Of a stretch of DNA of 64,000 nucleotides, positions 1-64,000 are shown piece after piece (position 1 is the stretch's first letter; each line of letters opens with the position of its first letter). Under the pieces are notes generated by a model, which had not been told where the DNA came from, ran no database searches, and saw only the letters and a list, made by a program, of their open reading frames with translations. A program made the position numbers and the translations under genes. The stretch covers positions 1,505,598 through 1,569,597 of the forward strand of contig NZ_CP114779.1 in assembly GCF_027359375.1 (NCBI RefSeq), read 5' to 3'. Source of the stretch: Prochlorococcus marinus str. MIT 0919. GTDB taxonomy: Bacteria > Cyanobacteriota > Cyanobacteriia > PCC-6307 > Cyanobiaceae.

Positions 1-489
1 ACACCAGATAATTCCAACCACTCTAGGCCTTTCCTTTTCATTGGTAATGTCAATGACTAGAGCTAAATAAGGGGTTGTAGCCATTGAAATGGCTAACCCA
101 TATAGCGCAAAAAGTGAACATAATCCGAGGGCGCTTAAGACTATCGCTGGAGTTGAACCACTACTTAAGGCATTATTAGTAATAAATATTACTGGGATCG
201 AAAGAATTGCAAGTAGGCAAAATAAAGCAGTTCCAATATATATATAGGGAGTTCTTTTTTTTCCTTTGATGGGCCATCGATCAGAAATATTGCCAAAAAG
301 GACTCGTGAAGGTGCCACTAATTGTTCAAAGGCCAGTCCTCCTCCTACCAGTATTGCGGGGAAAGCAAGTTCAGAAATCATTATTCGATTCAGCATCCCA
401 GCAAAAATTACTGCTAGACACCCCAAGCATCCTTGGAATAAGCTCAACCTTGCAAGCTTTATCGGGGGCAGATGAGTTGAGTTTTCCAA
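1..489 (-). CDS. PucC/BCD-family MFS transporter, N-terminal part (runs off left edge)
   Basis: The reverse strand is open from the left edge to 489 and encodes about 163 residues beginning LENSTHLPPIKLARLSLFQG. Several hydrophobic segments follow, with motifs such as GLAFEQLVAPSR and GNISDRWPIKGKKRTPYIY between helices. This pattern is typical of the cyanobacterial PucC-like (bacteriochlorophyll delivery) branch of the major facilitator superfamily, thought to act in pigment-protein assembly in the thylakoid. No ATG is available between the upstream in-frame stop and the conserved region, so the TTG at 489 is the best start. The C-terminal part lies outside the window. The family call rests on recognition; the transported substrate is unknown. 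Confidence 0.7.
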   Translation of the reverse strand, partial: MENSTHLPPIKLARLSLFQGCLGCLAVIFAGMLNRIMISELAFPAILVGGGLAFEQLVAPSRVLFGNISDRWPIKGKKRTPYIYIGTALFCLLAILSIPVIFITNNALSSGSTPAIVLSALGLCSLFALYGLAISMATTPYLALVIDITNEKERPRVVGIIWC

Positions 490-599
490 GGTAATCTCAG
501 TATCAATAGGTATGATTTCTTCTCAACAGATTAGTATTTATAGAATTAATTGTTTTAAATTTCATTATATATAATGTATTGCTTTAATAAGGTGATCAA

Positions 600-2057
600 A
601 TGATAGAGCCTATTTCGAACACTAAGATCCAGAATATTTGTTGTATAGGGGCTGGGTATGTAGGGGGCCCCACAATGGCTGTGATCGCAGATCGCTGCCC
701 CTCCATACAAGTAAAAGTTGTTGATATTAATCAAGCAAGAATTGATGCCTGGAATAGCTCTGATCTCAGTAAATTACCAGTTTATGAACCCGGTTTAGAT
801 CTAGTAATAAGTCGAGCAAGAAATAGGAATTTATTTTTTTCTATAAATGTTGAAGATGCTATTGCTCAAGCAGATATGGTTTTTATATCTGTAAATACTC
901 CTACGAAAACTAAAGGCCTGGGAGCTGGTAAGGCAAGTGATCTTCGTTGGGTTGAGGCTTGTGCTCGTCAAGTAGCAAAGTTTGCGAAGCAACATACGAT
1001 TGTTGTTGAGAAAAGTACTTTGCCAGTAAGGACTGCAGAAGTAATTAAAACTATTCTCGAAGCAGCACAGTCTTCTTTGGGCAACATTTTGAACCCATCT
1101 ACATTTGATGTTTTGTCCAATCCTGAATTCTTAGCAGAAGGGAGTGCTATCAAGGATTTAGAGAATCCTGATCGAGTTTTGATTGGCGGTGAAAGTAAAC
1201 AAGCTATTGAATCATTAGCTTGGATATATAAGCATTGGGTAGCTGAAGAGAAGATCTTAAGAACTAATATTTGGAGTAGTGAGTTGGCAAAACTAACAGC
1301 AAATGCCTTTTTGGCCCAGCGAATTAGTTCTATTAATTCTATAGGGGCTTTATGTGAAGCTACTGGAGCCGATGTTAGAGAGGTGGCCAGAGCGATAGGA
1401 ACTGACAGTAGAATAGGGTCAAAGTTTTTGGATGCAGGCCCTGGATTTGGTGGTAGTTGTTTTAAAAAGGATATTCTTAATCTTGTATATTTGTCGCGAC
1501 ACTTTGGTTTGCCAGAAGTTGCTGATTTTTGGGAAGGTGTAGTTGAATTAAATACATGGCATCAACATCGCATATCAAGATTAGTAGTTAAAAAACTCTT
1601 TGGTACTTTGTCTGGTAAACGTATAGCTTTACTTGGCTTTTCTTTTAAAGCAAATACAAATGATACTAGGGAGTCTTCTGCTATTAATATTGCTAAAGAT
1701 TTATTGGATGAGGGAGCACTACTTTCTATTCATGACCCAAAAGTTAGCCCTAGTCAAATAGAGCGTGACTTGGGACAGGCAAGGGCTAATTTGAAAAATA
1801 TTGAATTGAATAAAAATTCAATGGAAGGGATATGGTGGTTTTCTGAAGATATTTATGAAGTATGTTCAGCGGCCGATGCAGTGTTGATTTTGACGGAATG
1901 GCACCAATACTCTGAAATTGATTGGCCATTAGTTGCAACAAAAATGAGAAATCCTGCATGGGTATTTGATGCAAGATCAATAATTAATTCAGAAAAAGTA
2001 TTATCTGCTGGATTACAATTCTGGCGGGTAGGAGATGGATCAGAATTAGACTCTTAG
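600..2057 (+). CDS. ugd: UDP-glucose 6-dehydrogenase, animal/plant-like subtype
   Basis: Oxidises UDP-glucose to UDP-glucuronate with two NAD+, supplying a precursor for polysaccharides and surface glycans in the cytosol. The 485-residue protein has the N-terminal Rossmann motif GAGYVGG (residues 17-23), the VNTPTKTKGLGAGKA region, the substrate loop FLAEGSAIKDL, and the catalytic cysteine in GGSCFKKD (Cys287). Its length and motif wording resemble eukaryotic UGDH more than typical bacterial Ugd, which is shorter and differs in these motifs. The ATG at 600 follows a purine-rich AAGGTGATC. It is divergent from the PucC-like gene and convergent with a small ORF 8 bp downstream. Confidence 0.93.
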   Translation: MIEPISNTKIQNICCIGAGYVGGPTMAVIADRCPSIQVKVVDINQARIDAWNSSDLSKLPVYEPGLDLVISRARNRNLFFSINVEDAIAQADMVFISVNTPTKTKGLGAGKASDLRWVEACARQVAKFAKQHTIVVEKSTLPVRTAEVIKTILEAAQSSLGNILNPSTFDVLSNPEFLAEGSAIKDLENPDRVLIGGESKQAIESLAWIYKHWVAEEKILRTNIWSSELAKLTANAFLAQRISSINSIGALCEATGADVREVARAIGTDSRIGSKFLDAGPGFGGSCFKKDILNLVYLSRHFGLPEVADFWEGVVELNTWHQHRISRLVVKKLFGTLSGKRIALLGFSFKANTNDTRESSAINIAKDLLDEGALLSIHDPKVSPSQIERDLGQARANLKNIELNKNSMEGIWWFSEDIYEVCSAADAVLILTEWHQYSEIDWPLVATKMRNPAWVFDARSIINSEKVLSAGLQFWRVGDGSELDS

Positions 2058-2065
2058 AGTCTTAA

Positions 2066-2287
2066 TCACTTTAAATTAAGTAATCGAATACGGAATTTTG
2101 CGATTTTTATAGCTTCGGCACGTGAATTTTTGAGGAATGGATGATCTTTAATCAAATTGAGTATTTCATTAATTTTTTCGTCTACTAATAATTCACTTTG
2201 CTTTTGAAACTGATGGGTTTTCCATGCATCATCAAAAGCCATTGAGAAACTATCAGCATTGTTATAAACATTATTTTTGCTCTGCAT
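2066..2287 (-). CDS. small hypothetical protein (73 aa)
   Basis: An ATG-initiated 73-codon frame encodes a charged, mostly helical protein starting MQSKNNVYNNADSF and ending in a basic stretch (IAKFRIRLLNLK). No domain is recognised and no signal or membrane segment is visible. It converges on ugd with only 8 bp between stop codons and lies downstream of the tRNA-Phe gene on the same strand. Protein-like composition supports it, but there is no clear ribosome binding site. It could be a lineage-specific gene or a chance frame. Confidence 0.45.
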   Translation of the reverse strand: MQSKNNVYNNADSFSMAFDDAWKTHQFQKQSELLVDEKINEILNLIKDHPFLKNSRAEAIKIAKFRIRLLNLK

Positions 2288-2390
2288 TTTAATTAACCAT
2301 TTTTTGATAATGCTACCTAATTAACACTTTCCCTTGAAAGAAAAAGGTCTTTAGCTAAGTGGATTGATAAATTGTGTGAACACTTTAAAA

Positions 2391-2463
2391 TGCCAGGACG
2401 CAGATTTGAACTGCGGACACGGCGATTTTCAGTCGCCTGCTCTACCAACTGAGCTATCCCGGC
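2391..2463 (-). tRNA. tRNA-Phe (GAA)
   Basis: The reverse strand folds as a 73-nt tRNA: acceptor GCCGGGA pairs with TCCTGGC, and the discriminator base is A. The anticodon loop CTGAAAA contains GAA, and the T-loop is TTCAAAT. CCA is not encoded. Confidence 0.97.
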
Positions 2464-2549
2464 TTGTCGCAATGGCTACTTCTTGATCTTATATCAGCAA
2501 TAGGACCATATAACTTTGTTGTTCCCAACCTATTGAATTTGAGTTGCAT

Positions 2550-3794
2550 TTATCTTTGCTTCCTAACTGCTTGCATTGCTAGATATGCCACACCTTCAGC
2601 CGGTTGCCTATTAGAACTCACAATTGGGATTCCTATTTTCCTTTCTCTTATTCGACGCCATTGAGGGTTCCGAGCTCCTCCTCCGATAGTGATTATTCTT
2701 TTAGGCTTGCTGCCAATTAGATCTCTAAATTTAGACCAACCCTTTTTCTCTATATTCGCCATTCCTTCAAGAAGCCCATGTAAATATAGAGAGTCACTGA
2801 TTGGTCTTGGTTCGAGAATGGGGTCTAAATTTGGATCCTCAACAGGGAATCTCTCTCCTTTGCATGCTAAGGGAAGGAGATTTAAGCCACTATCTATTTC
2901 TGGATCTATTTGTCTGCTTAACTCCATCAGATCTTTATCAGAAAAAAATTGCTTTAGAACTGAACACCCAGCATTCGAAGCTCCTCCAGCTATCCATTGC
3001 CCTCCAAGGAAATGATTCGTAACCCCTGGCTCTTGCATTGGTTTATTAACAAACCGTTTAATTACTATTGTGCTTCCTAAAACAGTTACACCATCATCGA
3101 AATCTGGGTTGCTTGCAAGAATTGCTGCATTTGAATCCGTAGTTCCTAAAATTATTTGCATGTTTTGTGGGAGATCTAGCGCTTTTGCTATTGATTCAGA
3201 AACTGTTCCAATAGAATGACCGCTAGGTATAATTTTAGGAAGATGATTCTCAAGGTTTAATTTTCCAATTTCTTCGTTCCATTTTTGGCTTAATAAGTTC
3301 CAACCAAGTTTAAGATTATTCCCTTCTTCTCCATACTCCCAATTATTTGCTAGCCAACCAATTATCCAATCTGCTTGATGCCTCAAGAGGATTTTGCTTC
3401 CATATTTGTTTACCAGATAAATTGCTTTAGAGATGCTTGGTGTTGAATTTAATTTGCTTTTGTTGTTGCCAGCCTTCTTAGGTACGCTCTCTTTTATATC
3501 ATCCAGAGAAATATAATATGGTATTGCAGGTCCTAATGGTTTCCCTTGAGAATCGCATGCTAATAATGTTCCCGAAGTACCATCGACTGCACAGGCTGAG
3601 ATTTTATTTTTAAGCTTTTTAGGTGTATTTTTAATTAACAAACTAATGCACTTTACCCATTCATTGCAATCCTTCAGCTCAGTCAGATAATTTTCCGAAG
3701 AAGAATAAATAAGTTTTTTTTGAGCATTAATAATTGCAATCCGAACCCCACTAGTGCCAAGGTCTATTCCCATGGCTAATTGATCGTCTTTCAT
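2550..3794 (-). CDS. FGGY-family carbohydrate kinase (xylulokinase/D-ribulokinase-like)
   Basis: ATP-dependent cytosolic sugar kinase of 414 residues, in the short FGGY class of cyanobacteria and plants. The N-terminal phosphate-binding loop is GIDLGTSGVRIA (about residues 9-20). The DGTSGTLLACD segment near residue 68 and GTTDSNAAIL near residue 218 match the family's substrate and nucleotide sites, and IGGGARNPQWRRI near the C terminus is the adenosine motif. It is shorter than classical xylulokinase (about 490 aa). Known homologues of this short class include enzymes with D-ribulose kinase activity, so D-ribulose is a reasonable substrate guess, unproven here. It lies 11 bp downstream of metK on the same strand. 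Confidence 0.8.
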   Translation of the reverse strand: MKDDQLAMGIDLGTSGVRIAIINAQKKLIYSSSENYLTELKDCNEWVKCISLLIKNTPKKLKNKISACAVDGTSGTLLACDSQGKPLGPAIPYYISLDDIKESVPKKAGNNKSKLNSTPSISKAIYLVNKYGSKILLRHQADWIIGWLANNWEYGEEGNNLKLGWNLLSQKWNEEIGKLNLENHLPKIIPSGHSIGTVSESIAKALDLPQNMQIILGTTDSNAAILASNPDFDDGVTVLGSTIVIKRFVNKPMQEPGVTNHFLGGQWIAGGASNAGCSVLKQFFSDKDLMELSRQIDPEIDSGLNLLPLACKGERFPVEDPNLDPILEPRPISDSLYLHGLLEGMANIEKKGWSKFRDLIGSKPKRIITIGGGARNPQWRRIRERKIGIPIVSSNRQPAEGVAYLAMQAVRKQR

Positions 3795-3805
3795 CTGTTA
3801 ATTGT

Positions 3806-5038
3806 TTAACTTTGGCGGCGTAAAAGTTCGTTTACTTTGCCCTCTATTTTTTCCCAAGGTAAATCAAGATCTGGTCGCCCAAAATGCCCATAAGCAGCGA
3901 CATTCCTATAGAACTTGCCTGAATTTTTTTTAGGAAGTTCTCTTAATCCAAATTCTTGAATTATTGCTCCAGGTCGAAGGTCAAAGTTTTCTTTTACTAA
4001 GTTTGTTAGATCCTCATTTGAAAGTTTTCCGCTCCCAAACGTCTCAACAAGTATTGAAACTGGGTTAGCTACTCCTATTGCATAACTTAATTGCACCTCA
4101 GCTCTTTTGGCTAAACCAGCTGCCACGATTGCTTTTGCGACAAACCTGGCTGCATAAGCTGCAGACCTATCTACTTTGGTTGGGTCTTTACCTGAAAAGG
4201 CTCCACCACCATGTCTTGCATAGCCACCATAAGTATCAACAATAATTTTTCTGCCCGTTAAGCCTGCATCTCCTTGTGGACCACCTACGACAAACTTACC
4301 GGTGGGATTTACTAAAAATCTTGTTTTCTCTTGACTGGGTTGTAGTTTTAGATCTGCTGTTGCAGGCTTTACAACATATTCCCATAGGTCTTTAGTAATC
4401 CGATCCCGAATGCCTGACTCACTGGAGATATTGTCAATTTGAGCAGAGTGCTGAGTTGAAATTAGGATTGTATCAATTGCAATTGGTTCGTCATTCTCAT
4501 ATACAACACTGACTTGAGTTTTGCCATCAGGCAGTAAATATTTCAACGTCTCTTCATGGCGAACTTTTGCTAATTGTCTTGCAAGTCGATGAGCCAGGCT
4601 AATTGGTAAAGGCATTAATTCGGGAGTTTCATCACACGCATAGCCAAACATTATGCCTTGATCTCCAGCTCCTACTTTGTCAAAAGGGTCTTCAGTTTGA
4701 TCTTCAGCTTCATTAACACCTTGAGCTATATCTGGCGATTGCTGATCTAGTGCTACGAGTACTGCGCAGCTGTTTGCATCAAATCCCCCTGCTTTGGCAT
4801 TTTTGTAACCAATTTCTTTTATGACACTTCTTACGAGATTAATGAAATCAACTTCAGCTGAAGACGTTACTTCTCCTGTAACTAGACATAAGCCAGTATT
4901 TACAACGGTTTCGCAAGCAACTCTGCTGGCAGGATCTTTCTCAAGCAAAGCATCAAGGATTGCGTCGCTTATTTGATCGCAAATTTTGTCTGGGTGACCT
5001 TCCGTAACTGATTCGGAAGTAAATACGAAACTGCTCAT
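3806..5038 (-). CDS. metK: S-adenosylmethionine synthetase
   Basis: Makes S-adenosylmethionine from methionine and ATP in the cytosol. All family signatures are present: [13 protein letters not shown] at the N terminus, [12 protein letters not shown] (the ATP/K+ site region) and [19 protein letters not shown] (P-loop-like). The reading frame extends to a TTG at 5062, but the family normally begins just before [15 protein letters not shown], so the ATG at 5038 (410 aa) is preferred. It is followed closely by a sugar kinase and preceded by a HAD phosphatase on the same strand, with short gaps compatible with co-transcription. Confidence 0.95.
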
Positions 5039-5079
5039 TAAGTCTTTGTTCTGATTTCCCAAGTATTAATTTTATGATT

Positions 5080-5856
5080 TTACTGAATATTTAACTCATC
5101 CCAATGATGAATTAGATGGTCATATTCATATAGGAGAGGTTTCTGGGACCATCCTGCAGTGTATCCAAGGACAATTTTAACTTTACTTTGTTTAGCCATG
5201 AATAGATCAGTGTCAGCATCGCCTACTAGGGCGCACTCTTGAGCTTCTAACTTTAGAGTCTTACAAAGATTGCTTACTGCAAGTGGGTTAGGTTTTTTAG
5301 GCAGGTCATCACTGCTCCAAAGACCTGTAAAAGTCTTTTCTAGCTTGTTCTTTTTTAAGAATGCAATAAGTCCTGTTTTTGTGTCATTGCTTATTAAAGC
5401 CAAAGAAATATTTTTTCTTTTTAGGATTTGAAGAATTTCCAACACTCCAGGTAGTATCTGATCTGAGTAATCTTCGGAAAAAATTTCATTAATAGCTTTA
5501 TCCGCTGATTTGAAAATTTGATTAGCAAATTGAAGAGAGTTTGGCCAGGTTTCACCAATTAGAGAGAAGATAGTCGCTGTAGAAATTAAATTATCTTTTC
5601 GAGAAGCTATTGCTAAAGAACTTGTGGGATCAATTCCTTGGGAATTAATCCCATAGATTAAGTTGAGGAACTTGCTGAGTTCTAAAATTTTTTCAAGAGG
5701 TTTTTTTTGCGACTGGTAAAGTCTAACGGCTTGATTAATTCTCATTTTGCCAAGCCTATTTAAACGCTTTTCACTATTTACAAGAGTCCCATCTTTATCA
5801 AATAAAATACCTTTTACAACGCCAAGAGGCTCGCCTCTAAGAAGTAATTGAGGCAT
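5080..5856 (-). CDS. HAD-superfamily phosphatase (phosphoglycolate phosphatase-like)
   Basis: 258-residue HAD hydrolase. Motif I is FDKDGTLVN near residue 19 (nucleophile Asp plus the second Asp), motif II is the LISNDTK region near residue 155, and motif III/IV is ALVGDADTDLFMAKQS near residue 213. A helical cap lies between motifs I and II. The DxDGTLV subtype often dephosphorylates phosphoglycolate or other small phospho-sugars, but the substrate cannot be read from sequence. It sits 14 bp downstream of the ribosomal protein S1 gene and just upstream of metK. Confidence 0.8.
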   Translation of the reverse strand: MPQLLLRGEPLGVVKGILFDKDGTLVNSEKRLNRLGKMRINQAVRLYQSQKKPLEKILELSKFLNLIYGINSQGIDPTSSLAIASRKDNLISTATIFSLIGETWPNSLQFANQIFKSADKAINEIFSEDYSDQILPGVLEILQILKRKNISLALISNDTKTGLIAFLKKNKLEKTFTGLWSSDDLPKKPNPLAVSNLCKTLKLEAQECALVGDADTDLFMAKQSKVKIVLGYTAGWSQKPLLYEYDHLIHHWDELNIQ

Positions 5857-5870
5857 CTTGCTGCAATTAA

Positions 5871-6983
5871 TTATATTTCCATAGATGCGATAGGGTTTTC
5901 ACCTTCTTCTGCTTGCTCAAGTAGCATCTCCTTATATTTTGCTGCCATTTCCTCAGCTTTATCAAATACCTTTTGAGGGTCCGTTAACATATCTCCTGGT
6001 TCTGGCTCTAACGCTTTTGTTGATAAAGAAATACGACCACGTTCAGCATCTAAGTCAATAATCATGACTTTCATTTGATCATTGACATTAAGAACAGAGT
6101 GAGGAGTTTCTATATGCTCATGACTGATTTCTGAGATATGAAGTAATCCACTTACCCCACCAATATCAATAAAAGCTCCATATGGTTTTATTCCTCTAAC
6201 GGCCCCTACAACAATCTCTCCAACTTCAAGTCTATTCATTTTTCTTTCCACAAGAGCTCTTCTATGGCTAAGTACTAATCGGTTCCTTTCTTCATCGACC
6301 TCAAGAAATTTAAGAGGAAGAAATTCAGCCACTAATTCTTCTTTTGCTTTCCTAGTACTTATGTGAGATCCAGGAATAAATCCTCTTAATCCTTCTACTC
6401 TTACTAAAGCTCCACCTCTATTTGTGGCGAATACTTCTGAATAAATTGTTGCATCTTCTTTTTGGAGTTGTCTAACACGCTCCCATGCACGCTGATATTC
6501 AATTCTTCTAATTGATAATGACAATTGTCCATCCTCATTCTCCTCACTCATTATGAAGAACTGTCTAATCTCAGAAGGTTGAAGCACATCGCTCAAGCCT
6601 TCTACTCGATTAATTGAAACTTCTTGCATTGGCATAAATGCAGCTGTCTTGGCACCGATATCAATCATTGCTCCTTTCGTTTCGAGCGCAAAAACTGTTC
6701 CGTTAACTATGTCCCCTGGCTTAAAGTTGTAATCGTATTTACTTAATAGTGAATCAAACTCTTCAAGGGTAAATCCGGCACCATTGAAATCATATTTTTT
6801 TACTCTGCTAGAAGGGTCATCTGCAGTGGGTATTTCTTCAGAGATATATGTTTCCTCTGTAATACCTTCTTCAGAAACTTGGTCATTATTTTCAACTGCA
6901 GCTACTTCGGCACTTTCAAGATTTTCCGTAGAGTTATCTGCTACATCTAATTCTTGAGCAGTTCCTGGAGTAGTTTCAGTCAT
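5871..6983 (-). CDS. rpsA: 30S ribosomal protein S1 (three-S1-domain cyanobacterial type)
   Basis: RNA-binding ribosomal protein that helps recruit mRNA to the 30S subunit. After an acidic N-terminal stretch of about 85 residues come three S1 (OB-fold) repeats, beginning near residues 86, 175 and 258. They include KPGDIVNGTVFALETKGAMI in repeat 1 and GAFIDIGGVSGLLHISEISH in repeat 3. The 370-aa length fits the short cyanobacterial and chloroplast-like S1 rather than the six-repeat E. coli protein. A dyad with a following T run lies between nrdR and this start (7024-7050) and may affect its expression. Confidence 0.93.
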   Translation of the reverse strand: MTETTPGTAQELDVADNSTENLESAEVAAVENNDQVSEEGITEETYISEEIPTADDPSSRVKKYDFNGAGFTLEEFDSLLSKYDYNFKPGDIVNGTVFALETKGAMIDIGAKTAAFMPMQEVSINRVEGLSDVLQPSEIRQFFIMSEENEDGQLSLSIRRIEYQRAWERVRQLQKEDATIYSEVFATNRGGALVRVEGLRGFIPGSHISTRKAKEELVAEFLPLKFLEVDEERNRLVLSHRRALVERKMNRLEVGEIVVGAVRGIKPYGAFIDIGGVSGLLHISEISHEHIETPHSVLNVNDQMKVMIIDLDAERGRISLSTKALEPEPGDMLTDPQKVFDKAEEMAAKYKEMLLEQAEEGENPIASMEI

Positions 6984-7023
6984 GTTTTGAAGGCAGTATG
7001 CCTATGGCAATGCGAAAAAATTT

Positions 7024-7050
7024 CTCCTTAGGCCCGCCAACCGGAAGGAG
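7024..7050 (-). promoter_or_regulatory. stem-loop in the nrdR-rpsA intergenic region
   Basis: CTCCTT and AAGGAG form 6-bp arms around a GC-rich centre. On the minus strand the stem is followed by AAATTTTTT. It could be an intrinsic terminator after nrdR or a leader structure of the rpsA mRNA. The sequence alone does not decide. Confidence 0.35.
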
Positions 7051-7084
7051 TTAGTACAACACTCTACAGATCAAAGTGTAATTA

Positions 7085-7558
7085 TTAGCCAACAGTTGCT
7101 AATTTTTTGCTTGGCTTAAAAGTTTCTAGAGTATCTACAAAGTCATTAATACCATTAAATTGACGATATACTGAAGCAAAACGGATATAGGCAACCTCGT
7201 TAATACCTTTGAGTTGGCCTAAAATCATTTCACCCAAATCCTCACTCCGAACTTCTTTCATATTCCTTTGTTGAAGTTGTAACTCGATTTCATCTACGAT
7301 TGTTTCTACTTTTTGATTATCAATAGTAGTCTTTTCGCAAGCTCTTACTAGGCCATTTAATAATTTACTTCTGCTAAAAGTCTCTTTAGAACCACTTCGC
7401 TTTATTACTGTTATAGGAACTGTTTCCACTCTTTCATAAGTTGTGAAACGGAAATCGCAGTTGAGGCACTCTCTTCGTCTTCTGACGCTTTTACCTGTAT
7501 CGGCAGCACGTGACTCTAGAACACGACTATCTGTGTTTTGGCAAGAGGGGCATTGCAT
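7085..7558 (-). CDS. nrdR: transcriptional repressor NrdR
   Basis: Nucleotide-sensing repressor of ribonucleotide reductase genes. The N-terminal zinc ribbon uses Cys3/Cys6 (CPSC) and Cys31/Cys34 (CLNC), followed by the DNA-binding [10 protein letters not shown] segment. An ATP-cone domain spans about residues 49-139 ([16 protein letters not shown]). The 157-aa length is normal. It lies between psbT and rpsA on the same strand, with about 100 bp before rpsA. No NrdR box was identified in this window. Confidence 0.95.
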
Positions 7559-7712
7559 AGTGCCCTTGTAGTTAAAGTGTATTTGATATTACTTTATACA
7601 ATGAATTGGTATATGAGAAGACTTTGGTTCATTTAATTTATATACATTTCACAAATTCTTAGGAAATTCATCAAAGAAAAAAGAATTATTTTTACTTGTC
7701 ATTTCTAAAAAG

Positions 7713-7747
7713 ATAAAAAAAACCCTGCTTTGTAGCAGGGTTTTTTT
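7713..7747 (-). terminator. intrinsic terminator downstream of psbB-psbT
   Basis: CCCTGCT and AGCAGGG pair around a short loop, with A runs on one side and T runs on the other, so it can work in both directions. It begins only a few bases past the psbT stop codon, so it most likely ends the psbB-psbT transcript. It may also stop transcripts from the other strand. Confidence 0.8.
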
Positions 7748-7752
7748 GGCGT

Positions 7753-7851
7753 TTATTTTTTATCGAACTTCGGTGGATCGCGAAAAGCGACAGCGAAGAA
7801 CAATGTTACGACTGCCAAAGTCAGTATGAGGGTGTAAGAAAAGGCTTCCAT
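7753..7851 (-). CDS. psbT: photosystem II protein PsbT
   Basis: Single-span thylakoid subunit at the photosystem II dimer interface. The 32-codon frame begins [16 protein letters not shown] and ends RDPPKFDKK, the diagnostic PsbT tail. One transmembrane helix covers residues 5-23. It sits 33 bp after psbB on the same strand, the usual cyanobacterial order, and directly before a strong terminator, so it is probably co-transcribed with psbB. Confidence 0.93.
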
Positions 7852-7884
7852 AGGGATTAAATAGAGGCTAAGGATTCCTTGAAA

Positions 7885-9408
7885 TTAAGCACGCCCTGGG
7901 ACGCGTCGGGTTGATTCGTCTCCAAGTTTTTTGAAGAGACCAAATTCAACTTGATCGCCAAGGTCAGGATCAATACCAGCGAAGGTGTCTCTGTAAAGAG
8001 TCCTTGCTGCATGCCACCAGTGGCCAAATAAGTAGAGCAATCCGAAGCAAGCATGAGCATATGTGAACCATGCTCTTGGAGAGCTTCTGAAAACACCGTC
8101 TGATTTGTAGCGGTCTCTGTCAAACTTAAAGGATTCGCCAAGTTGAGCTTTGCGTGCAAGACGCTTAACAACTACTGGATCAGTAAATGTCTGTCCATTT
8201 AGCTCCCCTCCATAAATTGTTGCAGTGATTCCAGTTTGCTCGAAAGAGTACTTGGCTTCTGCTCTACGGAAAGGTATGTCAGCTCTGACATTGCCATCTT
8301 TATCTTCAAGAATTACAGGGAAGTTCTCAAAGAAGTTTGGAATTCTTCTGACTTCAAGTTCATTGCCTTCTTTATCTGAGAAAGAAACGTGACCTTGCCA
8401 GCCAGTAGGAACTCCATCTCCATTGACTAATGCACCTACTCTGAATAATCCACCTTTAGCTGGACTATTTCCTACATAATCATAGAAAGCAAGTTGTTCA
8501 GGAATTGATGAAAATGCCTCTGCTTTTGAAGCACCATCATTAATTGCTGTTTGCACTCTTCTGTTTATTTCTGTCTTGAAGTAACCAGAATCCCATTGGT
8601 ATCTAGTAGGACCAAATAATTCAATAGGAGTTGTGGCTGATCCATACCACATAGTTCCAGAAACTACGAATGATACGAAAAGAACCGCAGCAAGCGCACT
8701 AGCAAGTACACCTTCTAGGCTTCCCATCCTTAAGTTTCTATAGAGTCTTTCTCCTGGACGGTTGGTGATATGGAAAATGCCACCAATAATTCCTAAGAGA
8801 CCAGCTCCAACATGGTTGGCAACTATGCCCCCTGCGCTAAAGGGGTTAAACCCTTCTGCACCCCATACGGGAGCAACAGGTTCAATATGACCAGATAGGC
8901 CATAGGAGTCAGAGACCCACATGCCAACTGTGGATAGATGGAATGCACCAAAACCAAAACAGGTAAGACCTGCTAGTAGAAGGTGAATGCCGAAAATTCT
9001 TGGAAGGTCAAGAGCTGGTTCACCAGTTCTTGAATCTTCCCAAAGTTCAAGGTCCCAATAAGTCCAGTGCCAGACGGCAGCAAGCATTAAAAGACCACTG
9101 AAAACAATATGTGCTGCAGCAACACCTTCGAAGCTCCAGAATCCTGGGTCCACTCCAGTTGCTCCAGTGATGTCCCATCCTTGCCAGCTACCAGTAATAC
9201 CTAGGCGGGCCATGAACGGCATGACGTACATGCCTTGGCGCCACATAGGGTTGAGGACCGCATCGGAAGGGTCAAATATGGCCAATTCATATAGGGCCAT
9301 GGAGCCGGCCCAGCCGGCTAGCAAAGCTGTATGCATGAGGTGCACGGCCAGAAGACGACCGGGGTCGTTGATTACGACTGTGTGCACCCGATACCAGGGC
9401 AATCCCAT
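7885..9408 (-). CDS. psbB: photosystem II CP47 chlorophyll-binding core antenna
   Basis: Inner antenna of photosystem II that binds chlorophyll and passes excitation to the reaction centre. The 507-residue protein starts with the signature [20 protein letters not shown] and has six transmembrane helices with histidines positioned for chlorophyll. The large lumenal loop lies between helices V and VI (about residues 265-440), and the tail ends with [12 protein letters not shown]. Length and motifs are normal. It is divergent from the ferredoxin gene across about 240 bp and upstream of psbT. Confidence 0.97.
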
Positions 9409-9648
9409 GGGTAAGGTTCAAAAAAGGAAGCTGCTTAATGCAGCTAGACCCGATGATCGTAATTGGTCTGAAGGCAATCAAGGTCAAGGTTGCACGTAGC
9501 TGCAACGACTGTTGATATTCCAAAAAATATGTGAGCCCCCTTTTGGCAGGGTAAAACCTAGTTAAATGTTCTTTTTATCTAGGTTTTTAGCCACGTTTGC
9601 GACCTTCTCATGTCTAAATTGATATTGGACTTTGTTCTTTTGTTAACC

Positions 9649-10011
9649 ATGCCAATCGTTCGTTTTATTCGAGAAGGTAGGGATATTTCTTGCCGACCTG
9701 GAGAAAATCTAAGAGAATTGGCCCTTCGAGAGGGACTAGAGCTCTATGGTTTAAAAGGAACTCTCGGCAATTGTGGCGGATGTGGGCAATGTATTACCTG
9801 CTTTATATCTGTAGAGGGTGGAAAATCAGATTCTTTATCACCTTTGACTGAGGTTGAGAAAATAAAATTACGGAATAGACCATCAAATTGGAGACTGGCC
9901 TGCCAGTGCATTGTCAAATCTTCGTTGGCCATACTTACTAAGCCTCAGGCACCTCCCTCAAATTCAAAAGCTCTTATCCAACAAGCAATTGAAGAGGTTT
10001 TGCCTAAGTGA
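9649..10011 (+). CDS. 2Fe-2S ferredoxin-like protein adjacent to psbB
   Basis: Small iron-sulfur electron carrier of about 120 residues. The cluster motif is NCGGCGQCITC, followed by a second cysteine pair in LACQC, and the N-terminal beta strand is PIVRFIREGRDISCRPGEN. This variant is conserved beside psbB or psbM in cyanobacteria but differs from PetF. The frame extends back to an ATG at 9610, which would add a hydrophobic 13-residue stretch. The ATG at 9649 is preferred because the family begins with MPxxRF. The electron partner is unknown; the position between psbB and psbM suggests a photosynthetic role. Confidence 0.82.
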   Translation: MPIVRFIREGRDISCRPGENLRELALREGLELYGLKGTLGNCGGCGQCITCFISVEGGKSDSLSPLTEVEKIKLRNRPSNWRLACQCIVKSSLAILTKPQAPPSNSKALIQQAIEEVLPK

Positions 10012-10159
10012 TCCTTCAGCCTTACATGTGAAAAATTTGATGAGGTTTCATTTTTTCTCGTTACAACATCTAATGCTGCAAAGATTTCTTCTCTTTAGTT
10101 AGTGGTTATCCCTATATAGTTCGTTTAATTGATTCGCAGTCCTCGTAGCTCTCTAGTTC

Positions 10160-10309
10160 ATGGAAACCACCAATTTCGGTTTTATTGCCAGTCTGCTTTT
10201 CGTTGGAGTCCCAACGATTTTCCTAATAGGTCTCTTTATATCAACAAGTGATGGAGAGAAGTCAAGCTTTTTCTCAGATTCCGGCAAAGGGAAGCTAGGC
10301 CCTAAATAA
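10160..10309 (+). CDS. psbM: photosystem II protein PsbM
   Basis: Single-span subunit at the photosystem II dimer interface. The 49-codon frame begins METTNFGFIASLLFVGVPTI and continues as one transmembrane helix through about residue 29. A hydrophilic tail of about 20 residues (ending GKGKLGPK) is longer than in many cyanobacterial PsbM proteins of 33-36 aa. It follows the ferredoxin gene by about 150 bp on the same strand. The N-terminal half is unmistakable. Confidence 0.9.
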   Translation: METTNFGFIASLLFVGVPTIFLIGLFISTSDGEKSSFFSDSGKGKLGPK

Positions 10310-10468
10310 TTTTGCAGGCCTAGGAGTCTTAAAACTCTTGATTAATGGATTAATAGTTGCATAGGGTTGCTAGCCATCCCTTTAATACTTTTTATTTGTT
10401 ATCTACAGGATTTCAAAAGCCCTTTTAATCTAATTAGATTTAGACACTTTTAAGGCCAGAGCAATGAC

Positions 10469-10918
10469 ATGGGTTTAGTAGGCTTAAATGCAAAGCCTTG
10501 GAAACTTTCGAAAAAAGTTTTGCCTCAGCACACCGATCATGCAGGTGTTATGTGGCATGGCTCTTATTTGAATTGGCTTGAAGAAGCTCGAATTAAGGCT
10601 TTAGCTCAGACTGGATTGTCTTATTCAGATCTTTCTAAGGAAGGATTTGAATTGCCAGTTATTGAGCTTAAGATTAAATATATCTCCTCATTACATCATG
10701 GAGATGAAGTAATAATGGAAAGTTCAGTTTTAGGCAAAACAGGACTTCGAGTTCCATGGGAAACAAATTTTTTGAAAAATGGAAATATTATTTCTGCTAA
10801 GGCTTATGTGGAATTAGTTATTACAAGACTAGATAAGAAAGGAACTCGCTTGGTAAGGAAATATCCTTCTTTTCTTTCTGCAGCAATAAGAAAACTTCAA
10901 GAAGGGCCTTCTCAATAG
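10469..10918 (+). CDS. 4-hydroxybenzoyl-CoA-type (hotdog) thioesterase
   Basis: 149-residue single-hotdog protein predicted to hydrolyse an acyl- or aroyl-CoA thioester in the cytosol. The active-site segment is PQHTDHAGVMWHGSYLNWLE, with the conserved Asp/His and the helix after it; later strands include IKYISSLHHGDEV. One possible role is DHNA-CoA hydrolysis for phylloquinone, but the specificity cannot be read from sequence. It is followed within a few bases by prmC, suggesting co-transcription. Confidence 0.8.
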   Translation: MGLVGLNAKPWKLSKKVLPQHTDHAGVMWHGSYLNWLEEARIKALAQTGLSYSDLSKEGFELPVIELKIKYISSLHHGDEVIMESSVLGKTGLRVPWETNFLKNGNIISAKAYVELVITRLDKKGTRLVRKYPSFLSAAIRKLQEGPSQ

Positions 10919-10936
10919 CTTTGATTGAAATTAGTT

Positions 10937-11800
10937 ATGTTGTTTTCATCAAAAGAAATCTTGGCTTGGAGAATAGACCAGTTATCTCGAGGAGGCAGGG
11001 CAGTAGATCTGGATTGGTTGCTTGATATAGGCGCTGGCTTAGGCTGGGATGCTCTTCAAAAGGTCAAGATATTTCAGAATGGTGACTATATTCTCGCTCA
11101 ATCTTTAGAAGATCTTTCTTTGATTTGGGAAACACATTTAAAAGAACAAATACCTTTGCAGCATCTTGTTGGTAAATGTCCTTGGAGAGATTTTGAGATT
11201 CAAGTGAATTCTTCAGTATTAATTCCTCGCCAAGAGTCAGAGATATTAATTGAATTAGCTTTGCAAAAATTTCAGGATACTAGTAATGGTTGTTGGGCTG
11301 ACTTGGGTACTGGATCTGGAGTATTGGCTATAGCGTTGGCTAAGGAATTGCCCAATTGGTCTGGCTATGGAGTGGATTGCAGTAATGATGCTTTGCGTTT
11401 AGCTAAAAAAAACTTAGAAAGTTTAATTAAAACCTCAAAGGTTCATTTGCTTTTAGGGAATTGGTGGGAACCACTTAGACCTATTTGGGGGAAGCTTGAT
11501 TTAGTCATAGCTAATCCTCCCTATATTCCAAACTCATTATTAAAGACCCTTCATCCTTTAGTTCGAGATCATGAGCCTCATGTTGCACTTGATGGTGGTA
11601 TGGATGGCATGGAATCTATTCGCGTAATTGTCGATGGGGCTATGCAAGGATTATGTTCTGGTGGATGGTTGATTTTTGAGCATCATTTTGATCAAAGTCA
11701 AAGAGCTTTAGATTATTTGCTAGAAGCTGGTTTAGTAGAAGTAGATTTTCAAAAAGATATTGAAGGGGTGCGAAGATTTGCATTTGGACGTCATCCTTGA
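10937..11800 (+). CDS. prmC: peptide chain release factor N5-glutamine methyltransferase
   Basis: SAM-dependent methyltransferase that modifies the GGQ glutamine of release factors. It has an N-terminal helical domain, the linker signature LVGKCPWRDFEIQVNSSVLI-PRQE, SAM motif I DLGTGSGVLAIALAKE, and the catalytic NPPYIP motif near residue 195. The frame reaches back to a TTG at 10925; the ATG at 10937 (about 287 aa) is preferred. It follows the thioesterase gene by about 18 bp, and its stop codon is close to the start of tsaC. Confidence 0.92.
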   Translation: MLFSSKEILAWRIDQLSRGGRAVDLDWLLDIGAGLGWDALQKVKIFQNGDYILAQSLEDLSLIWETHLKEQIPLQHLVGKCPWRDFEIQVNSSVLIPRQESEILIELALQKFQDTSNGCWADLGTGSGVLAIALAKELPNWSGYGVDCSNDALRLAKKNLESLIKTSKVHLLLGNWWEPLRPIWGKLDLVIANPPYIPNSLLKTLHPLVRDHEPHVALDGGMDGMESIRVIVDGAMQGLCSGGWLIFEHHFDQSQRALDYLLEAGLVEVDFQKDIEGVRRFAFGRHP

Positions 11801-11820
11801 GATATGAAATCTTAGGCAAA

Positions 11821-12411
11821 ATGAAATCTTCTTTTTTAAGCATCCCTAAGTTAGTAGATCAGTTAAACCAAGGTTCGCCAGTGGTTTTCCCTACTGACAC
11901 TATGCCCGCATTGGCAACATTGCCCAAGTTTGCTTATCAAATGTGGGAAATCAAAGGTCGTCCTAAAAGTAAGCCTTTAATTTTGATGGGATCATCTTCT
12001 GAAGACCTTTTTAATTTTGTGAATGAAGTTGCATTGAAAGATGCTCTAAGTATTGCCCAAAAATATTGGCCAGGAGCTCTAACTATGGTTTTGCCTTCAT
12101 CAAGTGAGCTTGTGCATGAACTTAACCCTGGAGGAGTTTCCATAGGTATGAGAGTCCCTGACTGTGATCTCGCTAAACATTTACTTTCTCAAAGCGGACC
12201 TTTGGCAACATCAAGTGCAAATTTATCTGGTCAGGAACCATTACTTTTGTCTGAAGAAGTTGCAGCAAAATTCCCAAGATTTCCATTATTAGCTCCAACA
12301 CCTTGGCCAAAACCTTCAGGGTTGGCTAGCACTGTAATAAGTTGGCAAGGGCCAGGAAATTGGCATTTAATAAGAAAAGGTGCTGTGATACCTGAAGTTA
12401 TTGGCAAATAA
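11821..12411 (+). CDS. tsaC: threonylcarbamoyl-AMP synthase (TsaC/Sua5/YciO/YrdC family)
   Basis: Makes threonylcarbamoyl-adenylate from threonine, bicarbonate and ATP for the t6A37 modification of ANN-decoding tRNAs. The core motif is FPTDTMPALATL near the N terminus, with KxR-SKP (KGRPKSKPLIL) and the late motif SSANLSGQEP. About 197 residues make it the single-domain TsaC type. A TTG at 11797 is in frame, but the ATG at 11821 fits the family start. Its stop codon overlaps the ATG of a small membrane ORF. Confidence 0.88.
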   Translation: MKSSFLSIPKLVDQLNQGSPVVFPTDTMPALATLPKFAYQMWEIKGRPKSKPLILMGSSSEDLFNFVNEVALKDALSIAQKYWPGALTMVLPSSSELVHELNPGGVSIGMRVPDCDLAKHLLSQSGPLATSSANLSGQEPLLLSEEVAAKFPRFPLLAPTPWPKPSGLASTVISWQGPGNWHLIRKGAVIPEVIGK

Positions 12412-12581
12412 TGTTTTGGCTTGTTGGGTTGGTTTCATTAATTCAGGCTAGTTTTTATTGGCTTTTAAAGCCACTAATTTTCGCAACCACTTCTTTCTTT
12501 GAGCTGAGAAGTTTAGGCCTATTTTTTGTACTAGTGATTTTATGGCTTTTTTCTGGAACTGGAAAAAAGCTTTTGGAGTAG
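12411..12581 (+). CDS. small hydrophobic hypothetical protein (56 aa)
   Basis: The ATG shares a base with the tsaC stop codon, which suggests translational coupling. The product starts MFWLVGLVSLIQASFYWLL and contains two hydrophobic segments, about residues 2-19 and 35-49, separated by a short polar region. It is probably a small inner-membrane protein. No family is recognised. The tight coupling and coherent hydrophobic pattern support it over a chance frame. Confidence 0.5.
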   Translation: MFWLVGLVSLIQASFYWLLKPLIFATTSFFELRSLGLFFVLVILWLFSGTGKKLLE

Positions 12582-12589
12582 ATGTTGGA

Positions 12590-12661
12590 TGCCGGCTAAC
12601 AGATTTGAACTGATGACCTTCGCTTTACAAAAGCGCTGCTCTACCGCTGAGCTAAGCCGGC
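12590..12661 (-). tRNA. tRNA-Thr (TGT)
   Basis: The reverse strand folds as a 72-nt tRNA with acceptor GCCGGCT pairing with AGCCGGC. The anticodon loop TTTGTAA contains TGT, and the T-loop is TTCAAAT. CCA is not encoded. The top pair of the anticodon stem is a G-A mismatch. Confidence 0.96.
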
Positions 12662-12776
12662 ATGATTTTAGTTTAACTTTCCAACCGTAATTATTTGCTC
12701 GTCTAGTGAGCCAATCAACTAAATGATTAAATTTTTAATAGGTTCATTTCTATATCTTTTTTAGAGGAGAACCAAT

Positions 12777-13097
12777 TTAGTCGGATTTGTTTTCGGATGC
12801 GCTCTCAGATGATTTCTCTTTTAATTTAATTTGGCCTGAAAGGGTTCTTTTGATAGGCAGGTTTGCTACTAGTGCGGTCATCCTATCTTCTGTTTCTAAG
12901 CTAACTGCTCCTTCCTCAACATCAATTTCCACATACTTAGCTACAACACTTAAGATCTCTTCTCTCATTTGATCTAAAAGATCAGGACTTAAATCCGTTC
13001 GATCATGAGCGAGTACTAATTGAAGTCTTTCTCTTGCTTTGGCAGCACTTGCTTGCTGCCTGCCAAGTAATTTGTTGATTAAATCTCTTAAAGTCAT
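12777..13097 (-). CDS. minE: cell division topological specificity factor MinE
   Basis: Partner of MinD that drives MinCD away from midcell so that FtsZ assembles there. The 106-aa protein has the basic N-terminal membrane/MinD-binding segment ([20 protein letters not shown]), the [15 protein letters not shown] helix and the C-terminal beta domain around [17 protein letters not shown]. It is 4 bp downstream of minD on the same strand. Gene order in transcription is minC, minD, minE. Confidence 0.95.
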
Positions 13098-13101
13098 TGA
13101 T

Positions 13102-13917
13102 TTAGAAAATTTTTGTTTGCATCAGTCTGCGAAATTTGTCTCGAAGACTTGAACCTTCTTTTGATGGATCAATAAGTGGTATTTTTTCCCCTTGAAGTCT
13201 TCCTGCAATATTGGAATAACATCTGGCAGCGGGAGAATTGCTGCCTATTAAAGTAAGCGGCTCACCTCTGTTAGTACTAACTATTACTTGTTCGTCTTCC
13301 AGAACTAGTCCTAATAAAGGTAATGCAAGAATATCGGTCACATCTTGAATGGAAAGCATCTCTTGGCTTTCCATCATTTTTGGACGAACTCTATTCAGCA
13401 CCAACTGAACAGGCTTAATACCATGGGTATTAAGTAAACCAATTACTCTGTCGGCATCTCTGACTGCTGAAACTTCTGGATTCGTTACGATAATTGCCTC
13501 CTTTGAAGCGGCAACAGCATTTTTAAAACCATCTTCGACCCCGGCCGGACAGTCAATAAGAATATATTGAAATTGCTCTTTAAGCATTCCAACTATTTTT
13601 TGCATGTCCTCTGGCTTTAGCCAATCGAGCATTCGTGGATTACCTGCTGGCAGCAGAGAAAGATTTGGCTCTTGCTTGTGCTTAACCAATGCTTGATCTA
13701 GTCGGCAGCTTTCTTCTAGTACTTCTTGGGCGGTATATACGATCCTATTTTCAAGACCAAGTAATAGGTCTAAATTTCTTAATCCAAAATCTGCATCTAA
13801 AACAGCAGTAGGGCATCCTTTACTCGCTAGAGAAATGCCCAGGTTTGCGGTGAGAGTGGTTTTACCTACTCCCCCCTTGCCTGAGCAGATAAGGATCACT
13901 CGCGTATCTGATGTCAC
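13102..13917 (-). CDS. minD: septum site-determining ATPase MinD
   Basis: Membrane-associated deviant Walker A ATPase that recruits MinC. The deviant Walker motif [11 protein letters not shown] lies near the N terminus, and the switch and Walker B regions are [14 protein letters not shown] and [12 protein letters not shown]. The C-terminal amphipathic membrane helix is in [15 protein letters not shown] at 13929 is in frame, but the GTG at 13917 gives the normal 271 residues and the usual (M)[15 protein letters not shown] start. It lies between minC and minE. Confidence 0.96.
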
Positions 13918-14056
13918 GGACTTTTGCAAAGTTGAATAATTTTAATGGGAAACTGAGGGATAACAATATTATTTGGGCAAAGCTTCAATTCTTTTGCCTA
14001 ATAGATGAGCAGTTGAACTAGTTATATTCGGGTTTAAATGGCCAATGCAAAAAAAA

Positions 14057-14695
14057 TTAAGTTCTTGATGGTTTAATAACAATTACTCCGTCTTCGATAA
14101 TGGCTTCTTCAGCAAGCCCTTGCTCAGGCTTCTCCTTAGGCCCTCTTGCAATTTTATTTGATATTCTCAGTTGAACTGGCCTTAACTGTAGAGCTGTTAT
14201 TTTTGCGCGATCATTTCCATATTTACCTGCGTGAGCTATGCCAAGTAATCTCCCCCAAACCATTACATCACCCCCTGCAGAAATAACTGCTCCAGGGTTG
14301 ATATCACCCAGTATTAACAAGTCTCCATCTGAATCAATATTTTCTCCCGAGCGCAAAGTCCCTTCATGGAAAACTGTATTTGGTTCTTTTTCATCAGCAA
14401 TGAAAGCATTGAATTGGCGATTGCTTGGCACTTGATCTCTTTCGAGCATGAGTGAGCTTTTAAATCCTAGAGATTTTGCGCTTACAACAGTCTCTGGGAA
14501 GGAGGCGTCTATAGATAAAATTGTAATTGAATATCTTTCACAAAGACTATTTATATAAACTATATCATTGCATTTTAGCGCTAAATCATTTAATTTAATC
14601 TCTAAATAGCATTTGCTAAATTCTTGTATTTTTGAAGCTATGTAATTTTTCCAATTGTTATTGTTTTCACTCGATAAGTACATTATTTTTAGCAT
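14057..14695 (-). CDS. minC: septum site-determining protein MinC
   Basis: Inhibitor of FtsZ polymerisation that acts at the poles with MinD. The C-terminal beta-helical domain is clear (VFHEGTLRSGENIDSDGDLL, then GDINPGAVISAGGDVMVWG and LGIAHAGKYGND). The N-terminal half of about 100 residues is more divergent and charged, as is common in cyanobacteria. The length is 212 aa. It starts the min cluster, with about 140 bp before minD. Confidence 0.93.
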   Translation of the reverse strand: MLKIMYLSSENNNNWKNYIASKIQEFSKCYLEIKLNDLALKCNDIVYINSLCERYSITILSIDASFPETVVSAKSLGFKSSLMLERDQVPSNRQFNAFIADEKEPNTVFHEGTLRSGENIDSDGDLLILGDINPGAVISAGGDVMVWGRLLGIAHAGKYGNDRAKITALQLRPVQLRISNKIARGPKEKPEQGLAEEAIIEDGVIVIKPSRT

Positions 14696-14710
14696 GACTA
14701 TAATTATATG

Positions 14711-15967
14711 TTAATTATCTTTCCTTAAACGTATAAGTTCATGCTTTAAATCTTCTTGTATCTCTTTTGGGTGAATAAGCCAAGATGCTTGAGATGGACT
14801 AATTAGTTTCTCGACCAAAGGTGACTCTTGCTCAATAGCTTTTAGTTGATCTCCATCCCATAATCGAAGGCCACTTTTGTATTGATGATACCCATATACT
14901 TTATTATGTCTTAAACCGCAGCATATTGAAGCATCTTTCCCAATCTTTTCTGAAAGATTTATTGCTATTGAAAGAGCCTCTAATTGAGATTCGTTTTTAA
15001 GGTATTCAACATTTACGGCTTTCAATAGCTTTCTATTTAAGAAATTTCTACAAAGAGTTCCAAGATTTCCTTTAGCATCTTCACTCCATCTTAATAGGTG
15101 GTAGCCAGTTCTTATATCATCATTTTGTAGAAAATCTTCAATACTCAATTCCTGTTGATTCCATAACCAATTATGCATTACTTTGTCACACCATAAAAGC
15201 TTTGGCCCATAATTCTTTGCAGTACTAATTATTTTATTAAGCAACCAGTTGCATACTTCATTAAGTCGGTGGTTATAAATACCTCTATACATTAAATTTC
15301 GTACAATTAAATAATGTTCTACAGCTAAAAGACCTTTTGGATGTATAGCCAAGTCCCCATCTGGAGAGAGTGTTAACGCTGATAAGATTCTTTCTAGATC
15401 TAGCTGACCATACTGCGCTCCAGTACTGTAACTATCTCTCATTAGATAATCTAATCTATCGCAGTCTAGCTGGCTACTTATTAATGTACTGATTGCCTTT
15501 AAACTTATACCTTTGCCTTCTACTATATCTGCTATTTTATATGCAAGGCCCCTGCTAAAGCTATCAAGTATATTTCGTATATCCCTGTGCTCTTTTATTA
15601 ATTTAGCAGTCCAATGTTCATGCTTGATATGAAACATTTCTTCGCTTGTATGGCTTAATGGGCCATGGCCAATATCGTGCAAAAGTGCTGCTCCATATAG
15701 TAAGGCTCGGAAATTTTTAAGTTTAGGGTCTAAATCAACAAGCTTATTAAACGCTCTTCGTGCTATGTGGAAAACACCTAGTGAATGGGTAAACCTACTT
15801 GATTCTGCTCCATGGAAAGTAAGAGAAGCAGGACCAAGTTGTCTAATTTTCCTTAGCCTTTGAAAAGGTGCAGAATCAATTAATTCAAGTACCATCCCTT
15901 CTTCAGGAATTGTGCTATCAAGTTTGATACTTTTGTGAAGCGGGTCGTAATAGGTTCTACTTGGCAT
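14711..15967 (-). CDS. HD-domain phosphohydrolase (dGTPase-like)
   Basis: 418-residue member of the HD superfamily related to dGTP triphosphohydrolases and YdhJ-like proteins. The SRFTHSLGVFHIARRAF segment and the metal-binding LLHDIGHGPLSHTSEEMFH (HD dyad near residue 97) are clear. SSQLDCDRLDYLMRDSY, with further metal ligands, lies near residue 175. Hydrolysis of a (deoxy)nucleotide is likely; the substrate is unknown. Its 5' end overlaps the 3' end of ctpA by 11 bp on the same strand, so translation may be coupled. Confidence 0.82.
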   Translation of the reverse strand: MPSRTYYDPLHKSIKLDSTIPEEGMVLELIDSAPFQRLRKIRQLGPASLTFHGAESSRFTHSLGVFHIARRAFNKLVDLDPKLKNFRALLYGAALLHDIGHGPLSHTSEEMFHIKHEHWTAKLIKEHRDIRNILDSFSRGLAYKIADIVEGKGISLKAISTLISSQLDCDRLDYLMRDSYSTGAQYGQLDLERILSALTLSPDGDLAIHPKGLLAVEHYLIVRNLMYRGIYNHRLNEVCNWLLNKIISTAKNYGPKLLWCDKVMHNWLWNQQELSIEDFLQNDDIRTGYHLLRWSEDAKGNLGTLCRNFLNRKLLKAVNVEYLKNESQLEALSIAINLSEKIGKDASICCGLRHNKVYGYHQYKSGLRLWDGDQLKAIEQESPLVEKLISPSQASWLIHPKEIQEDLKHELIRLRKDN

Positions 15968-17294
15968 CTACTAATTCATCGCTTGCAGGGATCATTGGTT
16001 CGTCAGGGTTTTCAACTGTCAATTTTTTCTCTTCATCTAAATTTTGACGATCTAAATTTGCCTCGATAGCAAGTTCAGCATCTATTAACCATCTGTCTTC
16101 AATACTTCCAGGATTAAGGGGCTCTGGAGCTTCTAAGTACCGGTTTGGCTCAATGCCAAGATTTTGAATATCTCTACCAGAAGGGGTTAAATAGCTCGCC
16201 ACGGTTACTGCTAACCCACTGCCATCACTCAAATTTGTTAGTGTTTGAATCAGACCTTTCCCAAAGGTTCTATTCCCGAGCAATTGTGATCTGTCATTGT
16301 CCTGCAGTGCACCTGCAAGGATTTCGCTAGCACTTGCTGTGCCTCCATTTACAAGAGTTACCATTGGTCCGTCATAAATAGTTTCTGCATTTGACGGGAT
16401 TGGGTCGCTAATTGAGTCTCTATTTTTTGTTTCCACTATAGGCTTATCACTTAAGAAAGCATCTGCAACTGCAAGCCCAGAACTTACCAAACCACCTGAA
16501 TTATTCCGTAAATCTAAAACCAGCCCTTCGACACCTTTTTCTTGAAGCTCCTCTAAAGCTTCTTTTACTTGCTCAGGGACTCCTTCGCTGAATTGGGTAA
16601 TTCTTAAGTATCCAAGAGTATGGTTTTCATTTCTTATTCTGCGTGTTCTTACAGGCCTTAAATCAACACTTCGTCTTTCAAGACTTATTTCTTTTATTTC
16701 CCCATTAGGGGATTCAAGTTCTAGAAGTACCTTAGAGCCACTTTCTCCTCTGAGTTTTGCTGCAGTAGCTTCTAGGCCAAGAGCTTGAGGAGATTCATCC
16801 TCGACTTTTAAGAGAATAGAGCCACTAATAATTTCAGCATCAGCTGCTGGAGAATCTTCTAATGGGCAAATAACAACGATTTTGCCGTCTTCATTCCTTG
16901 CACCTAGTTGGAGGCCAACGCCATTAATCTCACTGCCAAGATTACTTTCTTTCATTAATTCATAGTTTTTTGGCCTTAAGAGTCTTGTATAAGGATCTCC
17001 TAGGGGCAAAAGCATTGCTTCTATCGCTTCATAAGCATCCTCAGAAGTTTCAATTTGTTTCTCTAGAGCTTTTTGTCTGAGACGTTTCCATTGAATGTCA
17101 CCGAATTTTTCTTGATTTACAAACCCTTCGTTAACAATGTTCCAAGACTCGATGATTAATTGTTGACCATCATTCAAGGCGAGTAGAGGCCTTGCAGCAA
17201 CTAGGAAAACCAGGCTTAAGCTTAAAAAAGCACAGAAAATTTTATGAAGAAATTTTGACAAGGATTTAACAGTTGAAGGCATTGGATTGATCAA
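15957..17294 (-). CDS. ctpA: carboxyl-terminal processing protease (CtpA/S41)
   Basis: Lumenal/periplasmic serine protease of the family that trims the C terminus of PSII D1 precursor. A signal peptide (about residues 14-39, FLSLSLVFLVAARPLLA) precedes an N-terminal helical region and a PDZ domain around residues 110-190. The S41 catalytic domain has the nucleophile serine in GGTASASEILAG and the lysine in FGKGLIQT. The 445-aa length is normal. It is divergent from petB, with 64 bp between the starts. Confidence 0.93.
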   Translation of the reverse strand: MINPMPSTVKSLSKFLHKIFCAFLSLSLVFLVAARPLLALNDGQQLIIESWNIVNEGFVNQEKFGDIQWKRLRQKALEKQIETSEDAYEAIEAMLLPLGDPYTRLLRPKNYELMKESNLGSEINGVGLQLGARNEDGKIVVICPLEDSPAADAEIISGSILLKVEDESPQALGLEATAAKLRGESGSKVLLELESPNGEIKEISLERRSVDLRPVRTRRIRNENHTLGYLRITQFSEGVPEQVKEALEELQEKGVEGLVLDLRNNSGGLVSSGLAVADAFLSDKPIVETKNRDSISDPIPSNAETIYDGPMVTLVNGGTASASEILAGALQDNDRSQLLGNRTFGKGLIQTLTNLSDGSGLAVTVASYLTPSGRDIQNLGIEPNRYLEAPEPLNPGSIEDRWLIDAELAIEANLDRQNLDEEKKLTVENPDEPMIPASDELVDAK

Positions 17295-17358
17295 TTGCGC
17301 GAACCATGGGGCACATTCAGTAGACTCTTGGTATTAACACTCAAAGCTCATTAGATAA

Positions 17359-18015
17359 ATGGCGAACTCCTCACCTGTCTACGACTGGTTCCAGGAAAGA
17401 CTTGAAATTCAGGACATAGCAGATGATGTCACTTCAAAATACGTACCTCCACACGTAAACATCTTTTATTGTCTTGGAGGCATCACTTTAGTCTGTTTCT
17501 TGATTCAATTTGCAACAGGGTTTGCAATGACTTTTTACTACAAACCCACAGTGACTGAAGCCTATAGCTCAGTTAGTTACTTGATGACAGATGTTAGTTT
17601 TGGCTGGTTAATTAGGTCAGTTCATCGTTGGAGTGCCTCAATGATGGTTCTTATGCTGATCTTGCATGTTTTCAGGGTCTATTTGACTGGAGGCTTTAAA
17701 AGACCAAGAGAGCTTACTTGGGTTACTGGTGTTGTAATGGCTGTTATTACAGTTGCTTTTGGAGTTACTGGTTATTCTTTGCCTTGGGACCAAGTTGGAT
17801 ATTGGGCTGTAAAGATTGTATCTGGGGTACCAGCTGCAATTCCAGTTGTGGGAGATTTTATGGTTGAACTTCTTAGAGGAGGAGAAAGTGTTGGTCAAAC
17901 AACTCTTACACGTTTCTATAGTCTTCATACATTCGTCTTGCCCTGGACCTTGGCTATATTTATGTTGATGCATTTTCTAATGATAAGAAAGCAAGGTATT
18001 TCAGGACCTTTATAA
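17359..18015 (+). CDS. petB: cytochrome b6
   Basis: Four-helix haem subunit of the thylakoid cytochrome b6f complex that carries the quinone sites. The 218-aa protein begins [20 protein letters not shown], has the cysteine that binds haem ci in IFYCLGG, histidine pairs in helices B and D ([20 protein letters not shown] and [11 protein letters not shown]) and ends ISGPL. It is followed by petD at about 60 bp. It is divergent from ctpA. Confidence 0.98.
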
Positions 18016-18075
18016 GACAAAATAGAACTATTACTAGGTTCTTTAAACTCTCATAATTTTCTATAAATTTTTATT

Positions 18076-18558
18076 ATGTCCACTCTAAAAAAACCAGACC
18101 TTTCAGATCCTAAGCTCAGAGCTAAGTTAGCAAAAGGGATGGGGCATAATTACTATGGAGAGCCTGCTTGGCCAAATGATCTTTTATATATTTTCCCAGT
18201 TGTAATTCTTGGGACAATAGCTTGTGTTGTAGGTCTCGCTGTACTTGACCCTGCATTCCTCGGCGATAAAGCTAATCCTTTTGCCACCCCTTTGGAAATC
18301 CTTCCTGAATGGTATTTGTACCCTGTATTTCAAATATTAAGGGTCGTTCCCAATAAACTGTTAGGTATAGCTCTGCAGACTCTTATCCCTTTAGGCTTAA
18401 TACTTATACCATTTATTGAAAATGTAAATAAGTTTGCGAATCCTTTTAGACGTCCAATTGCAATGGGATTTTTTCTGTTTGGAACTTTGTTGACAATTTA
18501 TTTAGGCGTAGGTGCGTGCTTCCCAATTGACAAGTCATTAACGTTAGGACTTTTCTAG
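18076..18558 (+). CDS. petD: cytochrome b6f complex subunit IV
   Basis: Three-helix subunit that completes the quinol oxidation site with cytochrome b6. It begins [20 protein letters not shown] and contains [19 protein letters not shown] and the PEWY motif ([14 protein letters not shown]). The length of 160 aa is normal. The last 15 bp overlap the 3' end of the convergent invertase gene, so no separate terminator is visible between them. Confidence 0.97.
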
Positions 18559-19992
18559 ATCGAGCATTGAGACGTCATTTGGGCACACTTTTAGAAAATG
18601 ATGCAAAAGTAAAAAACCAACTATTGTCCATGTTTGATATGTTCTTGATTGTTGACCTACCCAGGTTCCAGTAGGACCGTCAAAATATTCCGCCCATTTT
18701 TGTTTAGGTAATTGATTGAGTTGACTCCAATAACACTCTTCTAAAAGTGTTCGCATTTGGCCCATTAAAAGAACATCTGCTTTCGGGTACCTTTGCTCAT
18801 GCATCAGTATTGATGCTCCAAAAAACCAAAGTATGCTTGGCCAATGTCCTCCGTTGTGGTAGCTCCATGGCCAGTTTTTAGGATCAGAGCCGGTTTTGTT
18901 TTGCCATTCTTCTACTTCCATAGGCGGGTGACAAATTCGCATGGGCATCTGAGCCATGAGGTGCTCTCGATTATGTAGAACCAACCTAAAAAGAGCACGT
19001 TGTTGTGGAGCTGTTAGTACCCCGAACATGCATGCGAGGGAATTGCCAAGGCTATAAAAACGAAAGTCTGGTCTTCCAGTTCTGATGTTTCCAATCAAGT
19101 ATCCACCTCTATTTTCCAGCCAATCTTGAAGCCAAGAAGGCACAACCTGTGGTTGGACATTGAATTCATTCTGATGCTGATCTTCCCCATACTGCTCTGT
19201 TGGCCTCCTTCTCAGAACTTGCATTGTCTTGCTAGTTACCCAGTAATGCTTTAAAAGAAATTGCCTCAGATCATGTACCCATTGTCTAGTTAGTAAAAGT
19301 CGTTGATCTAGTAATCTGCTGATTTGATGCTTACTACTTAGATTCATAAGCTCAATACAACTTGTTAGGGATGCATATAGCAAAACTTCTACTTCTAAAG
19401 GGGCTCCCCAAACATCCATGGGACGATCAATCATAAAAGAACAATCGGGAACAAATAAGACAGGAGTCCCTTCGAAAGTTGGGTGCAAAACTAGATCTAA
19501 TAAAAGTTGAACGCCTCTTTGGACTTGTTGGCTGATTCCAAAACTAGTATCTTTGCTTTTTCTTACGTATAGCCAACACAATATTGGCCACCAAAGGCTC
19601 GCATCGGCAGAAGTTATTCTTCCTATCGACCTTTGCCCATAGTCTGCAATAAGTTGTCCTTTCTCTTCTACAAAAGAAGTTGGGAAAATACCTCTGGTCT
19701 GGTATGCGGTGCTTTGTAAATCAAGGCAGACTGTTAGAAATTTTTTGACTATGTCATATCTTTTTTGGGTTAAGAGATAAATCATGACGGGTACGTTGTC
19801 CCGCAAAAAAATCTCACCGTAATTCAACGCATCATTATTTGCTGGGTGCTCAAGTGCCGCTACGCTGCCAGAAATGCTTCCGGAGATCTCAACTAGAGAC
19901 CTTTCGAAATGCTCCTTAGCTCTTTTGATAACCGCATCTTCATTAGAGTTTGGTCTCAATCTTTTGTTTTGCTGGCTAAAACGTCCTGCCAT
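18544..19992 (-). CDS. neutral/alkaline invertase (glycoside hydrolase family 100)
   Basis: Cytosolic enzyme that cleaves sucrose to glucose and fructose. The 482-residue protein has typical GH100 features: [18 protein letters not shown] near residue 90 with the catalytic acid region, [19 protein letters not shown], and [19 protein letters not shown]. Cyanobacterial homologues of this type hydrolyse sucrose, which fits cells that use sucrose or glucosylglycerate as compatible solutes. It converges on petD (15-bp overlap) and is divergent from the rRNA leader. Confidence 0.9.
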
Positions 19993-20080
19993 TTAGTAAT
20001 TGTTTAGTCAGCTTCTGAAAGGGGTTTTGAGAAGCAGTACATCTTCAGACTTAGCACGAAACTATAGTTGCGACTATTTG

Positions 20081-20110
20081 TTGCTTTTAAGTCGCTTTGT
20101 GGTTTAAAAT
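20081..20110 (+). promoter_or_regulatory. candidate sigma70-type promoter for the rRNA operon
   Basis: TTGCTT at 20081-20086 and TAAAAT at 20105-20110 are separated by 18 bp, close to a sigma70 promoter. The position about 530 bp before the 16S gene would give a long leader. This is a pattern match only. Confidence 0.35.
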
Positions 20111-20262
20111 TAAGGACTGGATGTGAATCAGGTTAATACCTGGAACACAGTTCGCTAATTGACCAAGGTTGTTTCCTTGTAATGTCAGTGAGCGCTTACA
20201 ACTTTGAAGGATAAACCCATCTTGTTGTAGGTTTCTAGAAGTAGCTTCTGCTACTAAATCCT

Positions 20263-20280
20263 TTGGCTTTTAAAAGCCAA
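20263..20280. repeat. perfect 18-bp palindrome in the rRNA leader
   Basis: TTGGCTTTTAAAAGCCAA reads the same on both strands and is flanked by AAATCC-T and GGGG. It could form a hairpin in the leader RNA or be a protein-binding site. Confidence 0.6.
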
Positions 20281-20637
20281 GGGGTAGAACCTGGACAACT
20301 AAAAAGTTTAGGAACTGACGCTTTTATCGCGTCCTTGGAATTTCCTTGGATGTATATGCGATAGAGGTGTGAGGTCCCGTCAAAAGAAATTAGTTGCATA
20401 GTTCTGTCACTATTTCGAATTGGAGTTTCACGGCTCTATTTTGATATTCGGTGTTACAGAGTTAGAGCAACGACGGATCTGAGATCCGGGAAAGTCACGA
20501 AGATAAAACTAAGTGCACTCTTTAGAACCCTTATTAAAAACAAGGTGGCAACAATCACAATCAGTACGCCAGTGCTGTTATCTGTGGGAGAAGCAAATCA
20601 GACTGAGTAGAATTTATTTTTACAATAGGGCCTGACT

Positions 20638-22122
<1,485 letters not shown>

Positions 22123-22294
22123 CAGGGAGACAAAAACTGATTATTTTTCCTAATAAAAAATTTAGGAGATAATCCTGTCACCTTAGGTCGATCGGTACCT
22201 CTGATTAAGACGATAGAAAATGAGAAATCAATTTTTATTTTTATTAATTTCAGTTCCTAAACTTGTCTAGGTCACACCCAACAAACTTTCTTCT

Positions 22295-22368
<74 letters not shown>

Positions 22369-22377
22369 TTCGTTGTT

Positions 22378-22450
22378 GGGGGTATAGCTCAGTTGGTAGA
22401 GCGCCTGCTTTGCAAGCAGGATGTCAGCGGTTCGAGTCCGCTTACCTCCA
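22378..22450 (+). tRNA. tRNA-Ala (TGC)
   Basis: A 73-nt tRNA 9 bp after tRNA-Ile. The acceptor GGGGGTA pairs with TACCTCC, and the anticodon loop TTTGCAA contains TGC. The discriminator is A and CCA is not encoded. Confidence 0.98.
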
Positions 22451-22831
22451 CTGATCAACTACCTGATAACTCGATTCAAGGAGATTGACATTTGTTAAAT
22501 GTGATTTAGACGTTGTTCAACTGATTGAACCTAGCTTCCTATCACTCTTAGGTAATTAAATTTATTTTGATTGATAAGACGCTGGGCTCACTGTGGTTTT
22601 AATTAATCACAGCTTAAGTTCAGTAGAACCTTGACAACTGCATAAGTGAGTCTGGAAAGAAAAAGCATCTAACTATAGATGTCTAATTCCATTAGTAAAT
22701 TTTTTACTAATAGATTTTATATACAATTCTAATTTTCAAGAGCCGCTAATCTTAGCTTTTAAAGTTATACTAAATTGAATTATTTTTTAGTTCGTTTTTA
22801 TAAGTGTTAAAGGCAATTTAAATAGATTAAT
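22451..22831 (+). other. second part of the 16S-23S spacer
   Basis: About 380 bp between tRNA-Ala and 23S contain no tRNA and no convincing ORF. The AT-rich part near 22680-22800 probably includes the 5' strand of the 23S processing stem. Nothing else was recognised. Confidence 0.6.
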
Positions 22832-25707
<2,876 letters not shown>

Positions 25708-25786
25708 TATAATTACTCTTGACTTTAGAAAAAGCTTTTTCATTTCAGCCACTATGCAGTTCTCAAGGCTCAACCTTGAATGTTTT

Positions 25787-25905
25787 TCCTGGTGTTCATG
25801 GCGATGTGGAACCACTCCGATCCATCTCGAACTCGGTTGTGAAACGCATCAGCGGCGACGATATTTGGGGGGTAGCCCCCTGAGAAAATAGCTCAATGCC
25901 AGGTA
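25787..25905 (+). rRNA. rrf: 5S ribosomal RNA
   Basis: About 119 nt starting TCCTGGTGTT and ending with the complementary CCAGGTA. The internal CCACTCCGATCCATCTCGAACTC is typical. It is 80 bp after 23S. End points are approximate by one or two bases. Confidence 0.93.
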
Positions 25906-25971
25906 AAACATCTTTCAAAGTATTTTCCTTGATAGAACTAATAATCAACTAAAAATAGAAAATTAAAATAA

Positions 25972-26832
25972 TTAATTCTGACATCTTGGGCACCAATGAG
26001 AGCTTCTGCCCGAGATTTTCTCCTTATATATCGTTTCGCCACATTTTCTGCAGGGCTTTGTATCTCTTCGATAAACCCATGCTTCACCTCCGTAATTGCC
26101 ATTTAAACCTTCAAGATCCCTGAAATCAGAGAAAGTTGTTCCTCCTTTCCCAATGCTTATTCTTATAACTTTTACTATGCTTTTGCATAGTCTATTAATC
26201 TCACTATCTTTTAGCTTGCCAGATTGTTTGATTGGTATTATTCCTGCATCAAATAGGCTTTCATCTGCATATATATTTCCAATACCTGCAACAAGTGATT
26301 GATCTAGCAAAGCTGATTTAATACTTCTAGACTTACCTTTTAGTGATCGTTTTAAATAGATAGGGTTAAATTCCTTACTAAAGGGCTCAGGCCCAAGAGT
26401 TCTCAAACCTCTAATTACCTCTCTCGGATTTTTATGCTTTGGTATTAGCCAAACTTGACCAAAATTACGTATATCGACAAACCGTATTTCTGCCCCCTGA
26501 CTATTCCAGAGCCTAACTCTTGTATGCTTACAAGCTGCATTGCTCTTTTTATGCCACTGAAAATAACCTGTCATTCTTAGATGAATAACTAATGATCCAG
26601 AATTAATATTTTCACCTGAGGAATTTTCAGTTAAGAGCTTTGCTATTAAATACTTTCCTCTTCTTTCCCATTTCCCAATAATTAAACCTTTAATTGACGA
26701 TATAAACTCTTCGGAACCACCCTCGCTAGCTATTGTCCTCTGGGAAAGTACTTCTACTTTTTTTACACAAAAACCTTTAAGTCGCTTTTCTAATCCTTTG
26801 CGAACAGTCTCAACCTCTGGAAGTTCGGGCAA
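25972..26832 (-). CDS. mutM: formamidopyrimidine-DNA glycosylase
   Basis: Removes oxidised purines such as 8-oxoguanine and cleaves the abasic site. It begins PELPEVETVRKGL with the catalytic proline exposed after Met removal. It has the helix-two-turn-helix segment DQSLVAGIGNIYADESLF, and ends with the zinc finger CRKCG...CPRCQ. The 286 aa are normal for cyanobacteria. It lies 5 bp downstream of psaE, so the two are probably co-transcribed, an arrangement also seen in other cyanobacteria. Confidence 0.95.
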   Translation of the reverse strand: MPELPEVETVRKGLEKRLKGFCVKKVEVLSQRTIASEGGSEEFISSIKGLIIGKWERRGKYLIAKLLTENSSGENINSGSLVIHLRMTGYFQWHKKSNAACKHTRVRLWNSQGAEIRFVDIRNFGQVWLIPKHKNPREVIRGLRTLGPEPFSKEFNPIYLKRSLKGKSRSIKSALLDQSLVAGIGNIYADESLFDAGIIPIKQSGKLKDSEINRLCKSIVKVIRISIGKGGTTFSDFRDLEGLNGNYGGEAWVYRRDTKPCRKCGETIYKEKISGRSSHWCPRCQN

Positions 26833-26837
26833 GAATC

Positions 26838-27047
26838 TTAAACAGCTTCTAGTTCACTTTCTGCAAAGTTATTAGTATTGTTGCCGCCATCAATACCACT
26901 GTATGCGGCATAATTCACCTTATCGAATCTAACAACAACAGGATATTTAATTCCTGAAGTGTCAACGGAAGCAACCTTTCCCACTTCGTTATACCAATAT
27001 GATTCGGGTCGCTTCACCCTTACCATGTCGCCTCTGGAAATAGCCAT
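26838..27047 (-). CDS. psaE: photosystem I reaction centre subunit IV (PsaE)
   Basis: Peripheral stromal subunit of photosystem I that helps ferredoxin docking and cyclic electron flow. The 69-residue SH3-like beta barrel begins [20 protein letters not shown], continues through [19 protein letters not shown] and ends [11 protein letters not shown] frame extension to 27068 adds seven residues, but the family starts at MAISRG. It is upstream of mutM on the same strand. Confidence 0.96.
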
Positions 27048-27171
27048 TACTGCTTTTGAACAACTCATTAATTACATTATCGCCTAGATAGTGAAAATTT
27101 ACCTTAGCGTCACAGAATGTCGTCCCTAAACCTGCAGACTGTGTAATTATCAACAGGAGTTTTTTGAGTTT

Positions 27172-28215
27172 GTGAAAATAGAACCTTCGTTACTTAATTT
27201 CAATTTGCCTGATCCTGACAAGGAAGATATCAGTAATATTGAGTTTTTAGAGCGTCTGGAGAATGCTTGGTCAATATGTGAACGAGTTGATTTGCAAACT
27301 GAGATTTGGAGAGGAAGAATTTTAAGAATTGTTCGAGATCGTGAAAAAAAAGGAGGAGAAGGTAGAGGAGCTGGCTTTTTGCAATGGTTGCGCGAAATGG
27401 AGATAAGTAAGACAAGAGGATATGCACTAATTCAACTTGCAGATTCTGCCGATGACCTTGTTGGGGATGGAATGCTGCAGAGTGAAAGTGTAAACAATTT
27501 CTCTCGACGGTCTTTTATAGAGACAGCTCAATCTGCACCTGAAGTGCAGCAATTGATTGCTGAATCAGCAAATGAAGGGAATGCGATAACTCGAAAAGAT
27601 GTCCGTAGGCTTTCAGATGAATTTACTGCTGCAACAAGTTCTTTATTACCGGAGGAGATCCGTGAAAGAGCCCAGTCTAATTTGCTTCCTTCCAGAACAA
27701 TTGCTCCTTTGGTTAAAGAACTGTCTAAATTGCCTCCAATACAGCAAGAAGATCTTCGCAAGACTTTAAAAGACGACCCGCATTTAGATTCGGTTAAGGA
27801 CGTCACTTCAGTCGCCAGATATTTGGGCAAGGCTATTGACGCCTCAATATCTTTAAGAGCATTGCAAAGAGAAGGCCTAGACCTTGAAAAGGCCACTCAA
27901 GAAGCGCAGAGAATAGACTCGTTAGGGTTCTTAAGTGATGCTTTTACCCAGGCGAAATCAATAGAATCCTCAATTCTTAGATTTCATACTTCCTGGAAAA
28001 GGCTTGAAGGTTTATATGAAAAGTTGTGGGTGGAAAGTGGAAGCAGTACTCCTCATTTAAGAGCAGTCTTAGATGCATTGCAAACGTTAAGCGGGGCAAC
28101 CATGCGAGTCTCTTTAGGCGAAATATCTGGAGGTAAAACACTAAGATTGCAAATAGTTGAGGAGTCGCCAGAGCAAATTGAGCCCCCCAGCTTTCCTGAG
28201 ACTCAGAAAACTTAA
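27172..28215 (+). CDS. conserved cyanobacterial protein of unknown function (347 aa)
   Basis: A 347-codon frame beginning at a GTG (27172), with AGGAG about 12 bases upstream. The product is soluble, charged and probably mostly helical. It has no membrane segment or obvious catalytic motif. The region around residues 40-75 (WRGRILRIVRDREKKG then FLQWLREMEISKTRGYALIQ) looks like a helix-turn-helix, so DNA binding is a possibility. The C terminus is acidic and proline-rich. It is divergent from psaE and converges on the LysM gene. Function unknown. Confidence 0.75.
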   Translation: MKIEPSLLNFNLPDPDKEDISNIEFLERLENAWSICERVDLQTEIWRGRILRIVRDREKKGGEGRGAGFLQWLREMEISKTRGYALIQLADSADDLVGDGMLQSESVNNFSRRSFIETAQSAPEVQQLIAESANEGNAITRKDVRRLSDEFTAATSSLLPEEIRERAQSNLLPSRTIAPLVKELSKLPPIQQEDLRKTLKDDPHLDSVKDVTSVARYLGKAIDASISLRALQREGLDLEKATQEAQRIDSLGFLSDAFTQAKSIESSILRFHTSWKRLEGLYEKLWVESGSSTPHLRAVLDALQTLSGATMRVSLGEISGGKTLRLQIVEESPEQIEPPSFPETQKT

Positions 28216-28231
28216 CCAGGCTTTTCTTAAG

Positions 28232-29089
28232 TTAAAGTTTCTTGGTGCAGATATCATCAACCAACTTGAATTCGAATTCACGCTTAGGGGTGAACCATTT
28301 TTTCCATTGATTATTACTCTTTGTAGAAGTAATCTTATAATATGAGCAATTAATTGCTAGAAATAACGAATTACCATTTTTGTTAATTGCTGGCATTACA
28401 AAACTTCCATCCACTCTCTTCCTCTCCGAAAAGTTTACTTTTAAAGAACCATAGTTACGCCAATCAATAATTTTACTGGTCTTTTCTTTAATAGTATAGT
28501 TATCAATTAAAGAATTTGCTCTCATTGCTGACTTCTCATTAGTCTTAGAATATAGATAAATCTTATCCCCAGGCTGAATATTATTAGGACTTGATAAACT
28601 ATTAAACTTTATGATATTTTTCATGGACAGATTATACCTTTTAGATATTGAATTTAATGTTTCACCCTCAGATACAATATGAACTACTTGAGCGGCTTCT
28701 TTTGGCTTTAAGGCCGACTTTGGAAGTCTTAATTCTTGCCCTAAGTATAAAAAGTTAGAATCATCAAGTTTGTTCAAATATATAATATCTTTAATATTCA
28801 CCTTGTATAAGAAAGCAATTTCACTAAGAGTTTCTCCACTTGATACTAAATGAGTGAGGCTACTTTTTTTAATTGCAAGATTGTTATTACCTGGAAGCTT
28901 AATTCTTTGACCTACTTTTAGTTTATCTGCATCATAAATTCTGTTTAAATCCATGAGAGACCTTAAGCTTACATTGTATCTTTGGGCTATTTTTGACAAC
29001 GTATCACCAGGCTTTATTATTATATCTGCCAAGCATTTACTAGGTGATAACATTAAAAATGCAAAGAGTAGTAGAAAAATTTTTACCAT
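28232..29089 (-). CDS. secreted LysM-repeat protein
   Basis: Predicted cell-wall-binding protein. From the ATG at 29089 an N-terminal signal peptide (MVKIFLLLFAFLMLSPSKC) precedes three LysM repeats at about residues 22-65, 73-115 and 127-170 (each with a GETLSxIAxxYxV pattern). The last about 90 residues form a separate region without a recognised family (WRNYGSLKVNFSERKR...). An upstream ATG at 29176 would add 29 residues and push the signal peptide inside. It lies 87 bp downstream of the aldehyde dehydrogenase. No catalytic domain is visible. Confidence 0.8.
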   Translation of the reverse strand: MVKIFLLLFAFLMLSPSKCLADIIIKPGDTLSKIAQRYNVSLRSLMDLNRIYDADKLKVGQRIKLPGNNNLAIKKSSLTHLVSSGETLSEIAFLYKVNIKDIIYLNKLDDSNFLYLGQELRLPKSALKPKEAAQVVHIVSEGETLNSISKRYNLSMKNIIKFNSLSSPNNIQPGDKIYLYSKTNEKSAMRANSLIDNYTIKEKTSKIIDWRNYGSLKVNFSERKRVDGSFVMPAINKNGNSLFLAINCSYYKITSTKSNNQWKKWFTPKREFEFKLVDDICTKKL

Positions 29090-29176
29090 CTTGTTTAGTT
29101 CATTGTTTTTAAAGCTAATCACCTTTATATGAACAGCTAATTGATATAAGTAATTTGAAAATTTATTAATTACCAT

Positions 29177-30571
29177 TTAGCTTAAAAGTTTTCTGAGAAG
29201 TGAAATATCAATATTGTAGGGTGGGTATCTGAATTGCAGGTCTAGCCAAAATGGTCTATTAAGGATTGATTTCTTATGGGAGAAGTTGTCAAAGCCTGCT
29301 TTGCCATGGTAGCTGCCCATTCCGCTATAGCCAACTCCCCCAAAGGGAAGCTCAGGTATTCCAGCTTGTATTATCACATCATTAAAGCATACTCCACCAG
29401 AGCTAGTTGTATTTATAAGAATTTTTTGATCCTCTTTCGATCCTCCAAACATATAAATAGCAAGAGGCTTTTCATATTTCCTTATTTGATCTAATGCATA
29501 AGAAAGGTTTTTTATTTCAACAATGGGCAATAGAGGACCAAATATTTCATCTTCTTCAAGTAATGAGTCTTTGAAGGATTTTATATCAATTAATGTTGGA
29601 CTTACTCTTCTCCTCTTTAAATCTACATCGCCCCCAAATATAATTTGATTTCTATCTCTAGCATTCTCTAGCAAGTTGTTTATTCTTTCAAAATGTCTAT
29701 TATTTAAATTACCTAAACTACTTGATTCCAAAGGCTCAGATCCATAAAAATTGATAATAGAATCTTTCATCTGTTTGATTAAACCTTCTTTCAAACCTTC
29801 CTCAACTAAAATATGATTTGGAGCAAGACATGTTTGCCCAGCATTTATTGATTTGCCCCAGATTAGCCTTCGTGCAGTTGTTTCGATATCTGCACCTTTT
29901 ATAATAATTGCTGGATTCTTTCCACCCAACTCTAATGTTACAGGTGTGAGAGTCTTCGCAGCAGATTGCATAATTTTCGAGCCTATCTTACTCCCACCAG
30001 TAAAAAAGATATGGTCAAACTTATTTTTTACTAGCTGTTCAGAGAACTTTGAGTCGCCTTCAAAAGCTAGAACTACATCTTTTGGAAAATATAAATTTAT
30101 TAGCTTTGCTATTAATTTGGATGTTTCAGGTGCATATTCTGATGGCTTAACAACTGCAGTATTCCCTGCGGCTAAAGCGGATATGAGTGGATGAATTGTA
30201 AGCATGAAAGGGTAATTCCATGGACCAATAATCAAAACGCAACCAAGAGGTTCGTTTAAGCTCATTGCATTGCCAGGCTTGAGAAATATTGGAACATTCA
30301 CCGATTTGGCCTTGATCCATGAACTCAAATTTTTACTCGTCAGAGATAGTTCTTGCTTTAGAGCTGCTATTTCAAAAAATGCTTCGGTAGGTGGCTTGCC
30401 TAAATCACATGCTAAGGCCTCTAGAATGGCATCTTCGTTTTCTTCTACAAGTGCTTTTAAAATGCCAAGTTGAAGCTTTCTCCAATTAATAGATCTTGTT
30501 TCGCCATTTAAAACTGGCTTGCGAAGGTTATTAATGTTGAAGTCTTCTGTATTCAACTCCTTATTGTCCAA
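29177..30571 (-). CDS. aldehyde dehydrogenase, class-3 (fatty-aldehyde-type)
   Basis: NAD(P)-dependent oxidation of aldehydes to acids. The nucleotide and substrate motifs are PWNYPFMLTIHPLISALAAG, TGGSKIGSKIM, the general base in LELGGKNPAII, and the catalytic cysteine in GQTCLAP. The C-terminal hydrophobic extension resembles cyanobacterial enzymes of the alkane/fatty aldehyde type, which are about 460 aa. It is upstream of the LysM gene on the same strand. The substrate is not proven. Confidence 0.88.
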   Translation of the reverse strand: MDNKELNTEDFNINNLRKPVLNGETRSINWRKLQLGILKALVEENEDAILEALACDLGKPPTEAFFEIAALKQELSLTSKNLSSWIKAKSVNVPIFLKPGNAMSLNEPLGCVLIIGPWNYPFMLTIHPLISALAAGNTAVVKPSEYAPETSKLIAKLINLYFPKDVVLAFEGDSKFSEQLVKNKFDHIFFTGGSKIGSKIMQSAAKTLTPVTLELGGKNPAIIIKGADIETTARRLIWGKSINAGQTCLAPNHILVEEGLKEGLIKQMKDSIINFYGSEPLESSSLGNLNNRHFERINNLLENARDRNQIIFGGDVDLKRRRVSPTLIDIKSFKDSLLEEDEIFGPLLPIVEIKNLSYALDQIRKYEKPLAIYMFGGSKEDQKILINTTSSGGVCFNDVIIQAGIPELPFGGVGYSGMGSYHGKAGFDNFSHKKSILNRPFWLDLQFRYPPYNIDISLLRKLLS

Positions 30572-30609
30572 AGTAATAAATTAAATAATAAAATAAAGAA
30601 TTTAGAGGT

Positions 30610-30628
30610 GTCACGAAATTTCTGTGAC
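30610..30628. repeat. imperfect inverted repeat upstream of a VTT gene
   Basis: GTCAC...GTGAC arms flank a 9-bp core; the inner pairs AAA/TTT are also complementary. It lies in the divergent interval between the aldehyde dehydrogenase and the VTT membrane protein, so it may be an operator. It is not a canonical NtcA site (GTA-N8-TAC). Confidence 0.35.
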
Positions 30629-30808
30629 CTTATAAAATCTTTAATTTGCAAGTCTATACCTTAATTCGTACTATATTCGAAATTAAAGACGATTGCGATA
30701 TCTTTGACTTTGATTAAATACCTTTAGAATTTTTTTAGAGGTTAGGTCTAATTAATACTTGACTCTTTGAAAGAAAGGATCCAAAATTAATAATTAAAGA
30801 TATTTTTT

Positions 30809-31525
30809 ATGAAAGATTGGATGCGTGGTCAGTCTATTTATAAGTATCTATTGCTTGTGATCCTTATTACGGGATTGATTGTTGGCTATAAAACATTTGA
30901 TACATCTACTGTAAATAATTTAATACTGGAAAGTTATAACAATATAGGGAGTGTAGGTATTGTAACCATTTTGCTGATCTTCTCCCTAAGATTTATCAGT
31001 ATTATAATTCCTATATTGCCTGGCACTTATTGTTCTATCTTGGCAGGTTATTTTTTTGGAATAGAAGCGGGTTTATTTCTGGTATTTTTTGCAGACTTTA
31101 CTTCTTGTTCTTGTTCTTTTTTCCTATCTAGGAAATTAGGTAGTTCTTTTATCGCTAATTTTTTAGGAGCCAGGCAAATGCAAAAGATTGAAGGCATCAG
31201 TAAAAAATATATAGAGAGAAATTTTTTCTTAATGACTGGTTTCCTGATGACACAATTTTTTGATTTTGTTTGTTATGCAATTGGTCTAACTAAAATCTCT
31301 TGGAAAAGGTTTATGCCAGCTTTAGTTGTAAGTATAATTATATCAGATATTCCTTTTGTAGCAGGTGGATTTGCTATTAAAGAATTGAAAGATGCAAGTG
31401 TAAGCCAAGTCCTAAATGGTGAAGTCTCTGTCTTGCAAGGACCATATTTATTAGTATTTGTAGTTTCTGCTCTTATCGTATTCACTTTAGGATTTTTAAA
31501 CTTATTTTTGAAAAAAAGAGTTTGA
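30809..31525 (+). CDS. TVP38/TMEM64 (VTT/DedA-related) membrane protein
   Basis: 238-residue integral membrane protein with about six hydrophobic segments. It carries the family pattern PILPGTYCSILAGYFFG, FLSRKLGSSF and GLTKISWKRFMPALVV, corresponding to the paired re-entrant helices of VTT proteins. DedA/TVP38 relatives are involved in lipid or ion handling at the membrane. Its substrate is not known. The start at 30809 is ATG, with no obvious purine-rich site. Confidence 0.75.
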   Translation: MKDWMRGQSIYKYLLLVILITGLIVGYKTFDTSTVNNLILESYNNIGSVGIVTILLIFSLRFISIIIPILPGTYCSILAGYFFGIEAGLFLVFFADFTSCSCSFFLSRKLGSSFIANFLGARQMQKIEGISKKYIERNFFLMTGFLMTQFFDFVCYAIGLTKISWKRFMPALVVSIIISDIPFVAGGFAIKELKDASVSQVLNGEVSVLQGPYLLVFVVSALIVFTLGFLNLFLKKRV

Positions 31526-31605
31526 TATATATCATCTATTAATTCTTTTTCTATTTTAAGATTACTATTCAATTGATTTCATGATTTCAATGGCAAATCT
31601 GTTTT

Positions 31606-32007
31606 CTAACTCAGCCCTATAAAAAGTTCTTTGTGAACAACAAGAAATTCATATGGAGAAGTACCTGAAGATGGACTTAAATAATCCCCGTCGATGTTTT
31701 TGGCCGAGCTACAGATCAGATCACCATCCCACTTGACGCCATACTCGCTAACTTGCTTTGACCATTTACGTATTTTTTCAAAATGCTCAGGCATTTCGCC
31801 GCCTATTTTTCTGCAGATCTCGCAAATTTGCGACAATGCTGGTGGTTTAGGTTTTAATTTTAAATCTTTTACCATCATTGGCTGAGAAAATACTCCTATA
31901 TACCTGATGTAATCAATTAACTCTAACTCTCTAGCTGATAAGCTTGCACTGTTCAAAGCTTTTTCAAAATCTTCTATTGGTGTTAAAGGTCTTGGTGTTT
32001 TAATCAT
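31606..32007 (-). CDS. hypothetical protein (133 aa)
   Basis: ATG-initiated frame encoding a soluble protein starting MIKTPRPLTPIEDFEKALNS. Two cysteines in CEICRK and a following segment with KWDGDLICSSAK are notable. No domain is recognised. The pattern of helices and a short charged linker is protein-like. It lies on the minus strand, convergent with the VTT gene. Confidence 0.55.
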   Translation of the reverse strand: MIKTPRPLTPIEDFEKALNSASLSARELELIDYIRYIGVFSQPMMVKDLKLKPKPPALSQICEICRKIGGEMPEHFEKIRKWSKQVSEYGVKWDGDLICSSAKNIDGDYLSPSSGTSPYEFLVVHKELFIGLS

Positions 32008-32309
32008 GCAGAGTTTGTTCGCAGTTATTTTTAGATCTATATGAAACAGATTAACTTGTTAATAAGCTTATATCAGAGATGAGCCAAAATGCCAAATTAT
32101 CTATGTTGGTGTATAATTTGCTTGTCATTTGACAAGCAAATAATTTGAAAAGTTATTTTAATTATCATTGCTAAGCAACATTTAATCTTAACAAATAAAA
32201 ACTTATTTGTATTTCCTGATCTTCATCTATTCCCTTGTGCTCAGGTCAATAGGTAGCAATTAACTGGCACACCTAATTGTTGCTCACAATGCTTTTTAGG
32301 CCTTGACTC
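32008..32309. other. AT-rich intergenic region with a strong inverted repeat
   Basis: No ORF of interest. The main structure is a perfect 12-bp inverted repeat at 32116-32141. The remainder shows nothing recognisable. Confidence 0.5.
32116..32141. repeat. 26-nt inverted repeat, 12-bp perfect arms
   Basis: ATTTGCTTGTCA and TGACAAGCAAAT are reverse complements separated by two bases. No T run follows on either side, so it is not a typical terminator. It lies between two minus-strand unknown genes. Confidence 0.6.
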
Positions 32310-32669
32310 TTACCACATATCTTCATTGCTATCATCCTTTTCGCTTTTTCTCTTTTCTAAGGCATCAAGTCGTTTTTTGAACTCGATTTCTTCATCTGAA
32401 GAGTCCCTTTCTTCTAAGCCTTTAACTTTAACCACTTCTTTTACTTTTCCTTCAAATTCATCATCAAAGTACTCTTTCATCTCTTTCCAAACTTCTCTTT
32501 CCTCCTCATTCCCTACGGTCCCGCTAACTTGAAGATCAATCACCTCTTTTGCAAATTTTCTTAGTTCAGTTTCTGACATGGATTCGACACGAATATCAAT
32601 GTAGATTTGCTTGAGAGCATCTAGTTGAGGTTTGGTTAAATCCTTAAAAGAAATTTCTTCGTTTTTCAC
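32310..32669 (-). CDS. small highly charged hypothetical protein (119 aa)
   Basis: A 119-codon frame beginning MKNEEISFKDLTKPQLDALK, rich in Glu, Asp and Lys, strongly helical, with an acidic C-terminal half ending NEDMW. No membrane segment or known domain. The composition is compatible with a small nucleic-acid- or protein-binding helix. It is flanked by longish AT-rich gaps. Confidence 0.55.
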   Translation of the reverse strand: MKNEEISFKDLTKPQLDALKQIYIDIRVESMSETELRKFAKEVIDLQVSGTVGNEEEREVWKEMKEYFDDEFEGKVKEVVKVKGLEERDSSDEEIEFKKRLDALEKRKSEKDDSNEDMW

Positions 32670-32853
32670 ACGTTAAAGTTGCTATAAACTTCTCATTTTT
32701 ACCAATATTCATAATAGACACAACTAAAAGTAGACAAAAATAAAAATATTTGATTTGGAAATACGTAAACCTGACAAGAACACTTTTTCTTGAAGTTTGA
32801 ATTATCGTGAGGATTGGTGAATCTCTTAATTCCTCTTTATCCCTGTCATAGCA

Positions 32854-32880
32854 TTAAAAAAAGACTCTTTCGAGTCTTCT
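32854..32880 (-). terminator. intrinsic terminator of the pilin-like gene
   Basis: On the minus strand AAGACTC pairs with GAGTCTT around GAAA, followed by a run of T. It lies just past the stop codon at 32893. Confidence 0.8.
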
Positions 32881-32892
32881 TGATTTGAAAAG

Positions 32893-34065
32893 TTAAGGAG
32901 TTCTCTTGATTAACTTTTGCCAGAGCTCATTCCTTTGCTGCTTCGGAAGTCCCCAGCCTGTTTTTTGCTGATACTTCTTAAATTGACCTGGTTTACATAA
33001 TATTGTTTGTCCATATTGGTCGCATGGGAACTCTTTACTGCAGCTCTTGTGATTGTAATTTTTGTACCCTGGTCTGCCTGGAGTTCCTTCTATGCCTCCA
33101 GTCATTAAGCAACCGCACCCTGACTCGGGAATTTTTAACAAATATCCTTTTTTATCAGTTGCCATACTACAGGGACCTCCCTGATCGGATTCTTGTTCAG
33201 CTTCGGCTTCGGCTTTAGCAAGTGCTTCGGCTTCGGCTTTGGCTAGTGCTTCAGCTTGGGCTTTGACTAGCGCTTCGGCGTCCTCTTCTGCTTTGGTTTT
33301 TGTTTCGAGTTCGGCTATTGATTTAGCCTCGGCCAGAGCGGTCAGTTTTGAATTTAATAAATCATCTCGCTTGAATGGAGATGGGCAGCCTCTTAATTTT
33401 GATTTCACTAACTTATTTTTCTCTTCAGAAAATTCGGCAACTTTTGGCCCATCTGCTCCACCTGGGTAAGTCATAACCATTGAATTTTTCCTGATATTTT
33501 CTGGATTGCATGGATCAGCTGCTTTCTTCGCTAAATAATCTGCCAAGTCTTTTTCTAGTATTTCAACACGTAATGCAGCCTCTGTTTTGGCTTCGGCTTT
33601 CGCTTTGGCTAACGCTTCTTCTTTAGTTTCGGCTTCTTCTTCAGCTTGGATTTGAGCAACTAAGGCAGCCCTTTCTTGAGCTAGGCGTCTACTGTTTTCT
33701 TCGGCTGCTTGTTTGATGGAATCTTTCGCATTGATCTTTTTGCATTCAGGAAATGGGCTTGTTTCTGCTCCTGCAAAATCACATGTCAAAGTACCCGCAT
33801 GCATGTCATACGAATATGTTGGCCAACGTTTGGGATCATTGGGAATTGCTTGAATCTTTTCACAGGTATTGGATGTACTTTGAATTCGATAATTGCGAAC
33901 ATTAACCTTTGGCATCTCTTCTACGAAACCAAGGGTATAGCTGGCTTCACATTGAGATTTCATGCTGACTACAGCTAGTTGGGCAGACTCTTTTACCGCT
34001 CTAGTTTGTACATTCCTGTAGACCGGAACACTTACTCCAGTGGCTATGGATATGACAGCCATCAC
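32893..34065 (-). CDS. type IV pilin-like protein with Ala/Glu/Lys-rich repeats; prepilin leader out of frame
   Basis: From the ATG at 34065 the frame encodes 390 residues beginning MMAVISIATGVSVPVYRN. The same frame continues upstream through GFTLIETAVV (34063-34092), the hallmark prepilin cleavage site and hydrophobic helix, but there it has no ATG. The nearest ATG (34121) begins MSQFHK in another frame, one base out, at an A4 tract (34103-34106). The central part has two long coiled-coil stretches rich in A, E and K (about residues 118-180 and 245-290). The C-terminal about 90 residues carry many cysteines (CSMATDKKG, CGCLMTGGIEGTPGRPGYKN, CSKEFPCDQYG). It resembles a T4 pilin/pseudopilin of Prochlorococcus with an unusual body; the assembly machinery is not in this window. 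Confidence 0.7.
   Translation of the reverse strand: MMAVISIATGVSVPVYRNVQTRAVKESAQLAVVSMKSQCEASYTLGFVEEMPKVNVRNYRIQSTSNTCEKIQAIPNDPKRWPTYSYDMHAGTLTCDFAGAETSPFPECKKINAKDSIKQAAEENSRRLAQERAALVAQIQAEEEAETKEEALAKAKAEAKTEAALRVEILEKDLADYLAKKAADPCNPENIRKNSMVMTYPGGADGPKVAEFSEEKNKLVKSKLRGCPSPFKRDDLLNSKLTALAEAKSIAELETKTKAEEDAEALVKAQAEALAKAEAEALAKAEAEAEQESDQGGPCSMATDKKGYLLKIPESGCGCLMTGGIEGTPGRPGYKNYNHKSCSKEFPCDQYGQTILCKPGQFKKYQQKTGWGLPKQQRNELWQKLIKRTP
33200..33271 (-). repeat. three 24-bp tandem repeats within the pilin-like gene
   Basis: Near-identical units, each encoding an 8-residue A-E-A-L-A-K-A-E type segment, lie at 33200-33223, 33224-33247 and 33248-33271. The third is more diverged. They make up one of the coiled-coil stretches. 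Confidence 0.7.
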
Positions 34066-34264
34066 TACCGCTGTTTCTATAAGAGTGAACCCTTCATTAT
34101 TCTTTTGTGAAATTGAGACATTGCTAAATTCTCAACTTATAAATATGACTCTAAATCGAACTGATTTATTTAAATCTTGTGGATTCAATTTTGTAAGGCT
34201 TTAAGCCTTTATATTGCTATGTGTGAATAGTGTGTAGATGAGGCTATCGATGTAATTGAAGGAT

Positions 34265-35182
34265 TCAATTCTCATTTTTTGATTCATATAGCCTACTCGC
34301 AATAGAAAACAATCGCTTTGATTGCTCTAAGTTCATTAGCAAGTTTTGAGGTAGAGCTGCAACGCCGTTAAATGCTCCCCAGATCGCTCCAGACATTGAA
34401 GATATTGTGTCAACGTCTCCACTACATTTTCTATTGAACTGAATCATCTCTTCAAACCCTTTCGACCTAAAGCAAATTGCTAAGTAAATCGCTGTAATGC
34501 AAGAATCAGTCGCTTTAATACCACTTCCTAATCGAAGTCTCACTTCACTTGGGCTTGGCGCCTCTTCTTTATCTATCCAATACATTGCCAAATTACTTTT
34601 GTCTTTGTACACATCTGATTGCGCTCGCTTACAAGTGTCCTCAAGAATCTCCATAGAGCCAACTCCTAGTAATGCGTTCGCAGTCGCATGAGAAATCAAG
34701 ACAGCTCCTTCTATCCCAAGAGGGTGTGCATGGGTAATGCTTGAAGCAAGAATTGTCGCCTTTTCTAATTGCTCAAAACTGTCGTGATAGTAAAGGGCAA
34801 TAACTGGAGATCTCATGGCACCTCCGTTCCCAAGAGATCCATCTGGATAAATAGAGCGATTAGCTAACCGCCAGTCTTCCCCTTTGCGGATTCCCTTTAG
34901 TAATTTTGCTGCCGCAGGTCCATATCCTCTTGTCCAATGAAAGCTAGATGCAAACCTAGAAGCTAGGTCATCAGGATTTATATACTGATTTTCAAGGATT
35001 GATTCTGCGAGATCAATTGACATCTGAGTGTCATCAGTCCAGCGAGCCTCGCCAATTGGGGTACGAGCAAAGAATTTCCAAAGCAACCTTTCTAAAAATC
35101 CTCCTTCATAAGGTGCTCCAAGTGCATCTCCTAATGCAAGACCAACAAAACACCCTAGGTATTTATCTTTGCTAATCACCAT
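34265..35182 (-). CDS. ADP-ribosylglycohydrolase family protein (DraG-like)
   Basis: 305-residue ADP-ribosyl-acceptor hydrolase fold. The metal-binding motifs are present: GLALGDALGAPYEG, WTDDTQMSIDLAESIL (TDDT), GNGGAMRSPVIALYY, THAHPLGIEGAVL, and the late GDVDTISSMSGAIWGAFNG (GDxDT). The enzyme removes ADP-ribose from a protein or small molecule. No partner ADP-ribosyltransferase is seen nearby. A TTG at 35188 is in frame; the ATG at 35182 is chosen. It is on the edge of a region of unknown genes next to the tRNA pair. Confidence 0.85.
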   Translation of the reverse strand: MVISKDKYLGCFVGLALGDALGAPYEGGFLERLLWKFFARTPIGEARWTDDTQMSIDLAESILENQYINPDDLASRFASSFHWTRGYGPAAAKLLKGIRKGEDWRLANRSIYPDGSLGNGGAMRSPVIALYYHDSFEQLEKATILASSITHAHPLGIEGAVLISHATANALLGVGSMEILEDTCKRAQSDVYKDKSNLAMYWIDKEEAPSPSEVRLRLGSGIKATDSCITAIYLAICFRSKGFEEMIQFNRKCSGDVDTISSMSGAIWGAFNGVAALPQNLLMNLEQSKRLFSIASRLYESKNEN

Positions 35183-35305
35183 TGTCAATCTGCTTTTGCG
35201 CTATAGCCATTTAGAGCTTTATAAAGAAATTCATTGCTGAAAATTAACAATAGTATCATCTCAATAGAAAGAGATTTCATACAATTCGTTTTTCTTAGAT
35301 CAAAG

Positions 35306-35884
35306 ATGATTGACAATGCAGAAATCTCGGAACTTATTACTAAATATTTCTCGCTTCAATGGTGCAGAGATAATTTGGTGATTCCATTGGGGATAACACC
35401 AGATCCTATTAGATCTAACTCTTGTCTAATTATTGGAATAGGAAATATCGTTTTTTTAGGAACTATAGGTAATACCATAAAACAAAGAGTTCAAGGTATT
35501 GAATGTCTTTTTGTAGAGCTATCTTCAAATGAAATAAATGAATTATTAGATAACATTTCCGATACAAATAGACTAATAAGTAATAAAGAAATTGAGAATA
35601 ATAAACTTCAAAAGAAAGATTCATCTTCATGGGGAGAGCCACCTTATTACTGCGAGATCTGTGGTAAGCCTGGGCGTTGGTCTGGCTACGAACTACATGG
35701 CCCGATGGCTTTGTGTTGGTGGCATGATCTTTTGCAATTTACGGATACTTTGCTCTACTTTCTAATAGTTATATTTTTGATCGCTGTCTTAAGCATTATT
35801 CCTGCTATAAATATTACTCTAAGGTTATTTTTAATTACTCTAGTTGCACTTAGTTGGCGAAATCCATGGAGGTTTTTGAGTTGA
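35306..35884 (+). CDS. protein with PilB/GspE N-domain-like start and C-terminal membrane segments
   Basis: 192 residues from the ATG at 35306 (a TTG extension reaches 35234). The N-terminal part, ELITKYFSLQWCRDNLVIPL, then SCLIIGIGNIVFLG, resembles the small N-terminal domain of secretion/pilus ATPases. A motif CEICGKPGRWSGYELHGPMALCWWH with two cysteine pairs could bind metal. Two hydrophobic spans follow (about residues 133-157 and 158-176). No ATPase domain exists. It is on the plus strand opposite its neighbours, and its 3' end overlaps the integrase-like frame. Confidence 0.6.
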   Translation: MIDNAEISELITKYFSLQWCRDNLVIPLGITPDPIRSNSCLIIGIGNIVFLGTIGNTIKQRVQGIECLFVELSSNEINELLDNISDTNRLISNKEIENNKLQKKDSSSWGEPPYYCEICGKPGRWSGYELHGPMALCWWHDLLQFTDTLLYFLIVIFLIAVLSIIPAINITLRLFLITLVALSWRNPWRFLS

Positions 35885-36048
35885 AGCTTGACTTTTAAAA
35901 GTAAAGAGAAATGGCTAAAATGGACTAAATTAATTGATGGCAATGGTTTAAACAGTTTTGAGCGAAATGTTTTGGCTTTTGGACCTAAATAGTCCTTCTT
36001 TCTTATGAGTGCTTGCCAGCCTTTGCCGCTTCTTCGAATGGTTGCCAT
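35755..36048 (-). pseudogene. tyrosine-recombinase (integrase) N-terminal fragment
   Basis: The minus-strand frame starting at ATG 36048 begins MATIRRSGKGWQALIRKKDY and continues GPKAKTF, a pattern typical of the N-terminal SAM-like/arm-binding domain of phage-type integrases. After about 30 codons the resemblance ends; the remaining frame to 35755 reads through noncanonical sequence and overlaps the 3' end of the plus-strand gene. No catalytic tyrosine or arginine motifs are present. It lies downstream of tRNA-Thr on the same strand, as expected for an element inserted at a tRNA 3' end. It is a remnant, if anything. Confidence 0.55.
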
Positions 36049-36112
36049 CTCTTGAATTGCATCAGGTCAGATGCATCAAGCAACAATGATCAATAGAGCC
36101 AAACTGGACTTA

Positions 36113-36130
36113 AAAGTGGACGTCCACTTT
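36113..36130. repeat. perfect 18-bp palindrome near the tRNA pair
   Basis: AAAGTGGACGTCCACTTT reads the same on both strands. It lies between the integrase-like fragment (start 36048) and tRNA-Thr (36189). It may be an operator or an attachment/replication-related site. Confidence 0.6.
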
Positions 36131-36188
36131 CAGGTATCAACAACCCCTAGTGCTCGAGATTGTTTCCCTTGATTGAGATCAGGGCTCA

Positions 36189-36260
<72 letters not shown>

Positions 36261-36269
36261 TTGTAGAGG

Positions 36270-36351
36270 TGGGCCGGGTTGGATTTGAACCAACGTAGGC
36301 AGAGCCAGCGGATTTACAGTCCGCCCCCATTAACCACTCGGGCACCGACCC
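36270..36351 (-). tRNA. tRNA-Tyr (GTA)
   Basis: An 82-nt class II tRNA: acceptor GGGTCGG pairs with CCGGCCC, and the anticodon loop has GTA (CTGTAAA). A long variable arm follows the anticodon stem. CCA is not encoded. Confidence 0.97.
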
Positions 36352-36458
36352 GCACCTCACAAGGAGAATATCAGTTAAAGCGTCGAAATTTATCTATTTT
36401 GTTGGGCGTTTCACTCAGAGGTAGATACGATTTTCTTAATGCTTATTAAATTTGGGCC

Positions 36459-36905
36459 ATGAATTTGTTGCTTCTTAATGGTCCCAACCTCAATCTCCTT
36501 GGTATACGAGAGCCTTCCGTGTATGGGTCAGAGAGTTTGGAGGCTATTGAAGCTCGCCTTTTAGAAACGGCCAAGAGAGAAGGAATTTCTCTTTGTTGTT
36601 TTCAAAGTAATTCTGAAGGAGAGCTTGTTGACTATATCCATAAGAGCATGGGGAAGGTAGATGCAATTTTGATTAATGCCGGAGCATATACACATACTTC
36701 AATTGCTCTAAGAGATGCTCTCATCAGTACAGGTATTCCTTATGTGGAGCTTCATTTGAGCAATACTTCAGCAAGAGAGGACTTTCGTCAAAAATCCTTA
36801 TTAGCAGATCAAGCGATTGGAATTGTAAGTGGTTTTGGAGCTATGAGTTATCAATTAGCTTTTGATGGCGCGTTGGACTACTTGAGAAAAGCTTGTAGAA
36901 ACTAA
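36459..36905 (+). CDS. aroQ: type II 3-dehydroquinate dehydratase
   Basis: Third step of the shikimate pathway. The 148-aa protein starts [15 protein letters not shown], has the catalytic tyrosine loop [12 protein letters not shown], and the later motifs [17 protein letters not shown] and [15 protein letters not shown]. Length is normal. Its stop codon overlaps the ATG of miaE by one base, so the two are translationally coupled. A start ATG with no strong purine-rich site follows the tRNA gene region. Confidence 0.95.
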
Positions 36906-37522
36906 TGGGAAAGTTGATTGAGAATTACTATCTGGAGCCAACGAAGGTCAAATGGCTACTCAGTAGAACAAATGACCAATGGTTGAAGATGGCTATCGCA
37001 AACCCTATCGAAGTTCTTGTTGACCATGCTCATTGCGAGAGGAAAGCCGCAGGAGCTGCTGTGCAATTAATGTTCCGCTATTTATGCGAACCTGGCTTGG
37101 CAGAGGTTTTAAGTCCTTTAGTCAGGGAAGAACTTGAGCATTTTGAAAGAGTTCTGAACTTGTTAATTTCTCGCGGGGAATATTTAAAGCCTTTACCTGC
37201 TCCTCCTTATGGTGCATTGCTAGCAAAAGCAATTAGGAAAGATGAGCCTTACAGAATGCTTGATAGCTTTTTAATCTCTGGGCTAATAGAAGCCAGAAGT
37301 CATGAAAGAATGAGTTTATTAGCCATGCATTCTCCTGATCCAGAACTTAGTTGTTTGTACAGTGATTTACTTGAAAGTGAGGCCCGTCATTTTGGAATTT
37401 ATTGGCAATTGGCTTCAGAAAGGTTTAATAAAGAGACTATCTTATTGCGTATAAAGGATTTAGCTAAAATAGAATCAGGAATACTTGCTGAGCTTCATCC
37501 TGAACCAAGAATGCATAGCTGA
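36905..37522 (+). CDS. miaE: tRNA-(ms2io6A)37 hydroxylase
   Basis: Diiron monooxygenase that hydroxylates the isopentenyl group of ms2i6A37 in tRNA. The 205-residue ferritin-like fold carries metal ligands in DHAHCERKAAGAAVQLMF, REELEHFERVLNLL and EARSHERMSLLA/SEARHFGIYWQLA. It is coupled to aroQ and followed by cobI. The first metal helix pair matches the MiaE family. Confidence 0.9.
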   Translation: MGKLIENYYLEPTKVKWLLSRTNDQWLKMAIANPIEVLVDHAHCERKAAGAAVQLMFRYLCEPGLAEVLSPLVREELEHFERVLNLLISRGEYLKPLPAPPYGALLAKAIRKDEPYRMLDSFLISGLIEARSHERMSLLAMHSPDPELSCLYSDLLESEARHFGIYWQLASERFNKETILLRIKDLAKIESGILAELHPEPRMHS

Positions 37523-37555
37523 TGGCAATGATCTATTGAATTCTTTAAATCTGTT

Positions 37556-38386
37556 TTGAAAAATCTAAATATTTTTTCTTACTTAATAAATAGATTTCTT
37601 AGGGTTAAGAAGATTTATTTATCAATAATTGGACTCAGAAGATTTTTTATTAAATCTCCAGGGTTAACACTTGTCGGAGTTGGTCCTGGAGACCCTATGC
37701 TTTTAACTATTGCTGCTGTAAATAGCATAAAGAAAGCCACCTTAATTGCTTATCCAATATCAAGCTATCAAACAAAAAGTATGGCGGCAGAAATTGCCTC
37801 AAGCTGGATTAAAAATAAGAAGAAACTAGAGCTTATCTTCCCTATGGTCAAAAACCTTGACCTACTTAGTGAAGCTTGGATTTCTGCAAGTCATAAATTA
37901 GCAAAGGCAGTTCTTAATGGAGAGAAAGTTGTTTTTTTGTGCCAAGGTGATAGCTCTTTATATGCAACTAGTTCTTATTTGCTTATTTATATAAAGTCTT
38001 TATATCCAGAATGCCCTATTACTGTTATACCAGGAATTAATTCTTTCTCTTTGGCTGCTGCGATAGGTCAGTTACCATTATCATTGCAAACAGAAACCTT
38101 GCTGATCTCACCAGTCCCTGAAAGTAAATTTTCATTAGAGAATATCCTTGATGAATGTATTAACTCAGAGAGAACTTTAGTGTTATTAAAATTAGGTTCT
38201 AAGTGGGAATGGGTTAGATCTGTCTTAGAGGAAAAAGGTTTATTAGAAAAAACTTTAGTTGCTCAAAAATTAGGGTTTTCGGATCAGCAATTATCGAAAG
38301 GTATTGATACACTTTCTGAACAAATATCTTATTTTTCTTTGTTGATTATTAGACCAACAGATTTTTCTAAATACTATAAGAAATAA
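37556..38386 (+). CDS. cobI: precorrin-2 C20-methyltransferase
   Basis: SAM-dependent methyltransferase of cobalamin synthesis. The tetrapyrrole methylase motif LTLVGVGPGDPMLLT is near residue 38, and GEKVVFLCQGDSSLYATSSY and CPITVIPGINSFSLAAA follow. The N-terminal extension of about 35 residues from the TTG at 37556 is hydrophobic and unlike the family start, so the true start may be later. It follows miaE by 33 bp. Confidence 0.85.
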   Translation: MKNLNIFSYLINRFLRVKKIYLSIIGLRRFFIKSPGLTLVGVGPGDPMLLTIAAVNSIKKATLIAYPISSYQTKSMAAEIASSWIKNKKKLELIFPMVKNLDLLSEAWISASHKLAKAVLNGEKVVFLCQGDSSLYATSSYLLIYIKSLYPECPITVIPGINSFSLAAAIGQLPLSLQTETLLISPVPESKFSLENILDECINSERTLVLLKLGSKWEWVRSVLEEKGLLEKTLVAQKLGFSDQQLSKGIDTLSEQISYFSLLIIRPTDFSKYYKK

Positions 38387-38389
38387 TAG

Positions 38390-38599
38390 TTATTTTATCT
38401 TGCAGAAGCTTGGTTCAGAATAGTTGCTGATATGTAGAGATGCAATACAGGCAAGCTCTAGAGATGCTTTCAGTGTGATTGGCAATTGGCAAATGGCAAT
38501 AAAAACTAAAGCTGCGCTCATCCAGGAAGATGGGATGCCATAGTGTTTCTTTTGTTGAAGTGTTTTTCGTTTCAAAGCCCCTAATGTCTTTTTTTTCAT
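38390..38599 (-). CDS. possible small membrane protein (69 aa)
   Basis: An ATG-initiated frame beginning MKKKTLGALKRKTLQQKKHY, with one hydrophobic segment at about residues 27-52. It has a basic N terminus followed by a span, as in small membrane proteins. No family is recognised and no ribosome binding site is clear. It converges on cobI, 3 bp from its stop. Confidence 0.3.
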   Translation of the reverse strand: MKKKTLGALKRKTLQQKKHYGIPSSWMSAALVFIAICQLPITLKASLELACIASLHISNYSEPSFCKIK

Positions 38600-38656
38600 A
38601 GTTGAGACTAACTTTGAGGTCTAGGCGATTAGTAATTAAATGATCCTATCTATCCT

Positions 38657-39076
38657 ATGAACAGAGTTTGGCCTTTAAGCAAAAAGTTGTTAATTCAAGT
38701 TCTTGATGATCGTATGAGTGATCGTTTTGTTGCAAGACTCGTCTGGGAAAGATTGGGATATCAAGAACAACAGTTTAAAAATATGCCGTGGCCTGCTGGC
38801 CCTGAGACACCTTTGTATTGGTCTCAAAAATTTCCAGAGGCGCCAGAAATTATTTCACAAAGAGCTGCCTCTGTTCATCTAACTCGCTCTATACCTAAAG
38901 AGCATAAACAATCATTAAAGACGCTATTGAAATTTGAGGGTTATCGAATCGGTGAGCTTTATCCGAGGAAAACAAGAAGAGCAACTGCAGTAAATTGGTT
39001 GTTGGCATGGACACTTGAAATGGACTTAAGCCTTCCTGAAGCAGGCCCTATACCTTCATATCTCAATGAGGATTGA
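38657..39076 (+). CDS. DUF1823-type conserved cyanobacterial protein
   Basis: 139-residue soluble protein starting MNRVWPLSKKLLIQVLDDRM, with VARLVWERLGY and the later GYRIGELYPRKTRRATAVNW region. It matches the small, widely conserved cyanobacterial DUF1823 family of unknown function. ATG start. It is 151 bp upstream of der on the same strand. Confidence 0.75.
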   Translation: MNRVWPLSKKLLIQVLDDRMSDRFVARLVWERLGYQEQQFKNMPWPAGPETPLYWSQKFPEAPEIISQRAASVHLTRSIPKEHKQSLKTLLKFEGYRIGELYPRKTRRATAVNWLLAWTLEMDLSLPEAGPIPSYLNED

Positions 39077-39227
39077 AATCTCAAGTTTTTTGCGCGTGAT
39101 TTATAGAAGATCAGATTTCTTCTAAGGACTAAAGCTTTAATAACCAAAAAATATTCTTATATAAGCAAAAATGTTTAATTTCTTTTATTCGTAAGTAGGG
39201 TCAGTAATATTAATGTTTTTATAAGTC

Positions 39228-40598
39228 ATGGCGCGTCCAATCGTCGCCATAATCGGTCGCCCAAACGTTGGGAAGTCAACTCTTGTTAATCGGCTTTGTC
39301 GAAGCAGAGAGGCTATTGTTCATGACCAACCAGGAATTACTAGAGATAGGACTTATCAAGAGGGGTTTTGGGGAGGGAGAGAGTTTAAGGTTGTAGACAC
39401 AGGTGGCCTTGTTTTTGCTGATGATACTGAGTTCCTTCCAGAGATACGAGAGCAGGCAAGGCTAGCCCTTGAAGAAGCCTCAATAGCCTTGGTTGTTGTT
39501 GATGGTCAGCAAGGTGTTACTGCTGCTGATGAGGAAATAGCTTCTTGGTTGAGAAATTACGACTGTTCTACTTTAGTAGTAGTAAATAAGTGTGAATCGC
39601 CCGAGCAGGGACTAGCTATGGCAGCAGAGTTTTGGCGGCTAGGACTCGGAGAGCCATATCCTGTTTCTGCAATTCATGGTTCTGGGACTGGTGATTTGCT
39701 AGACCACGCTATTTCTCTTTTGCCACCTCAAGAACTCGATGAAGAAGATAATGAACCAATTCAATTGGCAATTATAGGGAGACCAAATGTTGGCAAGTCA
39801 AGTTTGTTGAATGCAATATCTGGAGAGAATAGAGCAATTGTTAGTTCTATTAGAGGAACAACACGAGACACTATTGATACGATGATTACTAGAGAAGGCA
39901 AGTCTTGGAAATTAATAGATACAGCGGGTATTCGTAGACGTCGTAGTGTTAATTATGGGCCTGAGTTTTTTGGTATTAATAGAAGTTTTAAAGCCATTCA
40001 AAGAAGTGATATTTGCTTACTAGTTATAGATGCATTAGATGGTGTTACTGAGCAAGACCAAAAGCTGGCTGGAAGGATAGAACAAGATGGTAGGGCCTGT
40101 TTAGTTGTAGTGAATAAATGGGATGCAATAGAAAAAGATACTTATACAATGTCTTTAATGGAAAAGGAGCTACGTTCGAAGCTTTATTTTCTTGATTGGG
40201 CTGCAATGTTGTTTGCCTCTGCTATTACTGGACAAAGGGTTCAGTCTATTTTCGGCTTGGCTAGATTAGCTGTTGAGCAACATCAGCGTCGAGTCAGCAC
40301 CTCAGTTGTTAACGAGGTGTTAGCAGATGCATTGCGATGGCGTAGTCCTCCAACGACTCGTGGAGGTAGGCAAGGCAGATTATATTACGGTACACAAGTA
40401 TCAGTAAAGCCTCCTACTTTTAGCCTTTTCGTAAATGAACCAAAGCTTTTTGGTGAGACATATAGAAGGTATATCGAAAGACAGTTGAGAGAGGGATTGG
40501 GCTTTGAGGGTACTCCATTGAAACTGTTTTGGAGAGGTAAACAGCAACGTGTTGCCGAAAAAGACTTGGCTCGCCAAAAAAATAACCTACCTTCCTGA
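39228..40598 (+). CDS. der: ribosome-associated GTPase Der (EngA)
   Basis: Tandem-GTPase needed for 50S subunit assembly. The first G domain has GRPNVGKST (about residues 8-16), DTGG and NKCE; the second has GRPNVGKSS near residue 184, DTAGIRRRR and NKWD. The C-terminal KH-like domain is at about residues 360-440. The length of 456 aa is normal. It is 3 bp before the EcfT-like gene, so probably one transcript. Confidence 0.97.
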
Positions 40599-40601
40599 CT
40601 G

Positions 40602-41489
40602 ATGGATTTTTTAAAGAAATTGCCCATAGGTCAGTTTGTGGCTGGTGATTCAGGTTGGCTAAGAAGATTTGATCCAAGGTTGAAATTTGCTTGGGTAATG
40701 ATGTTTTTAGTTACACCTGTTCTCGCTGGAACTATTTGGCGTGTGGGACTAGTCTTGTTCCTTTTGATAATCACTTGTTTCAGTGCTATTCCCTTAAGGG
40801 TTTGGGGGAGATCAGTGGTTTATTTATCAATTTTTTCAATTTTCTTGGGTTTTTTCGCAATATTTCTGCCAACCAGTGAAGCGCTTACCTCTTTGCCCTT
40901 ACGCTCATATTCAGAAATACCAAATACTATTGCTGATGGCCCCTCTTGGGAATTATTCAAGCTTGGCCCTTTATTGATTGATAGACGATCTTTTGATCTA
41001 GGTATTAAAACCTCTTCTTTAGTTTTTACTGTTGTTCATAGCGTGAACTTGATGCTTTTAACTACTTCCCCAGAAGAATTAGTCTGGACATTAAGTTGGC
41101 TGATGCGCCCTTTGGGAATCTTGGGGTTTCCTGTGGAGCGATTGAGTTTCCAGCTTCTTTTGGCACTGAGATTCCTCCCTTTAGTTCAGGAGGAACTTCA
41201 AAGTCTCTTGAGAGCACTTTCTACAAGAGCCGTTAATTTTCGCAAGCTTGGGTTGAAAGGATCTGTGAATGTTTTCCTTACTATGGGAGAGCGTTTTTTG
41301 GCAAATATCTTACTTAGAGCTGATCAAGGAGCGGAAGCTTTCTTTGTTCGTACTGGAGGGAAAATTCTCACACCTGATCATCTCAAGCCAGAGACAATAA
41401 AAAATTCTAGCTACTTTTTAATAAATAGTACTGCTGCTTTGTTTTTGATTTTGGCAATTTCTTTAAGATTTAAGCTTGGCTCTTTGTAG
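40602..41489 (+). CDS. EcfT/CbiQ-like transporter transmembrane protein
   Basis: 295-residue membrane protein of the CbiQ/EcfT family, the T-component that joins energy-coupling-factor ABC transporters. It starts MDFLKKLPIGQFVAGDSGWL and has RRFDPRLKFAWV near residue 21, several spans, and the cytoplasmic coupling region with the two Ala-Arg-Gly-type motifs around LLRALSTRAVNFRKLG and LLRADQGAEAFFVRTGGK. No ATPase or S-component is adjacent, so the substrate is unknown. It follows der directly. Confidence 0.78.
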   Translation: MDFLKKLPIGQFVAGDSGWLRRFDPRLKFAWVMMFLVTPVLAGTIWRVGLVLFLLIITCFSAIPLRVWGRSVVYLSIFSIFLGFFAIFLPTSEALTSLPLRSYSEIPNTIADGPSWELFKLGPLLIDRRSFDLGIKTSSLVFTVVHSVNLMLLTTSPEELVWTLSWLMRPLGILGFPVERLSFQLLLALRFLPLVQEELQSLLRALSTRAVNFRKLGLKGSVNVFLTMGERFLANILLRADQGAEAFFVRTGGKILTPDHLKPETIKNSSYFLINSTAALFLILAISLRFKLGSL

Positions 41490-41581
41490 AGATTGCAATT
41501 ATGTTTAATTATCTTTTTCCAAAGCTAGTGAGTAACTTTGCATAGGTAGAAGTATTCTGATCGTGGAAAACATTTAATTCC

Positions 41582-41854
41582 TTGGGATCTGAGGCTGAAC
41601 GATATTTAAATCATCCAACTTTTGGGATGCTTTATCTGGTCTCTCCAGGTGGGGAAGGTAGGGATGTTTATGCAACCCTGTATGCACAGAAGATGTTTTT
41701 CCTGGTCACTCTGCAGCCTAGAGGAGCTGAATTTGAAGTAATACCTTATCTTGACGCAAGACATCATGCTGATATGCATTTAAAACGTTGTAGGAGAGAA
41801 GGGTCTCCAGAGTTCGAAAAATGGAGACAATTATTTAAACAGACATTTATTTAG
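41582..41854 (+). CDS. pipX: PII-interacting protein PipX (NtcA co-activator)
   Basis: 90-residue Tudor-like domain with two C-terminal helices. The YLNHPTFGMLYLVSPGGEGR and VYATLYAQKMFFLVTLQ segments match PipX. In cyanobacteria PipX swaps between PII and NtcA to link nitrogen/carbon status to transcription. The start is a TTG at 41582. It is followed, 7 bp on, by the PLPBP gene, the conserved pipX-pipY pair. Confidence 0.88.
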   Translation: MGSEAERYLNHPTFGMLYLVSPGGEGRDVYATLYAQKMFFLVTLQPRGAEFEVIPYLDARHHADMHLKRCRREGSPEFEKWRQLFKQTFI

Positions 41855-41861
41855 TTTATTT

Positions 41862-42503
41862 GTGACTCCTTTTAGTCGACTGGCTGAATACGCTGCATTA
41901 AGTAATAAGGGCACCAAGCTGCTAGCAGTTAGCAAAGGTCATCCAGCTAGCTCTATACGCGAATTGGCGATGGACGGCCAGATTCATTTTGGTGAGAGTC
42001 GATTACAGGAAGCCTTGATCAAGCTGACTTCTCTGAATGATCTTAAACAAATCAAATGGCACTTTATAGGACACCTTCAAGCGAACAAAGTAAGAGGCGT
42101 AGTAAAGAACTTTGACTTTATTCATTCAATTGATTCATTGAAGCTTGCCCAAAGGATTTCAAGAATTGCTTGTGAGGAAAATAAACTCCCAATGGTGATG
42201 ATTCAGGTAAAACTCCGTAAAGACAATTCAAAATCAGGCTTTTCAGAAGAGAATCTTATGAATTCGTGGTCCGAATTGATTAGCTTGCCAAATTTAAAAG
42301 TAGTTGGCTTGATGACCATTGCACCTATCGATCTTGATTTACAGGCACGGAAGATTTTGTTCAGAGACTGTAGGCTCTTGGCTGACAAATTATGCCTTGA
42401 AGATTGTTCTATGGGAATGAGTAAAGACTGGAAAGAAGCGGTTGAGGAAGGAGCTACATGGATTAGGATCGGTTCTCTTTTGTTTGGAGAGCGTCATAAA
42501 TAA
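41862..42503 (+). CDS. pipY: PLP homeostasis protein (PLPBP/YggS family, PipY)
   Basis: 213-residue PLP-binding TIM barrel. The lysine in LLAVSKGHPASSI is the PLP anchor; HFGESRLQEALIK, WHFIGHLQANKVRG and the C-terminal MGMSKDWKEAVEEGATWIR-IG motifs are typical. It is coupled to pipX, which is the characteristic cyanobacterial order. GTG start at 41862. The protein acts in PLP and amino/keto acid balance. Confidence 0.92.
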   Translation: MTPFSRLAEYAALSNKGTKLLAVSKGHPASSIRELAMDGQIHFGESRLQEALIKLTSLNDLKQIKWHFIGHLQANKVRGVVKNFDFIHSIDSLKLAQRISRIACEENKLPMVMIQVKLRKDNSKSGFSEENLMNSWSELISLPNLKVVGLMTIAPIDLDLQARKILFRDCRLLADKLCLEDCSMGMSKDWKEAVEEGATWIRIGSLLFGERHK

Positions 42504-42662
42504 GTCAATTCCATAAGGATATCAATAAAACCAATTGAAAACCTTGCTCCTACCTATAAAAAACGTTATTTAGGGATAGGACATATTTTCCTTTAGCGAG
42601 ATTGTCCTTTTGTCGGTATTTTTTGCCGATAGTCTCAAAATTATTCTGAGAGGACTTAACTG

Positions 42663-43235
42663 GTGTCGCTTATTTCACGCCTTAGAGCAGTTGTCGCTGG
42701 TGATGACTATTTGGACAGCGATTTTGATGACCTTGATTATGGTAGAAGTGATGACTATGAAGTAGACAATAGAGATCCTCGAGAATATGCAACTGGCCTT
42801 GCTTCTATTGCTGGCTTAAACCCTTTTGATGGGAATGCTAATAATTCTTCAAATGTTATTGGGATGCCTGGAATTTCAACTGCGACGGCTCAAGTTAATC
42901 TGATGGAGCCAAGAAGCTTCGATGAAATGCCAAAAGCTATTCAGGCATTAAGAGAAAGAAAGACAGTTATCTTAAATTTGACAATGATGGACCCCGATCA
43001 AGCCCAGAGAGCTGTTGACTTTGTTGCAGGAGGTACTTTTGCTATAGATGGTCATCAAGAAAGAGTGGGTGAAAGCATTTTCTTATTTGCTCCAAGTTGC
43101 GTATCAGTGACTAATTCGTTTCAGGAAGAGCCCGCGCCTTCAAATGTGACTAGCCAAGAGGTGGATAATACCTCAATGGAAAGTGTTACAGCACCTGAGC
43201 CTGCATGGGGAACCTCAATGGCATCAGCTATTTAG
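42663..43235 (+). CDS. sepF: cell division protein SepF
   Basis: FtsZ-binding protein that aids Z-ring assembly. The GTG at 42663 begins [13 protein letters not shown], with a membrane-active N-terminal helix, an acidic linker and the C-terminal SepF domain ([20 protein letters not shown], then [20 protein letters not shown] and [19 protein letters not shown]). Residues 155-190 form a variable tail. Its stop lies near the start of proC. Confidence 0.93.
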
Positions 43236-43240
43236 GGGAA

Positions 43241-44068
43241 GTGCCTTTTTCTATCGGAGTGATTGGTTTAGGTCGAATGGCCCAGGCTATTCTTGCTCCT
43301 TTGATGGAGAAAGGTGTTTTTAATCCCAAAGAGATTATCGGTGTAGTTGGTAAAAAGAAAAGTGTTAACTCCGCTTTAAGTCACTTACCTAAAGGCTTAG
43401 TAGTTGTATCTTCGGAGGACTCTTCTGCTGATGAAGTTTGGAATTCTCCAATTAAGCTTTTAGCAGTTAAGCCTCAACAGTTAGGCTTGATCAAGGAAAA
43501 GACTTTAAAAAAAGACAATTTCTCGCCTACAAATAAACCTTTGTTAATTTCACTTTTGGCAGGCGTGAGATTGGAAAAATTACAAACTGCATTTCCTTCT
43601 CATAATTGTGTACGTGCAGTTCCAAATACACCAGCTCTTGTTAAAGCGGGCTTGACAGGTTTGTCATGGGGAGAAGGTGTTTCTGATGCACAGCGCTTTT
43701 CAGCAGAGGCTATTTTTAAACCAATTAGTCAAACATTCGAATTGCCCGAGGAGCAATTAGATTCTTTTCTTGCGCTAACTTCATCTGGCCCTGCCTATAT
43801 AGCGATGATTTCAGAGGCGTTAGCAGATGGAGCTGTTGCGTCTGGTCTCCCTCGTGACTTGGCATATAATTTGGCCAATTTGACCCTTTTAGGCTCCGCA
43901 AAATTGTTAATAGAAAAAAATTTACACCCTGCTCAGCTTAAAGATATGGTTTCTTCTCCAGCAGGAACAACAATTACTGCTCTACGCCATCTAGAGATGG
44001 CAGGCATTCGTTCCGCTTTGATGGAAGCTGTTGTTTTGGCTGCTCAACGAAGCCGAGAACTTGCTTGA
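43241..44068 (+). CDS. proC: pyrroline-5-carboxylate reductase
   Basis: Last step of proline synthesis, using NAD(P)H. The Rossmann motif is IGVIGLGRMAQAIL at the N terminus; VRAVPNTPALVKAGLTG and the C-terminal MVSSPAGTTITALRHLEMAG are typical. The GTG at 43241 gives the family N terminus (VPFSIGVIGLG), but AGGGGAA is very close to it; an ATG at 43205 inside sepF is the other candidate. The last 95 bp overlap the antisense 3' end of the glycosyltransferase gene. Confidence 0.92.
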   Translation: MPFSIGVIGLGRMAQAILAPLMEKGVFNPKEIIGVVGKKKSVNSALSHLPKGLVVVSSEDSSADEVWNSPIKLLAVKPQQLGLIKEKTLKKDNFSPTNKPLLISLLAGVRLEKLQTAFPSHNCVRAVPNTPALVKAGLTGLSWGEGVSDAQRFSAEAIFKPISQTFELPEEQLDSFLALTSSGPAYIAMISEALADGAVASGLPRDLAYNLANLTLLGSAKLLIEKNLHPAQLKDMVSSPAGTTITALRHLEMAGIRSALMEAVVLAAQRSRELA

Positions 44069-45245
44069 TACCTTTTTCGCTTGACTCCCCTAATATTGTT
44101 GAATATAAATTTTCCAAATGATCAATATTTTTTGTCAGAGTGTACTGCTCTAATACTCTCTTCCTCGCTCTATTGCCTAACTCAAAAGTTAAAGAAGGAT
44201 GCTCTTTTAGTAAGGGGAGTAGTGTTTTTAATTGAGCGGTAACATTTTCGGTGCTGATGACTATCCCTGCGCCTTCTTCTAACACTTCACCATCAGCACC
44301 TGCATCAGTCGCTATACATGCTGTTCCTGTAGCCATTGCTTCAAGAAGTGCTATTGAGAGTCCTTCTACAAGACTAGGGAGTATAAATAGTTCAGCACAC
44401 TGCATAAGCGCTACTTTTGTAGAGAGATCTGATTCATAGCCCCACCAAGAAATCTTACTTTCATTAGTGGACAAGAAATTGTTCTCAAGTGTAGGCCTAA
44501 GAGGACCATCGCCAACAATTACAAGTCGACAACCTTTAGTATTTAAGGCTTTCCAAGCTTTTAAAAGTGCTTCAAGGTTTTTTTCAGCTGCAATCCTCCC
44601 CATATATAAGAAGATTCTTTCTTGACCTAATCTTCTTTTCACCTCTTCTAGTTTTGACGAAATATTGACGCTGTCACAAGGCTTCCAAACTTCTGTGTTT
44701 ACACCATTAGGAATAACTGCAAGGCATTTTTCTTTGACACCAAGTTTTGCGAGGAACTCTGCTTGCTTATCTGAAAAGACAATTACTTTTTCGTATTTCG
44801 CAAGAGAGGGAGCATATAATTGGTAAGTCAGTTGTTGGGTACTAGCCGTAAGATTTCTAAGTTTGGAGTCAAAAGGAGGGTGAAATGTTGCAACTAGAGG
44901 AACTCGTATTTGTTGACACAATTCAGGGAGCCTGAAATCAAGCGGCGAGAGGGTTAAACTTGCATGAACAACATTAGGTTTTAATCTTTCTAGTGATTCT
45001 CTTAACTCTCTTTGAGCCCTGGGGGAAGGGATTGTATAAACTTGCGATTTAATTAAATATGGGAGGCTTACTTCAGGATCATTGGCTAGTAAAGAGGTAT
45101 TTGTATTGCTTGCATTACTTGGATTGTCGAAGTGAATAAAGCTGATGTGATGGCCTCTCTCTCTTAAAGCCTTTGTAGTACTTCTCCCATAGCTGACATT
45201 CCCACAGAAAGGAGATTTCTTTCCCAGCCAAGCAATATGAGCCAC
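43974..45245 (-). CDS. family 4 glycosyltransferase
   Basis: 423-residue GT4 enzyme with GT-B fold. It starts MAHIAWLGKKSPFCGNVSYG; the N-terminal domain is about residues 1-180, and the nucleotide-sugar domain has VIPNGVNTEVWKP, the FLYMGRIAAEKNLEALLKAW motif and the catalytic E-x7-E region in VEGLSIALLEAMATGTA. Resemblance to cyanobacterial galactolipid or glucolipid synthases is possible, but it is not proven. The C-terminal about 32 codons are antisense to proC. Confidence 0.82.
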   Translation of the reverse strand: MAHIAWLGKKSPFCGNVSYGRSTTKALRERGHHISFIHFDNPSNASNTNTSLLANDPEVSLPYLIKSQVYTIPSPRAQRELRESLERLKPNVVHASLTLSPLDFRLPELCQQIRVPLVATFHPPFDSKLRNLTASTQQLTYQLYAPSLAKYEKVIVFSDKQAEFLAKLGVKEKCLAVIPNGVNTEVWKPCDSVNISSKLEEVKRRLGQERIFLYMGRIAAEKNLEALLKAWKALNTKGCRLVIVGDGPLRPTLENNFLSTNESKISWWGYESDLSTKVALMQCAELFILPSLVEGLSIALLEAMATGTACIATDAGADGEVLEEGAGIVISTENVTAQLKTLLPLLKEHPSLTFELGNRARKRVLEQYTLTKNIDHLENLYSTILGESSEKGIKQVLGFVEQPKQQLPSKRNECLPSLDGVEQ

Positions 45246-45281
45246 CGTAAAAAGATTACATTTACTAAAAGCTAGCAGTTG

Positions 45282-46580
45282 TTATAGAGATTTTTCGAAA
45301 AGCGCTGAAAATAGAGCAATTCCAGCAAGGATCCAAAGCAAAGGTAATAAACCAAGTTTTGCAACCAACCCCCCTACAAGTAAAAGTGGAAAGCTAAGTG
45401 CGATGTTAATTAAATTATTTTGAATACCTAAAACTTTGCCAAGTTTTTTCTCGGGTGTATGCTGTTGAACTTTTGTTTGGGCTGGAATTGCAACAAAGGA
45501 GGCACCTGTTCCAATAAATGTACAAAGAATAATGGTTGCAATTAAAGTGCCTTTGACTTGGCCTAATAAGATTAGGCTTAAGCCTATTAAACTCATTCCT
45601 ATTGTGGATAGTTTGTGCTCTCTAAAGAAGTGACTTCTCTGAGCTATAAAAAACGCTCCTGTGGCTATTCCGATTCCACTAAAAGATAAAAGTATGCCAA
45701 ATCTTGTAGGCCCTAATTCTGGTATCTCTGATGCGAGACCTATTGCAACTATATAAAGACTAGTCATTAGAGAGTAAAGAATGACTAACTGAATAATTGA
45801 TCTACGTACTATGGATTGTTCTTTGAGTAGAAATAATGCTGATTTGATTTCTTCAATAATACTCCCTTGATACTTATTTTTAACACTTTCTTTTAAAATA
45901 ATCTCAGTTAGAACGATCGCTGAGATCCCATAGCAGATTGGTAGCAGGAAGTATTGCCCTCCGTTTATACCTAAAGTATGAAATGTTAACCTCATTATTC
46001 TTAATAATGGATCGCCTAATGCAAATCCAAATATTGTGGCCCCCATTGTTGTTGCCTGGTAAATTGAATTTGCCTCTAGAAGGTTATTTTTTTTTACTAA
46101 TAAGGGTATTGATGACTGCTCTGCAGGCGTGAATAATTGAGTAAAGCAAGATAGTAGAAAGATAATTATTAATAAGTACCAGTACCCCCAATCTAAACCT
46201 TTCCAGGTGCTTCCTTTTATTAAGCATATTGGTATTAATGAGGCCAAAATGGCCCTTGATAAATTTGATAAAATCATCAATTTTAGTCTTGGAAAAATAT
46301 CTGAGAATATTCCTGCTATTGCACCAAATAATATAGCTGGTAAGCTATTTGCTAAATACACGCCAGAGGCAAGAAGAGTAATTATTTGCCCAGGACTCTC
46401 TATGTTAAATGGGGCTGAACTTGCCCAATTTTCACTGATAATAAAGATTGTTAAAATTATTAGGAATTTGTCAGCAAGTTGCGAGAAAAGCTGAGCAATC
46501 CAAAGTTTACGAAAGCCTTCAATGCCTATTACAAATTTCACTCCTTTCGTGTCTAATTGTCTTTTCTGTTCTGAGTTCAA
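45282..46580 (-). CDS. MFS transporter (EntS/DUF894-like)
   Basis: 432-residue membrane protein with about 12 hydrophobic segments. The motif RKLWIAQLFSQLADKFLIIL is near the N terminus, and GAIAGIFSDIFPRLKLMI is the conserved loop between helices 2 and 3. It belongs to the permease group that includes EntS-like exporters and cyanobacterial unknowns. The substrate cannot be read. It lies 36 bp upstream of the glycosyltransferase gene on the same strand. Confidence 0.78.
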   Translation of the reverse strand: MNSEQKRQLDTKGVKFVIGIEGFRKLWIAQLFSQLADKFLIILTIFIISENWASSAPFNIESPGQIITLLASGVYLANSLPAILFGAIAGIFSDIFPRLKLMILSNLSRAILASLIPICLIKGSTWKGLDWGYWYLLIIIFLLSCFTQLFTPAEQSSIPLLVKKNNLLEANSIYQATTMGATIFGFALGDPLLRIMRLTFHTLGINGGQYFLLPICYGISAIVLTEIILKESVKNKYQGSIIEEIKSALFLLKEQSIVRRSIIQLVILYSLMTSLYIVAIGLASEIPELGPTRFGILLSFSGIGIATGAFFIAQRSHFFREHKLSTIGMSLIGLSLILLGQVKGTLIATIILCTFIGTGASFVAIPAQTKVQQHTPEKKLGKVLGIQNNLINIALSFPLLLVGGLVAKLGLLPLLWILAGIALFSALFEKSL

Positions 46581-46603
46581 GTGATTATTCTTTATAGTAT
46601 AAT

Positions 46604-47389
46604 TTAATTTAACTGTTTAGATATTATGGACATTTTTAAGATTTTCATAGTATTTAGTTCGCGAGAAAGATGATGTGCAATCCATTTTTCAATTAAGATA
46701 AAAAATTTCTCCCATACCATTATTGGCCCAAGTACTTCTCCATTCTTTTTAAGTGGAAGCTGAGGTTTGATAAGACGTTGAAGCAAAGCTAATTCCGAAG
46801 CATTGAGTGTTGTATAGGCTTCAGGAATTGATCCAATGGCAAACCCTTCGTTTTCCAAAAGACTGCATCGCCAGTCCCAATTACCAATAGGAGGCTGAAG
46901 AGGTTTCCCGCTTCTGCAACATGTGTGAGTAGGTAAACTGTAACCTCCTAAGGCAAGAAGGTGAACAAGGGATTGTACGCAGTTTGCCAATATATATAAG
47001 GGCTCTTTGCTTGTATTCTCTAAGCGGTCTAAATGCTCTAACACTGCCTCAAGGATCCCATGCTGAGGATCGTTTGTTCCGACTAGGATTATTGAAAGTT
47101 CTGCTAAAACTTGAGCAGCTGCAAGAGTTTCTAGCTGCTCCCCAAGTTTGCTAAAACTTTTGACTACTTTAAGTTGTCTAACTCTTCTCAGGCCGGATTT
47201 CCCAGACACTTGTAGTTCTAGTAGCGTTAAAGGAGAAGCTGCTGAAAGACTGCTTTTTGGTCGCCGAGCCCCTGGAACTGCTAGTCGAACAATACCTTCT
47301 TGCTCAGAAAGTACTGTTAACAGTCGATCATTCTCTCCAAGAGGCCCTACTTTTAAAGAAAGACCATTGATTTTGCAGGTCTCTCTCAT
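46604..47389 (-). CDS. recO: DNA repair protein RecO
   Basis: Mediator protein that helps load RecA. It has an N-terminal OB fold (MRETCKINGLSLKVGPLGEN then LLTVLSEQEGIVRLAVPGAR), a helical middle, and a zinc-finger-like part around CCRSGKPL. The 261-aa length is normal. It overlaps deoC by 4 bp on the same strand and lies just upstream of the MFS gene. Confidence 0.9.
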   Translation of the reverse strand: MRETCKINGLSLKVGPLGENDRLLTVLSEQEGIVRLAVPGARRPKSSLSAASPLTLLELQVSGKSGLRRVRQLKVVKSFSKLGEQLETLAAAQVLAELSIILVGTNDPQHGILEAVLEHLDRLENTSKEPLYILANCVQSLVHLLALGGYSLPTHTCCRSGKPLQPPIGNWDWRCSLLENEGFAIGSIPEAYTTLNASELALLQRLIKPQLPLKKNGEVLGPIMVWEKFFILIEKWIAHHLSRELNTMKILKMSIISKQLN

Positions 47390-48063
47390 TCTTTAAAAGT
47401 TCGAAGCTCTTTCATAATTTCAGGACCGTAAGATGTACCAATTTCAGATGCTCCAGCCTCAAGTAAGTCGACCATTTTACTAATAGTATTGATTCCTCCT
47501 ATCGCTTTTAGCGAACATCTACCTCGTATTAAAGAATGCAACTTAAGGACCATACTTGTATCAATTTTCGGTCCAAATCCAGTACCTGTTTGAATACCTC
47601 TTGCCCCAGCATCAATACACGCTTCTATTGCTAATGAGAGCTTGTCTTCACTTAATCTTGCCGCATCAATAATTACTCTTGTAACCAGCCCAACTTCGCA
47701 TATTATTGAAAGCTCTTCAGCAAAAACTTCAAAATTACCCTCTTGAAGAGCAAGAAAATTTGGGACCAGGTCCAACTCATCAGCACCGTGTTCTACTGCC
47801 CACTCAGCTTCAGATCTTTTTATTTTATTTGGGACACTGCCAAAGGGGAAACCAATCACAGCGATTAACTTAATTTTTTGTTTTGAACCTAACCTTTTAC
47901 GAGCTAAAGGTATTCGAATAAGATTTGTGCAAAATCCTCCAAAGTTAAAAAATTTAGATGCATCACATAATGTGTTTAAAGACTCTATGCTCGTATGAGG
48001 GTCAAGGGATGCTTGATGAATATATGAAGAGATATCTAAGTGGTCAGTTCTATCTGATTTCAT
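47386..48063 (-). CDS. deoC: deoxyribose-phosphate aldolase homologue lacking the Schiff-base lysine
   Basis: 225-residue TIM-barrel protein of the DeoC family, which splits deoxyribose 5-phosphate to acetaldehyde and glyceraldehyde 3-phosphate. IAVIGFPFG, EHGADELDLVPNFL (the conserved Asp) and LKAIGGINTISK (Lys186, equivalent to the second active-site lysine) are present. The segment expected to be K-T-S-T-G-F, with the Schiff-base lysine, reads GIQTGTGF, with Gln158. It may be inactive, or have another role. It overlaps recO by 4 bp. Confidence 0.82.
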   Translation of the reverse strand: MKSDRTDHLDISSYIHQASLDPHTSIESLNTLCDASKFFNFGGFCTNLIRIPLARKRLGSKQKIKLIAVIGFPFGSVPNKIKRSEAEWAVEHGADELDLVPNFLALQEGNFEVFAEELSIICEVGLVTRVIIDAARLSEDKLSLAIEACIDAGARGIQTGTGFGPKIDTSMVLKLHSLIRGRCSLKAIGGINTISKMVDLLEAGASEIGTSYGPEIMKELRTFKE

Positions 48064-48081
48064 TTTCTCAGACGAAAGAGA

Positions 48082-48669
48082 TTAATTTTTAGCTTGAATT
48101 ACGCCGTAGCCACCATGATTTCTTTTATATATAACTTGTATTTCTTGACTTTCCACTTCTTTAAACATATAAAAATCATGATCTATAAGATCAAGTTGAT
48201 GCCTGGCTTCATCAATGCTCATCGGTGACATTGTGAAATATTTTCTTCGAACTCCTGGATTGGGCAAATGTGCTTCTTTACCATCAAGTAATGAACTGTT
48301 GATATTGTCTTTATCTAAAACGGCTTCAGTTTTTGGAGTTACAGATGCCCGGTGTCCATGACTGTGATGGTGATCGCTATGTCTTTCCTTGTACCGTTTT
48401 AATTGTCGGCATAGCTTGTTAGCAACTAAATCAATACTTGCATAAAGGTTTTGGCTACGCTCTTGTGCACGAATAACTGTGCCGTTTGCGAAAACAGTAA
48501 CCTCGGCAGTTTGTTGTGGAACGCTAGGATTCTTTGCTACTGACAAATGAACATCAGCCTCCTGTACTATTCCATCAAAGTGATGTATAGCCTTTTCCAG
48601 CTTTGATTGAGTGTATTCGCGAAGGGCAGGAGTTAGTTCAAGATTACGGCCATGAATAAGCAGTTTCAT
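48082..48669 (-). CDS. hpf: long ribosome hibernation promoting factor (LrtA/HPF)
   Basis: 195-residue protein that dimerises 70S ribosomes in stationary or dark conditions. The N-terminal HPF/YfiA domain (about residues 1-105) starts MKLLIHGRNLELTPALREYT. The C-terminal domain (about 130-190) carries YFTMSPMSIDEARHQLDLIDH and the end motif GYGVIQ. The linker is His-rich (HSDHHHSHGHR). The start overlaps the lipB start by 18 bp on the other strand. Confidence 0.93.
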   Translation of the reverse strand: MKLLIHGRNLELTPALREYTQSKLEKAIHHFDGIVQEADVHLSVAKNPSVPQQTAEVTVFANGTVIRAQERSQNLYASIDLVANKLCRQLKRYKERHSDHHHSHGHRASVTPKTEAVLDKDNINSSLLDGKEAHLPNPGVRRKYFTMSPMSIDEARHQLDLIDHDFYMFKEVESQEIQVIYKRNHGGYGVIQAKN

Positions 48670-49359
48670 TCTTTTTCTCCGGATCCAGATGGTTGGCGAA
48701 GGTTAGATATAGATTATTTATCAGAAGGCGATCCTTCAACTCTAATTTTCCAATCTTCTGAATTAATAGAGTTTAAGACTGCGTGGGACTGGCAGAAAGA
48801 ATGGCAAAAAACACTTCTGGAAAAGCCATGGTCTCCTCAGGCAGTTTGGATTCTTCAGCATCTTAAATGCTATACCCTAGGGAGAGGGGCTACTCAAGAT
48901 AATTTGCTATTTAACACAGACAAACCTCCTTTTGATTTATACCGTATTGATAGAGGGGGAGAAGTGACTCATCATTTGCCTGGGCAGCTCATTGCTTATT
49001 TAGTTATTGATCTACATCGATATCAAACAGATCTTCACTGGTACTTGCGTGAATTAGAGCAAGTGCTACTAGATGTAATCGATAAATTAGGGCTTTTAGG
49101 TGAACGCGTTGCTGGAAGGACAGGAATTTGGATTGATGGTGAGAAAGTCGCCTCAATTGGGATTGGTTGTCGCAGATGGATTACTAAGCATGGTCTTTCA
49201 CTTAACGTTGATTGTGATCTGAGAGGTTTTGATCAAATAATTCCTTGTGGCCTTAAAGGACAAAAGGTTGGAAGACTAAGTTCTTTTATCCCTGGGATTA
49301 AAACAGAAGATGTGATGCCGTTAATGAAAGAATCTTTGAAAAATCATTTCGGTTTGTAA
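48652..49359 (+). CDS. lipB: octanoyltransferase (lipoate protein ligase B)
   Basis: Transfers octanoyl groups from ACP to lipoyl domains in the lipoate pathway. The motifs YTLGRGATQDNLLF, RGGEVTHHLPGQLIAYLVI, and the catalytic cysteine in IIPCGLKGQKVGRLSSF are present. The 235-aa length is normal. The substrate pdhC is 3 kb away. The ATG at 48652 lies within the hpf coding region, since the divergent frames overlap by 18 bp. Confidence 0.92.
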   Translation: MNKQFHSFSPDPDGWRRLDIDYLSEGDPSTLIFQSSELIEFKTAWDWQKEWQKTLLEKPWSPQAVWILQHLKCYTLGRGATQDNLLFNTDKPPFDLYRIDRGGEVTHHLPGQLIAYLVIDLHRYQTDLHWYLRELEQVLLDVIDKLGLLGERVAGRTGIWIDGEKVASIGIGCRRWITKHGLSLNVDCDLRGFDQIIPCGLKGQKVGRLSSFIPGIKTEDVMPLMKESLKNHFGL

Positions 49360-49446
49360 TGGACTATATCGAGTATAATTTTGTTTATAGGCTAAGCAAT
49401 GAAGATAATAAAATTGCCCCCCATTCCTTGAAAATGGAGTTTAGAA

Positions 49447-51423
49447 GTGATTATTAAAGGTTCAAAAATATCTTCTCATTTTGCCAAGACAACTTGGAAA
49501 CCTACCAAAAAGGAATGCAAAGCTTTAGATAATCACAGTTTTGTTAGAGGGATAGACCGCATTGATGACATTTGGCCTTTATTAAAAAAACATTGTGGAG
49601 ATATTCCAGCTTTAGAATCACCTCATACTGCTTACGCGGAGAGCTATACCTATAAAGAGTTGGCAATTAAAATTGAGCAAGGTGCAGATGTATTTCGTTC
49701 TTTAGGTTTAAAGGAAGGGGATGTGGTTGCGCTTTTTGCTGAAAACAGCCCTCGATGGTTAATCGCTGACCAGAGTTTGATGAGAGTTGGAGCAGCAAAT
49801 GCTGTTAGAGGTGCATCAGCTCCTATAAATGAACTTCGTTATATATTGGATGATTGTGGTGCAGTTGGTTTAATAGTTCAATCAGAACAATTATTTGAGG
49901 AGCTTGATTTAAATGAAAATCAAAGGAAGAGACTGAAATTTGTATTTGTAATAGAAGGTGATACTAAAGGCACATTTTTTGGATGGGATTACCTTTCTCA
50001 AAAGGTTGACAAGAGTGAATTTAAAGAAAGGGCAGGTAAGGCTGATGTTTCAAAGAAATCCGCGGTGGTCTCTCCTATAGCAACAATTTTGTACACATCT
50101 GGCACGACTGGGGAGCCTAAAGGGGTGCCCTTAACTCATGCAAATCTTTTGCATCAGATGAGGTCCTTGGCCTGTATCGCCAACCCATCACCAGGTACTC
50201 CTCTTTTAAGTATTTTGCCTATATGGCACTCTTACGAGCGAAGTGCAGAGTATTATTTCTTTTCTTGTGGATGCACGCAACATTACACAACGATTAAGAA
50301 TTTAAAACAAGATTTACAGAGAGTCCGACCAATTGTGATGGCAACTGTTCCACGCCTTTGGGAGTCAATAAAAGTAGGTTTTGATGAAGCAGTGAAGAAG
50401 ATGCCAAGTCAAAGACAGAAGCTTTTAAAAAAAGCTCTTAAAAATAGTTCTGGATACAAAATAGCTTTAAGGAAGATTCGACAACTAATGATAGTTGATG
50501 TGAATTTTAAGGAATGGCTACTTGCTTTGGCAGAGGTCATCTATAGGTGGCCAATACATTTCATAGCTTCTTATTTTCTATGGCCTAAAATTCTTAAGCA
50601 GCTTTGTGGAGGAAGGTTAAAGTTCCCAATTAATGGAGGTGGAGCCATTGCACCTCATGTCGATCAGTTTTTTGAAGCATTAGGGATAGAATTGCTGGTT
50701 GGTTATGGACTTACAGAAACCAGCCCAGTCTTGAGTTGTCGCAGGCCGTGGAGAAATATTAGAGGCAGTTCAGGCCTCCCGCTACCTGAGACGGAATTAA
50801 AAATAGTTGACCAAGAAGACTACAGACTCTTGAATTTCAATCAAAAGGGCTTAGTTCTAGCAAGAGGTCCTCAAGTTATGAACGGTTACTTAGCTAATGA
50901 AGAGGCGACTGCTAAGGTTTTGGATCCTGATGGATGGTTTAACACAGGAGACTTGGGAATGTTGCTTCCCGATGGCTCACTTGTCTTAACTGGAAGAGCT
51001 AAAGATACGATTGTATTAAGCAATGGTGAGAATATAGAGCCAGCTCCATTAGAGGAAGAATTACTTTCAAGTTCATTAATTGAACAAGTAATGATTGTGG
51101 GGCAAGACCAGAAGCAATTAGGAGCTTTAGTAGTGCCTAATGTTGAGCAGATGCTTTTGTGGGCGCATCAAAAAGGTATCTCTTTGTCAGAAAACTTTGA
51201 AGACTGGGTTGGTGATAGCAATTTAAGGCAAGCTTTAAAGCGAGAGATTAATTATTTGCTCTTAAGGAGGCAGGGATGCCGTCCTGATGAAAGAATTTCA
51301 GGGGTCGCTTTTGTAGAAGGGTTTTCTATTGAAAATGGTTTGTTAACTCAAACATTGAAGCAAAAACGCCAACAAATCACAGAACGAGATTCAAATGCAA
51401 TAGCTTTAATTTATAGTTCTTGA
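49447..51423 (+). CDS. aas: acyl-ACP/long-chain acyl-CoA synthetase (Aas-like)
   Basis: 658-residue AMP-binding enzyme. The P-loop YTSGTTGEPKGVP is near residue 217; GYGLTETSPVLSCRRP and GWFNTGDLGMLLPDGSLVLT-GR (adenylate and hinge motifs) follow. Cyanobacterial members of this length activate free fatty acids onto ACP for recycling. The GTG at 49447 is the only start near the family N terminus. It has an extra N-terminal region of about 60 residues before the core. Confidence 0.85.
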   Translation: MIIKGSKISSHFAKTTWKPTKKECKALDNHSFVRGIDRIDDIWPLLKKHCGDIPALESPHTAYAESYTYKELAIKIEQGADVFRSLGLKEGDVVALFAENSPRWLIADQSLMRVGAANAVRGASAPINELRYILDDCGAVGLIVQSEQLFEELDLNENQRKRLKFVFVIEGDTKGTFFGWDYLSQKVDKSEFKERAGKADVSKKSAVVSPIATILYTSGTTGEPKGVPLTHANLLHQMRSLACIANPSPGTPLLSILPIWHSYERSAEYYFFSCGCTQHYTTIKNLKQDLQRVRPIVMATVPRLWESIKVGFDEAVKKMPSQRQKLLKKALKNSSGYKIALRKIRQLMIVDVNFKEWLLALAEVIYRWPIHFIASYFLWPKILKQLCGGRLKFPINGGGAIAPHVDQFFEALGIELLVGYGLTETSPVLSCRRPWRNIRGSSGLPLPETELKIVDQEDYRLLNFNQKGLVLARGPQVMNGYLANEEATAKVLDPDGWFNTGDLGMLLPDGSLVLTGRAKDTIVLSNGENIEPAPLEEELLSSSLIEQVMIVGQDQKQLGALVVPNVEQMLLWAHQKGISLSENFEDWVGDSNLRQALKREINYLLLRRQGCRPDERISGVAFVEGFSIENGLLTQTLKQKRQQITERDSNAIALIYSS

Positions 51424-51503
51424 TTGTTGTTAACCCGTTTATTTGGTTGACCAATTTCACATTCACTGAGAGTCTTGGCTTTTGATAAAGTTTTTCTCTA
51501 AGG

Positions 51504-51935
51504 ATGACTATCTCTATAAAACGTTCTATCACGATTAGAGCTGTTGTTACTCCATCTTGGAAAGAAGAGGCTGAAAGAGAGATCAGCAGTGCTATTGCAA
51601 ATACTGATCAACAACTTTCTCAGCTTGAGAAAGAAGGCCAACAGATAGTTGAGGGCCTACGAAGCCAGAGTGCAAACCCTTTAGATCCTAGGATTCAAGA
51701 TCAGGTTGCTCAAGTTCAACAACAAGTTGCAGGGAAGCGGTCCGAATTGGAAGAGCAAAAAAGAAATCTATTGCAAAATCAATCCCAAGTAAGGGAGCTG
51801 GCAATGGATGAGATTGTTGAGCAGGGTCAGATTGAAAGTTTTTGTGATTTAAATGTTGGAGATAATTTAGTAAATAAAATGCAAGTCTCGGTATTAGTTA
51901 AAGATGGAGTTGTCCAATCAATTGATCAATCTTAA
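51504..51935 (+). CDS. YlqD-family protein
   Basis: 143-residue protein with an N-terminal beta region, a long coiled coil (about residues 20-110, rich in E, Q and K: REISSAIANTDQQLSQLEKE then VAQVQQQVAGKRSELEEQKR), and a C-terminal beta part (GDNLVNKMQVSVLVKDGVV). It matches the YlqD family, conserved in cyanobacteria and Firmicutes; function unknown. It lies 80 bp after the acyl-ACP synthetase. Confidence 0.8.
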   Translation: MTISIKRSITIRAVVTPSWKEEAEREISSAIANTDQQLSQLEKEGQQIVEGLRSQSANPLDPRIQDQVAQVQQQVAGKRSELEEQKRNLLQNQSQVRELAMDEIVEQGQIESFCDLNVGDNLVNKMQVSVLVKDGVVQSIDQS

Positions 51936-52380
51936 TTATTGGAATACCTTATAATAAGTTAGTAACAAAGCCACATCTCTAGTTTTAATTATACCTCTTT
52001 AGAGTTTTCCTTGTATTGATTATCTCAATTAATCAATTTTGTGCATTACTACTTGTTGGGTTCAAATTCTCTCAAAACTCTTGCCCTAGGGAGTTACTTG
52101 AAAACTAGTATTTCACATTATTCTGGATTCATATTTTTATTCTTAATAGTGCTTTCTATCATTGATGTTCATGACATCTTCTGTTGAGTTCAGTTGAGTT
52201 GTTTGGGAATTTTTAGCAAAGCCTATACCGAAACCTTTAAAATAAAAGTTGGCATCTTTGTGCCTGTAGTTGGATGGAGATCTAAAATACGAATTAACCG
52301 GCAGCAGCATTCCACAGTTCTGGAGTTCTGTTGAATAGGACGCTGAAGATCCCTAAACAACCATTCCTTGGAGAAACGTT
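51936..52380. other. 445-bp intergenic region upstream of pdhC
   Basis: No convincing coding frame or RNA gene is visible. The AT-rich stretch near 51940-52160 is followed by a region near 52230-52380 that may hold the pdhC promoter and leader. Confidence 0.5.
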
Positions 52381-53754
52381 TTGGCAACACACGACATCTT
52401 TATGCCTGCTCTTAGTTCAACGATGACTGAGGGGAAAATAGTTGAATGGCTTAAGAAACCAGGCGACAAGGTCGGGAGAGGGGAGGCCGTCCTGGTTGTT
52501 GAGTCAGACAAGGCTGATATGGATGTTGAATCTTTTCAAGATGGATTCCTTGCCGCTGTTTTGATGCCAGATGGCGGGACTGCGCCAGTTGGGGAAACTA
52601 TCGGTTTGATTGTTGAAACAGAAGGTGAAATAGCTGATGTTCAAGCAAAAAATCCAACCAATCAACCTGCCGCAAAACTACCTAAGCAGGAAGGGACGCA
52701 GTCTTCCAAAGAAAATAATAACTCTGAAGAATCATCTTCCAAGGTCTCACCACCACCACCGCCACAAAGACAACCGATCAATACACCAGCACCAATTATT
52801 GTTAATGATGGGAGAATCGTTGCGACTCCAAAGGCTAGAAAGTTTGCTTCTCAAACTGGGGTGGATTTAGCAACAGTCCCTGGCTCTGGTCCGCATGGGA
52901 GAATTCAATTAGAGGATGTTCAAAGAGCGCAGGGTCAGCCAATAACAGTTCCATGGATTGCAGAAAGCAATGCTCCTGCAGCTGTGCAGCATGAGAAAAA
53001 AGACTCTGCGAACAGTGCCATTCCATTGACTAATGACTCTAATAAGGTTGAGGTACCAAAGGGGAATAGCTTTGGTGGTCAGGGCGAAACAATTGCTTTT
53101 AATACTCTGCAGCAAGCAGTTAATAGAAATATGGAAGCAAGTTTGTCTGTTCCTTGTTTCAGGGTGGGCTATGCAATTAATACAGATAAACTTGATTCTT
53201 TTTATAAGCAAGTTAAGCCAAAGGGGGTAACCATGACTGCCTTGCTGGCTAAGGCAGTTGGTCAAACCCTTTCTCGACATCCTCAGTTAAATGTGACTTT
53301 TACAAATGAGGGCATGTCTTACCCGTCCCAAATTAATGTTGCTGTAGCAGTTGCAATGGAGGAAGGTGGTCTTATAACACCTGTCCTGCAGGATGCTGAT
53401 CATACGGATTTATTTGAATTGTCACGTCAATGGGCAGATTTAGTTAAGCGATCTAGATCAAAACAACTTCAGCCAAATGAATACAACAGTGGAACTTTTA
53501 CTCTTTCAAACTTGGGCATGTTTGGAGTTGATCGATTTGATGCAATACTCCCGCCAGGTACAGGAGCGATTTTGGCTGTCGCTGCATCCTTGCCCACAGT
53601 CGTAGCAGGCAAGGATGGTTCGATTTCGGTCAAGAAACAAATGCAAGTGAATCTTACTGCGGACCATAGAGTGATTTATGGAGCAGATGGTGCGGCTTTT
53701 TTAAGAGATCTGGCCAACTTGATTGAAAATCATCCTGAGGATATTTCCTCATAA
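52381..53754 (+). CDS. pdhC: pyruvate dehydrogenase E2 (dihydrolipoamide acetyltransferase)
   Basis: Core subunit of the pyruvate dehydrogenase complex that makes acetyl-CoA. One lipoyl domain carries the lipoylated Lys44 in VVESDKADMDVES. A linker rich in E, S and P precedes the peripheral-subunit-binding domain around residues 145-180 (VATPKARKFASQTGVD). The catalytic domain at about 225-457 ends with the ADHRVIYGADGAAFL motif. The start is a TTG at 52381. Confidence 0.95.
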   Translation: MATHDIFMPALSSTMTEGKIVEWLKKPGDKVGRGEAVLVVESDKADMDVESFQDGFLAAVLMPDGGTAPVGETIGLIVETEGEIADVQAKNPTNQPAAKLPKQEGTQSSKENNNSEESSSKVSPPPPPQRQPINTPAPIIVNDGRIVATPKARKFASQTGVDLATVPGSGPHGRIQLEDVQRAQGQPITVPWIAESNAPAAVQHEKKDSANSAIPLTNDSNKVEVPKGNSFGGQGETIAFNTLQQAVNRNMEASLSVPCFRVGYAINTDKLDSFYKQVKPKGVTMTALLAKAVGQTLSRHPQLNVTFTNEGMSYPSQINVAVAVAMEEGGLITPVLQDADHTDLFELSRQWADLVKRSRSKQLQPNEYNSGTFTLSNLGMFGVDRFDAILPPGTGAILAVAASLPTVVAGKDGSISVKKQMQVNLTADHRVIYGADGAAFLRDLANLIENHPEDISS

Positions 53755-53791
53755 AGAGTTTTGTTAATTCAATTAAAAATATCCGCATAGA

Positions 53792-54907
53792 TTGTCAATT
53801 TTGAAAAGAGATTTATTACTAAGTTCTTATGACTATAAGTTGGATCAGAGGCTTATAGCCCAAGAGCCATTAGACCCCCGTCATGAGGCTCGATTAATGC
53901 TTATTTCTAAAGAGCTTCAGAAAAACTCATTAGGCATAAAACATTTAAAGGTATGGGATTTGGTTGATGAGTTGCATGCAGGTGATTTGATTGTCATGAA
54001 TGATACTCGTGTTTTGAAAGCACGAGTTCGAGTACGTTTAGCAAGTGGTTCCTTAGCGGAGCTGTTATTACTTGAGCCACAAGGTGAGGGCCTATGGCTT
54101 TGTTTGGGCAAGCCAGCCAAGAAGATGAAGCCTGGTGATTATTTGTGGTTGGAGTCTTTAGAGCAGGAGCCTGTGCGTCTACAAGTTATTCGTAAAGATA
54201 ATCTTACTGGTGGAAGAGTAGTTCAATTCCCTAAATGTTTTAGTGAAAGAGAAACTATCGAGAATTTCCTCGAAAGATATGGAGAGGTTCCACTCCCTCC
54301 ATATATTCAAAGACATGACTCCACGGATGAAAGTCGCTATCAAACTCGGTATGCCTCTCGACCGGGAGCTGTTGCTGCTCCAACAGCGGGTTTGCATTTA
54401 AGTGATGAACTTTTAAATGCCTTTCAACTTCGTGGGATTAGACAAGTAAGCGTAACTTTACATGTTGGTCTTGGTACTTTTAGACCTTTAGAGAAGGAGG
54501 ACCTTATAGACCTTGAACTCCATAAAGAATGGGTCGAAGTCAAGCAAGAAGTAATTGATGCTATTGCAGATTGCCAAGCTCGTGGTGGTCGTGTTATTGC
54601 TGTGGGAACAACAACCGTGAGGTCACTAGAAGCTTCGTTCGCATTAGGGGACGGATCTTTAATACCTTTTAAGGGATCAGTAGATTTAGTGATAAAGCCT
54701 GGCCATCAATTTGGCGCAATAGATGGACTGTTGACAAATTTTCATTTACCTAAAAGTTCTTTATTACTATTAGTCAGTGCTCTCATTGGGAGAGAGCGCT
54801 TGCTAGCAGTTTATAAAGAAGCAATAGATCGTAGGTATCGTTTCTTTTCCTATGGAGATGCAATGTTGATTACACCAGAAGCTGTATTACCTGAAGCTCG
54901 CAGTTGA
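53792..54907 (+). CDS. queA: S-adenosylmethionine:tRNA ribosyltransferase-isomerase
   Basis: Makes epoxyqueuosine from preQ1 in tRNA. Motifs [22 protein letters not shown] at the N terminus, [13 protein letters not shown] and [14 protein letters not shown], and the C-terminal [18 protein letters not shown] are present. The length of 371 aa is normal. The TTG at 53792 gives the family start. It follows pdhC and converges on cysK with only 13 bp between stop codons. Confidence 0.95.
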
Positions 54908-54920
54908 AATATTAATTGGG

Positions 54921-55898
54921 TTAGGGTTGTTCAAGAATTCCACTTGGCACGTCACTAAACATTACGGAAGAAAGGTATCTTTCGGCTAAATCTGGAAGGA
55001 TTACAACAATAGTTTTCCCTGCAAATTCTTCTTGTTCTGCCAGTCTAATAGCGGCTGTAGCGGCAGCTCCACAAGATATCCCAACGAGCAGACCTTCTTC
55101 TTTGGAGAGACGGAGAGCCATGTCAATGGATTCTTCATTCGTTACTTGCTCTACACGATCGACTACAGAAAGATCTAGGTTCTTGGGGATAAAACCAGCT
55201 CCAATACCTTGGATTTTATGAGGACCAGGCTTTACTTCTTCTCCATTAAGAGTTTGGGTGATTACAGGACTATGTGAAGGCTCTACTGCGACTGAAAGAA
55301 TTGACTTGCCTTTCTCTTCTTTTAAAAACTTTGAAATGCCTGTAATTGTTCCTCCTGTCCCTACGCCTGCGACAAGCACATCAATATTTCCATCACAGTC
55401 GTTCCAAATTTCTGGCCCCGTTGTCTTGAAATGGATTTCTGGGTTTGCAGGATTGTCGAATTGTCCTGGCATGAAATATTTTTTTGAATCACTTTCTGCT
55501 ATCTCTTTAGCTTTTGCAATTGCACCTGGCATTCCTTTGGCTGCTTCAGTGAGAATTAACTCTGCTCCAAGAACTGACATGACTCTACGTCTTTCTAAAG
55601 ACATAGATTCAGGCATTGTCAAAACTATCTTGTATCCTCTTGCTGCAGCAGTAAATGCAAGTGCGATACCTGTATTGCCTGAAGTTGGTTCAATGATTGT
55701 TTGATTTTTCGTTAACAAGCCTTTTTGCTCAGCATCCCAAATCATGTTTGCTCCAATTCTGCATTTGACGCTGTAGGCAGGATTGCGTCCTTCAATTTTT
55801 GCTAGTACATTCGCCTTAGCATTTTTGGTAACAGAGTTAAGCCTTACTAAGGGGGTGTTGCCGATTGCAGCACTGTTATCTTCGTAAATACGAGCCAT
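54921..55898 (-). CDS. cysK: cysteine synthase A
   Basis: PLP enzyme that makes cysteine from O-acetylserine and sulfide. The active-site lysine is in [14 protein letters not shown] near residue 45; [20 protein letters not shown] and [19 protein letters not shown] follow. The SVKCR wording is the cyanobacterial variant of SVKDR. The 325-aa length is normal. It lies 85 bp downstream of the cystathionine gamma-synthase-like gene. Confidence 0.94.
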
Positions 55899-55983
55899 TT
55901 TAAAAATTTACTTTTTATATAATTAGCCAAAATCTAGCCATATTGCACGTAACTGACTTCAACTAATAACGCTTAGATGCTTT

Positions 55984-57456
55984 TTAGGTATTCAAGGCTG
56001 TTTTAAAGCGTTCCCAAAGTTCACTTGGTTTTTCAAGTCCGACTGAAATTCGCAGAAGGTTTGAGGGTACCCCGCATTCTTCTGCCCATTTTAATTCTTG
56101 GTAATGAGCTAATAGAACGTATGGACATGCCAAGGTGAAATTTGTTCCTAAGCTTGGACCTTTGCAAACTTTTAAAGAATTATAAAATCTTTTTGTTTTT
56201 GCTAAACCTCCGAATAACTCAAGTGAAAGTAGACATCCAAAACCAGCTTTAGGCCGCATAAGAGACTTGAAGTTTGAACAATGTTCTGGATGGAAAACTC
56301 TTTTGACATCAGGGTGGTCTTCAAGATTTCTTTTTAAAACCAAGCAAGAATTGTTTAATTCGTTTATGCGAAGATGTACATCCTTACTAGCCTTTTCAAG
56401 AGCAATTGAGTCTGAATCAGATAGTTCTGCTAGTAAAGAATTAGGAATTGTTTCTTGGAATAGCTGTTTCCATTTCGAATGAGGGCTAATGACCAGAGAC
56501 CCAGCAAGAATGTCACCTCGTCCAGCAAAACTTTTTGTTAATGAACTAAATATTAAATCTGCATAAGGTAATGCATCAATATTTACAGGAGATCCAATAG
56601 TGTCATCAGCAATGACTGGTATACCCCTCTGATGAGCAAGTTTTGATATTAAAGGCAAGTCAACACATTGCAGCATTGGGTTGCTTGGAAGCTCAACTAT
56701 TAATGCCGAGGGCCTTTTTTGGTCAAGTTCTATCTCTAGCTTACAAGGGTCTTTTGTGAGGCTCAGTTCACTACCGTTAAATATTTTTTCAGGAAGTTTT
56801 AAGACGTCAACATAAGGGAAGCCAACTTGAAATGATGCTTTGTTGAAACTCAGTCTATTTAATGCTTCAAGTGCTGTTGTGAGTGCTGCCATCCCTGAAG
56901 GATGAATATGGATTAAGCTCGATTCGCAACCATATATATGTGCTAATCGATTTCGTATTAACTCTCTAGCCCTCTCTCCATCAGAAGCTAAAGGAGACTT
57001 CTCTTGGTTAAGTGCTATCGCAGCCTGCCTTGATGAGGCCCCTAGGCCAGTGTGCTGCCAAAACGCTTTAGCAGTGGGAGTTGTGTGTTCATCAACAATT
57101 AAGCAAAAGAGACCAGATTCTTCTTTTATTGTTATATGCGCATTGGGGGTGACACTTTTGCAATATTGTCTAGCCTTTTTCGCAGTAGGAAGATTCGGGT
57201 AAGGCCAACAAGTATTTTGCGATTGCTCTGATTTGCTTAAAGCTCTATTAGCTATTTGAGCCACTATAGGATTTAACCCAAATCGTGGATAAATAGATTG
57301 TAGAGTTGCCATGCATGCTGGATCGTTTTCCTCATACGCAATAACATCCCTCCAGAGCGGCAAGGCTACAGAGACAGCATGGGGGCTCTGAGGAATTGCT
57401 TTTCCAGTATCTCTGGCCTCCCAGTAGGGGTCTAGTAGCAAATTTCTTTCAGTCAC
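55984..57456 (-). CDS. metB: cystathionine gamma-synthase-like PLP enzyme (490 aa)
   Basis: 490-residue Cys/Met-metabolism PLP enzyme with a long N-terminal region of about 140 residues before the fold-type I core. The core has HIHPSGMAALTTALEAL and the PLP lysine in SSLTKSFAGRGDILAGSLVI. It overlaps the start of the next gene (57453) by 4 bp. It probably makes cystathionine from O-succinyl- or O-acetylhomoserine, but the long N-terminal part sets it apart from ordinary MetB (about 390 aa). Confidence 0.78.
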   Translation of the reverse strand: MTERNLLLDPYWEARDTGKAIPQSPHAVSVALPLWRDVIAYEENDPACMATLQSIYPRFGLNPIVAQIANRALSKSEQSQNTCWPYPNLPTAKKARQYCKSVTPNAHITIKEESGLFCLIVDEHTTPTAKAFWQHTGLGASSRQAAIALNQEKSPLASDGERARELIRNRLAHIYGCESSLIHIHPSGMAALTTALEALNRLSFNKASFQVGFPYVDVLKLPEKIFNGSELSLTKDPCKLEIELDQKRPSALIVELPSNPMLQCVDLPLISKLAHQRGIPVIADDTIGSPVNIDALPYADLIFSSLTKSFAGRGDILAGSLVISPHSKWKQLFQETIPNSLLAELSDSDSIALEKASKDVHLRINELNNSCLVLKRNLEDHPDVKRVFHPEHCSNFKSLMRPKAGFGCLLSLELFGGLAKTKRFYNSLKVCKGPSLGTNFTLACPYVLLAHYQELKWAEECGVPSNLLRISVGLEKPSELWERFKTALNT

Positions 57457-58622
57457 TTCAATTGATTTAAGCCATGCTTTAGATCGTTACTAAGATCGAT
57501 AAAGTCTTCACAGCCAACTGAAAACCTTACAAGAGATTCAGTGATACCTAGGAAATCCTTTGCTTTGTTAGATACGGATGCATGAGTCATGGTCGCCGGA
57601 TGACAGACAAGACTCTCCACTCCACCAAGGCTTTCAGCCATGGTGAAATAGCTAAGACTTTTACAAAATGAGTATGTTTCTGATTGATTGGTTTTAAGCT
57701 TGGCAGTAACAATTGCTCCTCCGAAACGCATTTGTTTTTTTGCTAAATCATATTGAGGATGGCTTGGGTGAAAAGGATATATAATTTCTTCTACTACGGG
57801 ATTTTCTGCCAATTCAGTTGCTAAAGAGAATGCATTCTGCACTTGTTTTTCAAGTCTTAAAGGTAGTGTTTTTACACCTCGAGTGATGAGCCAACAATCA
57901 AAAGGAGAAGATTGAAGACCTAAAGCTTTCTGAGAAAACCTCATTTTTTCAGACCAAGAAGGATCATTGGTACAAACCACGCCTCCTAAAGCATCTGAAT
58001 GACCATTGATGTATTTAGTTGTACTTGTCAAGGACATGGTGGCACCTAAATCCAATGGTTTCTGAATTAGTCCTGTAGCGAATGTGTTATCTACGACTAC
58101 TGGTACGTTGTGCTTTTTAGCAATGCCACAGACCTTTTCAATATCAATTATTTTCAAAAGAGGATTGGTCGGACTCTCAATCCAAATCATGTCTGGGTTA
58201 TGCTCAGTGATTGAATTAATTGAGGCATCTTTGGTAAAGTCAATCCATTGTGTTCTTATGCCAAATTTATTAAAAACTTGTTCAAATAAACGTACTGTAC
58301 ATCCGTATAAGTTCTCTTCACACAGGACAAGGTCTCCTGTCTTAAGTGAGGCAGCCACAGCTGTAACAGCACTAACTCCAGAAGCGAAAACTGTCGAATA
58401 TCTACAATTCTCTAGTGAAGCCAAGATAGACTCCAAGACTCTAAAATTAGGGTTGCCTGATCGGGTGTAGTCGAACCCTCCCGGGTTGCCATGCTCAAAT
58501 GTAGAGCTTTGAAATATCGGAGGCATAACCGTACCAGTCTTTTCAGCGAAGGTTTCGCCATGATGAATCAATTGAGTGCTTATGCCGGCAGTATTATTTT
58601 TGTTTTGATTAGTTGATGCCAC
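57453..58622 (-). CDS. cystathionine beta/gamma-lyase
   Basis: 389-residue Cys/Met-metabolism PLP enzyme of normal length. The N terminus has GISTQLIHHGETFAEKTGTV and PPIFQSSTFE, and the PLP lysine is in SLTSTTKYINGHSDALGG. A ribose/phosphate-binding segment DYTRSGNPN is clear. It could be MetC-like (beta-lyase) or MccB-like (gamma-lyase); the sequence alone does not decide. It is the first gene of this cluster and is translationally coupled to the 490-aa enzyme. Confidence 0.85.
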   Translation of the reverse strand: MASTNQNKNNTAGISTQLIHHGETFAEKTGTVMPPIFQSSTFEHGNPGGFDYTRSGNPNFRVLESILASLENCRYSTVFASGVSAVTAVAASLKTGDLVLCEENLYGCTVRLFEQVFNKFGIRTQWIDFTKDASINSITEHNPDMIWIESPTNPLLKIIDIEKVCGIAKKHNVPVVVDNTFATGLIQKPLDLGATMSLTSTTKYINGHSDALGGVVCTNDPSWSEKMRFSQKALGLQSSPFDCWLITRGVKTLPLRLEKQVQNAFSLATELAENPVVEEIIYPFHPSHPQYDLAKKQMRFGGAIVTAKLKTNQSETYSFCKSLSYFTMAESLGGVESLVCHPATMTHASVSNKAKDFLGITESLVRFSVGCEDFIDLSNDLKHGLNQLK

Positions 58623-58910
58623 TTTAAACAGTCCCCGAATTTCTTCAGCTTAGATAATTCTATGAAATATTTTTCTCTGGAGAATACTTTTGTTTATCTA
58701 AAGACTTTTCGTCATTTAAAACAGAGTTTAATCAGGATATTTTGAATCTTACGTGCCTATAGGCTTACCGCAAAATACAATTGAGGCTTACACAAGATTA
58801 ACTAGAATTCAATCCTTGCTTTAGACGATAAAATGCTTCTTTTTTATGTTATACATCTGAAAGTCTTGTATTACAAAGAGAAATAGTTAACCTAGAGCTT
58901 GCAGCCAGAT

Positions 58911-60956
58911 TTAATTGTTAAGCATGGTTTTTTTCCAGCCTTCTTCTTGAGACCATTCCCACACTCTAGGGTCTCTAAAATGATCTGCTATGCGATCAAA
59001 ATCAGTTTCTTTCATTGATACATACTCTAGCCATCTTTTAATATCTTTAGGCTTTATTGGATCCATTTGATTTACAAGTTTAATACCCTCTTTTCTTGTC
59101 ATTACAGATGATCTTATATCCTTAGATACATGATCAGTACACCTTCCATAGCCAAATTTTATATATTTTAAATAGTCATGAACTCCATTTTCGTGAATAT
59201 CATCTAAGTTTGAACCGGTTCTATAAGTTCTTTCGAAAGGCTCATCTGAAACTTCAAAACCAAACTCTTTTATCATTAATTCAAGATGTTTATTTGAATC
59301 CCATTCAATATAGTGACCTAGGTATATTTGTCTCAGATTTATATCGAAAATTTCTTTATCAGATGGATATTTCCAGGGATTCATATCCTGAATGCTTATA
59401 CCATCTAATCCAACAAAAAAATTCCAATCAAAGCCTCTTCCTGCATGTTCCGTTCTTTCTCTATAGTTCATCTCTGGAAAGTCTTGCATTGAAAACTGAC
59501 CGCATAAATCAGCATACCCATGTTCTCCCCAAAAAATGAGTGGTATTTTTTGTTGTATTGCAATTCGTGGTGCCGTGGTAAATATTCCCATATGTCCGTG
59601 CCAGTTCATATCTCCCATGACAACAAAGGCTAACTTATTTAATTTTTTCAAAATGGATATTGATGGACTGAATATAAGATGATCACAATTAAAACATTCT
59701 CTCATCCTAAGTAGATTTCTCCAACCAACTTTAGAATAATTATTGCCATTATAAGTAACTAAAAGTGGCTTTAACCCTAATTCTTTTATTACATAATAGG
59801 TTTGATAGTAAGAATCTTTACCCCCACTAACAGATACAATGCAGTCGTATTCACTATCGGTCTTACAATTTTTAACTATATCTAAAAGTTGTAGCTTTCT
59901 AGTAGCATAATCTTGCTTTGTAAGACTCCTTTTAGCATCTGAAACCCTGCAACCCATGCATAAACCTTTGTTGTCGAATTGCATTGGAGTTGCACTGAGG
60001 CTTGGATAGAGACACCGTGAGCAGTACTTCACATCTAATCTTAATTGGCCGTCATACTTTTTATGATCAACAAAAGAACCATGGTTAGCTTTTTTAAGTA
60101 ATTTTATACGGGTTGCATGCTCATAATTAGGTTCTCTTTTAATGAATGAACAATCAAGATTCACATTCCGTAATTTATGATCATCCCTAATTAAATTTCT
60201 TTTAATATTGGGATATGAGAGTTCCGTGAAATAGAATATATTAGATGCTGCTAATCCTTTGAATTTATTAGTTTCTAGTGCCTTTGAAAAATGCTCATAT
60301 CTCCCAGGGCCGCTATTAATGATTAAAGGAACAGATAACCCTTGAGGAATTTGAGAAATTATTCGTGGGTCATAGCCATTGCCTGAACCATCTCTATCAA
60401 TAGAGCTTATAAGAATTTCTCCAACCCCTAATTTAGAGACATATTCAATACCCTGATCTATATTAAGACCAGTATTTTGAGTTCCATTTTTATAAAAGAT
60501 ACTTGTATTATTTGAATTATCTGTCCCTATATCTATAGAAGCAACAACTGCTTGGGAGCCAAATTTACTAACTGCTTCTTTAATTACTTCCGGGTTTTCA
60601 AAAAGAGCAGTGTTAACTATGCATTTATCCGCACCGGCTTCAAAAAGATCGTTAAAATCTTCGATTTTTCTTATTCCACCGCCTACAGAAAGGGGGGCAA
60701 AACAAAATGTAGAAGTTAGCCTTACTAAGCCAGTAAAATCTGATTTGCCTATGTTGTGCCATTTGTCTTCTCTGCGGGAATCGAGCACACTGGACAGGCC
60801 TATATTCAAAATCACTATTTCATCTGCATTCCAATCCGACAATCTCTTTACTGTAGGAATTGGGTCTCCTATGGCCTGGTGATATTGAAACAGTTGACTT
60901 CTTACGAGTAAACCATCTTTAATTAGGAGTATTGGGATAAGGCGTTTATAAGTCAA
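58911..60956 (-). CDS. fused HisF-like cyclase and PP-loop N-acetyl sugar amidotransferase
   Basis: 681-residue two-domain protein. Residues 1 to about 250 are a HisF-type TIM barrel (IPILLIKDGLLVRSQLFQYH, LSVGGGIRKIEDFNDL, VASIDIG, EILISSIDRDGSGNGYD). The catalytic Asp11 position is a leucine, while the second aspartate (in SIDIG) is kept. After a linker of about 50 residues, residues 310-681 are a PseA/WbpG-type amidotransferase: a zinc-like CSRCLYP...CMGCR pair, the ATP-binding PP-loop SVSGGKDS near residue 380 and a long C-terminal region. The start is a TTG at 60956, 7 bp from hisH. It probably uses ammonia from the neighbouring glutaminase to amidate a sugar. Confidence 0.85.
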   Translation of the reverse strand: MTYKRLIPILLIKDGLLVRSQLFQYHQAIGDPIPTVKRLSDWNADEIVILNIGLSSVLDSRREDKWHNIGKSDFTGLVRLTSTFCFAPLSVGGGIRKIEDFNDLFEAGADKCIVNTALFENPEVIKEAVSKFGSQAVVASIDIGTDNSNNTSIFYKNGTQNTGLNIDQGIEYVSKLGVGEILISSIDRDGSGNGYDPRIISQIPQGLSVPLIINSGPGRYEHFSKALETNKFKGLAASNIFYFTELSYPNIKRNLIRDDHKLRNVNLDCSFIKREPNYEHATRIKLLKKANHGSFVDHKKYDGQLRLDVKYCSRCLYPSLSATPMQFDNKGLCMGCRVSDAKRSLTKQDYATRKLQLLDIVKNCKTDSEYDCIVSVSGGKDSYYQTYYVIKELGLKPLLVTYNGNNYSKVGWRNLLRMRECFNCDHLIFSPSISILKKLNKLAFVVMGDMNWHGHMGIFTTAPRIAIQQKIPLIFWGEHGYADLCGQFSMQDFPEMNYRERTEHAGRGFDWNFFVGLDGISIQDMNPWKYPSDKEIFDINLRQIYLGHYIEWDSNKHLELMIKEFGFEVSDEPFERTYRTGSNLDDIHENGVHDYLKYIKFGYGRCTDHVSKDIRSSVMTRKEGIKLVNQMDPIKPKDIKRWLEYVSMKETDFDRIADHFRDPRVWEWSQEEGWKKTMLNN

Positions 60957-60963
60957 AATATGT

Positions 60964-61596
60964 TCAATTGGTGAAATAAGAAAAGAAGCTATCTATCAGT
61001 TTTAAGCCAAAATGTTGAGATTTCTCTGGATGAAATTGTACTCCAAGAATTCTACTTTTATAAACTGCAGCTACATAGTCCTTATTACCGTGCTTGAATG
61101 AAGCAGCTACTTCTTCATTGTTTTGTGATGACAAAGCATATGAATGAATATAGTAGAACTCACCATTTAAATTGTTATGCCATGGTTGATAATCTAATTG
61201 ACCCTTTGTATATGTCCAGCCTATATGTGGAACGGTGTCATCTGATTTTCTCAAGTTAACTATTCCACCTTTAAATATACCTAAGCCTTTGGTTTTTTCA
61301 CCACCTTCAATACTCCATTCTGCCATTACTTGCATGCCTAAACATACGCCAATCCCTGGAACACAATTATCAATCATTTCAAATACTAGTCTATCAAGCC
61401 CCTTGTTTTTAATACTTTCCATGCCAGATTTAAAAGCGCCTACGCCAGGTAAAATGAAACCACTATAATTTTTAAAAATTACTTTTTCATAACTATTAAT
61501 TACATCACAATCATAATTTATGAATTCAAGTGCATTTTTTATCGATCCAATATTGCCTATCCCTGTGTGCATTATAACTATTTTTTTACGAGACAT
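60964..61596 (-). CDS. hisH: HisH-like glutamine amidotransferase
   Basis: 210-residue class I glutaminase. The catalytic cysteine is in GVCLGMQVMAEWS, and the His-Glu pair is in GVQFHPEKSQHFG; the N terminus is KKIVIMHTGIGNIGSIKNAL. The family partner HisF makes imidazoleglycerol phosphate in histidine synthesis, but here it precedes the sugar amidotransferase fusion by 7 bp. It therefore most likely supplies ammonia to that protein, like HisH2 in Pseudomonas LPS loci. Confidence 0.9.
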   Translation of the reverse strand: MSRKKIVIMHTGIGNIGSIKNALEFINYDCDVINSYEKVIFKNYSGFILPGVGAFKSGMESIKNKGLDRLVFEMIDNCVPGIGVCLGMQVMAEWSIEGGEKTKGLGIFKGGIVNLRKSDDTVPHIGWTYTKGQLDYQPWHNNLNGEFYYIHSYALSSQNNEEVAASFKHGNKDYVAAVYKSRILGVQFHPEKSQHFGLKLIDSFFSYFTN

Positions 61597-62115
61597 ACTT
61601 TCTATCCCTTGCTATTTAAGACTATTTATTTGATATAAGAATTTTAATCTTTCCAATTTTACAAGATAATCATTCTTCCATTATAACATACCTTCCTAGA
61701 GTAAACGCCCTAATCTTTACTCATTAAAGGTGCATTTGCTTTGATTTAGCAAACGCCATCGGCAATAATTATATCTTAAACCATCAAGTGCTCTTTTTTC
61801 TTTAAGCTTTGCCGACCAGAGATTTGTGGCTAATTTATCATCCCAGCTCATGCTGGTAGTTTTTTATTCCCTTAACTAACCACTTATTCCATCGAATTAA
61901 AAGCATTTTTTCAAACTTGGCATTGCTTGCCAGTATTAAGAAATATCAAATCACCAAAGTGATAATTCATTTTTTCATTGAACCTTGCTAGACGAAATTA
62001 TAATTGAGCAACTATAATAAACTTATACCATGAGTCTTATGAATGCTCTAAGTATTTATAAGTATGTTTCATGCCTTGAGAGGCATATGTAGCAATTTCA
62101 TCTTTTAATAATTAA
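61597..62115. other. divergent intergenic region of the surface-sugar locus
   Basis: 519 bp separate the minus-strand hisH gene from the plus-strand dehydratase. It holds a 44-codon minus-strand ORF at 61717-61851 and presumably the divergent promoters. A short stem-loop ATGCCT-TGAG-AGGCAT occurs near 62069. No further gene was recognised. Confidence 0.5.
61717..61851 (-). CDS. possible small protein (44 aa)
   Basis: An ATG-initiated frame encoding MSWDDKLATNLWSAKLKEKR and then ALDGLRYNYCRWRLLN plus a short tail. The composition is basic with tryptophans and could be a real small protein. No clear ribosome binding site precedes it. It could equally be a chance frame. Confidence 0.35.
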   Translation of the reverse strand: MSWDDKLATNLWSAKLKEKRALDGLRYNYCRWRLLNQSKCTFNE

Positions 62116-63117
62116 ATGTTCTCAGATTCAATCATATTAGTTACAGGGGCCACAGGGTCGTTTGGGAATACATTCATACCTATGACTTTGAAAAAATATA
62201 ACCCTAGGAAACTAATCGTTTTTTCGCGAGATGAGATGAAGCAATGGGAAATGGCTAAAAAGTTTGAAGGGGATAAGCGTATAAGGTTTTTTATAGGAGA
62301 TGTTAGAGATAAAGACAGGGTTCATAGAGCTTTGGACGGAGTTGACTATGTAGTTCATGCAGCCGCGACTAAAATAGTCCCAACTGCAGAATATAATCCT
62401 TTTGAATGTATCAAAACAAATATTAATGGTGCCATGAATATAATAGACGCATCAATTGACCAAGGAGTTAAGCAAGTTGTTGCGTTATCTACAGATAAAG
62501 CAAGTAGTCCTATTAATTTATACGGAGCAACAAAATTGGCCTCCGATAAACTATTTGTAGCAAGTAATTCATCTTACGCTAGTGGACATCAAACAAGGTT
62601 TGCTGTTGTTAGGTATGGAAATGTTATGGGCTCCAGAGGATCCATTATTCCTTTTTTTATGTCGATAAGAAGTAAGGGTTTTATTCCAATTACTGATACT
62701 AGAATGACTAGATTCATGATTTCTCTCGAACAAGGAGTTGAGTTGGTATGGAAAGCATTTGAAGATATGGTTGGCGGGGAAATATATGTAAGGAAAATAC
62801 CTTCTATGAAAATTATTGATATAGCAAAGGCCATAGCTCCAGATGCTAAACAAAAAATTACTGGGATACGACCAGGCGAAAAGTTGCATGAGCAAATGAT
62901 AGGAATTGAAGATAATCCATATACTTATGAATATTCTGATTACTTTAAAATATTGCCCCAAATAAATGATTGGGGTAATGATTCTGATAGGATTCAATCA
63001 GGTAAAAAAGTTGAAGATGGCTTTGTTTATTCAAGTGATACTAATAAAGAATGGATGGATCAAGACAAACTTTTATCCTGGATTGAAAAAAATAAGGGAA
63101 ACATCATTAAATTTTGA
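62116..63117 (+). CDS. pseB: UDP-N-acetylglucosamine 4,6-dehydratase (inverting), PseB-type
   Basis: First step of pseudaminic acid synthesis: an NADP-dependent SDR that makes UDP-4-keto-6-deoxy-L-AltNAc. The N-terminal nucleotide motif is LVTGATGSFGNTFIP; DVRDKDRVHRALDGVDYVVH-AAA, STDKASSPINLYGATKLASD (YxxxK, catalytic) and PGEKLHEQMIGIED are present. The 333-aa length is normal for PseB. Its stop overlaps the start of the aminotransferase gene by one base, so the two are translationally coupled. Confidence 0.88.
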   Translation: MFSDSIILVTGATGSFGNTFIPMTLKKYNPRKLIVFSRDEMKQWEMAKKFEGDKRIRFFIGDVRDKDRVHRALDGVDYVVHAAATKIVPTAEYNPFECIKTNINGAMNIIDASIDQGVKQVVALSTDKASSPINLYGATKLASDKLFVASNSSYASGHQTRFAVVRYGNVMGSRGSIIPFFMSIRSKGFIPITDTRMTRFMISLEQGVELVWKAFEDMVGGEIYVRKIPSMKIIDIAKAIAPDAKQKITGIRPGEKLHEQMIGIEDNPYTYEYSDYFKILPQINDWGNDSDRIQSGKKVEDGFVYSSDTNKEWMDQDKLLSWIEKNKGNIIKF

Positions 63118-64000
63118 TGATACCTTACGGAAGACAAAATATATCTGATGATGATATTAATGAAGTTATTAATGTATTAAAATCTGATTATTTAACACAA
63201 GGCCCTAGTGTCAATAAATTTGAAAATGATGTTAGACAATATGTTGGTTCTAAATATGCAATCGCGGCCAATAGTGCAACCAGTTGCCTTCACCTAGGTT
63301 GCAAGGCATTAGGTTTAGGGAAAGGAGATTGGCTTTGGACCAGTCCAAATAGCTTTGTTGCGAGTGCAAATGCTGCATTATATTGTGGTGCCAAGGTAGA
63401 CTTTGTAGATATTGATGAGGATACATATAATATTTCGATTGCCAAGTTAGAAAAGAAGCTTGTTGACGCCAAAAGAAAAAATAATCTTCCAAAAGTTATT
63501 ATGCCAGTCCATTTTGCAGGCCAAAGTTGTGATATGTATAAGATATATAAGTTATCTAAAGAGTTTAAATTTCATATTATAGAAGATGCATCCCATGCTA
63601 TAGGCGGTAAATATAATGGGAAAAAAATTGGCTGCTGTAGGTATAGTGATGTTACAGTATTTAGTTTTCACCCAGTTAAAATAATCACCACTGGAGAAGG
63701 TGGTGTCGCATTAACTAATGACAAGTTAATTGCCAACAAGATTCGGATGGAAAGGAGTCATGGTATCCAAAGGATTGATAGTTCTTTCGATCTTTCTAGG
63801 ATGAAAAGAAATGATGAAATATGGAATTACGAACAAGTCTCTTTGGGATATAATTATAGGATAACAGATATACAAGCATCCCTTGGCTCTAGTCAGTTAA
63901 AGAGGATTGATGATTTTATTCATATACGACATAGAATAGCTGAACTATATAACAAAGATTTGTCTGGCTTAAGTATAAAACTTCCTTATCAATCTACATC
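63117..64000 (+). CDS. pseC: PseC-type UDP-sugar 4-aminotransferase (runs off right edge)
   Basis: The frame is open to the right edge and encodes about 294 residues. It starts MIPYGRQNISDDDINEVINV, has the PLP region ANSATSCLHLG and the active-site lysine in FSFHPVKIITTGEGGVALTN. It is a DegT/DnrJ/EryC1/StrS-family aminotransferase and, after PseB, probably installs the 4-amino group of the pseudaminic acid precursor. The start ATG at 63117 overlaps the pseB stop. The C-terminal part lies outside the window. Confidence 0.87.
   Translation, partial: MIPYGRQNISDDDINEVINVLKSDYLTQGPSVNKFENDVRQYVGSKYAIAANSATSCLHLGCKALGLGKGDWLWTSPNSFVASANAALYCGAKVDFVDIDEDTYNISIAKLEKKLVDAKRKNNLPKVIMPVHFAGQSCDMYKIYKLSKEFKFHIIEDASHAIGGKYNGKKIGCCRYSDVTVFSFHPVKIITTGEGGVALTNDKLIANKIRMERSHGIQRIDSSFDLSRMKRNDEIWNYEQVSLGYNYRITDIQASLGSSQLKRIDDFIHIRHRIAELYNKDLSGLSIKLPYQST

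Follow-up and report, generated by a model that had tools for sequence, protein, structure and literature searches.

A 681-aa open reading frame in the window, the whole 64,000-nucleotide stretch of Prochlorococcus marinus str. MIT 0919 DNA analyzed here, joins a HisF-like barrel to an N-acetyl sugar amidotransferase (NASAT) domain, and is a widely distributed fused variant of the known WbpG/HisH2/HisF2 enzyme system. On the basis of sequence comparison and a predicted structure, we consider it probable (roughly 0.7) that the fusion, fed by the adjoining glutaminase HisH, carries out a channeled, ATP-dependent amidation of a pseudaminic-type sugar. HisH would hydrolyze glutamine to ammonia, which would cross the HisF-like barrel, by now no longer a cyclase but with its gate kept, toward the PP-loop domain. 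This domain would use ATP, presumably converting it to AMP and PPi, to activate the N-acyl carbonyl of the sugar, and the ammonia would replace the carbonyl oxygen, resulting in an amidine. The sugar would be a pseudaminic-acid-type nonulosonate or its nucleotide-sugar precursor, bound for the cell surface. The reading as an amidotransferase with an ammonia channel fits the PP-loop, the tetracysteine, the gate residues, and the adjoining glutaminase, and from it we infer the reaction, the interdomain tunnel, the substrate, and the final glycan. In the consulted parts of the literature, no test of the ammonia route from HisH2/HisF2 to a PP-loop sugar amidotransferase was found. A natural single-chain version, with the two parts in a fixed 1:1 ratio, would be a tractable protein for structural and channel work, and under the proposed reaction a Prochlorococcus-like cyanobacterium would contain a nonulosonate bearing an amidine, a prediction open to a search by mass spectrometry.

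Architecture of the fused protein

In Pseudomonas aeruginosa, WbpG, HisH2, and HisF2 are three separate proteins. A sequence-only reading of the window had placed the HisF-like and amidotransferase parts in one polypeptide with HisH adjoining, and this is confirmed by the open reading frame together with a profile search for each domain. A frameshift splitting the fusion, which that reading had named as evidence against itself, is not present; the frame is single and intact, with 0 internal stops. Its start codon, TTG in the list of open reading frames, aligns with the ATG start of the 61%-identical orthologue in genome G295 (locus L039) and is thereby supported. The features discussed here are as follows.

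58911..60956, minus strand: fusion gene, 681 aa, HisF-like barrel, linker, and N-acetyl sugar amidotransferase
60186..60956, minus strand: HisF-like barrel, residues 1-257, from profile match, fold match, and alignment
60033..60185, minus strand: interdomain linker, residues 258-308, with an R-E-P-x-Y motif at residues 274-278
58914..60032, minus strand: WbuX/NASAT domain, residues 309-681, from TIGR03573 and structure match
59811..59828, minus strand: PP-loop SGGKDS, residues 377-382, invariant in 26/26 fused open reading frames
59949..60023, minus strand: tetracysteine motif C312, C315, C333, and C336, invariant in 26/26 fused open reading frames
60964..61596, minus strand: HisH-like glutaminase, 210 aa, with GVCLG and HPEKS motifs
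62116..63117, plus strand: PseB, UDP-GlcNAc 4,6-dehydratase (inverting), TIGR03589 at 520.5 bits, cut-off 407.75
63117..64000, plus strand: PseC aminotransferase, truncated where the window ends; the full gene, at L171:715-1887, matches TIGR03588 at 507.7 bits, cut-off 423.5

The C-terminal domain is matched by the WbuX model TIGR03573 over its NCBIfam cut-off (303.5 versus 203.2 bits, residues 309-657) and carries both the SGGXDS PP-loop and the CXXC...CXXC tetracysteine by which, along with the reaction, NASATs are defined in the consulted part of PMC10607449. The same part of that source describes the roles of WbpG in DManNAc3NAmA and of WbuX in L-FucNAm of E. coli O145, assigns the tetracysteine of the Legionella enzyme LpNASAT to a zinc site, and presents the structure of that enzyme (8WEX) as a first. 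The best NCBIfam model for the barrel is WbuZ (TIGR03572), at 199.9 bits against a cut-off of 299.7; lying 100 bits under this equivalog cut-off, the barrel is named HisF2/WbuZ-like here rather than a WbuZ member. The models for AglZ/HisF2 (NF038364, 184.2 bits, cut-off 310) and HisF (TIGR00735, 175.7 bits, cut-off 294.55) also score below their equivalog cut-offs, and all the HisF-like NCBIfam matches fall within residues 1-260. Pfam reports His_biosynth alone (residues 5-246), and the solved relatives found by sequence are HisF/HisA-type barrels and 8WEX.

An AlphaFold2 model built from 46 sequences has a mean pLDDT of 91.8 and a pTM of 0.91, and in the linker region (261-310), averages over blocks of ten residues are at pLDDT 72-89. 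When compared with solved structures (Foldseek, VIA-align), its C-terminal part superposes on 8wex_A with a Z of 38.2 and an rmsd of 2.5 over 349 aligned residues, and its N-terminal part on HisF (1gpw_A) with a Z of 33.0 and an rmsd of 2.2 over 250. The high pTM suggests that the two predicted domains are held in a fixed arrangement.

Several known systems resemble the fusion in part. The WbpG/HisH2/HisF2 system of the P. aeruginosa B-band O-antigen provides the same three functions, amidotransferase, HisF-like barrel, and glutaminase, whereas the fusion has the first two in one chain and nearby sugar genes of the Pse type. WbuX/WbuZ systems share with it a WbuX match over cut-off and WbuZ as the best barrel model, but here the two are fused, the barrel lies below the WbuZ cut-off, and the sugar context is another one. 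LpNASAT agrees in the C-terminal fold, the PP-loop, and the tetracysteine, but has no fused barrel.

Neighboring sugar genes and the likely substrate

PseB is transcribed divergently from the fusion, on the opposite strand, and 519 bp separate its start from HisH. Elsewhere in the genome, a stretch at C1:610.9-613.7 kb encodes PseF (285.7 bits, cut-off 205.7) and PseI (482.5 bits, cut-off 340.25), such that PseB, PseC, PseF, and PseI all score over cut-off in the same genome; with its continuation to 615.9 kb, the region holds genes for PseF, a 143-aa protein, PseI, a formyltransferase-like protein, a PIG-L protein, and a PseH-like protein. The standard pseudaminic acid pathway is incomplete by these models, since no match to the PseG model TIGR03590 was found in this genome at an E-value of 0.001 and the PseH-like protein scores 72.0 bits against a cut-off of 93.1. 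In locus L089, from a record labeled uncultured Prochlorococcus, the gene order is HisH, fusion, PseB, PseC, PseF, the 143-aa protein, and PseI, followed in reverse orientation by the formyltransferase-like, PIG-L, and PseH-like genes (the last at 64.4 bits, under cut-off).

Clustering of neighboring proteins places PseB-like genes in at least six and NeuB/PseI-like genes in at least five of the 26 fused loci, counts that are lower bounds because five neighbor sets have short flanks (L061, L060, L059, and L039 among them) and that come from single-linkage clusters, which may join unlike proteins. When scored with the family models, PseB is over cut-off in all six (the window, L078, L083, L084, L086, and L089), and PseI is so in L084 and L089. 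It falls short in L086 (328.0 versus 340.25 bits) and in L083 (305.0 bits, where the gene is cut by the locus end), and the synthase of L078 scores higher with the NeuB model (360.3 bits) than with that of PseI (310.2 bits), both under cut-off. PseG is present over cut-off in L084 (222.7 bits).

The alternative with the best prospects, though we judge it unlikely, keeps the chemistry and changes the substrate to a different nonulosonate or a 2-acetamido hexose. It draws on the lack of a PseG match and on a second NeuB-family synthase (L160:12881-13882) with a cytidylyltransferase in the same genome, on the G295 fusion, whose nearby NeuB-family frame stays under both the NeuB (241.1 bits) and the PseI (209.1 bits) cut-offs, and on the many fused genes found in other contexts. 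In particular, a cluster represented by a methyltransferase (c2) occurs in 14/26 fused loci, one represented by a DUF4910 protein (c3) in 10/26, and one that looks AsnB-like by eye (c4) in 8/26. Against it stand the divergent arrangement of the fusion and HisH with PseB and PseC in the window, and locus L089, which unites the fusion, HisH, PseB, PseC, PseF, and PseI and in which the five Pse-type models, where scanned, exceed their cut-offs. Here, the substrate is more likely to be a nonulosonate of the pseudaminic type, or a precursor of one, than ManNAc3NAmA. Since many of the other fused genes have methyltransferase, DUF4910, and AsnB-like neighbors, different lineages may amidate different substrates, and the sugar probably varies among those that carry the fusion.

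With respect to the individual neighbors, the 143-aa protein (L160:15154-15585) adjoins PseI, recurs by clustering in L089 and L086, and has no NCBIfam match; it might stand in for the missing PseG or carry out an acyl transfer. The formyltransferase-like and PIG-L deacetylase genes lie beside PseI at L160:16746-17989, as they do in L089, and the pair could swap an N-acetyl for an N-formyl group before amidation. Fused loci such as L080, L088, L090, and L079, among others, are of another kind and carry a methyltransferase with an N-terminal Cys-rich region, together with DUF4910 and AsnB-like genes, and some fused loci of the DUF4910/AsnB type carry a second, distant WbuX.

Ammonia supply and the altered barrel

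HisH lies 7 bp upstream of the fusion on the same strand and matches TIGR01855 at 176.4 bits (cut-off 105.4), a model that does not tell histidine HisH from sugar-amidation HisH; both catalytic motifs are present. In 24/26 fused loci, HisH shares the strand of the fusion and lies no more than 100 bp upstream of it, the exceptions being L061, which ends at a contig edge, and L082, in which HisH lies downstream and on the opposite strand. The Cys motif is found in 25/25 of the HisH proteins beside fusions, and HPEKS in 24/25 (absent in L076).

Residues R5, E46, K99, and E167 form the ammonia gate of HisF. They correspond to R5, E46, K111 (for K99), and E180 (for E167) in the fusion barrel, and the equivalents are present in 25/25, 26/26, 26/26, and 26/26 of the fused rows, respectively. 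A scaffold or an allosteric activator of HisH is what the barrel would otherwise be, with ammonia reaching the PP-loop via the bulk solvent, an improbable arrangement in our view. It would suit distant rows (e.g., L148-L152), which have WbuX with no HisF or HisH match in the fetched DNA, but unfused HisF2 proteins conserve the gate equivalents just as the fused ones do, and HisH keeps its place next to the fusion in nearly every locus, as counted above.

The barrel differs from canonical HisF at the cyclase site. The aspartate fD11 of HisF is catalytically essential according to the consulted part of PMC8115485, which mentions neither K99 nor the gate. At this position, the window and all fused rows with a letter have Leu (25/25, L061 starting at the contig edge and hence having no residue 11), 6/6 canonical HisF proteins have Asp, and Asp is absent from the 55 unfused HisF2-type rows with a letter, counts that leave out L029, whose barrel is trimmed at residue 56. 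Single chains of HisF2 and HisH2 from the same family keep Asp11, indicating that its loss is not general to HisF2-type proteins. In addition, 13 barrel positions show one residue in at least 92% of the fused rows that none of the six canonical HisF proteins has; two of them, Thr35 and Tyr248, never change across the 26 fused rows but vary in 58 unfused HisF2 rows. The fusion shares with the HisF-HisH imidazole glycerol phosphate synthase (1gpw) the barrel fold, the gate equivalents, and a glutaminase partner, but has lost the cyclase acid. It also differs from yeast HIS7, in which, according to the consulted part of PMC8115485, the barrel is joined to the glutaminase, whereas here it is joined to the acceptor enzyme.

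A role in histidine synthesis, which the sequence-only reading had named as what would speak against it, is suggested by the HisF and HisH homology but has next to no chance of being correct, given that the genome has a separate hisF (L004:18848-19624) and a second hisH (C1:521174) that at 203.9 bits outscores the fusion-adjoining one, and that the essential Asp11 has become Leu.

The proposed channeled amidation can be tentatively carried further, into a picture that we find conceivable and would rate somewhat below even odds. The dead cyclase barrel would be kept as a pipe and docked rigidly on the PP-loop pocket via the conserved linker, so that a single chain would contain the whole route from the side of the glutaminase to the amide activated by ATP, and in picocyanobacteria, the fusion would work with the deacetylase-like and formyltransferase-like genes by PseI. 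The product could then be an unreported amidino- or even formamidino-pseudaminic acid carried by an abundant marine phototroph.

Distribution, origin, and genomic setting

The searches covered 60 relatives, 400 family genomes (E-values up to 1e-40), and 388 class genomes (E-values up to 1e-45), sets that overlap and include the genome of the window itself. No match spanning the two domains in a single frame was found in the other 59 relatives; such matches came from G295 (61% identity) in the family search and from G539, G651, and G644 (49-50% identity) in the class search. From a scan of genome_contigs, the analysis took the best 80 of 81 loci, so that prevalence is given as a lower bound. 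Open reading frames and domains were then compared in 94 loci, made up of these 80, the window, and 13 earlier loci chosen from 74, the other 61 being one-domain matches or stretches of the same genome.

At least 26 fused open reading frames are present among the 94 loci, 21 from the 80 scan loci plus L039, L059, L060, L061, and the window, which bears out the earlier guess that related fusions exist in databases. They represent 25 distinct proteins, as L075 and L099 are identical (two records, both kept); L040 and L094 likewise have identical domains. The records of the 21 are labeled Pseudomonadota (10), Myxococcota (3), Cyanobacteriota (2), Thermodesulfobacteriota (2), Actinomycetota (2), Fidelibacterota (1), and Armatimonadota (1), at least seven phyla in total, though single phylum labels may be wrong because most of the records are metagenome-assembled genomes. 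Three candidates were dropped: G319 (L040) and G367 (L057), which have stops and a stop, respectively, between the domains, and G320 (L046), a long frame that comprises separate genes.

The domain order is the same in all 26 fused frames, and the linker measures 48-57 aa in 26/26, with R274, E275, P276, and Y278 each present in 25/26. That 25 other frames share this order and linker length argues against both chance and error. A sequencing or assembly artifact, or a decaying gene, might be suspected on a flexible low-GC island such as the one described below, but with 25 other fused frames with a similar linker and 137 invariant alignment columns across the 26, the idea can practically be set aside.

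The fused architecture apparently has a single origin, judging from trees of the two domains, both of them quick searches run with no bootstrap. In the tree of 100 WbuX domains, a branch with an SH-aLRT of 99 separates the 26 fused rows from all the others; one change suffices, and 0/500 shuffles need as few. The HisF tree (90 rows) requires two changes, but holding the fused rows together gives a tree that is 45 log units better, missed by the free search, with a p-AU of 0.94; one origin is therefore not rejected. The rows leave out L055 and L074, which repeat L040 and L062, and include only domain hits above 60 bits, WbuX segments longer than 250 aa that score above 130 bits, and HisF segments longer than 180 aa.

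Mobile elements were also searched. A phage origin was dropped, as the 13 matching phage records match the barrel part only and 0 cover 80% of the fusion. A scan of viral_contigs with a two-sequence alignment found no relative; a scan of genome_contigs with that alignment was equally blank, its patterns coming from a part that varies outside those two sequences. A plasmid-borne fusion was likewise dropped, since the query is covered to 80% or more by 6/88 matching plasmid records, all six of which do so with separately annotated genes. In line with the earlier remark that no published description was known, none of a HisF-WbuX fusion was found by title or abstract among the open-access literature matches listed, nor in the consulted parts of PMC13329287, PMC11340318, and PMC8305728.

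In the window genome, the fusion sits on an island that spans positions 58623-64000 of the window and L004:1-2985, between a cystathionine gamma-synthase-like gene and rpsD. These two flanking genes are 7.8 kb apart here versus 114-126 bp between the matches in G001 and G002, genomes of the same genus that have no island. The GC content of the island is 0.337 in the window part and 0.309 in the far part, against 0.398 and 0.389 in the flanks. The four other relatives examined (G003, G012, G013, and G018) have other genes at this position, and from these comparisons the site is a variable insertion site. A tRNA-flanked island was considered and dropped, no tRNA being found at 56000-64000 of the window or at L004:1-5000. 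The far end of the island encodes a 619-aa protein (L004:994-2853) with no match in NCBIfam (E-value 1e-5) or Pfam (E-value 0.001).

A different fusion occurs within the Cyanobiaceae. Single HisF-HisH chains (L029:2697-4110 and L167-L170; genomes G021, G002, G019, G016, and G009) are open frames of 481-501 aa that lie beside WbuX matches in frames of 457-497 aa. Like the HisF-WbuX fusion, they combine components of a likely sugar-amidation system in one chain, but their barrel is joined to HisH rather than to WbuX. By eye, Asp11 is kept in these chains ('RLDVKG' or 'RLDIKG') and the D130 position is Gln ('QAR') in 5/5, a residue pattern that is the reverse of that in the HisF-WbuX fusion.
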